Shown one piece after another: positions 1-28,476 of a stretch of DNA of 28,476 nucleotides. The notes beneath the pieces are model-generated. The model was given only the letters and a program-made list of their open reading frames with translations. It did no database searches and had not been told where the DNA came from. Position 1 is the first letter of the stretch. Each line of letters opens with the position of its first letter. The translations under genes and the position numbers were made by a program. The stretch comes from a virus: positions 1-28,476 of the IMG/VR virus record IMGVR_UViG_3300034062_001207. One strand, written 5' to 3'.

Positions 1-620
1 TTGATATCAAAATTTGCTAAAGTTACCGCCGTTTCAGTTGCCACAAGAACCGCATCTAAATACACGTTATACGTTGTGTCAGGAAGAATAAGTAAACCAC
101 CACTTGGTACGGTTGCCGTATAACTTCCATCCGAGTTTTCAACGTCTCCATCTGCACACTCAATGGGCGGTTCTGGTGTTATTGGGTTCATTGGAATTTC
201 ACAAGGTCCATAAGTAGCAACCTCAAAAGTTATACCCATTACCCATCCAGCGACGTAGTCTAAATCGTAGTTATTTAACGGTGTCATTGTAGCCGTTCCA
301 ACCACGTCTAACTGCGCATCCATGTCGTTTATATAATAAACATACATATCCTTTAAGATAAGTTGGCAGTCGCTTAGAATAGTGTTTAGATTTGCGCGGT
401 CTTTTTGTATAATGTCAACACAATAAATGTTAATGCTAAATTGGTTCGTGTTTAGGTCTTCAAGATCGCTCAAAGGTTCAACAAAAACTACCGGGTACTT
501 TTCGTTTTTAGTTGAAAAGTTGGGCATTTGTTCACGAAACTCCCCACCGTACTTTTTGATTTGAAGATGAGCGTTACAAAACTGCTCTATCTTACTAAGT
601 AGTGTTATATAACTTGTCAT
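1..620 (-). CDS. Phage virion-associated protein, 3' end beyond left edge (partial)
   Basis: The frame stays open from an ATG at 618-620 to the left edge, giving at least 206 residues, so the C-terminus is missing. The ATG overlaps the tape measure stop in an ATGA junction, which indicates translational coupling in the tail operon. The N-terminal part (about residues 1-140) is mixed alpha/beta and I do not recognise it by motif; in this position it could be a tail terminator or another tail assembly protein. From about residue 150 there is a segment rich in Thr, Ser, Gly and Val containing DGSYTATVPSGG and ILPDTTYNVYLDAV, which looks like the short beta repeats seen in many Bacteroidota phage structural proteins. 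The reading frame is certain; the function is inferred from position only. Confidence 0.8.
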   Translation of the reverse strand, partial: MTSYITLLSKIEQFCNAHLQIKKYGGEFREQMPNFSTKNEKYPVVFVEPLSDLEDLNTNQFSINIYCVDIIQKDRANLNTILSDCQLILKDMYVYYINDMDAQLDVVGTATMTPLNNYDLDYVAGWVMGITFEVATYGPCEIPMNPITPEPPIECADGDVENSDGSYTATVPSGGLLILPDTTYNVYLDAVLVATETAVTLANFDI

Positions 621-2611
621 AGTGTCGCGTTTTCTTGCATTTTCTTAACCTTGTTTTGGGTGCTTGTTACGTCACTTTCAACTACCACCGCTTTTACCGT
701 GAGTTGGTTGTTATTGTTCTCAACGTCTTGTGCTGCGCCCGTGGTGTTCATGTTGTTACCTTGTCCGAAAAGACTAAATGAAGGTGTCCCACCCGTGTTT
801 GGTGTAGCACCGCCCCCCATTGGCGCACTTGAACCACCAGCACCACCGCCTGCGCTCTTACTTCCGTATTGAGTACTCGCAATTTTAGCAATGTTCGCAA
901 GTGAAGTAGTGATCGCAAAAGCAAGTGACGCAATACCTGCGGGGTTAGGTACTGGACCAATTGCAATTGGTGAAGACGCTAACGAGGTTGTAACGGCTTT
1001 AAACCCGTCCATAATAGCCAAAGACAATTGAAGTGCTTTAGCTACTTGAAACTGACGCTTTGCGCGTTTCTCTTTGCTTTCTTCGTCTTGTTTTCCAAAC
1101 CTATTAGACAATGTAAACGCTGTTTCTGCGAGGTTGTTAACTGACTGCGTATATTGTTCGGCTATTGCTATTTTTGCATCAAGTTCGGCTTTACGTTTTT
1201 GTGCTTCTTTCGCTCGTGCTTCGTCTTGAATTTTGGCTATTTCTTCCGCTTGTCTTTTCTCAAGTTCTTGCGTGTCTAAGCCGTATTGTTTAGCTTGTTC
1301 AATTAGATTGAAGTATTTCGCTCTAATGGTGTCCTCTTCAAGTTGTGCCTGACTGCGTGTGTTTTGGTCGTATAGTGCGAAGAAGTCTTCCTCTTCCTGC
1401 GATCTTAATAGTTGAGCGTCTTTAATTACCTTGTTTAGTTCGGCTTGTTTTTTCGCTTCTGCGTCAACGTATTTTTTATTTATTGCGTTGGCAGTTTGTT
1501 CGGCTTCCTGAATGTATAGTGCGTCAATTTTTGCGCGTTCGTCTTTGTTTAGTTTTTCGTTCTTCAACAAGTCTTCACGTAGTCGCTCGTATTTGTAGGT
1601 ATTGGCTTGTAGTTCCTTTTCAACTCCGTCTTGCATTACTCCGAGCGTCAAGTCCTGAATTAGTCGTGTAGCCGCTAAACGATCAGCTAGGAATTGTTTT
1701 TGTGCTTCGGCTGCCTTTTGCCCTTCGTTAATTACTTCTTGGTTGAGTTTAACCTCTTCAACCTTTATTTCGTGTGCCTTAGCTTTATTTTCCTTGACCG
1801 TGTCTTTGTATAGCTTGGTTTGGTTCAAGAAATTGTTGTCCATAATCTCCAACAACTTAAGGTTGTTATTGATTTCTTCCTGCATGTACTTGTTACGTTC
1901 AATTCTTAACGCTAAAGTGCTTTTCCCTTCGGCATCCAACAAGGCAATTTTTTGGTCCATTAAACCAAGCACCTCTTGACGCTTTTCTTTTTCCTCTTCG
2001 AGTGCTGCGGTAGTTTTGGCAAGTGCTTCATCGGCTGCGAAAGACGTCAACCCCATTAAGTCCAAAAACCACTTAATCATGTCAATTAAAGGTTTGAATG
2101 CTTGAGTCAAAAAGTCAACGAATTTAGTCACGAACCCGAGTCTATCCGCTAACATGTATAACCCCGCGACAATAGCAGCAACAACGGCAACTAATAAGAA
2201 TATAGGGTTAACAAGTAATTGCGCCCCCAACTTAAGAAACGCACCCCCCACACTTGCAACGGTTGATCCAAGACCTTTAAGACCCGAAGAAATAGTTTTA
2301 CCGTCAATTTTTCCTAAGTTGCCAGCGAACAATTTAGCCGACTCACTCGCACCCTCAAAGTCCATTGACATTAACTGCGAAGACATCAACCCGAAAGCGT
2401 TAGACGTTTGCTCGAAACGTGAACCCGAAGCGAAGACCGCAGCCCGTTCGTTGGCATCTTTCAGTTTGTCCGAAAGTTCACCCGCTTTTTCTGCGAGGTC
2501 CGCCATTTGTTTAGGATCCGTTGCGTTAGCTAACTCCCCTTTTAAGGCTTTAAGTTCCGAACGTATCTGAGCGATACCGTTTAACTTTATATTTATTTCT
2601 TGGTCTGCCAT
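617..2611 (-). CDS. Tail tape measure protein
   Basis: 664 residues. This is the longest alpha-helical protein in the window. Tape measure proteins fill the tail tube, set its length and help DNA enter the cell. Residues about 1-110 are helical and charged. Residues about 132-154 form a strongly hydrophobic segment (NPIFLLVAVVAAIVAGLYML), typical of the membrane-active part of tape measures. Residues about 195-500 are long coiled coil rich in Lys, Glu, Gln and Ala. A second hydrophobic stretch lies near 525-575, followed by a Gly/Ser-rich linker (GGGAGGSSAPMGGG). No lysozyme or peptidase domain is visible. Its ATG overlaps the stop of the upstream connector gene (TAATG). By the usual length rule the protein would suit a tail of about 100 nm (inference). 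Confidence 0.88.
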   Translation of the reverse strand: MADQEINIKLNGIAQIRSELKALKGELANATDPKQMADLAEKAGELSDKLKDANERAAVFASGSRFEQTSNAFGLMSSQLMSMDFEGASESAKLFAGNLGKIDGKTISSGLKGLGSTVASVGGAFLKLGAQLLVNPIFLLVAVVAAIVAGLYMLADRLGFVTKFVDFLTQAFKPLIDMIKWFLDLMGLTSFAADEALAKTTAALEEEKEKRQEVLGLMDQKIALLDAEGKSTLALRIERNKYMQEEINNNLKLLEIMDNNFLNQTKLYKDTVKENKAKAHEIKVEEVKLNQEVINEGQKAAEAQKQFLADRLAATRLIQDLTLGVMQDGVEKELQANTYKYERLREDLLKNEKLNKDERAKIDALYIQEAEQTANAINKKYVDAEAKKQAELNKVIKDAQLLRSQEEEDFFALYDQNTRSQAQLEEDTIRAKYFNLIEQAKQYGLDTQELEKRQAEEIAKIQDEARAKEAQKRKAELDAKIAIAEQYTQSVNNLAETAFTLSNRFGKQDEESKEKRAKRQFQVAKALQLSLAIMDGFKAVTTSLASSPIAIGPVPNPAGIASLAFAITTSLANIAKIASTQYGSKSAGGGAGGSSAPMGGGATPNTGGTPSFSLFGQGNNMNTTGAAQDVENNNNQLTVKAVVVESDVTSTQNKVKKMQENATL

Positions 2612-3126
2612 TAAATAACCATCATTGTGTTATCGTAGTCACCTCTATTCCCACATCCACCAACTGGCTTGATATCTGAGTCCGTGTTTAAGTCACTTGT
2701 AAACTCAGGAAACAAAGCCTTATTAGTAAGTAGGTAGTTAGTAAGTCTCTTTTCGTAGAAGGCTGCCATTTGTCCGTAGTGGTCCATAACGAAAGCCGTT
2801 TCATTTTGGCTAACGTTGTTAGAATAGTCACCGAACTGCGTTTGTATACCTTTATTCTTAAGTTGGTATGTTAGTCCGAAGGCTGCTTGTTCGGCTGCCC
2901 TCCACGCTACAACTGGCTGTATCTTTTCAACTAAAGCCTCTTCGTCGTTGTTTAAAGTCTGAGCGTTATACGCACCCAATAGATAAGCGTAGAAATAACT
3001 TCCGAGTATTGCTTGTACTCGCATATCACTCGCTGGCTTAACGTACGGGAAAACATCCGTAACGTCAACATTCGCGGTTATTGGTGTGTTTACTTTTAAG
3101 TAGTTTTCAGTTACGAAATAAATCAT
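2611..3126 (-). CDS. Probable head-tail connector/adaptor (DUF6712-like)
   Basis: 171 residues, mostly helical. The N-terminus (MIYFVTENYLKVNTPI) and the middle helices with AWRAAEQAAFGLTYQLKNKGIQ resemble a small protein that sits next to the portal in many Bacteroidota phages (DUF6712-like, from memory). It lies between portal and tape measure, with an ATGA overlap to the portal stop and a TAATG overlap to the tape measure start. This is where head-completion adaptors that bridge portal and tail are usually encoded. I see no catalytic motif. The C-terminal 25 residues are Gly/Asp-rich and probably flexible. The connector role is an inference from position and fold class, not a motif match. 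Confidence 0.6.
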   Translation of the reverse strand: MIYFVTENYLKVNTPITANVDVTDVFPYVKPASDMRVQAILGSYFYAYLLGAYNAQTLNNDEEALVEKIQPVVAWRAAEQAAFGLTYQLKNKGIQTQFGDYSNNVSQNETAFVMDHYGQMAAFYEKRLTNYLLTNKALFPEFTSDLNTDSDIKPVGGCGNRGDYDNTMMVI

Positions 3127-4412
3127 AATGTCGGTGTATTATTTTCGCTTACTGGAGGCAATGCAGCCATAGCACGAATTTCGTTTTTAGTCATATTTTC
3201 GAGAACCTTCGCAGCGAGTGTTGGGTTCATAGCGTTGAGCGCATTTATAACCGCTTTACCTTCGTCTTCAACGGCTGTAATTGTTTCGTTGACTATTTGA
3301 TAGTTGGTTATTTCAATTTGTGTATTGATACCTACGACTTTAAGAAGTTGGTTAAACACATCTGCAACCGTTTCACGCAAAGGAATAATAGTATTCTTTT
3401 CAAAAATTACATACGCTTGTTTAATGTCCGAACCACTACCCAAAGAACCCGTAGTGCGCACCCCTAAAAGTATAGGGTCAATCGTATGTGCGAAACAAAT
3501 TTGTTCCGTGTTTAATTCAGAAACACCCTTAAACAATTCATCGTTACTATTTGTAGGTACATTAACTAAGTCGGGTAAACTTTCCTTGTTATTAGCAAAG
3601 AATGCAACCGCTTTACCTGCGTTTTCCGCGCCTTTCAACTTGTTAACCGTGTCTTTAATTAACTGCATCTCTTCAGGTCCTTGCGGTTTCTTTGGGAACA
3701 TCATGGCAAATGACGGGAAGATTGAATTTTGTATGTTTGACTTCTGCAAGTAGCTAAGTTCACCACTTAAAAAAGCGAAGTTTAACGCACTTGTATACTG
3801 AGGAAGTGGGTAAAAATCTTGACCTACACTTTGACCTTCATAAGCCAACAAATAACAGCCGTCTTTGTGTTCGGGGTGGTATGGTAAATAAGTCTTTATT
3901 TGAAGTCCGTACTCCCAATCTTCGTTAACAGCGTAGATAGTTTTCGTTTGGTTTATTCTTACCTTCTCAGGGGCAACCCGGTACACGTTAAACACCTTCC
4001 CACCTTTCAACTCAACGTGAAAATAGCAACGGTCATGAAGAATAATGTCTTTGGTAATGGCTTTAATAGTTCCTTTCAAGCCGATTTTCTTACCGAACGA
4101 GTAAAGTACAACCTTTTCCATGTCGGTTAACTTGCTTTCGTCGAATGTATAGCCCCCTCCAATAGTTGCGTTGGTCTTAAAGTCTACAATAGACCCATGC
4201 AACGGACTCATGAAATACATTTGATTCATGTACTGCGGAAACAAATTGTCAAACCCGAAACGAACGTACCCTTGTGTAGTGTATCTTACATCTATTCGTG
4301 GTAATGACAAGTTACCTTCAGGAACTTTGAGAAACGGTGTACTAAAACTTTGATATCCCGTGTCAACTACTTTAAGACTTTCGTCTTTTTTAAACTTTCC
4401 AAATAAACCCAT
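3123..4412 (-). CDS. Portal protein
   Basis: 429 residues, a normal portal length. Portals form the dodecameric ring at the capsid vertex through which the terminase pumps DNA. Features that fit: the opening FGFDNLFPQYMNQMYFMSPLHGSIVDFKTN (about residues 52-81, the conserved portal start where the peptide chain binds prior subunits); a central beta wing (about 125-200); a stem-like segment around LLGVRTTGSLGSGSDIKQAY (about 316-336), which matches the common portal pattern before the long stem helix; and a C-terminal helical crown. The start overlaps the upstream stop as TAATG and the stop overlaps the next gene as ATGA. It is oddly placed: portal genes normally precede protease and capsid, but here both are upstream of it. 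Confidence 0.85.
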   Translation of the reverse strand: MGLFGKFKKDESLKVVDTGYQSFSTPFLKVPEGNLSLPRIDVRYTTQGYVRFGFDNLFPQYMNQMYFMSPLHGSIVDFKTNATIGGGYTFDESKLTDMEKVVLYSFGKKIGLKGTIKAITKDIILHDRCYFHVELKGGKVFNVYRVAPEKVRINQTKTIYAVNEDWEYGLQIKTYLPYHPEHKDGCYLLAYEGQSVGQDFYPLPQYTSALNFAFLSGELSYLQKSNIQNSIFPSFAMMFPKKPQGPEEMQLIKDTVNKLKGAENAGKAVAFFANNKESLPDLVNVPTNSNDELFKGVSELNTEQICFAHTIDPILLGVRTTGSLGSGSDIKQAYVIFEKNTIIPLRETVADVFNQLLKVVGINTQIEITNYQIVNETITAVEDEGKAVINALNAMNPTLAAKVLENMTKNEIRAMAALPPVSENNTPTL

Positions 4413-4759
4413 TATTCATAAATTGAATTTGATACACCTTCGACCACCATACGACCTTCCTCAACTAAAGTTAAACCATTATCATTCGTGTTTGGGTCAA
4501 CTATAATTGGCACTGGACTTTCGTAAACCCAATATCTATACTGACCTATGCGAAACGTCACGTCTACACCCTCATCCAAAAAGAAAAGATTGTAACGATC
4601 AGGATAACTTGAATTGTCGACACCTACCCAATAAATAGGTGCGAGTGTTTGGTCCATCTCCCACACGAATTTAAACAACCATGTCGGAGCCGTGATCGTG
4701 GAACTTTCCGTTAGCGTTAAGGCTATTGTATTGTTTTGGTTTTGTTCGATGTATATCAT
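4412..4759 (-). CDS. Small beta-rich protein of unknown function in the virion operon
   Basis: 115 residues, predicted to be almost all beta strands. It opens with MIYIEQNQNNTIALTLTES and carries FRIGQYRYWVYESP in the middle and NGLTLVEEGRMVVEG near the end. The final pattern (a strand, then 'G.L.LVE.GRM.V') is familiar from small proteins in Bacteroidota phage structural operons, but I cannot name a function. It lies between the tail tube gene and the portal, and its stop forms a TAATG junction with the portal start. The leader on the minus strand contains TACTTATTAA shortly before ATG, a motif shared with other late genes. A strong terminator (4797-4826) lies just upstream, so its transcript depends on readthrough. 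A head decoration or minor tail role is possible. Confidence 0.7.
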   Translation of the reverse strand: MIYIEQNQNNTIALTLTESSTITAPTWLFKFVWEMDQTLAPIYWVGVDNSSYPDRYNLFFLDEGVDVTFRIGQYRYWVYESPVPIIVDPNTNDNGLTLVEEGRMVVEGVSNSIYE

Positions 4760-4796
4760 ACTACTTTAATAAGTAAGATTTGAAAAAGTTGGTTAA

Positions 4797-4826
4797 ATAA
4801 AAAAGGGGGCTAATTAAAACCCCCTT
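4797..4826 (-). terminator. Rho-independent terminator after the tail tube gene
   Basis: On the minus strand the hairpin is AAGGGGG, a 10-nt loop, then CCCCCTT, followed directly by a T-run. The 7-bp stem lies at 4803-4809 paired with 4820-4826. It starts about 20 nt after the tail tube stop. The downstream genes have no obvious promoter of their own, so it probably works as a partial terminator. Confidence 0.88.
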
Positions 4827-4846
4827 CTAAATTCGTGTTTATCTAA

Positions 4847-5353
4847 TTAGATAATGTCAGGAATTTCCGCAGCGTCTACTTCAAATGCAAGATTTTCGTT
4901 TTCAGCTACGAACGAAATACTGTATTTACTACCATCGGCTTTGGCAGTTCCCGATCCTTCCGTAACCGCAGTAAGTTGAGCGTTTGGAAAATACCAATAC
5001 TTTCCGTTTGCGTCACCAACTACAAGAGCCAAGTCTCTTTGACCTTCGCCAAGAATTTTGATTGCTTTAGACTTAGCCGCCTCACGACGATGGAAAATCA
5101 AAGTAATTGTTTGAGTAATGAAAGACGAACCATTTACAAGGTCAATCGCTGCCTCTTCCGTAAACATTCCCGTGTTACGTCTGAACTCGAAAGGAATGAA
5201 AGGGTCTGCAAGTGTACCGAAAGAAGAAATTATCCAGTTAGCCTCAACAATAGTTCCCGTCATGTTATCCATGTCGTTAATATAAATTGAAGTTATCCCT
5301 CCGATATTGTTGTCGCAACCCTTTAAAATTGTTTCTATTGTTGTACAAGCCAT
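4847..5353 (-). CDS. Probable tail tube (major tail) protein
   Basis: 168 residues, beta-rich. It begins MACTTIETILKGCDNNIGGI, has LIFHRREAAKSKAIKIL in the middle (the helix typical of tail-tube-like folds) and then a beta hairpin region DLALVVGDANGKYWYF ending with strands KYSISFVAENENLAFEV. This layout matches tail tube proteins of Bacteroidota phages as I know them. Tail tube monomers stack as rings to make the DNA conduit. The gene is bracketed by two very similar terminators (5375-5402 before it, 4797-4826 after it), as expected for a product needed in high copy. It lies directly after the major capsid gene. A head decoration protein is the main alternative. Confidence 0.7.
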   Translation of the reverse strand: MACTTIETILKGCDNNIGGITSIYINDMDNMTGTIVEANWIISSFGTLADPFIPFEFRRNTGMFTEEAAIDLVNGSSFITQTITLIFHRREAAKSKAIKILGEGQRDLALVVGDANGKYWYFPNAQLTAVTEGSGTAKADGSKYSISFVAENENLAFEVDAAEIPDII

Positions 5354-5374
5354 TTTATTTAGTATTTAAGAGTT

Positions 5375-5402
5375 AAAAAAAAGGGGGCGGTTAAACCCCC
5401 CT
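5375..5402 (-). terminator. Rho-independent terminator between capsid and tail tube genes
   Basis: Reading the minus strand: AGGGGG, a 9-nt loop, CCCCCT, then a run of eight further Ts. The stem is 5382-5387 paired with 5397-5402. Sequence and layout closely resemble the terminator at 4797-4826. No TAnnTTTG promoter was seen between it and the next start, so partial readthrough is likely. Confidence 0.86.
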
Positions 5403-5420
5403 ATTAGCTAAATAAATGAA

Positions 5421-6362
5421 TTAGTCGCAGTAAGCGTCACCACCTACCCAAACAATTTGTGCGTCATTTACAGTATAGAAACCTGCTTTAAAATCCGCTC
5501 TGGCCCCGATACGACGGTCCAAAGTAGTTTTAGAGAAGTCAACGATTTGCAAGTTGTCTTGGTCACCTTCAGCATCCAAAGCGTAGATGAAGTTAGTGTA
5601 GTCAGACAAAATGATTGTGTTTGCAGGAAGACCATACTCAACAACAACTGGGATATCCAAGTAAGTCAAAGACAAACCAACCGTTACGTTTGTTACGTTG
5701 TTTTGTGCAGCCGTAGCAATGCGGTAGTTTGCAGCAACATCAGGAGATACCTTAAACTGCATATTTGCAGGGTTCACCAACATTTCAGGAGTAGCCAAAC
5801 TAAGTGCTTGAGCAAAGCCATTTGTAAGAATGTTTGCAGCAGTAAATCCACCAACTGGAACTGTACCATTGATATAATCACCACTTGTACACAAACGCTT
5901 CAACCAACCATCACAAAGTGAAAGATGACCTTCGCCAGTTGTATCACCTCTCCACATAATCTGTGCAAGTTCTTCGTGTCCTTTTTTCGCCATTTGACCC
6001 CAAAAGAAATTCATGAAAGATGCAACAGAAAAATCAGAGTTTGAACCTTTAGCCATTTCCAAAGCCAACCAAGACTGCTCAAGGTCGAACTGACAAACAG
6101 ATGCTTGAGAAGTCAACGCACAAACGTCGATTTCTACTGCAGAAACTGTAGCTTCTGCGGCGGAAAAATCACAAGAACTTTCTTGTAAAAGTCTGTCGAA
6201 AACCACGGTTGCAATTTTCGTTTTTGCCTTTATCCCCGGAAGAACTCGGTAGTTAGTTACCGCATTTTCCATTCCGTAAAGGATTGAGTAATACTCGGAT
6301 GGGTTTGCTTGAAGTAACGCGCTCGCGTCAACTGTCAAGTCGAATTTGTACTTTTTAGCCAT
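5421..6362 (-). CDS. Major capsid protein
   Basis: 313 residues. The protein follows the protease/scaffold gene with only 3 nt between stop and start, the standard pairing for HK97-fold capsids. It begins MAKKYKFDLTVDASALLQAN and contains alternating alpha/beta segments consistent with an HK97-type capsid, ending in a beta region around RIGARADFKAGFYTVNDAQIVW, a typical capsid C-terminal pattern. A segment with several helices (about 85-135, FFWGQMAKKGHEELAQIMWRG) fits the spine helix. Six cysteines are spread through the chain (motifs SSCDF, DVCAL, SVCQF, SLCDG, RLCTS, AYCD), which is many for a capsid protein. A strong terminator follows the gene. Confidence comes from context and general fold pattern. 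Confidence 0.82.
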   Translation of the reverse strand: MAKKYKFDLTVDASALLQANPSEYYSILYGMENAVTNYRVLPGIKAKTKIATVVFDRLLQESSCDFSAAEATVSAVEIDVCALTSQASVCQFDLEQSWLALEMAKGSNSDFSVASFMNFFWGQMAKKGHEELAQIMWRGDTTGEGHLSLCDGWLKRLCTSGDYINGTVPVGGFTAANILTNGFAQALSLATPEMLVNPANMQFKVSPDVAANYRIATAAQNNVTNVTVGLSLTYLDIPVVVEYGLPANTIILSDYTNFIYALDAEGDQDNLQIVDFSKTTLDRRIGARADFKAGFYTVNDAQIVWVGGDAYCD

Positions 6363-6365
6363 TTC

Positions 6366-7322
6366 TTATTTTTTTAAGAAGTCAATTACTTGGTTAAACT
6401 TTTGTGCCGCTGTCATTTTGATTTCTTCAACGGGTGCGACTTCCTCCGTTTCAGTTAGTTCATTCTTTAGGTCTGCGATAACTTGCAATAGTTCGGAAAT
6501 GCGTTGCTCAATGTATGGGCTAACGATTGCCAAAATAGCGTCGGTGTCTGCTGCTGGGTCAATAGCTGCTTCAACTTCAACAACCTCTTCTTCCTTAACG
6601 GACTCTTCGGTTACTTCGGTTGTGTCTGCTAATTCCACTTCCGTAGACGCTTCAACTTCCATTACTTGCTCCTCAGTCGTAGGAATTTGCACGTCAACAA
6701 CTTGACCGTCTTTTACGATAATCAATGTGCCGTCTTCGAGCGTGTGTTCTCCGTCTGGTAACATATTATTTATTTTTATTTGGTTGCTTAATTTAAGACC
6801 AAGAAAGCCCTCAATAGAAAAGCCTACTTGACCTGCTTCGACTAACTTGTTATAATAGTCCGTGTCCGTGATTTGTGCCGTGACCATTAACGTTCCTTTA
6901 GGTACCTCAATACCGAAAGTGCTTTTAGCCTTGTCGCCTTCCGGGTTGTCAACTAACCACGCTTCGAGAATGTATGCAGGGACGATTTTGTCTCCTTCGT
7001 GTTCCAAGTTAAACAAGTTGCGGTTGTTCAAGTTGAGCATAAAGTCTTTGAAGATCGTGTCTATTTCGACCTCGCTAAATTGTACATAGTACTCGCCCAT
7101 GTCATCGTCACGGCGGTAAATGTCCATTGGTATCATTGCGGGTGCGGTGATGCGGTATTTTTTCTTGTCTGCGAAGTGGCTTTTTGCTTGGGACTTGAAC
7201 GCGACACCCTTAACCAATACGGCAGGGTTTGCGGTGAAAGCGATTGCATCAACTCCTAGCGGTTCAGTGCCATCGTTGTAGGCTTCGTCTATGGTGATTT
7301 TGTAAGTCGGTAGTCCTTCCAT
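6366..7322 (-). CDS. Prohead protease fused to scaffold (XkdF/Peptidase S78-type)
   Basis: 318 residues. The N-terminal half (about 25-185) matches XkdF-like serine proteases: IAFTANPAVLVKGVAF near 27-42, the His site in NLFNLEHE (His108) and the Ser site in VGFSIEGF (Ser169). These proteases trim the scaffold and capsid N-termini during head maturation. The C-terminal half (about 210-318) is very acidic, with many Glu, Val and Thr, and ends in a short basic helix (AAQKFNQVIDFLKK). That is what a built-in scaffold that is digested after assembly looks like. It sits immediately upstream of the capsid gene. The start has TACTTATTAAG shortly before ATG. The protease call is strong; the scaffold role is inferred from composition and position. 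Confidence 0.85.
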   Translation of the reverse strand: MEGLPTYKITIDEAYNDGTEPLGVDAIAFTANPAVLVKGVAFKSQAKSHFADKKKYRITAPAMIPMDIYRRDDDMGEYYVQFSEVEIDTIFKDFMLNLNNRNLFNLEHEGDKIVPAYILEAWLVDNPEGDKAKSTFGIEVPKGTLMVTAQITDTDYYNKLVEAGQVGFSIEGFLGLKLSNQIKINNMLPDGEHTLEDGTLIIVKDGQVVDVQIPTTEEQVMEVEASTEVELADTTEVTEESVKEEEVVEVEAAIDPAADTDAILAIVSPYIEQRISELLQVIADLKNELTETEEVAPVEEIKMTAAQKFNQVIDFLKK

Positions 7323-7348
7323 TGACTTAATAAGTACACGAAAAATGT

Positions 7349-7384
7349 TTTGGTTAATTTTTAAACATAATTTTTATACCTTTG
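7349..7384 (+). promoter_or_regulatory. Candidate Bacteroidota-type promoter for the plus-strand chaperone genes
   Basis: TTTG at 7349-7352 and TACCTTTG at 7377-7384 fit the Bacteroidota -33/-7 pattern (TTTG or TTG, then TAnnTTTG). The 24-nt spacer is slightly longer than the usual 17-23. The intervening DNA is very AT-rich. Transcription would start about 10 nt before the ATG at 7400. It is the only promoter-like site in the 77-bp gap between two divergent genes that points rightward. Confidence 0.6.
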
Positions 7385-7399
7385 GTTAAAATCTAAACA

Positions 7400-7957
7400 A
7401 TGATTCAAATTTACGGGGCTGAAATACCCAACCAACTAAACGAGTTAACCGTTGATCAGTTCGACCACCTCAACAAAATTGAGAATAACATCGAGTTAGA
7501 CACCATCGAAAAGTGGATAGAGAAATTTATCTACTTGGGTGTTGAAGAAAAAGCCTTCGATTCAATGGAACTTGACGAGTTCGCAAACTACATTAAAGAC
7601 TTCAATAAGTCCGACCTACCAAGCACCGAAAAGGTGACGCAAATTGTCATTGATAAATACACTTATGAGACCTCCGAGAATATCGGTGTTAAAGACTTAG
7701 GAATGATTGAGAAAATTTACCGCAGTCAAGACGACAATTTTACCGCTCAAACACTTGCAATTTTATTCAAACGAACGGACCTTACACGAACCGAACACTA
7801 CGCACCTGCGCACCTTAAATTGAAAACTAATTTGTTCAAGAAACAAACAGCAGAAATTGCATTTCCGTACATTCTCGATATTCTACAAAAGATAACCAAG
7901 ATAACCGAAAAGAAAGTTGATGAAACTACCGAAGAGTTGGAGCGAGGTAACGGTTAA
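7400..7957 (+). CDS. Probable tail assembly chaperone, first of pair
   Basis: 185 residues, helical and acidic. It is one of only two plus-strand genes. The N-terminal motif IPNQLNELTVDQFDHLNKI is echoed in the next gene (LPKSWSEVTVNQWVELNSI), so the two are paralogues. A pair of small overlapping helical genes in a virion cluster is characteristic of tail assembly chaperones, which bind the tape measure while the tail tube polymerises; this is inference from layout. The 3' end overlaps the second gene by 38 nt in a different frame. The two frames are offset by +1, not the -1 used by lambda G/GT. No strong Shine-Dalgarno sequence precedes the ATG, as is usual for Bacteroidota. Confidence 0.6.
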   Translation: MIQIYGAEIPNQLNELTVDQFDHLNKIENNIELDTIEKWIEKFIYLGVEEKAFDSMELDEFANYIKDFNKSDLPSTEKVTQIVIDKYTYETSENIGVKDLGMIEKIYRSQDDNFTAQTLAILFKRTDLTRTEHYAPAHLKLKTNLFKKQTAEIAFPYILDILQKITKITEKKVDETTEELERGNG

Positions 7958-8657
7958 TCAATGGGTCGAGTTAAACTCAATAGACCCTAACGAATTTAAC
8001 AGCGTGTTTCTACACACGTTGGAAAGTCTTTCTATACTCTCCGATACAGACCCCGAAGAGTTGGAAGACCTAACCCCTGAAGAACTCATTGACCTTGCCA
8101 GTGAAGTTTCTTTTATTAAGCGTGAGCCGTCCAATAAGCCTAAACAAGCCGTGAAAGGTTTTATGTTAAAGCCGTTGGACGCGCTTACCTTAGGGGAGTT
8201 CATAGATTTAGAATACTATATAAGTCAAACCACCGAGAATTTTACGCTTTTGCTTAGTATATTATACAAACGTTGGAAACGTGACGAGTGGGGCAACTTA
8301 TTATTTGAGCCTTACACCTACAAGTTAAACGAACGTACCGACCTATTTAACGAAGTCAGCATTAATGAAGTCTTTGGTGCAATAAACAATTACGTAACCT
8401 ATTCAAACGACTTTAAACAACGATACGAGAACCTATTTAACCCAGTTATCGAACAAGACGAGGAAGTCGAGTTAGACCCTGAGGACCTTAAAGCCGAAGC
8501 CGAAGAAAAGGTGTTTACTAAATGGTCGTGGGAAAAACTACTTTATGACATATCCAACCAAGACCTCACAAAGGTAGATGCAGTTACGGACCTACCTTTA
8601 GTGTTTGTGTTTAATATGCTGTCAATGGTCGAAGAATTACAACTAAATAAAGATTAG
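7920..8657 (+). CDS. Probable tail assembly chaperone, second of pair
   Basis: 245 residues from the ATG at 7920; a TTG directly before it (7917) could also start the frame. I prefer ATG because its first residues (MKLPKSWSEVTVNQWVELN) align with the start of the neighbouring paralogue: 8 of 20 positions identical over the best segment. The protein is helical and acidic, with a Pro/Glu/Asp-rich stretch DTDPEELEDLTPEELIDL near 39-56 and another acidic linker near 180. Upstream in this frame a TAA at 7902-7904 limits any frameshift product to slippage between 7905 and 7957. The stop overlaps the stop of the convergent minus-strand gene in the 4-nt sequence TTAG. The chaperone role is inferred from pair layout and context. 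Confidence 0.6.
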   Translation: MKLPKSWSEVTVNQWVELNSIDPNEFNSVFLHTLESLSILSDTDPEELEDLTPEELIDLASEVSFIKREPSNKPKQAVKGFMLKPLDALTLGEFIDLEYYISQTTENFTLLLSILYKRWKRDEWGNLLFEPYTYKLNERTDLFNEVSINEVFGAINNYVTYSNDFKQRYENLFNPVIEQDEEVELDPEDLKAEAEEKVFTKWSWEKLLYDISNQDLTKVDAVTDLPLVFVFNMLSMVEELQLNKD

Positions 8658-9124
8658 CCGTAAATATTCCACATCTTATCGTAGTCGAAAATCTTGTTCC
8701 ACTTGTCATCTTCAGAACCAAACAAGTTGTATTGAATGTTTACTTTAACGTTGTCAACGGTCATGCCTACGGAATCAGTATTTAAGAATGGGTACTTTTT
8801 AATCATCCAAGTAATGTACTCATCTATTGCCTCTCTAATAAATCGTTGACCATTATTTGATGCAAGAGCATTTTGCGTGATATAATGCGGGCGTATATTT
8901 CCTCCGTTTGTTAACTCTGCACCCTTATCCAAGAACATATAGTAATAAATAGCACTAATTTCTACATACAAGTTATTTACGTCACCACTACCAGCAGAAA
9001 TACGAATCGAGTCTTTCATTGTACCAAGTTGTACTAAGCCTTGGCGCTGTATTTCTTGTTGAATTGCACGCTGTAAATGTACTCGTGTTTTGTATTTTAT
9101 GTTGTATTGTCCCGGTAGTGCCAT
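8654..9124 (-). CDS. Small virion protein, possibly HK97 gp10-like tail completion factor
   Basis: 156 residues. The first 40 are helical and basic, then strands around NLYVEISAIYYYMFLDKGAEL (about 50-70). The pattern 'Y...F.DKG' following a beta strand is reminiscent of HK97 gp10-type head-tail completion proteins, where a tyrosine-rich strand precedes a Gly turn, but the match is weak. The C-terminus has NVKVNIQYNLFGSEDDKW. It follows the large baseplate or fibre-like gene and converges on the plus-strand chaperone gene, sharing four bases at the stop codons. The leader on the minus strand reads TTACTTAAAAGGTTATG, a close variant of the leader at 13254. Function uncertain. Confidence 0.6.
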   Translation of the reverse strand: MALPGQYNIKYKTRVHLQRAIQQEIQRQGLVQLGTMKDSIRISAGSGDVNNLYVEISAIYYYMFLDKGAELTNGGNIRPHYITQNALASNNGQRFIREAIDEYITWMIKKYPFLNTDSVGMTVDNVKVNIQYNLFGSEDDKWNKIFDYDKMWNIYG

Positions 9125-9154
9125 AACCTTTTAAGTAATTCGTGTTTATGTTGG

Positions 9155-11851
9155 TTAAATAATAAGCCAAGCCGTTGCTCCATTTGATAATAAACGAACA
9201 CTTGACAAAGAAGTTAATGAATAACTAATTGCAGTATCAATCACATCCGTACCAAAAGGGTAAATAGTATTTGTAAATCCGTTTGTTCCTTTGATAATAA
9301 ATACTTGACCTATATTTTCATCGTTTGCCTTTGGTAAATACACATTAATTGCTCCAGTGATATTTGCACATATAAGAACACAATTATCTATATTTAGGTA
9401 GTAGTCAACTGTGGTTTTTGCAATAGGTAACTGAAGCCCTCCCGAAATAGCAAGACTTGCAATTTTCGCAACGTCCGCACCTAGTCGCTCGGTAACGATA
9501 CCTGTTTGGTCGAGCATCTTACCATTGCCTACAATGATACCATTAACACCCGGTTGTATTACGTTACCTTGCCCGTATATTGCGCTCGTTGACGTGGAAG
9601 GTATAACGTTACCTACGAATGAATTGTTAAAGTGTATACTTCCCGTGTGACTTGCTAAGTCTCCGATTGTCGTTGGAGTAACCGACCCCTTAGCAAATGG
9701 GGCTAAGTCTATTTCGGTGTCTACACTCATCAACTCAACCTTAGTCAAGTTTTGAGCGTTGCAGTCGTAATCAATTACTTTGTTGATAGTCCACCAACTA
9801 TTGTCTATTCGTATCTTGTCGTTTAGCTTTAGCCGTTGTATATCGTCTTCGCGTAGGTCGAAGAACGCAGTCAACATCTTACCCACGTTTATTTGATTAA
9901 CCGTGCGTCTCCAATATAGGTTATATAGATTGTTATTCGTGATCGTATAACCTTCGTAAAACATGTAGTCGGGCTGTCCGAACAAAATATCGAATGTCGG
10001 GTTAATAGGGTCGTCCCAATGGTGTAAAATTGGGTAGGTCGTTACACCACTTTCTCCAGTTGTTCCGTAGTCGTAAATGTTGTAAGCGTCACACGTACCT
10101 ACACCCCCATCGTGTAAGATACGAATGTTAACTTTTGGCTCACCTGACAAAGTAGGTAGGTAAGCGTTAAACGTGCTTTGTGCTATTGGTGTAGGTGAGA
10201 ACGTAATTTCTTTGGTGTCTATTCCTTTAACATATTCGTTGTTAAAAATAAACTCAAGTTGTCCGTAAATTTCTTTAGTAGCTTCAAAGTATATTTTGTT
10301 CGGGTCGTCGCTGTCTTGCTTGTAAGTTAAGATCAGTTTCTTTGCGCTCAATTCAGGAAGGAATTGTAACGCTTGGTCTTTGTCTTTAGCTAATTTGTAG
10401 GTCCAATCTATTTCCGCTCCGCTGTCGTAGTAATCGTCTCGATGCATTAACACCAAGTTGTTAGGAATGTCGGTGTCTTGTTCCGTATATAAATTATACA
10501 TCGTGAAAATTGACTTAATAAAGTCCGCTTGTTTTACTTTGTTCGGGACGCTGTTATTCATGTTGATGACAGCACCATAACCAACTATTGAAGCCGAAGG
10601 GAGTATTTTTATGCTTAGGCTATTAAACACTATTTCACTCGTAACCGTTACGGGAGTGTCTAAGGGTGTTGGTCCATCTAACCATTGAAGATTATTCGAT
10701 AACTGCGCATTGATACCACCTAAGAAATTTAAAACGTCAGTAAGTATTAAGTTACCTACCAACAAATTTATGGTAAGGTCAAAGTTTCCTATCGTGTTAC
10801 TTCCTACGGCTAATGTGTCGCCTTCGTTTACGTTTACACCATTCGTTAGAATTGTTGCACTTGTCAAAAAGTTACCGTTCTTTTCAATCGTGAAACGTGG
10901 TCGGTAATTACTTGAATAAGTTATGAGTGACGAGGTCATGTCCACATAGTAAGCCGTAGCTGCCGAAGTGTTGACTAAATTAATGTCAGCATTGAAAGTT
11001 ATTTCGACGCTTATATTGTCACTACCTAACAAGTTGAAAGGTGTATCGTATGTTCCCGTAGTAGGGTCAAATAAAGTTTGCGCGTCCGTTACCTCAGTCC
11101 ATCCAGTAAGCAAGTCCGTAAATGTCGCGTTTGGTCCGCTTAAAGTTACCGCGTTGGTTGCCTCAACTAAATAAGTACTATAATCAATCAATGACTTTTC
11201 ACCATTGAAAGGAATGATAAGTTTATCGAAGTGCGCAGCCGTTAACGTGGACCAAGTGTAACTAAACCCCGCTTGTGCGAAGATGCGGTCAAAGTAGGTC
11301 TTTGCGTAAATGGCAGGTTTCATTTCCTGCAAGTAATAGTTATTCGAGTCCTTAAACGGGACAAGGTATTTGTAGCCATCCGATTGCGTATTGCCAAACG
11401 AGTTAACTACATTGATTGCCCGGTATTCGTGGTTAAGGTCTGTAAAGTCTAAGTCAGTAAGTTCCTTGTTTCCTAACTTAGTAAAGAAGTCCGAAGATTC
11501 GTCTTTTATCAATACCTCATATTCAACCTCGTTCTCGTAGTCCGCAGTCGTTTGTACTTTGTTAACCGCGACAAGTTGAAGGTAGCCAGACTCTAAAACT
11601 GGAAGTCCGTTTTGAATAATCGAGCAACGTGTTAAGGTGTTTATGTTAAACGTTCCTGCCTGAATGTTTACGTCATAATAGTGGTTTAGTAAGTTGTGAT
11701 TGTTAGCCGTCCCCGTTAGCGTGATCGTCTTACTAAAAGCCCCCGAACGTTTACTCACGTCACGAATATCCGCTACACCAAAATTAAGGGGGAAGGCTGT
11801 ACCCTCTTTAACGTCAAGGTAGCCCGTTTCAAGTTGTATTCTTACACTCAT
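9155..11851 (-). CDS. Large tail/baseplate protein with fibre-like C-terminus
   Basis: 898 residues, the largest gene in the window. The N-terminal 150 residues (MSVRIQLETGYLDVKEGTAF, then ADIRDVSKRSGAFSKTI) resemble the start of large tail-tip proteins in Bacteroidota phages. The middle is beta-rich and Asn/Thr-rich with many YY and YN pairs. The last 130 residues, with VYLPKANDENIGQVFIIKG and a C-terminal SSVRLLSNGATAWLII, have the shape of a tail-fibre tip: a strand, 'G.V..IK', then a final 'L.SNG..W.II' strand. It probably forms part of the baseplate or distal tail that touches the host surface, making it a candidate host-range determinant. It starts in an ATGA overlap with the previous tail gene. 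Confidence 0.7.
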   Translation of the reverse strand: MSVRIQLETGYLDVKEGTAFPLNFGVADIRDVSKRSGAFSKTITLTGTANNHNLLNHYYDVNIQAGTFNINTLTRCSIIQNGLPVLESGYLQLVAVNKVQTTADYENEVEYEVLIKDESSDFFTKLGNKELTDLDFTDLNHEYRAINVVNSFGNTQSDGYKYLVPFKDSNNYYLQEMKPAIYAKTYFDRIFAQAGFSYTWSTLTAAHFDKLIIPFNGEKSLIDYSTYLVEATNAVTLSGPNATFTDLLTGWTEVTDAQTLFDPTTGTYDTPFNLLGSDNISVEITFNADINLVNTSAATAYYVDMTSSLITYSSNYRPRFTIEKNGNFLTSATILTNGVNVNEGDTLAVGSNTIGNFDLTINLLVGNLILTDVLNFLGGINAQLSNNLQWLDGPTPLDTPVTVTSEIVFNSLSIKILPSASIVGYGAVINMNNSVPNKVKQADFIKSIFTMYNLYTEQDTDIPNNLVLMHRDDYYDSGAEIDWTYKLAKDKDQALQFLPELSAKKLILTYKQDSDDPNKIYFEATKEIYGQLEFIFNNEYVKGIDTKEITFSPTPIAQSTFNAYLPTLSGEPKVNIRILHDGGVGTCDAYNIYDYGTTGESGVTTYPILHHWDDPINPTFDILFGQPDYMFYEGYTITNNNLYNLYWRRTVNQINVGKMLTAFFDLREDDIQRLKLNDKIRIDNSWWTINKVIDYDCNAQNLTKVELMSVDTEIDLAPFAKGSVTPTTIGDLASHTGSIHFNNSFVGNVIPSTSTSAIYGQGNVIQPGVNGIIVGNGKMLDQTGIVTERLGADVAKIASLAISGGLQLPIAKTTVDYYLNIDNCVLICANITGAINVYLPKANDENIGQVFIIKGTNGFTNTIYPFGTDVIDTAISYSLTSLSSVRLLSNGATAWLII

Positions 11852-13254
11852 ATGTTAACCTTGTCTTGGTTCGCTAACTTCACGTTAACCGTCTTTTTAA
11901 TTAGATTCTTGTTCTTTTGTCGCTCAACCTCAAACGCTGTTTCTTGAACCACACACGCAACGTACTGACCGCCGTCCCAAAGGTAAACCACGGGTGACGT
12001 AATGAGTTCCTGAAAGTAAATAGCCATTTGTTCGTTCATCCAATTACTATTTAGTTGGAGGTTCTTTTCAACCGTACTTGAATAGGTAGTCATGCCACGT
12101 TCGTCACTTGTATACGTCCACTCCGTACCGTTAACGTAGCCCTCAACAACTTTGTTAAAGGACTGCTTTGTACTCGTTCCAGTTTCGTAAGTCCTAAGCT
12201 GAAAAGCAAACGAACCCCAAGAACCCATGCGGTCAAGAAACACTAAATAGTAGTCATTGATTGCACAACGTTGGTCAATGTCAAACGTGTATGTTTCCGA
12301 GTCGGGAGGTGCTGTGCCGTCCGTAAAATAAAACTCATAAAATGTAGTGTCGGACTTAATCAACGGAAGTGTACCGCTTATGATTGTCAAGTTAAGGTTA
12401 GGACTTGCCACGCATAACTGAGTAGTTATTTCGGTGTTCGTCACGTCATAATAGAATGAGTCGCCGTTTGAATTGTTAAACACTACACGACCCGTCACCG
12501 AGTTGTTGAACCCGTTGAACCAAATTTCTTGATTTGGTGTTATGGTCATCTTTCGGTAGGACATCGAAGTCAAGAATAGCGCAGTCGTATTGTCAAGTCG
12601 GTAGTCAGTTAATGCGTAGTTAGGAAAACTTACCCAAGGCAAAGCCCCGTTGAAAACCCACTTGTCTAAAGTCGTATCAATGTCTCGAATAATCGTCTTT
12701 CTATTGTCTGCATATTTAACCGTCCCGTTTTCCGTTGCGTCAACCACGTTTGACCATGACGCGTTAATAGTGAAATCAGTTGTACCCGTCACGGCAATTA
12801 CAGTCCATAAGCCACTAATTAAAGTATTCGTCCCTGCATCCACAACAACTTGGTCACCTACTAAAAACGTGTGCGCGACTGTTGGTGTTATTTTTACATT
12901 CCCTGCGTTGTTCACTAAGTTAGCCGTATAGTTAAACGTCACAATGTACTCTTCGCCTACCTTAACATCGTAATTGTAGCGAGTGTTAGGTGTGTCAGAT
13001 TCTGAGTAGTTAGTTGGTTGAAAGTCGGGACCAACTTTAGCACCTAACAATTTACTCAAGTCAACTTCGCCGTAACCCGTCCCATAAGTTGGGAGTACGC
13101 GATACTCTGCTATCTTGTTAGCCGTCCCTTGTTCGTAAACGTCAAAGATATATCTAAACCCTTCGTTGTTTTTATTCGTGGAGTTGTAAATAAACTTGCA
13201 CGGGTTGTACGCTGGTGTGAAGTCCTGCGGTTCTGCTATTAGTGTCATTGCCAT
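11848..13254 (-). CDS. Beta-rich tail protein (distal tail/baseplate component)
   Basis: 468 residues, nearly all beta. It begins with a proline-rich strand (MTLIAEPQDFTPAYNPCKFI) and carries a short Gly/Thr-rich repeat-like region (about 110-180, e.g. VAHTFLVGDQVVVDAGTN) that resembles small hub or Ig-like strands. The C-terminal part has the pattern ELITSPVVYLWDGGQYVACVV, followed by a basic tail. It lies between terminase and the large tail protein, with ATGA coupling to the latter. I recognise the general type from Bacteroidota phages but not a named family. The minus-strand leader TACTTAGTAGGTTATG nearly repeats the leader of the gene at 8654-9124. A baseplate or tail-tip role is the best inference. 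Confidence 0.62.
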   Translation of the reverse strand: MAMTLIAEPQDFTPAYNPCKFIYNSTNKNNEGFRYIFDVYEQGTANKIAEYRVLPTYGTGYGEVDLSKLLGAKVGPDFQPTNYSESDTPNTRYNYDVKVGEEYIVTFNYTANLVNNAGNVKITPTVAHTFLVGDQVVVDAGTNTLISGLWTVIAVTGTTDFTINASWSNVVDATENGTVKYADNRKTIIRDIDTTLDKWVFNGALPWVSFPNYALTDYRLDNTTALFLTSMSYRKMTITPNQEIWFNGFNNSVTGRVVFNNSNGDSFYYDVTNTEITTQLCVASPNLNLTIISGTLPLIKSDTTFYEFYFTDGTAPPDSETYTFDIDQRCAINDYYLVFLDRMGSWGSFAFQLRTYETGTSTKQSFNKVVEGYVNGTEWTYTSDERGMTTYSSTVEKNLQLNSNWMNEQMAIYFQELITSPVVYLWDGGQYVACVVQETAFEVERQKNKNLIKKTVNVKLANQDKVNI

Positions 13255-13287
13255 AACCTACTAAGTATTTATTGTATTTTGTGGTTA

Positions 13288-14445
13288 TTAGAAAGCCACG
13301 TATTGGTCATCGGTGTAATACGTCTCCTTAATGTAGGTCGTAGCGTACCTGACGGCATCCATCGCATCATCGTAAAGTTTGACGGGTTCGTCTAAGATTA
13401 GATCACCAACCTTTTTCCACTTGTAGTTATCGTATTCCTTTTTAATGTTTGGCTCGTCCTCGCAAAACACCCCGAAGGTCTTAACGTAGTTTATTCCCAT
13501 CTTCACGACCTTGTTAGCGTTGTTCACGTTGTAACCTGCGTTCTGCATTTCGGCTATTATTTCTGGGCGCGAATAGTCCGCCATTATGTCAACCGTCTTT
13601 TCAATATCTAAGTCTTTGAACTTTTGAATCAACTCGGACGTGGTTAGGTAGCTTTGATAAATTACGGGTTCGATATAGATGTCGCCATCCGACCAATATA
13701 CACGAACGAGTGCGGTGGGGTGATTGTAACCAAAGTCAAGTCCCATCACGAAATTAGTAAACCTCGCAGGGCGCGACTTAGTAAACGTCCAGTTGTTATA
13801 GATATTGGACTTGCTTATTGCCTTTTCACCTAGTGCGTAAATTTGGTAAAGTGCCTCGTCGGTTCGCTTGAGGTCCTCGATTTGGCGTTTAATACTTTCG
13901 GGAAGAAACGGGTTGTCCCGGTACGTGGATTTGATTAACTTACTTTCATGGGGCGGTAACTCATAAAGCCAAGAGGAAGACTCACTCGGGTTGTAGTCAA
14001 AAATTAGTTTATCCTCGGTTCGCATATTCAGCTGTTGAAAGTCCTCGAAATAAAGTTCGTTAGCTTCGTTGCACCATCCTATGTCACGTTTGCGCCCTCT
14101 GATTTTCTGCTCGTCATCTACCGAGAAAAACTCGACTATTGAACCATTGGGGAAGCGGTATATATTCTCGCTCATGTTGTGGTTCGCCTTTTCGTAAATC
14201 TCCAAGTCTTTAAGAATCTCGAAGAAGTCACGCATAACCGTAGCCCTCAAAGCTGGGAAGGTCTTACGCACTATACTCACCACCTTGTTCGGGTTCTGGA
14301 TGCAATAGACGATAAGCACCTGACAAAGCGAGTACGTCTTAGATGATCGTGAGCCGCCCTCGTTAACGATGAAACGCACCTCCCGGTTAGTAAGCGCATC
14401 CCAATTTCGTGCGAAGATATTAGTTGCGTTTATCTGCATTGACAA
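13288..14445 (-). CDS. terL: Terminase large subunit (Terminase_3 type)
   Basis: 385 residues. This is the ATP-driven motor that packages DNA into the head and cuts it. The Walker A region is NEGGSRSSKTYS (about residues 28-39, Lys36), Walker B is DIGWCNEANE (121-130, with the catalytic Glu at 127), and the motif DYNPS at 150-154 fits the coupling segment. The C-terminal nuclease has MGLDFGYNHPTA with Asp237, a second acidic residue at Asp290 (MADYSRPEI), and the last acidic motif in DDAMDAVRYA (Asp363). All key residues are present. The N-terminus overlaps the small subunit gene by 26 nt. Family assignment is firm; the packaging mode (cos or pac) cannot be read from the sequence here. Confidence 0.96.
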   Translation of the reverse strand: MSMQINATNIFARNWDALTNREVRFIVNEGGSRSSKTYSLCQVLIVYCIQNPNKVVSIVRKTFPALRATVMRDFFEILKDLEIYEKANHNMSENIYRFPNGSIVEFFSVDDEQKIRGRKRDIGWCNEANELYFEDFQQLNMRTEDKLIFDYNPSESSSWLYELPPHESKLIKSTYRDNPFLPESIKRQIEDLKRTDEALYQIYALGEKAISKSNIYNNWTFTKSRPARFTNFVMGLDFGYNHPTALVRVYWSDGDIYIEPVIYQSYLTTSELIQKFKDLDIEKTVDIMADYSRPEIIAEMQNAGYNVNNANKVVKMGINYVKTFGVFCEDEPNIKKEYDNYKWKKVGDLILDEPVKLYDDAMDAVRYATTYIKETYYTDDQYVAF

Positions 14446-14800
14446 TGTTAACTTGAATTTCGCCTATACGTTCTCCTGCGGTTGTATGGTCTACGCTTTC
14501 CTTTGGCTTACCTACTGCCCTGCTGAGTAGCGTTTCAATAGAATACAAGCTACCTTTTTCAAGTGAGCGTTTAAGTGCGTTTGCAACCGTCTTTTCGAGT
14601 ATCGTTGCCTTTGGGTTTTTATATACGTCAGCAAGTTCCTCAATGGTCATTGATAGCATTACGAGAATGCAGTCATTCACTTCCGAAGATTTGTAACCGC
14701 TGTCTTTAAGTTCGGTTATAAACTTACGAGGTGCTCCATCTAAATTCCTTCTTGGGTCGTCCCCCTTTTGGAATGGTTTTAAGTTTTCTGGGTTTGGCAT
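14420..14800 (-). CDS. terS: Probable terminase small subunit
   Basis: 126 residues directly upstream of and overlapping the large subunit. It opens with LKPFQKGDDPRRNLDGAPRK, a basic Gly/Pro/Arg-rich arm like that of many small terminase or DUF5681-type phage proteins ('KPFQKG....NP.GRP'). It continues with a helical core (SEVNDCILVMLSMTIEELADVYKNPKATILEKTVANALKRS positions about 39-79) and ends in a short polar strand. Small terminases bind the packaging site and load the large subunit. No clear helix-turn-helix is visible. Position and the basic arm are the main support. Confidence 0.7.
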   Translation of the reverse strand: MPNPENLKPFQKGDDPRRNLDGAPRKFITELKDSGYKSSEVNDCILVMLSMTIEELADVYKNPKATILEKTVANALKRSLEKGSLYSIETLLSRAVGKPKESVDHTTAGERIGEIQVNIVNADKRN

Positions 14801-14818
14801 GTCGCAGTTATTTCACAG

Positions 14819-14980
14819 TTATTTATCCTTTTCACTTTCAGATTTAATCATCTCTTTTGTGGCTAGAAAGTATGCCTTTCGTCTGCTCTTGATGTTCTTA
14901 TTATAAGTGAAGCATTTACCGTTTTCACCGTGTTTGAATCCATCCTTTCCGTTACAACTACAATGAATAATCTTCTCCAT
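14819..14980 (-). CDS. Cys-rich 53-residue protein
   Basis: A short frame not found by length filters. The ATG at 14978-14980 opens a 53-residue frame that overlaps the 3' end of the methyltransferase gene by 23 nt, the same tight packing as the other genes here. It reads MEKIIHCSCNGKDGFKHGEN, and a further Cys follows at about 23. CxC plus a later Cys and two His could bind a metal (inference). The second half is basic and helical (NIKSRRKAYFLATKEMIKSE). It fills the otherwise empty gap between methyltransferase and small terminase. Function unknown. The choice of frame rests on length, overlap style and composition. Confidence 0.55.
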   Translation of the reverse strand: MEKIIHCSCNGKDGFKHGENGKCFTYNKNIKSRRKAYFLATKEMIKSESEKDK

Positions 14981-16160
14981 TCTTTTTGACTTTGAGGTCC
15001 GAATCCAACTTCATCATTCGCTCGACAATAACTTGACAGTATTTTGGGTCTAGTTCCATTCCGTAACATTTCCTTTGGAGTTGGTGTGATGCTACCATAG
15101 TGGATCCACTTCCTGTGAACAACTCCATTATGAGGTTACCTTCCTTACTGCTGTTTTTTAATGCAATGTTGATAAGTTCAATTGGTTTCGTGGTTGGGTG
15201 GAGTTCGCTTTTTGTTGGACGGTCCACATCCCAAACATCAGATTGCTTTCTATCTTCAAGAGGACATAAACGTGGTGCTCCATCTAACCATCCATACCAG
15301 ATGGGTTCGTATTTCGTGTGGTAATCCTTTCTTGACATCACAAGGTGTGATTTATTCCAAATGATGGTGCTACTCCAATGGTAATTGTTTTCGTGGAGTG
15401 CCAACATAAGATTGCCCCATTCTTGAGCAGACATTACCACATAGGTAGGGCATCCTTTCTTTGAGTACATAGCCATCATAGCAAATGCTGAACCCATGAA
15501 GTCTTTGAAATCTCCTGTTGACATTGAGTCATTCATGATTGTCCGTGGTTTGTACCCCATTGGATTACCTTCTTTGACTGCTCCATAGTTTACATTCCAA
15601 GGAGGATCCGTGAAAACCATGTCTGCCTTTTCGCCTTTCATCAATTTCTCCACATGGTCGCTGTCGGTGCTATCTCCACATAATAAACGATGTGGTCCGA
15701 TTTCAAATAGGTCTCCTACAACAATGTCCGTTTCAATACCACCTTCAGGAACATCGTAATCATCCTCTTCCGCTTTAAGGTCTTCGCCTTTAAAGTCAAC
15801 TGGAATATCTAAGCCCCATTCTTCAAGTTGCTCAGTGTCCCATTGATTCGCTAACAAGTCCCAATCCCATTCGCCACCACTTACGTTGTCTTTAATTAGA
15901 AACTCACGTTGTTGGTCTTCCGTTAGGTTGTCCGCTACAATTACTGGCACTTGTTTTAATCCTGCTTCCTTACAAGCACGAAACCTCATGTTACCTCCTA
16001 ATATAACCATGTCGGTATTCACTACGATAGGTCGTATATCTAGCATCTCTGGAAAGTCCTTGATAGATGATACTAAGTTTTTAAACTTGTCGTCTTTGAT
16101 TTGGCGAGGGTTGTTAGGGTTTAATCTTACCTCTGATATTTTTACTAATTTACTTTCCAT
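14958..16160 (-). CDS. ParB-like domain fused to DNA methyltransferase
   Basis: 400 residues with two domains. Residues about 1-120 are ParB/Srx-like: KISEVRLNPNNPRQI, then IRPIVVNTDMVILGGNMRFR with the nucleotide-binding GGNMRFRA (55-62). Residues about 145-390 are a beta-class amino-methyltransferase: motif IV VFTDPPWNVNY (DPPW 185-188), HPTTKP near 321-326 and motif I LFTGSGST (348-354) at the C-terminal end. The order DPPW before FxGxG defines the beta class and predicts transfer of a methyl group from SAM to adenine N6 or cytosine N4. Such fusions are common in phages and mobile elements and are usually orphan enzymes. It is in the late operon just upstream of the terminase genes; no restriction enzyme gene is nearby. 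A role in protecting phage DNA is inferred. Confidence 0.93.
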   Translation of the reverse strand: MESKLVKISEVRLNPNNPRQIKDDKFKNLVSSIKDFPEMLDIRPIVVNTDMVILGGNMRFRACKEAGLKQVPVIVADNLTEDQQREFLIKDNVSGGEWDWDLLANQWDTEQLEEWGLDIPVDFKGEDLKAEEDDYDVPEGGIETDIVVGDLFEIGPHRLLCGDSTDSDHVEKLMKGEKADMVFTDPPWNVNYGAVKEGNPMGYKPRTIMNDSMSTGDFKDFMGSAFAMMAMYSKKGCPTYVVMSAQEWGNLMLALHENNYHWSSTIIWNKSHLVMSRKDYHTKYEPIWYGWLDGAPRLCPLEDRKQSDVWDVDRPTKSELHPTTKPIELINIALKNSSKEGNLIMELFTGSGSTMVASHQLQRKCYGMELDPKYCQVIVERMMKLDSDLKVKKNGEDYSL

Positions 16161-16356
16161 TTTTGTTCGTGTTTTTGGTGTAGTGATCTAAAAATTCATC
16201 TTCGCTTATTTCCTCAAGGCACATTAACCCCTCAACGTCCGTAAGGTAAAAAACAACGTGCGCTTCATTCACCTTTAGTTCGTCTTCGAGTGCCTTGGCG
16301 AAATTAATCATGTTCTTGCCTGCGTCTAATAGGTAGTATTTAGCCATTGTCTCCAT
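16150..16356 (-). CDS. Small acidic protein of unknown function
   Basis: 68 residues from the ATG at 16356; a second ATG at 16347 (MAKYYLLDAGKN) is an equally good start. It is acidic and helical in the middle (FAKALEDELKVNEAHVVFYL, then EGLMCLEEISEDEFL) with a polar tail. It overlaps the small membrane protein gene by 17 nt upstream and the methyltransferase gene by 11 nt downstream. I do not recognise it. It belongs to the row of short genes between the late promoter and the terminase genes. Confidence 0.7.
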   Translation of the reverse strand: METMAKYYLLDAGKNMINFAKALEDELKVNEAHVVFYLTDVEGLMCLEEISEDEFLDHYTKNTNKNGK

Positions 16357-16510
16357 TTTCGCCCGTTAAGGCAATTAGATAACAAAGGTAACTGATCAAT
16401 GACCACCCACTAAACTGCATCGCGTGGTGAGCATCGTTGTAAATCAAACAAAGTGCCGACACGAATACAAAACAAGCGACTAAAAAAGCGAATACGTGGC
16501 TCAACTTCAT
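16340..16510 (-). CDS. Small two-helix membrane protein
   Basis: A 56-residue frame shorter than usual annotation cut-offs. The ATG at 16508-16510 sits in an ATGA overlap with the upstream gene's stop, a strong sign of a real coupled gene. The first segment (about 5-23, HVFAFLVACFVFVSALCLIY) and the second (about 36-50, WSLISYLCYLIAL) are both hydrophobic, separated by NDAHHAMQFSG. This predicts a small inner-membrane protein with two helices. Such phage miniproteins may act in superinfection exclusion or in lysis control, but nothing here decides that. The 3' end overlaps the next gene by 17 nt. Confidence 0.65.
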   Translation of the reverse strand: MKLSHVFAFLVACFVFVSALCLIYNDAHHAMQFSGWSLISYLCYLIALTGENGDNG

Positions 16511-16746
16511 TTTCTTTTGCGTTTAGGTTTTGGTTCTATTACTCCTTGGTATTCTATTGTAGGAAGTTCAATAGGTTCGTTCGTGTTTTCGACCTCTTCC
16601 TCAAAGTATTTCCCCAAGTTCAACCCCCACTTTTGAGCCGTGTTTATGTCGGCTTCGGTCAAGTCCTCGATTTTCTTGGTTACCCGGACAGTCCCCAACT
16701 TGTACTCAACGCTTACTCCCTTATATTGGTTCTTTATCTTCAACAT
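16507..16746 (-). CDS. Small protein with basic C-terminal tail, unknown function
   Basis: 79 residues. The N-terminal half alternates basic and hydrophobic residues (MLKIKNQYKGVSVEYKLGTV), then an amphipathic helix (about 27-52), a proline-rich acidic stretch and a basic end (PKPKRKRK). The tail could bind nucleic acid. It overlaps the sigma-like gene by 26 nt and its own stop forms an ATGA junction with the small membrane protein gene. I do not recognise the family. Confidence 0.7.
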   Translation of the reverse strand: MLKIKNQYKGVSVEYKLGTVRVTKKIEDLTEADINTAQKWGLNLGKYFEEEVENTNEPIELPTIEYQGVIEPKPKRKRK

Positions 16747-17224
16747 ATTTTCTAAATTTTTGCTTCAACTCGTTAATGTAAATCAATGCGCTACTGGGGT
16801 CAATGTTAAAATGTTCGGCAAGGTCACGTTTAGTTGTTATTCCCTTGTTATAATACACTTCCCAAAGTATAGCGTCGACCCTGTCTAACGTCTTTTCAAA
16901 GTCGCTTACATCTATTTTAAGTATTAGGTTGTTCGATTGGTTATTCAGGTCGCTAATGTCAAATTCTAAGTCCACCGAGTTAACCCGTTCTTTAAGGTTC
17001 GTTTGTGAATTGTAGCGCATGAGTTCAAAGTAAATAAACCCAAAGGCTAAACGTTCTATTTCGTCTTCTTGTATGGTGTCCGCCTTACCCACTAAGTACA
17101 AATAGGACGATGATACTAAACTTTCAGGCTCAATAGATTTCTTTAACTGCGTTATTCGTCTTTTCGCAGCACTCACCAACAGCGTATAATTGTCAGTATA
17201 GAATTTATCTATTAAACTCCGCAT
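16721..17224 (-). CDS. Sigma-factor-like / HTH protein at head of late operon
   Basis: 167 residues. The first 95 residues are helical (FYTDNYTLLVSAAKRRITQL near 8-27, then LVSSSYLYLVG and ERLAFGFIYFELMRYNSQT), with the layout of a sigma-70 region 2 in small phage sigma-like proteins. The C-terminus has a helix-turn-helix, TTKRDLAEHFNIDPSSALIY (about 130-149), followed by a basic helix (ELKQKFRKYV), as region 4 would have. I know similar layouts from Bacteroidota phages, but sequence similarity to classic sigma factors is weak. It lies three genes downstream of the late promoter and upstream of terminase and virion genes, which would suit a late-gene activator. A simple HTH regulator is the alternative. 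Confidence 0.5.
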   Translation of the reverse strand: MRSLIDKFYTDNYTLLVSAAKRRITQLKKSIEPESLVSSSYLYLVGKADTIQEDEIERLAFGFIYFELMRYNSQTNLKERVNSVDLEFDISDLNNQSNNLILKIDVSDFEKTLDRVDAILWEVYYNKGITTKRDLAEHFNIDPSSALIYINELKQKFRKYVEDKEPI

Positions 17225-17411
17225 ACCACGTTAAAAAGTCCTTAGCGTAAATCCGTCTTTGTACCGATGAACACATACAATACGTGATTTTCCTTGTAGG
17301 GTTGTATATATTCCAAACGTCCCTACATCTAACGGCTGTAACCTTGCTCACCTTCCCAGTGTTGAATTCGTCGTATAACGTCTCGAATAGGCTTATCTCC
17401 TGCGCATCCAT
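17205..17411 (-). CDS. Small basic protein of unknown function
   Basis: 68 residues, with the order helix (EISLFETLYDEFNTG), then VTAVRCRDVWNIYN, then ITYCMCSSVQRRIYAKDFL. Three cysteines lie in CR and CMC contexts, but there is no regular metal-binding pattern. The gene overlaps the upstream membrane protein gene by 19 nt and the sigma-like gene downstream by 20 nt, consistent with a coupled early part of the late operon. No family recognised. Confidence 0.68.
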   Translation of the reverse strand: MDAQEISLFETLYDEFNTGKVSKVTAVRCRDVWNIYNPTRKITYCMCSSVQRRIYAKDFLTWYAEFNR

Positions 17412-17650
17412 CCTTCGTGAAGCATTTGTAAGACGAAAGTAATGAATGAGGCAATGACCGCCTTTTCAAAGGACCAAGTCAAAGCAAGTGCAGACCAAAA
17501 TGTACAACATTGCCAACACTCCAACGAGCCGAAGACGTACTCAATAAGGTCGTTAGGCTTAAACTTACTATACAACCAATCTGCAAAGTACTTGAAAGGC
17601 TCAAACTCCTGAATGAACCATCCTAAAGCAATTAAAAAGATATATTCCAT
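17393..17650 (-). CDS. Small membrane protein with CWQCCTFW motif
   Basis: 85 residues and the first gene behind the late promoter. Hydrophobic segments: about 2-15 (EYIFLIALGWFIQ) and about 49-75 (CTFWSALALTWSFEKAVIAS). The motif ECWQCCTFWSAL resembles the 'C..C..FW' pattern of small phage and mobile-element membrane proteins (DUF1360-like), which I know as a pattern but not as a function. The C-terminus is basic (EGWMRRR). The start is 10 nt or so after the predicted transcription start, so the leader is very short. No Shine-Dalgarno sequence is visible. Confidence 0.72.
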   Translation of the reverse strand: MEYIFLIALGWFIQEFEPFKYFADWLYSKFKPNDLIEYVFGSLECWQCCTFWSALALTWSFEKAVIASFITFVLQMLHEGWMRRR

Positions 17651-17666
17651 GTGGTTAATTTTTAGT

Positions 17667-17696
17667 CAAATATACGATTATTTTTTAACCAACAAA
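17667..17696 (-). promoter_or_regulatory. Late-operon promoter (TTTG-N18-TATATTTG)
   Basis: On the minus strand, TTTG (17696-17693), an 18-nt spacer and TATATTTG (17674-17667) match the Bacteroidota housekeeping promoter closely. Transcription would begin near 17660, about 10 nt before the ATG at 17650. The -33 TTTG is made from the T-tract of the terminator just upstream. Confidence 0.82.
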
Positions 17697-17720
17697 AAAA
17701 CCCCGTTACTCTTCGGGGTT
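17691..17720 (-). terminator. Rho-independent terminator of the recombination operon
   Basis: Minus strand: AACCCCG, an 8-nt loop, CGGGGTT, then a T-tract. The stem is 17699-17705 with 17714-17720. The stop codon of the preceding 41-residue gene (17706-17708) lies inside the hairpin loop, so translation to the end would compete with hairpin formation. Confidence 0.86.
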
Positions 17721-17831
17721 CAGTCGCTCGAAAGCTGGTAATTGAAAGATGAAACGGGTGTAATCGGTTTTAGTCCGTCTTTGACTACGATATTTGACAT
17801 GGTTCTTGTCAATTGGTTTCCTGCGCTTCAT
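17706..17831 (-). CDS. Very basic 41-residue protein
   Basis: The frame could start further upstream (ATG at 17891, 61 residues), but that would overlap the previous gene by more than 80 nt. The internal ATG at 17829-17831 gives MKRRKPIDKNHVKYRSQRRT and a 23-nt overlap, in line with neighbouring junctions. The first half is strongly basic; the end is AFERLNPEE. The stop codon lies in the loop of the terminator hairpin. It may bind nucleic acid. No family recognised. Confidence 0.5.
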   Translation of the reverse strand: MKRRKPIDKNHVKYRSQRRTKTDYTRFIFQLPAFERLNPEE

Positions 17832-18069
17832 AATTTGCTTTGAATTTATCAAGGTGCATTTTAGTTGTGAAATACTGTGAATGTGTAACACTACACGAAG
17901 CGTAATTAACCGCTTCTATTGGTAAACGCTTAAATAACTCCTTATCAATAGAATATATTTTAGTTTGTTCAATCTCCATTTTTTTAGCTGTTTCAACTAA
18001 ATCTATTATTTTTTCTTCCCAAATAATATCTAAGTTTTCAACCAACCATTCTACTGCTGTCTGTTTCAT
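17809..18069 (-). CDS. Conserved small phage protein (MKQTAVEWL type)
   Basis: 86 residues. The start MKQTAVEWLVENLDIIWEEK, followed by a helix with DLVETAKKMEIEQTKIYS, is a pattern I have seen in many Flavobacteriia phages and prophages ('KQTAVEWL...L.......I..AK.ME..Q'). No function is known to me. The protein is acidic and helical. Eighty-four bases separate it from the upstream HTH gene; that gap holds a possible -7 promoter box at 18135-18142. It is followed by the basic 41-residue gene and a terminator. Confidence 0.75.
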   Translation of the reverse strand: MKQTAVEWLVENLDIIWEEKIIDLVETAKKMEIEQTKIYSIDKELFKRLPIEAVNYASCSVTHSQYFTTKMHLDKFKANYEAQETN

Positions 18070-18134
18070 CTCGTTAAAGGTTAAGTCCTATTTTTTGCCA
18101 CATATCTTAAATCGTTTTGTAATCTAAAGTACGC

Positions 18135-18142
18135 CAAAAGTA
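18135..18142 (-). promoter_or_regulatory. Possible -7 promoter box
   Basis: The minus strand reads TACTTTTG, a full match to TAnnTTTG, in the only gap (18070-18153) of this operon. No TTG or TTTG is found at the correct distance upstream, so this is a weak candidate. Confidence 0.3.
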
Positions 18143-18153
18143 TATCTTATTTG

Positions 18154-18384
18154 CTAGTTTTGGCTAAGTATGTCTTGAGCCTCGTATCTGCTATCTATTA
18201 ATGCGTGGGCGATTCTTTCTACCGTGGTCGTGTTTAGTCCGCCTTGGTTATTCAATAACTTTTTGACTTGGCTGCACTGTACTTTTGAACGCCTACAAAA
18301 AGACCTCATCGATTCATCTTCAAGACGTGACTCAACAACCTTCCGTAGAAAGTCGTTGAGCTCGGTTAGTTCTGCTATTCTCAA
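18154..18384 (-). CDS. Small HTH DNA-binding protein (Cro/XRE-like)
   Basis: 76 residues. The central region ESMRSFCRRSKVQCSQVKKL, followed by LNTTTVERIAHALI, fits an XRE-type helix-turn-helix: first helix with RSFCRR, turn, recognition helix QVKKLLN, then the third helix TVERIAHAL. The N-terminus has a short acidic helix (ELTELNDFLRKVVES). It is likely a transcription regulator of the Cro type or a control protein for this operon. It follows the OB-like gene with an ATGA overlap. There is no partner repressor in the window, so a lysogeny role cannot be claimed. Confidence 0.65.
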   Translation of the reverse strand: MRIAELTELNDFLRKVVESRLEDESMRSFCRRSKVQCSQVKKLLNNQGGLNTTTVERIAHALIDSRYEAQDILSQN

Positions 18385-18617
18385 AACGGAAGTCCTGAAG
18401 AGTTAGCAATTTTCTCGCTGGTGTTCTGCGGTTCGGGTTTAAACGGCTCTGAAACTTTAAGAGACAAAAATTGTCCTTTGTCCGTAGTCTTTACCCACCC
18501 TGCAAGGTCGTATTCAACTTCACCTACCTTAATCTTCCCTTTGTAGTCCGGATGATTATCCGCCTTTTTGTTGTTAGGGAAAAGCGTACCCGTGTTTGCT
18601 TTGTGTTCGTAACTCAT
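18381..18617 (-). CDS. Small OB-like protein with SSB-type C-terminal tip
   Basis: 78 residues. Residues about 23-55 form strands (DYKGKIKVGEVEYDLAGWVK, then GQFLSLKVSEPF) like the front half of an OB fold; the Trp after a basic or hydrophobic strand and 'G.FLSLK' are like ssDNA-binding proteins. The N-terminus MSYEHKANTGTLFPNNKK is a known start of small conserved phage proteins. The C-terminus ends SSGLPF, close to the DDLPF/DDIPF tip that bacterial SSB uses to recruit partners. The gene lies in the ERF/exonuclease operon. A mini-SSB or SSB-interacting protein is my inference; it is much shorter than normal SSB (110-180 residues). Confidence 0.55.
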   Translation of the reverse strand: MSYEHKANTGTLFPNNKKADNHPDYKGKIKVGEVEYDLAGWVKTTDKGQFLSLKVSEPFKPEPQNTSEKIANSSGLPF

Positions 18618-18643
18618 ATTTACTTGTTTTTGATTTGCTCTTT
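18611..18643. repeat. 33-bp direct repeat, copy 1
   Basis: AACTCATA, 5 variable bases, then TTGTTTTTGATTTGCTCTTT (18624-18643). The same arrangement with identical spacing recurs at 18820-18852. Both copies cover the junction between a gene start and the preceding gene's 3' end, and both encode the residues IKEQIKNK. Confidence 0.8.
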
Positions 18644-18826
18644 TATGAACTGTTTATTTATTGGGTTATTATCTAAATAATCGTATGCGTATTTAATTCC
18701 TTTCATAAATGAACTTTTTGGGTCATGCCCCTCACATCTCAATAAGTCATAAAGAAAATGTAAATCTACAACTGCGTCATGATATTCGCTTCCTTGTGGT
18801 AGTTCGTTTAATGGTTCACAACTCAT
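18620..18826 (-). CDS. Small protein of unknown function
   Basis: 68 residues: an acidic start (MSCEPLNELPQGSEYHDAVV), a helical middle and a basic end FIKEQIKNK. The C-terminal residues IKEQIKNK are the same as in the next upstream gene product, from a duplicated DNA segment across the gene junctions. It is coupled to the upstream gene by ATGA and separated from the OB-like gene by 2 nt. No family recognised. Confidence 0.68.
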   Translation of the reverse strand: MSCEPLNELPQGSEYHDAVVDLHFLYDLLRCEGHDPKSSFMKGIKYAYDYLDNNPINKQFIKEQIKNK

Positions 18827-18852
18827 AACTGTTTGTTTTTGATTTGCTCTTT
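18820..18852. repeat. 33-bp direct repeat, copy 2
   Basis: AACTCATA at 18820-18827 and TTGTTTTTGATTTGCTCTTT at 18833-18852, with the same spacing as copy 1 (18611-18643). The two copies lie 209 bp apart, close to one gene length, which suggests a junction copied by duplication or recombination. Confidence 0.8.
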
Positions 18853-19023
18853 AATTCGTTCTAAATATAAACATAGGTCCATTGCCTCTTCCTGCGCGTG
18901 TTGTAACCAATCTAAGGTTTCTAAATCGGTTCTTTCGAGGTTCGTTCCGTATTTCTCAAGTCCTCGTTCGCTTCGATCTGCGATTTGGTTTAGGACTTGG
19001 ATAACTATTCTGTCTGTCTTCAT
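18823..19023 (-). CDS. Small MazG-like / DUF5664-like protein
   Basis: 66 residues. The core ERGLEKYGTNLERTDLETLD, then WLQHAQEEAMDLCLYLERIK, matches the metal-binding helices of MazG-like or dATP/dGTP-diphosphohydrolase-type phage proteins ('YG..L.R.DL...WL.HA.EE..D...YL'). Here Glu and Asp of 'EEAMD' would bind metal. Full-length enzymes of this type hydrolyse nucleotides; at 66 residues this one carries only the core, so activity is uncertain. It is coupled by ATGA to the exonuclease gene upstream and to the small gene downstream. Nucleotide-pool control during recombination or replication is the likely theme. Confidence 0.6.
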   Translation of the reverse strand: MKTDRIVIQVLNQIADRSERGLEKYGTNLERTDLETLDWLQHAQEEAMDLCLYLERIKEQIKNKQL

Positions 19024-19691
19024 AATTTATTGATTAAGTCGTTATAGTATTCTTTCGCGTGTAACAGCTTTTCTTTCACTTGTTCGATATTCGCATCGTT
19101 TAACTCTATTTGGAACGCTCTGACGCGCTTATTTTCGCTTATGTGGCTAAATTCGTGTTTTGCTCGGACTTCGTTTTCTGTTTCTTCCGTGACATCTATC
19201 TCGAACTTCTTCCACGATGTTCTACGAATCTCGTCTTGAACAATGTCTTCGGGGGTGTCAACTAAGCAATACACTACACGGGCTTTGCTTCGTCCAGTGA
19301 GCCAACAATAACCGATCATTTGCCAAAAATAATCTTTGTTTGGTAGTTCATCCTCAAACCAAGGGAAGGTAGTACCGTCCCATGAACATTTAATATCTAT
19401 GATTTCGTCTTCAAGTATTAAGTCAGGCGTTCCCTTTACAAATTCGTTCTCGAAGTATTCCGTGTTTTTGAGCGCAAAAGGTAAATTTAGGACTTGTGAC
19501 GCCATTTCTATAGCTAGGTCTTCCTGAGTGTTGCCCTTGTCCGTGTAACGGCTTGAGAAGTCTTTTTTTATACCAAACTTTTCTTCTAACGCAAGTTCTT
19601 TTAAATACGTTTTTGCGGTTTGAGACAAGACCTCCCCTTTAGATTTAGGGGAAGTCATAATCTTACCTAACGAGCTGCAGCGAATTTTCAT
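19020..19691 (-). CDS. Recombination exonuclease (YqaJ/lambda-exo type, PD-(D/E)XK)
   Basis: 223 residues. The fold core is visible: RCSSLGKIMTSPKSKGE at the start, Glu57 in the KGNTQEDLA helix, the motif KGTPDLILEDEIIDIKCSW with Asp90 and Asp99-x-Lys101 of PD-(D/E)XK nucleases, then QMIGYCWLTGRSKARVVY (about 124-141), the classic QxxxY-type helix of this superfamily. These enzymes resect double-stranded ends 5' to 3' and hand ssDNA to an annealing protein. The partner is the ERF gene directly upstream with an ATGA overlap (19688-19691), together making a Red-like recombination pair. Confidence 0.9.
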   Translation of the reverse strand: MKIRCSSLGKIMTSPKSKGEVLSQTAKTYLKELALEEKFGIKKDFSSRYTDKGNTQEDLAIEMASQVLNLPFALKNTEYFENEFVKGTPDLILEDEIIDIKCSWDGTTFPWFEDELPNKDYFWQMIGYCWLTGRSKARVVYCLVDTPEDIVQDEIRRTSWKKFEIDVTEETENEVRAKHEFSHISENKRVRAFQIELNDANIEQVKEKLLHAKEYYNDLINKL

Positions 19692-20239
19692 AGTAGTAGT
19701 AAAGATTTGGTTTGTAAGTCCGTTAATTGAAACCCGCTTAATGCTTTCTTAAATGCTTCGGGTGTTAACTTGCCTTCCTCGATTTGGCTTAGTCCGTTCT
19801 CGAATCTTACTTGGTCAATGCTTGGTTTCGTGTTTTTAACGGTTGCACTTGCGCTGTTAGCGTCGTCGTCTTCCGCTTGTAAACTCAAAAGTGACTGCAA
19901 TGTATAGCGTCGGTAGTAAGTCACCGCAGAACCTATCTTTTGAGGGTCTTGAATCTCAGGAAGGCGCATAGTAGAACACACTTGGTCTCCGTTCTCAATG
20001 TCAATTATCAATGTACTTACAAACCCTTCCGAAATTGGTTGGATAAGTAAAAGACCGTGTTCGAGTAGCACTGGTTCAACTGTCTCAATCAATCCGTTAA
20101 TGTCGGCGTACTTGTTTTTGAAATGTGGGTTAGTAGAATTCTTAACTACCTTGCCAATCTTTTGCTTTGCAGCGTGTAGCTTCGGGTAAAGACCCGCTAC
20201 TTTTACCACCTCTTCAATGGTTTGTTCTGTTTTTTTCAT
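19688..20239 (-). CDS. erf: ERF-family single-strand annealing protein
   Basis: 183 residues. Clear ERF signatures: NPHFKNKYADINGLIETVEP (about 37-56) and IGSAVTYYRRYTLQSLLSLQ followed by AEDDDAN (about 102-128). ERF proteins bind ssDNA and anneal complementary strands in phage recombination and genome circularisation. It is the first gene after the promoter at 20262-20290, with a leader of about 16 nt, and it is coupled to the exonuclease. The C-terminal part (about 130-183) is variable and helical, ending in KSLLLL. The family call is firm. Confidence 0.95.
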   Translation of the reverse strand: MKKTEQTIEEVVKVAGLYPKLHAAKQKIGKVVKNSTNPHFKNKYADINGLIETVEPVLLEHGLLLIQPISEGFVSTLIIDIENGDQVCSTMRLPEIQDPQKIGSAVTYYRRYTLQSLLSLQAEDDDANSASATVKNTKPSIDQVRFENGLSQIEEGKLTPEAFKKALSGFQLTDLQTKSLLLL

Positions 20240-20261
20240 GTTTTTTTCTTATTAGTTTCAG

Positions 20262-20290
20262 CAAATATACGCTTTATTTTTAATTCACAA
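20262..20290 (-). promoter_or_regulatory. Promoter of the recombination operon (TTG-N18-TATATTTG)
   Basis: On the minus strand, TTG (20290-20288), an 18-nt spacer and TATATTTG (20269-20262). The -7 box is identical to that of the promoter at 17667-17674, and the spacer length is the same. Transcription would start about 20255, ahead of the ERF ATG at 20239. Confidence 0.84.
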
Positions 20291-20295
20291 CACAC

Positions 20296-20931
20296 TCAAA
20301 ACAATTTTTGTTGCGCTACGTGGTTTTTGATCCTTTCAACCGCCTTTTCAAAGTACTCTTTATCCAGTTCACAAGCGGTTAATTCGAAGCCGTATTCGTG
20401 ACAAGCTATTGCTATACTTCCACTCCCGAGGTGGGTGTCGAGGATTTTGTCTCCGTCTTTTGCTTTTTGTGTCAAAAGCCATTTATACAAACCAATCGGT
20501 TTTTGAGTTGGATGTAATTTATCACTTACAACAGCTTCACGATATAATCTTGGCACATGGTTAAAACTTGTCCAAGCCATTTCGTGCATGCTAAAATTTA
20601 CAGCATCACTTTGTTTCTTATCCCAAATAATCCAATCACGTTGAGCAGTTAAAAAATCTGTCATATAATTTCCACCCCAAATAATTTGGTTTTTTGAAAC
20701 TCTAAATAATTCATCAAAATATTCTTTTGTAGGCAATTCATCAACCCAACTATGTTCACGATATAACCTCCCAAATGGTCGCACATCAGTATCTTTACCC
20801 CATCCTTTTAAAGATTTATTTATTCCGTATGGAGGGTCAACAATAGCAAGGTCGAAGTAGTTGTCAGGGTAACGAGCCATTAACTCAATGTTGTCCTCGT
20901 TCGTGATTTGTATTTTATCTGTAATCTTCAT
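20296..20931 (-). CDS. DNA methyltransferase (N6-adenine or N4-cytosine)
   Basis: 211 residues, short but complete. Motif IV is VDPPYGINKS (DPPY 32-35), HPTQKP is at 140-145 and motif I is DTHLGSGSIAI (about 165-175). The order is beta-class, as in the fusion at 14958-16160, but there is no ParB-like domain. It would use SAM to methylate adenine or cytosine in DNA. It lies in a block with a Mom-like protein and a NinG-like protein; the start overlaps NinG's stop by 17 nt. No restriction endonuclease is adjacent, so it is probably an orphan enzyme for phage DNA protection or expression timing. Confidence 0.93.
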   Translation of the reverse strand: MKITDKIQITNEDNIELMARYPDNYFDLAIVDPPYGINKSLKGWGKDTDVRPFGRLYREHSWVDELPTKEYFDELFRVSKNQIIWGGNYMTDFLTAQRDWIIWDKKQSDAVNFSMHEMAWTSFNHVPRLYREAVVSDKLHPTQKPIGLYKWLLTQKAKDGDKILDTHLGSGSIAIACHEYGFELTACELDKEYFEKAVERIKNHVAQQKLF

Positions 20932-21439
20932 CTTTTATCTTTTTTTTATATTCAGTGATTAATTCTTTCAGTTCTTCCTTGTCCCATTTACGGGTTTGGT
21001 GGGCTATATTCTCAAGTTCTTCGTACTTAGTAACTCCGATTTTGTTTAGTAAACCATCTCGGTATGGTAACAAGTTTCCGTGTTTATGTTGGTTGCACGC
21101 CACACATTGAGCGTGGACGTTGTCCGGGTGGAACCTAACGGAAGAGTGACCGCCTGCGCTCCAAAAGTGTCCAGCGTCGTATTTTGAGCCGAGTGCATTT
21201 CCGCAACTTATACAACCTTCGTCCTGATCGCGTAACCTTACCCACTTGTTAAATACCTGCTGCGCTAATTTAAGATAGTCCGAAGTGGTTAGTAGATCTT
21301 CCTTTTGCTTTTTGACCTTTTCCTTTTTGATTTTGGCGAGGTTCTTTAGTGCTTGTTCCGTCTTTTTGCAAACATAACAGTACTTGTCTAAAGTCGAGAA
21401 TGGTGTAAAGATTTCTCCACATTTTTTACATGACTTCAT
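20915..21439 (-). CDS. ninG: NinG-like recombination protein
   Basis: 174 residues. The N-terminal zinc knuckle has CKKCGEIF and CYVCKK (Cys4, 7, 21, 24), then a basic coiled segment (KIKKEKVKKQKEDLL). The core is HNH-like: GCISCGNALGSKYDAGHFWS and FHPDNVHAQCVACNQHKHGN, with Cys76/79, His91 and Cys112/115. This is the Pfam NinG layout (lambda NinG/Rap, a structure-specific nuclease acting on recombination intermediates). Start and stop interlock with Mom-like (TAATG) and methyltransferase genes. Confidence 0.9.
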   Translation of the reverse strand: MKSCKKCGEIFTPFSTLDKYCYVCKKTEQALKNLAKIKKEKVKKQKEDLLTTSDYLKLAQQVFNKWVRLRDQDEGCISCGNALGSKYDAGHFWSAGGHSSVRFHPDNVHAQCVACNQHKHGNLLPYRDGLLNKIGVTKYEELENIAHQTRKWDKEELKELITEYKKKIKDEDYR

Positions 21440-22080
21440 TAGAATAAAGTTGTTTGAGTTGATGGAATATAACTTGCATCGTATCGTTTATTTTCACCTT
21501 TTGGGTATGGTTGCTCTTGATAGTTCAACTGACTTTTCAAGTTCTTTTGTTCTTTTTTATTTCCAGTGAAGTAAACGTATCGATGTTTACTACTTCTAAA
21601 TTTTCGATTTTTTGTATAATCTATATTTTTTTTATAATGCCTACTGTGTTTATTATTTTCTTCTCCTATATCAGTTCTTTCTTTTGTTGCTCCAGTATAA
21701 ATCCAATTTGTGGCTTGGTAAATATATCCGTTATGATTTTGTGCAGTATCAGCATAACTGACAATTATTAAACCACTTGGCAGTAATTTAAGACAACTTC
21801 CCACAAAGTAACTCAATACGTTTTTTTCAAGTCCATCATTTACGCAAAGCCTATTTAATTCGTTTACTCTTTGTGCATTGATTTCGCCACAAACACCAAT
21901 ACATAGATTTCGTGACGCAGGACTACCAAACGTGCAAACCCCAACTAAAACATTATTCTCAAATAAACCAAACGAATAAGATATACTACATAACCTTTTA
22001 GCGTAGTGCTTATATAAAAGCCATTCTTTACACAAGTAACTATCTATGCTTTTGACTTGGTATTTATCTTTGATGCTCAT
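21439..22080 (-). CDS. mom: Mom-like DNA base modification protein
   Basis: 213 residues. The pattern SFGLFENNVLVGVCTFGSPA (about 37-56), then INAQRVNELNRLCVNDG and GLIIVSYADTAQNHNGYIYQ followed by ATNWIYTG, fits the Mom family, which in phage Mu converts adenine to N6-(carbamoylmethyl)adenine and blocks many restriction enzymes. The family is related to GNAT acyltransferases. The C-terminal quarter is basic and Asn/Lys-rich (NKKEQKNLKSQLNYQEQPYP). Mu Com, the translational partner, is not seen here. The gene is the first of the modification block and joins NinG by TAATG. Base modification in this phage is inferred, not proven. Confidence 0.88.
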   Translation of the reverse strand: MSIKDKYQVKSIDSYLCKEWLLYKHYAKRLCSISYSFGLFENNVLVGVCTFGSPASRNLCIGVCGEINAQRVNELNRLCVNDGLEKNVLSYFVGSCLKLLPSGLIIVSYADTAQNHNGYIYQATNWIYTGATKERTDIGEENNKHSRHYKKNIDYTKNRKFRSSKHRYVYFTGNKKEQKNLKSQLNYQEQPYPKGENKRYDASYIPSTQTTLF

Positions 22081-22349
22081 AACAAAATTTTTAAGTCGTT
22101 TACTTGCTTTTTCAATTCTAAATTCTCGGTGTGGAGTGCGTATAGTTTCTTAATCACTTGCTTGTGGTCTTCGCAAACTCGGTAGAAGGTTAACATAGCT
22201 TCCTTGAGTTCGATTTGTCGTTCTTCCATTGGCTTAATCAGGTCAACCCGGTGCGTGTGTTTCGTCTTTAGGTCGTCAATGCTCATCGTCAAAGCCTGAT
22301 CAAGTGTGCGCAGGTTTATTTGTGCGGTTAAAATGTCGAGTTCTTTCAT
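22077..22349 (-). CDS. Coiled-coil protein of unknown function
   Basis: 90 residues, almost wholly helical and charged. Heptad-like stretches occur at both ends (MKELDILTAQINLRTLDQAL and LHTENLELKKQVNDLKILL). It lies 1 nt after the ATPase stop and couples to the Mom-like gene by ATGA. A helper of the helicase (loader or clamp) or a virion accessory are possibilities; nothing in the sequence decides between them. Confidence 0.7.
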   Translation of the reverse strand: MKELDILTAQINLRTLDQALTMSIDDLKTKHTHRVDLIKPMEERQIELKEAMLTFYRVCEDHKQVIKKLYALHTENLELKKQVNDLKILL

Positions 22350-22350
22350 A

Positions 22351-23226
22351 TTAAAAAGGTAAGTCGTTATTTTTTTTAGTCGTTTGTCTTGCTATTGGGT
22401 CAACTCCACCGCATCGAAAGCCTAACCCCGAGTTAAAATTAAACAAAACGGGGATATTGAGCATTGTTTGTTTTCCTCCAGTGTCCGTGTCTTTGACTTT
22501 TTCAACTGAAATCATTGTCTCGTAGCGCATAGATTCGTGTTTTACAAGTCTATGCACTACAATCATGTCATCGCAGCGGTTAAGAAAAGCCTTACCACCT
22601 TCCACATGGTCTTTCAATGGTGGCTTAAGGTGTCCCTTCCATTCTTTTTGGTCGTCTCCGTATAGCATTCCGCTCCGTCCACTTTCGGAAGTTGGGTGCG
22701 TGTTTATGTAGATGGTTTTTCCCGTGGTATTGCAAAACTGCCGAGCCATGTTTAGAAACTTGTAGTTAGCTTCGTAACCCATTTGTCTATCTAACCCGGT
22801 GAAAGGATCAATTAAACAAGCATTACATTCAGACTTACCGAAAATGTCTAAAAGTTCTTCCGGGGTGTAAAGTTTATCATTTGGCACGAACTGAAAAAAC
22901 GGCTCTAAAAAGTGGTAGGTGTTTTCAATTTCATACTTCGTTAGATTCTTGTAAGCTATTCCAGTGTACATTTGGATGAGGTCTCGCATTATTTGACCGC
23001 TTTGGTTTTCACCCGACCAAATGCACCACTTTAAACCGTGCTTTGTCGTAAGCGCAAGGAAGTACCAATTAATCCAATACGTTTTCCCTACGTTGTCGTG
23101 TCCAAGAATGATGTTCAACTGCTTCGGCTTAAATCGAAGGTAAGTGTCTAACTCAATATCCAATCCTAAACCTTGCTTTATCTTTCCGTCTTTATAATCG
23201 AAAAGGTATTTAAGAGTTTCGTTCAT
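22351..23226 (-). CDS. RecA/DnaB-fold ATPase, probable replicative helicase
   Basis: 291 residues. Walker A is ILGHDNVGKTYWINW (GHDNVGKT 42-49), Walker B is NACLIDPFTGLD (about 135-146), and a conserved NTHP at about 175-178 follows. The order fits the RecA-like core of DnaB/RepA-type helicases without the DnaB N-terminal domain. Length agrees with plasmid RepA-type helicases (about 280). It would unwind DNA ahead of the host polymerase. The C-terminus ends in KKNNDLPF, like the SSB acidic tip DDLPF. The gene starts inside the end of the DUF6291 gene (17-nt overlap), a replication pair. Confidence 0.85.
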   Translation of the reverse strand: MNETLKYLFDYKDGKIKQGLGLDIELDTYLRFKPKQLNIILGHDNVGKTYWINWYFLALTTKHGLKWCIWSGENQSGQIMRDLIQMYTGIAYKNLTKYEIENTYHFLEPFFQFVPNDKLYTPEELLDIFGKSECNACLIDPFTGLDRQMGYEANYKFLNMARQFCNTTGKTIYINTHPTSESGRSGMLYGDDQKEWKGHLKPPLKDHVEGGKAFLNRCDDMIVVHRLVKHESMRYETMISVEKVKDTDTGGKQTMLNIPVLFNFNSGLGFRCGGVDPIARQTTKKNNDLPF

Positions 23227-23797
23227 TTATTTGTCTCATTACGTTGTTATAGAAAATTTGGTCTTGAGTTAATTCGACTTGAGGTTCTTTTTGTAGGTAT
23301 GGTAAAGTATTATTTAAACTTGACTTCCAGTTTTTAATCTTTCGTGTTTTACCTCCGACAGATACACACCAATCATTACTAACCCAAGAATGGTATTTAA
23401 GGCGCAAAGCGTCTTTTGAAACTTCAGGAAGTTGAACCAATCCATAAGCCACAAACTCGTCAAGAGTTGGTATAGTATTATTGTTATTGTTATTGTTATT
23501 GTTATTAGCTTCGCTTTTGCTTAATTCTTGCTTCGGTTTCGCTTCCTTTTCGCTTACGTTTTGCTTCTGTTTTGGTTTACTTCCGTTTAAGAATCGCTTT
23601 AGATTCGCTTCTATTTGTGGCTTAATAAGCAACCAAAGTGTTTTACTTAACCCGTCAAGTTCAATCTCCTTTTGATTAAACCCCATCTCAAAAATTGCGT
23701 TCCACACATCTGCCTGAACCGTCTTTTCGCACCCTTTTAGTGACTCGAAAAATGACCGATATACAATCATTGTTTCCCTTTCCTTTTCTTTACTCAT
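23210..23797 (-). CDS. Phage replication protein, DUF6291-like
   Basis: 195 residues. The N-terminus (about 10-70) MIVYRSFFESLKGCEKTVQA with MGFNQKEIELDGLSKTLWLL and LIKPQIEANLKRFLNGSK matches DUF6291-type replication or initiation proteins. A linker follows that is rich in Lys, Gln, Glu and Ser and ends in ten Asn residues encoded by an AATAAC hexanucleotide repeat (23477-23506). The C-terminal half (VAYGLVQLPEVSKDALRLKY, then WKSSLNNTLPYL) resembles the C-terminal part of DnaD/replisome-organiser type proteins. It precedes the helicase and lies behind a terminator-like leader. A helicase-loading or origin role is inferred from context. Confidence 0.72.
   Translation of the reverse strand: MSKEKERETMIVYRSFFESLKGCEKTVQADVWNAIFEMGFNQKEIELDGLSKTLWLLIKPQIEANLKRFLNGSKPKQKQNVSEKEAKPKQELSKSEANNNNNNNNNNTIPTLDEFVAYGLVQLPEVSKDALRLKYHSWVSNDWCVSVGGKTRKIKNWKSSLNNTLPYLQKEPQVELTQDQIFYNNVMRQINERNS
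23477..23506. repeat. Hexanucleotide microsatellite coding for ten Asn
   Basis: Alternating AAT and AAC codons on the minus strand; the last four-and-a-half units are perfect. Slippage in steps of six bases would change the linker by two Asn without shifting the frame. Confidence 0.9.
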
Positions 23798-23815
23798 TTT
23801 GTAAATGTATTAAAT

Positions 23816-23866
23816 AAAAAAACCCTCACAACTCCTGACCATCCTACCTGTCATTCATTGCAAGGG
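23816..23866 (-). terminator. Terminator/attenuator-like hairpin before the replication gene
   Basis: On the minus strand a 9-bp stem (CCCTTGCAA with TTGTGAGGG, including two G-T wobbles) at 23858-23866 and 23823-23831 encloses a 4-bp inner stem (TGAC/GTCA) and is followed by six Ts. The wobble pairs work only in the minus-strand RNA. It ends about 20 nt before the ATG at 23797, so it may regulate that gene. Confidence 0.6.
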
Positions 23867-23930
23867 CTAATAACACCTTTAAAGTTCATATAATGTAGGA
23901 TGTGAACTCGTCTACTAATTTAAGTACTAT

Positions 23931-24374
23931 CTAACTAATTCGGTTAATTCGTGAATACTTATTTTTCAACAGGCTTTCAATACGTCTCGCTGAAATAATC
24001 AAAGCGGTATTGTAGTCGTTCGCGTGAGCATTCGTGATTTCGATGCACTCCAAGACCTCGTTCAACTTTTCCGCGAGTAGTGGGTGGTAACCATCGAGAG
24101 CAAGTACAATCATTTCCTGCGAGTAAATTACCGTTGCGTGGTCCTTGTTAAATAGCTTTCCTGACTCAGCTAAAGACAACCCGGTTAACGTTGCCCAAGC
24201 CATTCCAAGCTGTCTCCATTGCATTCGGTCGCGTGATCGGTTTGCGATTTTCAACTCCTCGTGAGTGTAAGGACAAACCAAAAAGAACTCGTGCATCGTG
24301 TAAAATGATCGCTTTGGTAGTTTGCTGAGAATATATTTTATTTTTCTTCCGTATGTTGTGCCGTTCTTAACCAT
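23931..24374 (-). CDS. DnaA domain IV-like DNA-binding protein
   Basis: 147 residues. The central segment MQWRQLGMAWATLTGLSLAE, then SGKLFNKDHATVIYS (about 51-85), matches the DnaA domain IV pattern: 'R.LGMAW...LTGLSL...G..F..DH.TVI.S', with a basic-loop helix and the KDHATV signature (77-82). There is no AAA+ ATPase domain. The end is basic (SARRIESLLKNKYSR). DnaA domain IV reads DnaA boxes at replication origins, so this may mark or block an origin or act as a regulator. The 133-bp gap downstream (23798-23930) holds the hairpin leader. Confidence 0.78.
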   Translation of the reverse strand: MVKNGTTYGRKIKYILSKLPKRSFYTMHEFFLVCPYTHEELKIANRSRDRMQWRQLGMAWATLTGLSLAESGKLFNKDHATVIYSQEMIVLALDGYHPLLAEKLNEVLECIEITNAHANDYNTALIISARRIESLLKNKYSRINRIS

Positions 24375-24592
24375 TGTCTAAATGCTATTTGTATGTTTAC
24401 TTGTTGTTCGCTTGTTTCGGGTGTTGCGTTCTTCATTACACGCTCGTCGAGTTTTCTTATTTGACTAATTAAATTTTGCGTTGCCATCTTCATCTCGGTT
24501 CTGAACGCTTTATCTTCGTTTAGGTCTTCGAGGAAGTCGGCAAGTACTGGAAGTATGGCTATTGAAGAAATGAGTTTTAAGTCGTTGTTCAT
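24338..24592 (-). CDS. Small helical protein of unknown function
   Basis: 84 residues: a hydrophobic start (LKLISSIAILPVLADFLEDL) and an acidic-to-basic helical remainder (TQNLISQIRKLDERVMKN). The 3' end overlaps the DnaA-like gene by 37 nt and the start overlaps the previous gene's stop. I see no known motif. Confidence 0.68.
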   Translation of the reverse strand: MNNDLKLISSIAILPVLADFLEDLNEDKAFRTEMKMATQNLISQIRKLDERVMKNATPETSEQQVNIQIAFRQWLRTAQHTEEK

Positions 24593-24858
24593 TTTGGTAA
24601 TTGTTTAGTGTACATGTACTCAAGTTCGTGTTTTACTTCGTTCCAGTATTCAAGTTGTTTTTCGTATCCATAAGCTAAATGAAATCTAATCTGGTGCATC
24701 ATTTCATTAACTGCAATTAAAGCACATTGTTTTGCCGTTCTTTTTACTGCTAAACCATAATCACTGTCTCTATAAGTAAATGAGCAATCTTCCATGCTAA
24801 ATCTTACTTGCACCTCGTAATTGTGCAATAAATCTTTTGCTTTTTCTATTGGTGTCAT
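24589..24858 (-). CDS. Conserved small phage protein, unknown function
   Basis: 89 residues. The pattern TPIEKAKDLLHNYE at the start, KRTAKQCALIAVNEMMHQIR in the middle and YWNEVKHELEYM at the end is one I have seen in Flavobacteriia phages ('KA..L...Y......K..AK.CALIAV.E'). No function is known to me. It is helical and linked to both neighbours by ATGA-type overlaps. Confidence 0.75.
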   Translation of the reverse strand: MTPIEKAKDLLHNYEVQVRFSMEDCSFTYRDSDYGLAVKRTAKQCALIAVNEMMHQIRFHLAYGYEKQLEYWNEVKHELEYMYTKQLPK

Positions 24859-25001
24859 ATCTCGTAAATATCAATGATTACACCTTCCCAAAGGTCGGCT
24901 TTAATTCGTGCGTCTTCTTTGCTTACTGCGGTCACTATTTTGTACATCTCGGTCCAAGTCTTGTGAGCGAAGCCTTTGTAAATTACTTTAAATCGTTTCA
25001 T
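24855..25001 (-). CDS. 48-residue protein of unknown function
   Basis: The ATG at 24999-25001 opens a 48-codon frame that ends in an ATGA junction with the next gene; the start itself overlaps an upstream stop in the same way. Two matched ATGA junctions make it a credible gene despite its size. It reads MKRFKVIYKGFAHKTWTEMY, then SKEDARIKADLWEGV, as a strand, helix, strand unit. No family recognised. Confidence 0.62.
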   Translation of the reverse strand: MKRFKVIYKGFAHKTWTEMYKIVTAVSKEDARIKADLWEGVIIDIYEI

Positions 25002-25153
25002 GTCGTTGCTTTTTTAATTTCTGATATTCTGTTAACTAATTCTGCGTTGTAGTTCGTCCACCACTTCTTTCTGTCTGCGTGGGTTATGGCTAACTGGCGT
25101 TTAAATTGCTCTTGAAAGTGCATTAAATCACACTTAATCTTGTTCTTCTTCAT
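24998..25153 (-). CDS. 51-residue basic helical protein
   Basis: The ATG at 25151-25153 opens a frame that ends in an ATGA overlap with the gene at 24855-25001, and its start overlaps the upstream gene by 20 nt. It reads MKKNKIKCDLMHFQEQFKRQ, then HADRKKWWTNYNAELVNRI, and ends KKATT. Basic and helical with a WW pair; nucleic-acid binding is possible. The frame is supported by the overlaps, the function is unknown. Confidence 0.6.
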   Translation of the reverse strand: MKKNKIKCDLMHFQEQFKRQLAITHADRKKWWTNYNAELVNRISEIKKATT

Positions 25154-25307
25154 AAGGTATCTCGATTAGTTTCGTGATCATTCCGTCACCTTCGCACTCG
25201 TGGCAGGTCTCCAATACTGAGCGACCAAAAGGACCGTATTCGGTTACATATTCTCCCATTCCAGTTCCGCGACAATACTCGCATCGTGTTATTATTTCTT
25301 CGTACAT
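25134..25307 (-). CDS. 57-residue DnaJ-type zinc-finger protein
   Basis: The ATG at 25305-25307 starts a 57-codon frame containing CEYCRGTGMG and CHECEGDGMI, two copies of the CxxCxGxG module of DnaJ-type zinc fingers at Cys9/12 and Cys35/38. Four cysteines are enough for one zinc ion. The rest is acidic (ends PYEEEQD). It lacks a J domain, so it is probably a stand-alone zinc knuckle that binds protein or RNA. It overlaps the next gene by 20 nt and follows the upstream gene by 1 nt. Confidence 0.7.
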   Translation of the reverse strand: MYEEIITRCEYCRGTGMGEYVTEYGPFGRSVLETCHECEGDGMITKLIEIPYEEEQD

Positions 25308-25308
25308 C

Positions 25309-25524
25309 TTAAATATCGGTTACGTTAATATCTGCTATTTCAATCATTGTTTCTTCGACTATATTCCGGGCAGTGTAATACGCGTTACTTTCTGCGTCCG
25401 TCTTTGCGACCTTCTGCAAGTGACTAAGTTGGCGCATAATTTCTTTGTAGCCCTCAATAAGTGCTTCAATCTTTTCGTTCTTTTGTTCGATAATTACTGA
25501 TTGTTTAAATTCGTAAGCTGTCAT
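25309..25524 (-). CDS. Small helical protein of unknown function
   Basis: 71 residues, helical and acidic (FKQSVIIEQKNEKIEALIEG, then YKEIMRQLSHLQKVAK). A coiled coil over most of its length is likely. The start is 11 nt from the stop of the next gene upstream. No motif recognised. Confidence 0.66.
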   Translation of the reverse strand: MTAYEFKQSVIIEQKNEKIEALIEGYKEIMRQLSHLQKVAKTDAESNAYYTARNIVEETMIEIADINVTDI

Positions 25525-25535
25525 GGTTTAAGTTA

Positions 25536-25652
25536 TTAAAGTGAATAAAAATAAAATACGATTGATAAGATAAGGAGACCTGCGAAAAGACCGCCTAAAG
25601 TGTTACGCTCGTCTGCGTTGCGTGGTGTGAAATAGTTAATTAAGTTTTTCAT
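25536..25652 (-). CDS. 38-residue single-pass membrane protein
   Basis: The ATG at 25650-25652 sits in an ATGA overlap with the upstream gene's stop. The frame reads MKNLINYFTPRNADERNTLG, then a hydrophobic helix (about 21-37, GLFAGLLILSIVFYFY). Short charged N-terminus, membrane segment, tiny tail: a phage membrane miniprotein. The start resembles that of its upstream neighbour (both MKNL), perhaps from a shared leader. Function unknown. Confidence 0.6.
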   Translation of the reverse strand: MKNLINYFTPRNADERNTLGGLFAGLLILSIVFYFYSL

Positions 25653-25852
25653 TTTACTTTGTTTATGAGGTTAGTTAAAAATTCAATTCGAGCTTCGTGT
25701 TTTGGTATTTGGTTCTTGTGTGCGTTTCTTGCTGAGTTCTTTGGATCAGTACTGCAAAATATAGATTCTTCAAGACCTTTTTTAGCTACGTTTAAATCGT
25801 AGTTTAAATGTTTTAAAAGATAGTCTTGTTCTTCGGTTGTTAAGTTTTTCAT
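25649..25852 (-). CDS. Small protein of unknown function, first gene after the long intergenic region
   Basis: 67 residues: MKNLTTEEQDYLLKHLNYDL, then a helical, Lys-rich segment ending LTNLINKVK. A Cys/Ser stretch (ESIFCSTDPKNSARN) is in the middle. It begins a run of nine short overlapping or closely spaced genes and follows a 277-bp intergenic region. No motif recognised. Confidence 0.68.
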   Translation of the reverse strand: MKNLTTEEQDYLLKHLNYDLNVAKKGLEESIFCSTDPKNSARNAHKNQIPKHEARIEFLTNLINKVK

Positions 25853-26129
25853 GTCGTTTTGTTTTTTTGTTTTGTGCCTTATGACTTTGCTAAATTACTG
25901 CTTTATTTTTAATACACAATAGTTCTTGACATTTTTTTAACAAAATAATTTAAGGTTATTTCTGAAACTCAATGATAGCAACGGTTTAAGAGTAAAAAAA
26001 ACTTTTTAGGAATTTGCGTTTTATCACAAAATTAGGCTAAATGTGTGACGGAATAGGACAAAAAATAAGGGTAACCCCTGAAGATTACCCCTATAAACCT
26101 AACATGAAAAAAAGAAGTAGACAAATATA
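25853..26129. other. Longest non-coding region; possible regulatory or origin site
   Basis: 277 bp, very AT-rich, without an open frame longer than about 30 codons. It contains the terminator at 26060-26092. On the minus strand TAATTTTG (26034-26027) with TTG at 26061-26059 is a promoter candidate, but the spacer is 24 nt. There is also TATATTTG at 26129-26122, directly after the exonuclease stop. No iterons or convincing DnaA boxes were seen. Confidence 0.5.
26060..26092 (-). terminator. Rho-independent terminator downstream of the lysis/exonuclease genes
   Basis: Minus strand: AGGGGTAA, a 10-nt loop, TTACCCTT, then ATTTTTT. The stem is 26067-26074 with 26085-26092, 8 bp with one wobble. 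It closes the holin-spanin-endolysin-exonuclease transcript. Confidence 0.82.
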
Positions 26130-26903
26130 CTAAATATTGTTTATCATTTTGTACTTGAGCCAATCCATGTAAACTTTATTGTTTACTGAATAAGCTGATC
26201 GGCAGCCGTCTTTGCAAAGCAACGAATGCATTATAGTTCCTGCCGAAGTCGTGTATGTTTTGCTTAATCGTACGTTAGGCGTTCCACAGTTAGGACACTC
26301 CCAACGTTCGCCACCTCGCAACGTAGAATAGTTGACTTTGTGTTTAGAATAAGGACGTAATTTGTCATAAACCTTTTCTAAAATTACGACATCGTTTTTA
26401 CAGTACTCAACCATGTGGTTTAAAGCTTCAGGGTCTTTGTCGAAAATAATCTTTTTCCACGTGTCGAAGCCCCCAGTGTCCACCTTGCTACCAACTTCTA
26501 AATACTTAGCTATATAGTCTAGTTTATTAGAATTAAAATAGAACCCACTTTTAGCGTATTTAAGCGTATCAATGGTGCGGTAAGTTGGGAACATATCAAT
26601 GTCATGGTAAATACAGCGTGTGCGTAGCCATTTAATGTCGAACCTATCCCCGTTGTGTCCGATTATTTCGTCTGCTTTGTTGAGTTCCTGAATAAACTTT
26701 TTTAGTAGGGTCTTGTCGTCTTGTTTCTTGTCCCATGTCAACGCATGGACTTTGTCTTCACCTTCCCACTTCCAACATACGCAAATAATTGCCCTTTCTT
26801 TTACGATGTTGTCATGTGATATATTTAAGTTATAGCCTATTCTCCAACTTGTAACTATGTTAGGCGAAGTCTCAATGTCGAAAAATAGTCGCTTTCTTGT
26901 CAT
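26130..26903 (-). CDS. DEDDy-type 3'-5' exonuclease with C-terminal zinc finger
   Basis: 257 residues. RNase H-like exonuclease motifs: Exo I FFDIETSPN (Asp9, Glu11), Exo II IIGHNGDRFDIKWL (Asn84, Asp89), Exo III MVEYCKNDVVILEKVY with Tyr167 and Asp171 of the DEDDy class. This is the YprB/predicted-exonuclease family (RNase_H_2). The C-terminus has CPNCG (203-207) and LLCKDGC (Cys230, 234), a likely zinc ribbon. It would trim 3' ends of ssDNA or RNA. It lies after the endolysin gene (ATGA overlap) rather than with the replication genes, and a terminator follows. Confidence 0.88.
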   Translation of the reverse strand: MTRKRLFFDIETSPNIVTSWRIGYNLNISHDNIVKERAIICVCWKWEGEDKVHALTWDKKQDDKTLLKKFIQELNKADEIIGHNGDRFDIKWLRTRCIYHDIDMFPTYRTIDTLKYAKSGFYFNSNKLDYIAKYLEVGSKVDTGGFDTWKKIIFDKDPEALNHMVEYCKNDVVILEKVYDKLRPYSKHKVNYSTLRGGERWECPNCGTPNVRLSKTYTTSAGTIMHSLLCKDGCRSAYSVNNKVYMDWLKYKMINNI

Positions 26904-27469
26904 GGTCTAAACGTTTCGTGATAGTCGGCTAACCTATTCAACCAACCCCTTCTAAATTTTGCGTTTTTCATTCCGGGCTTACTGATCGCGATAAAGAATG
27001 CCTCACGAAGTCTGATTAACTCATCGAATAAGATGCGGTCGTTTAACTCATTCGCAGCCTTCAACGTCTGCGGTCCGATTTTGCCGTCAATGGCAACGTG
27101 TTTACCTAAATTGTTAACCGCTTGTTGTAGTGTTATAATTGCGCGGTGCTGACCTGAACCCCAAGCCATTCCCGAAACGATGACTCCAACGGAAAAGCAT
27201 TTGAATTCGTCACCTTTGCACTTGTCCCAATAGCCTTTCTTGAATATCTTAAACCAGTCTTCGGAGTTCATGTTTAAGAATCTTTGGTCGTTAGTAGTGC
27301 CAAACATACCAACCCAAGTGGAGTAACAAATACCCATGTTTGTGTGGTATTTCTTTCCTTTTAATGGTGTCGGGCAAAACATTGAAGAACAAGAGTCCGA
27401 AGGGTCAAGGCTCAAACCACCTTCCCAGCGTTTAATAAATTTTACATAAGTTTCTAAATCCATAGTCAA
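26900..27469 (-). CDS. Endolysin, GH108-type muramidase
   Basis: 189 residues. FIKRWEGGLSLDPSD (about 11-25) has the conserved 'EGG' with the putative catalytic Glu16 of glycoside hydrolase family 108. The C-terminal part has IDGKIGPQTLKAANELND (about 127-144), typical of PG_binding_3. It cuts the glycan of peptidoglycan during lysis. The N-terminus has no signal peptide, so it needs the holin. Start: a second ATG two codons later (MDLETYV) is possible. The order holin, spanin, endolysin on the transcript is unusual but compact; the stop overlaps the exonuclease start as ATGA. Confidence 0.9.
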   Translation of the reverse strand: MTMDLETYVKFIKRWEGGLSLDPSDSCSSMFCPTPLKGKKYHTNMGICYSTWVGMFGTTNDQRFLNMNSEDWFKIFKKGYWDKCKGDEFKCFSVGVIVSGMAWGSGQHRAIITLQQAVNNLGKHVAIDGKIGPQTLKAANELNDRILFDELIRLREAFFIAISKPGMKNAKFRRGWLNRLADYHETFRP

Positions 27470-27478
27470 TTTTTTCGA

Positions 27479-27937
27479 CTAATTTACGCGTTTTCTAAAT
27501 AGAATAAATAAAAAAATAACGCTCATAATGAACCCCGAAATAATGTACAAATTCTTAAATTGGTTTAGTGGAGAATGTTTTGCACCTAAACGTTCCTTTT
27601 TTAAGTCATTTTCACGCGTTTTAAGCGCATTTCTCAAGCTGTCCTTATACATTAATCGAATTACTTTCAAAGAGTCGTTAAATCGCTTGTAATCGTATCT
27701 AATTTCGTAGCGTGTTTTTGGTATGTAGGAAGTCTTGTAGTGAATGATTGTATCTTTTGACGTGATTATTTTCTCCCAGTAGGTCGTGTCATGTTTCCAT
27801 ATAAGGAAACTATCCACTTTTGTTATGCGGATGGTGTCGCTCACAGTGTCGCACCGATAACCTTTTTTGATTGCTTTGTTGAGGTGGTAATTAACTGAAC
27901 AACTACACACCAATAGTAAAATAATTAAGTACTTCAT
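27479..27937 (-). CDS. Probable unimolecular spanin (lipoprotein plus C-terminal TM)
   Basis: 152 residues. The N-terminus MKYLIILLLVCSCSVNYHLN is a lipoprotein signal; Cys13 with V-C-S before it is the likely lipid site. The periplasmic part is mixed strand and helix (about 30-118), and the C-terminus has one membrane helix (about 127-148, NLYIISGFIMSVIFLFILF) followed by RKRVN. An outer-membrane lipid anchor at one end and an inner-membrane helix at the other is the layout of phage T1 gp11-type unimolecular spanins, which fuse the two membranes in the last step of lysis. It lies between holin and endolysin, joined by TAATG to the holin. Confidence 0.75.
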   Translation of the reverse strand: MKYLIILLLVCSCSVNYHLNKAIKKGYRCDTVSDTIRITKVDSFLIWKHDTTYWEKIITSKDTIIHYKTSYIPKTRYEIRYDYKRFNDSLKVIRLMYKDSLRNALKTRENDLKKERLGAKHSPLNQFKNLYIISGFIMSVIFLFILFRKRVN

Positions 27938-28350
27938 TAAAACGAGTCTTTGATTGCTTTGGCTTTTTTGATAAACGACTTAAAACGTGCAATGAAACCT
28001 TTGTCGTCCCCGTATTTTTGTCGTATCTTTTCATCAATACTAACCACTTCGATACTGGCAAGGAATAACCCAACCAATTTAGTCAACGTATAGTCAACTG
28101 AAAAGACGGTTTTAACCATGTCGTTAACCATTGCAAAGTCAATAAGGAAAAATAAGATAACCGCGCTTTGATACGTTATCATTTTACCTACTAACCCCTG
28201 ACGAAGGCGACGACTTGAAAACTTTTCCGTAGTCAAACGAACCGCGACAAACGTATCTAAGAAAATAGCCAACCCAATGACTAATAAAATAACTTGGATA
28301 GGCGCAAAGAAGGAATAAACCGCGACAAGTAACGTAATTAAATACTTCAT
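27937..28350 (-). CDS. Holin
   Basis: 137 residues. The N-terminus has a long hydrophobic helix or pair (about 3-31, ITLLVAVYSFFAPIQVILLV, then IGLAIFLD), with more hydrophobic segments near 60-72 (ITYQSAVILFFLI) and 90-102, and a basic C-terminus (RFKSFIKKAKAIK). This agrees with the Phage_holin_4-type family (toxin secretion/lysis holin). It would form lesions in the inner membrane so that the muramidase can reach the wall. It is the first complete gene of the lysis cassette and overlaps the upstream partial gene by ATGA. Confidence 0.82.
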   Translation of the reverse strand: MKYLITLLVAVYSFFAPIQVILLVIGLAIFLDTFVAVRLTTEKFSSRRLRQGLVGKMITYQSAVILFFLIDFAMVNDMVKTVFSVDYTLTKLVGLFLASIEVVSIDEKIRQKYGDDKGFIARFKSFIKKAKAIKDSF

Positions 28351-28476
28351 ATTTCGTATTTAGTCAGTTCGTGAAAAGTCCACTCAACAACCTCAGCAGT
28401 TGTAAACGTCGAAGTGTATTTGAACCCGTCTAAGTTAACCCCGTAGTCTTGTGCAGGTGTAGACAAAAGAACGTCA
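28347..28476 (-). CDS. Unknown gene, 5' part beyond right edge (partial)
   Basis: The frame is open from the right edge to a TGA at 28347-28349 and gives the last 42 residues (DVLLSTPAQDYGVNLDGFKY, then a C-terminal strand and helix ending HELTKYEI). The stop overlaps the holin start in an ATGA junction, so this gene is coupled to the lysis cassette. The short fragment is beta-like, and a tail or virion gene would fit that place, but the sequence does not decide it. Confidence 0.7.
   Translation of the reverse strand, partial: DVLLSTPAQDYGVNLDGFKYTSTFTTAEVVEWTFHELTKYEI

Follow-up and report, generated by a model that had tools for sequence, protein, structure and literature searches.

Genes for tail assembly chaperones of the G/GT type usually belong to the tail module, where they directly precede the tape measure gene on the same strand, a position that is not defining, and the frameshift origin of the long form is likewise usual but not universal. 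Most long-tailed phages obtain their ratio of short to long chaperone from such a frameshift, which stays among the remaining tail genes. In phage lambda gpG has the tape measure as its binding partner, and the T part of gpGT has the tail tube protein; the short to long ratio of 30:1 is critical for tail assembly, and the -1 frameshift of tail chaperones is conserved in long-tailed phages (PMC5009743). Two-gene solutions are also on record: T4-like phages are described as carrying one short and one long chaperone gene and using no frameshift (Vladimirov et al. 2022, cited in PMC10885494), and the chaperones of Microbacterium subcluster EA1 phages come from two separate genes (PMC11659878). The locus presented here, which we read as a pair of tail chaperone genes, resembles lambda in that the short and long forms share their N-terminal part and the long form has an extra C-terminal domain, but it differs in having separate paralogous genes with no slip site, placed opposite to the virion strand, apparently under a promoter of their own, and away from the tape measure candidate. 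It is like the T4-like phages, as far as the cited description goes, in combining one short copy with one long fused copy, and like the long-tailed EA1 phages in encoding its two chaperones separately; it is unlike both in its inversion against the late operon, which is neither described in that account of the T4-like phages nor reported in the available part of PMC11659878. Short and long chaperones from two genes are hence already known, and their inversion against the late operon is apparently undescribed, no account of it having been found in the open-access literature, which is not proof of absence.

The stretch of DNA under study (the window) is the IMG/VR virus record IMGVR_UViG_3300034062_001207, of 28,476 bases. 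Every window gene with a recognisable role is on the minus strand with the exception of two, A and B, whose surroundings are as follows:

7400..7957, plus strand: gene A, 185 aa, predicted G-like (short) tail assembly chaperone
7920..8657, plus strand: gene B, 245 aa, predicted GT-like (long) tail assembly chaperone
8654..8657, 4 nt: overlap of the stop codons of B (plus) and the 156-aa gene (minus), found in most relatives too
8654..9124, minus strand: 156-aa late gene adjoining B, matching P12024S gp42 in position and size
6366..7322, minus strand: head maturation protease, divergent neighbour of A, Peptidase_S78_2-like, just below the Pfam cut-off
5421..6362, minus strand: major capsid protein candidate, homologous to P12024S gp02
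617-2611, in the window: tape measure candidate, 664 aa

The initial annotation had described a plus-strand pair set within a minus-strand late block and overlapping the neighbouring minus gene by 4 nt at the stop codons, and both descriptions hold: ORF strands and coordinates place the pair between minus-strand coding genes on either side, and the TAG stop of B (8655-8657) meets the TTA complement of the stop of the 156-aa gene (8654-8656). The pair adjoins the protease and this 156-aa gene, which is probably of the tail-completion or neck type, and lies away from the tape measure candidate. The ORF of B opens at 7917/7920, with ATG 7920 rather than TTG 7917 as its likely start, and in the window the first 38 nt of B, counted from this ATG, coincide with the 3' end of A, which is read in a different frame. 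A search for Rfam families in the window returned none. Elsewhere in the window (14958-16160), just upstream of the terminase region, a ParB-like nuclease domain is fused to a DNA methyltransferase (phrog_498).

With B as the query, 237 relatives came out of a scan of IMG/VR, and 80 of these were retrieved; scans using distant members as queries added more. B and the protease gene occur together in 116 loci, made up of the window, about 113 different IMG/VR contigs besides it and two repeats. A comparison with related phages had been proposed as a check on whether the inversion is shared, and it is: B lies opposite to the protease strand in 116/116 clade loci and on the same strand in none. 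Being common to all these loci, the inversion is no assembly quirk. It is kept down to about 41% identity in B, and it also survives a rearrangement that places the tape measure gene on the other side of A and B. Median Ka/Ks values computed on the plus-strand frames were 0.06 for A and 0.10 for B, which identifies both as genes under strong purifying selection and not as antisense artefacts. In the capsid-protein tree a single branch separates all the inverted phages (98/99 support; 96% of bootstrap trees), and they form one clade, the exact root being unsure owing to the long branches of the outgroups. The lineage with the flipped pair consists of small freshwater phages; no prophage relative was found in a scan of bacterial genomes. 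A and B had no tblastn match among named phages, and tblastn with the L129 and L124 homologues likewise gave none. Within these phages the tape measure candidate and a 206-aa gene are found downstream of the portal module in the clade of the window, and between the 898-aa and 156-aa genes in another clade (L048, L050 and L056), a difference that represents a module move around the inverted pair.

Upstream of A the following elements were recognised:

7377..7384, plus strand: -7 promoter box TACCTTTG, matching TAnnTTTG of Bacteroidetes sigma-A promoters and separated by 15 nt from the ATG of A
7349..7352, plus strand: -33-like TTTG, 24 nt from the -7 box, kept only in nearer clades
7353..7366, plus strand: imperfect dyad GTTAATTTTTAAAC preceding the -7 box, seen in nearer clades and in single copy in the window
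7385..7399, plus strand: 15-nt leader from the -7 box to the start of A

The consensus TAnnTTTG is that of the Bacteroidetes -7 element (PMC9723704, PMC2483708). Such a box would turn up by chance somewhere in an AT-rich gap of this kind in 10-20% of single sequences, and a lone occurrence is therefore weak evidence; what makes it credible is its conservation across relatives, since it was present in 74/74 distinct upstream regions and stood 12-17 nt before A in those lacking an extra ORF at this point; TA and TTTG are invariant, and the two positions between them differ from clade to clade (CC, TC, AT). Of the rightward promoter proposed in the initial annotation, which comprised TTTG at 7349 and the box at 7377, the second element is thus upheld; the first, a possible -33 element, stands 24 nt from it in the window and is absent from distant clades. 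Taking the conserved box as a basis, transcription of A and B from their own rightward sigma-A-type promoter is supported, and the dyad is a possible operator.

The opposite strand was inspected for the elements that would carry, stop or renew leftward late transcription:

17667..17674, minus strand: promoter-like box TATATTTG, reading toward A and B from the opposite side
17698..17721, minus strand: GC-rich terminator-like hairpin with a T tail, just upstream of TATATTTG
5381..5402, minus strand: terminator-like hairpin after the capsid gene
4801-4828, minus strand: strong terminator-like hairpin from the terminator scan
7406..7413, minus strand: TAAATTTG inside the 5' end of A, a possible protease promoter present in only 20/66 relatives

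The box at 17667..17674 is the probable promoter of the late block. Our terminator scan of 7000-9300 yielded 2 candidates against 1.9 expected by chance, none of them at the stop of B, in agreement with the earlier statement that no terminator is visible at the convergent stops, and strong minus-strand hairpins were found elsewhere. The hairpin after the capsid gene suggests that terminators of such a kind are used in this phage, yet not at the stop of B. This hairpin and that at 4801-4828 both separate genes of the late operon (capsid, 168-aa and 115-aa), no TAnnTTTG is visible after either, and they may be attenuators lowering expression after the capsid gene. A conserved minus promoter within A serving the protease was dropped as a candidate owing to its limited distribution. 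Since the late promoter-like box follows a terminator, the stop of B lacks one, and A and the protease have no conserved minus promoter between them, read-through is likely, and leftward late transcription would probably enter at 17674-17667 and cross A and B.

This arrangement bears on the proposal that the inversion is in itself a regulatory device, whereby leftward transcripts from about 17.6 kb, being antisense to A and B, lower or time the synthesis of the chaperones. The position of the box behind a terminator, the convergent stops with no terminator and with a 4-nt overlap in most relatives, and the protease with no conserved minus promoter, which makes read-through across A and B the likely source of capsid transcripts, are all consistent with it. 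An antisense effect on the levels of A or B finds no support in the sequence, however, and terminators are often missing in compact phage genomes, in which, given a promoter, the layout could be neutral. The antisense passage of late transcription through A and B, as put forward in the initial annotation, thus stands as possible, and control of chaperone amount by this route we regard as rather unlikely.

In ten distinct relatives an extra plus-strand ORF is found exactly between the promoter leader and the start of A, a feature overlooked in the initial annotation:

L002, 5247-5525: inserted ORF
L006, 3786-4013: inserted ORF
L009, 8354-8521: inserted ORF
L012, 9253-9477: inserted ORF
L018, 1966-2133: inserted ORF
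L020, 9175-9453: inserted ORF
L023, 9269-9484: inserted ORF
L028, 8500-8721: inserted ORF
L029, 9202-9453: inserted ORF
L035, 9253-9453: inserted ORF

These ORFs are of 55-92 codons and comprise several unrelated sequences, for which the family search gave no clear family of known function. The promoter is followed, then, by a variable slot for cargo genes, and because the insert lies between the leader and A the promoter would drive the insert first and A and B after it. Some of the inserts share their C-terminal half and differ in the N-terminal half, and one type is probably a small membrane-bound protein.

Profile-profile alignment with hhalign matched residues 9-155 of A to residues 3-152 of B with a probability of 95.9%; A and B are paralogues, a point also overlooked at first. 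Both have the same N-terminal domain, and B has an additional C-terminal domain that matches the slipped frame of the outgroups. AlphaFold models of the two proteins (mean pLDDT 87.5 for A and 83.9 for B) match a common set of unnamed phage proteins, including I6R9M9 (175 aa) of Nonlabens phage P12024S, which by its length we take to be gp38, and match weakly proteins named tail assembly chaperone. The top match of the A model in the PDB is the HK97 tail assembly chaperone 2ob9, a weak one (Z 3.1, rmsd 3.6 over 65 residues), and among the PDB matches listed for the B model there was no chaperone, an absence that does not point to a different fold. Neither Pfam (window proteins) nor PHROGs (A, B and all aligned members) returned a significant family, and a profile search of PDB sequences gave unrelated weak matches only.

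More informative in this respect are the outgroups, namely P12024S (Inhavirus; NC_018271; locus L082), in which homologues of the window's protease, capsid, portal and further virion genes can be recognised, and three metagenome lineages (L124-L128, L129 and L136). Gene gp38 of P12024S lies directly after TerL on the strand of the virion genes, and the metagenome lineages have their B homologue after TerL as well (L126 is cut before TerL). Where these genes are on the contig the outgroup homologue is co-directional with TerL and the tail genes, and in P12024S, L129 and L136 it also shares the strand of the protease, capsid and portal genes. All the loci examined for it (P12024S, L124, L125, L128, L129 and L136) have a run of T7-T10 inside the ORF, at which a -1 slip enters a frame continuing as the C-terminal domain, and a KW(S/G)W motif is encoded in this -1 frame in P12024S, L136 and L124/L125/L128, L129 being a weaker case without it. 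The B profile matches the slipped fusions of L124/L125/L128 and of L136 unbroken over residues about 3-234, scoring 44.3 and 40.3 bits against 36.5 and 30.2 for the unslipped forms, respectively, and it matches the second ORF of L136 alone (E 8e-5). B is accordingly collinear with the slipped product of the outgroups and matches, in one frame, what would be their GT form. The A profile prefers the unslipped form of L136 (12.9 bits against 7.8 for the slipped one), both weak scores, so that the resemblance of A to the unslipped G product has weaker support.

The sequence score of the B profile against P12024S gp38 was not significant, and the link between these two proteins depends on structural similarity, on gene order and on the KWSW motif. 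The P12024S annotation has gp38 and gp39 as two hypothetical proteins (L082 23136-23830), but they look like a G/GT pair of tail chaperones joined by a -1 slip on T9, a run located at 23578. P12024S is thus like the window in its set of virion genes, with gp38 and its -1 frame as the counterpart of B, and unlike it in having a single gene, on the virion strand, directly after TerL and with a slip run; compared with lambda, the outgroups look like standard slip-using members. A reverse-strand block in P12024S, with a methyltransferase and small genes (L082 32360-35572), occupies the same tail/protease junction as the inverted A and B. Flavobacterium phage 6H was tried as a further outgroup and set aside as a weak match. 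The tail-chaperone identity given to A and B in the initial annotation is supported by this homology to an outgroup gene of the G/GT type that contains a slip run, together with the weak HK97 top match for A.

The inverted orientation, the separate promoter and the slot of varying small ORFs in ten distinct relatives could also be taken to mean that A and B, instead of being chaperones, make up a moron-like accessory unit under a promoter of its own, encoding for example functions of host take-over or exclusion. An accessory unit of that type is very improbable here. A and B are paired at the same place in the fetched relatives, a set found with B as the query, they are under strong purifying selection and their divergence is comparable to that of the capsid genes; both are moreover homologous to a gene of the outgroup virion module with a G/GT-type slip, and accessory-like behaviour is limited to the inserted ORFs.

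B overlaps A by 38 nt, in the +1 frame, in most relatives; in one clade it starts with GTG just after the stop of A, in the -1 frame. A search of the clade of the window showed no conserved slip run, and the A-B junction is by its sequence not a conserved frameshift. That an A-B fusion is still made by recoding, the overlapping ORFs in different frames being a plain G/T frameshift pair, is barely credible, since B alone already amounts to a full GT-type protein, including an N-terminal chaperone domain homologous to A, the relative frame of the two genes varies between clades, and no conserved run of that kind was seen. A purine precedes the start codon at -3 in 27/29 contexts for A and in 18/37 for B, counts that are suggestive, not decisive, of the start context (A at -3) setting the A:B ratio; B would probably be translated from a start inside or just after A, giving a low ratio of B to A.

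Considering all these results, we find it quite probable that A and B are the short and long tail chaperones of this phage, transcribed from their own promoter, and that they descend from an ancestral slip gene that was duplicated, lost its slip and, as a pair, was moved and inverted. The host would be a member of the Bacteroidetes and the phage probably long-tailed. The ancestor would have had one gene near the terminase, on the strand of the virion genes, both products being made by a -1 slip on a T run; its duplication would have given rise to a continuous GT-type copy (B) and a G-only copy (A) with loss of the slip site, and the pair would have been moved and inverted to its place between the tail-neck gene and the protease, an order of duplication and inversion that we infer. 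In the present phages a sigma-A-type promoter would serve A and then B, and the G:GT ratio would now be set by the relative translation of the two genes. In tailed phages the chaperone is generally co-directional, and because this applies to the outgroups too, inversion plus duplication is most simply regarded as the derived state, a direction of change that relies on parsimony and on long-branched outgroups. A more elaborate version, in which the clade has swapped the near-universal frameshift for a duplicated and flipped gene pair and both ratio and timing are set by the independent promoter and the colliding antisense late transcription, is for us a tentative and rather doubtful idea.

The clade appears to have dropped the frameshift and to have taken its chaperone genes out of the late operon. 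Together with the outgroups that use a slip, it provides a natural test of how phages set the ratio between short and long chaperones, and allows one to ask whether a fixed ratio requires a frameshift or whether this is just one route to it, and also whether placement on the opposite strand adds control. Operons of virion genes read in a single direction can break and stay broken over long divergence.
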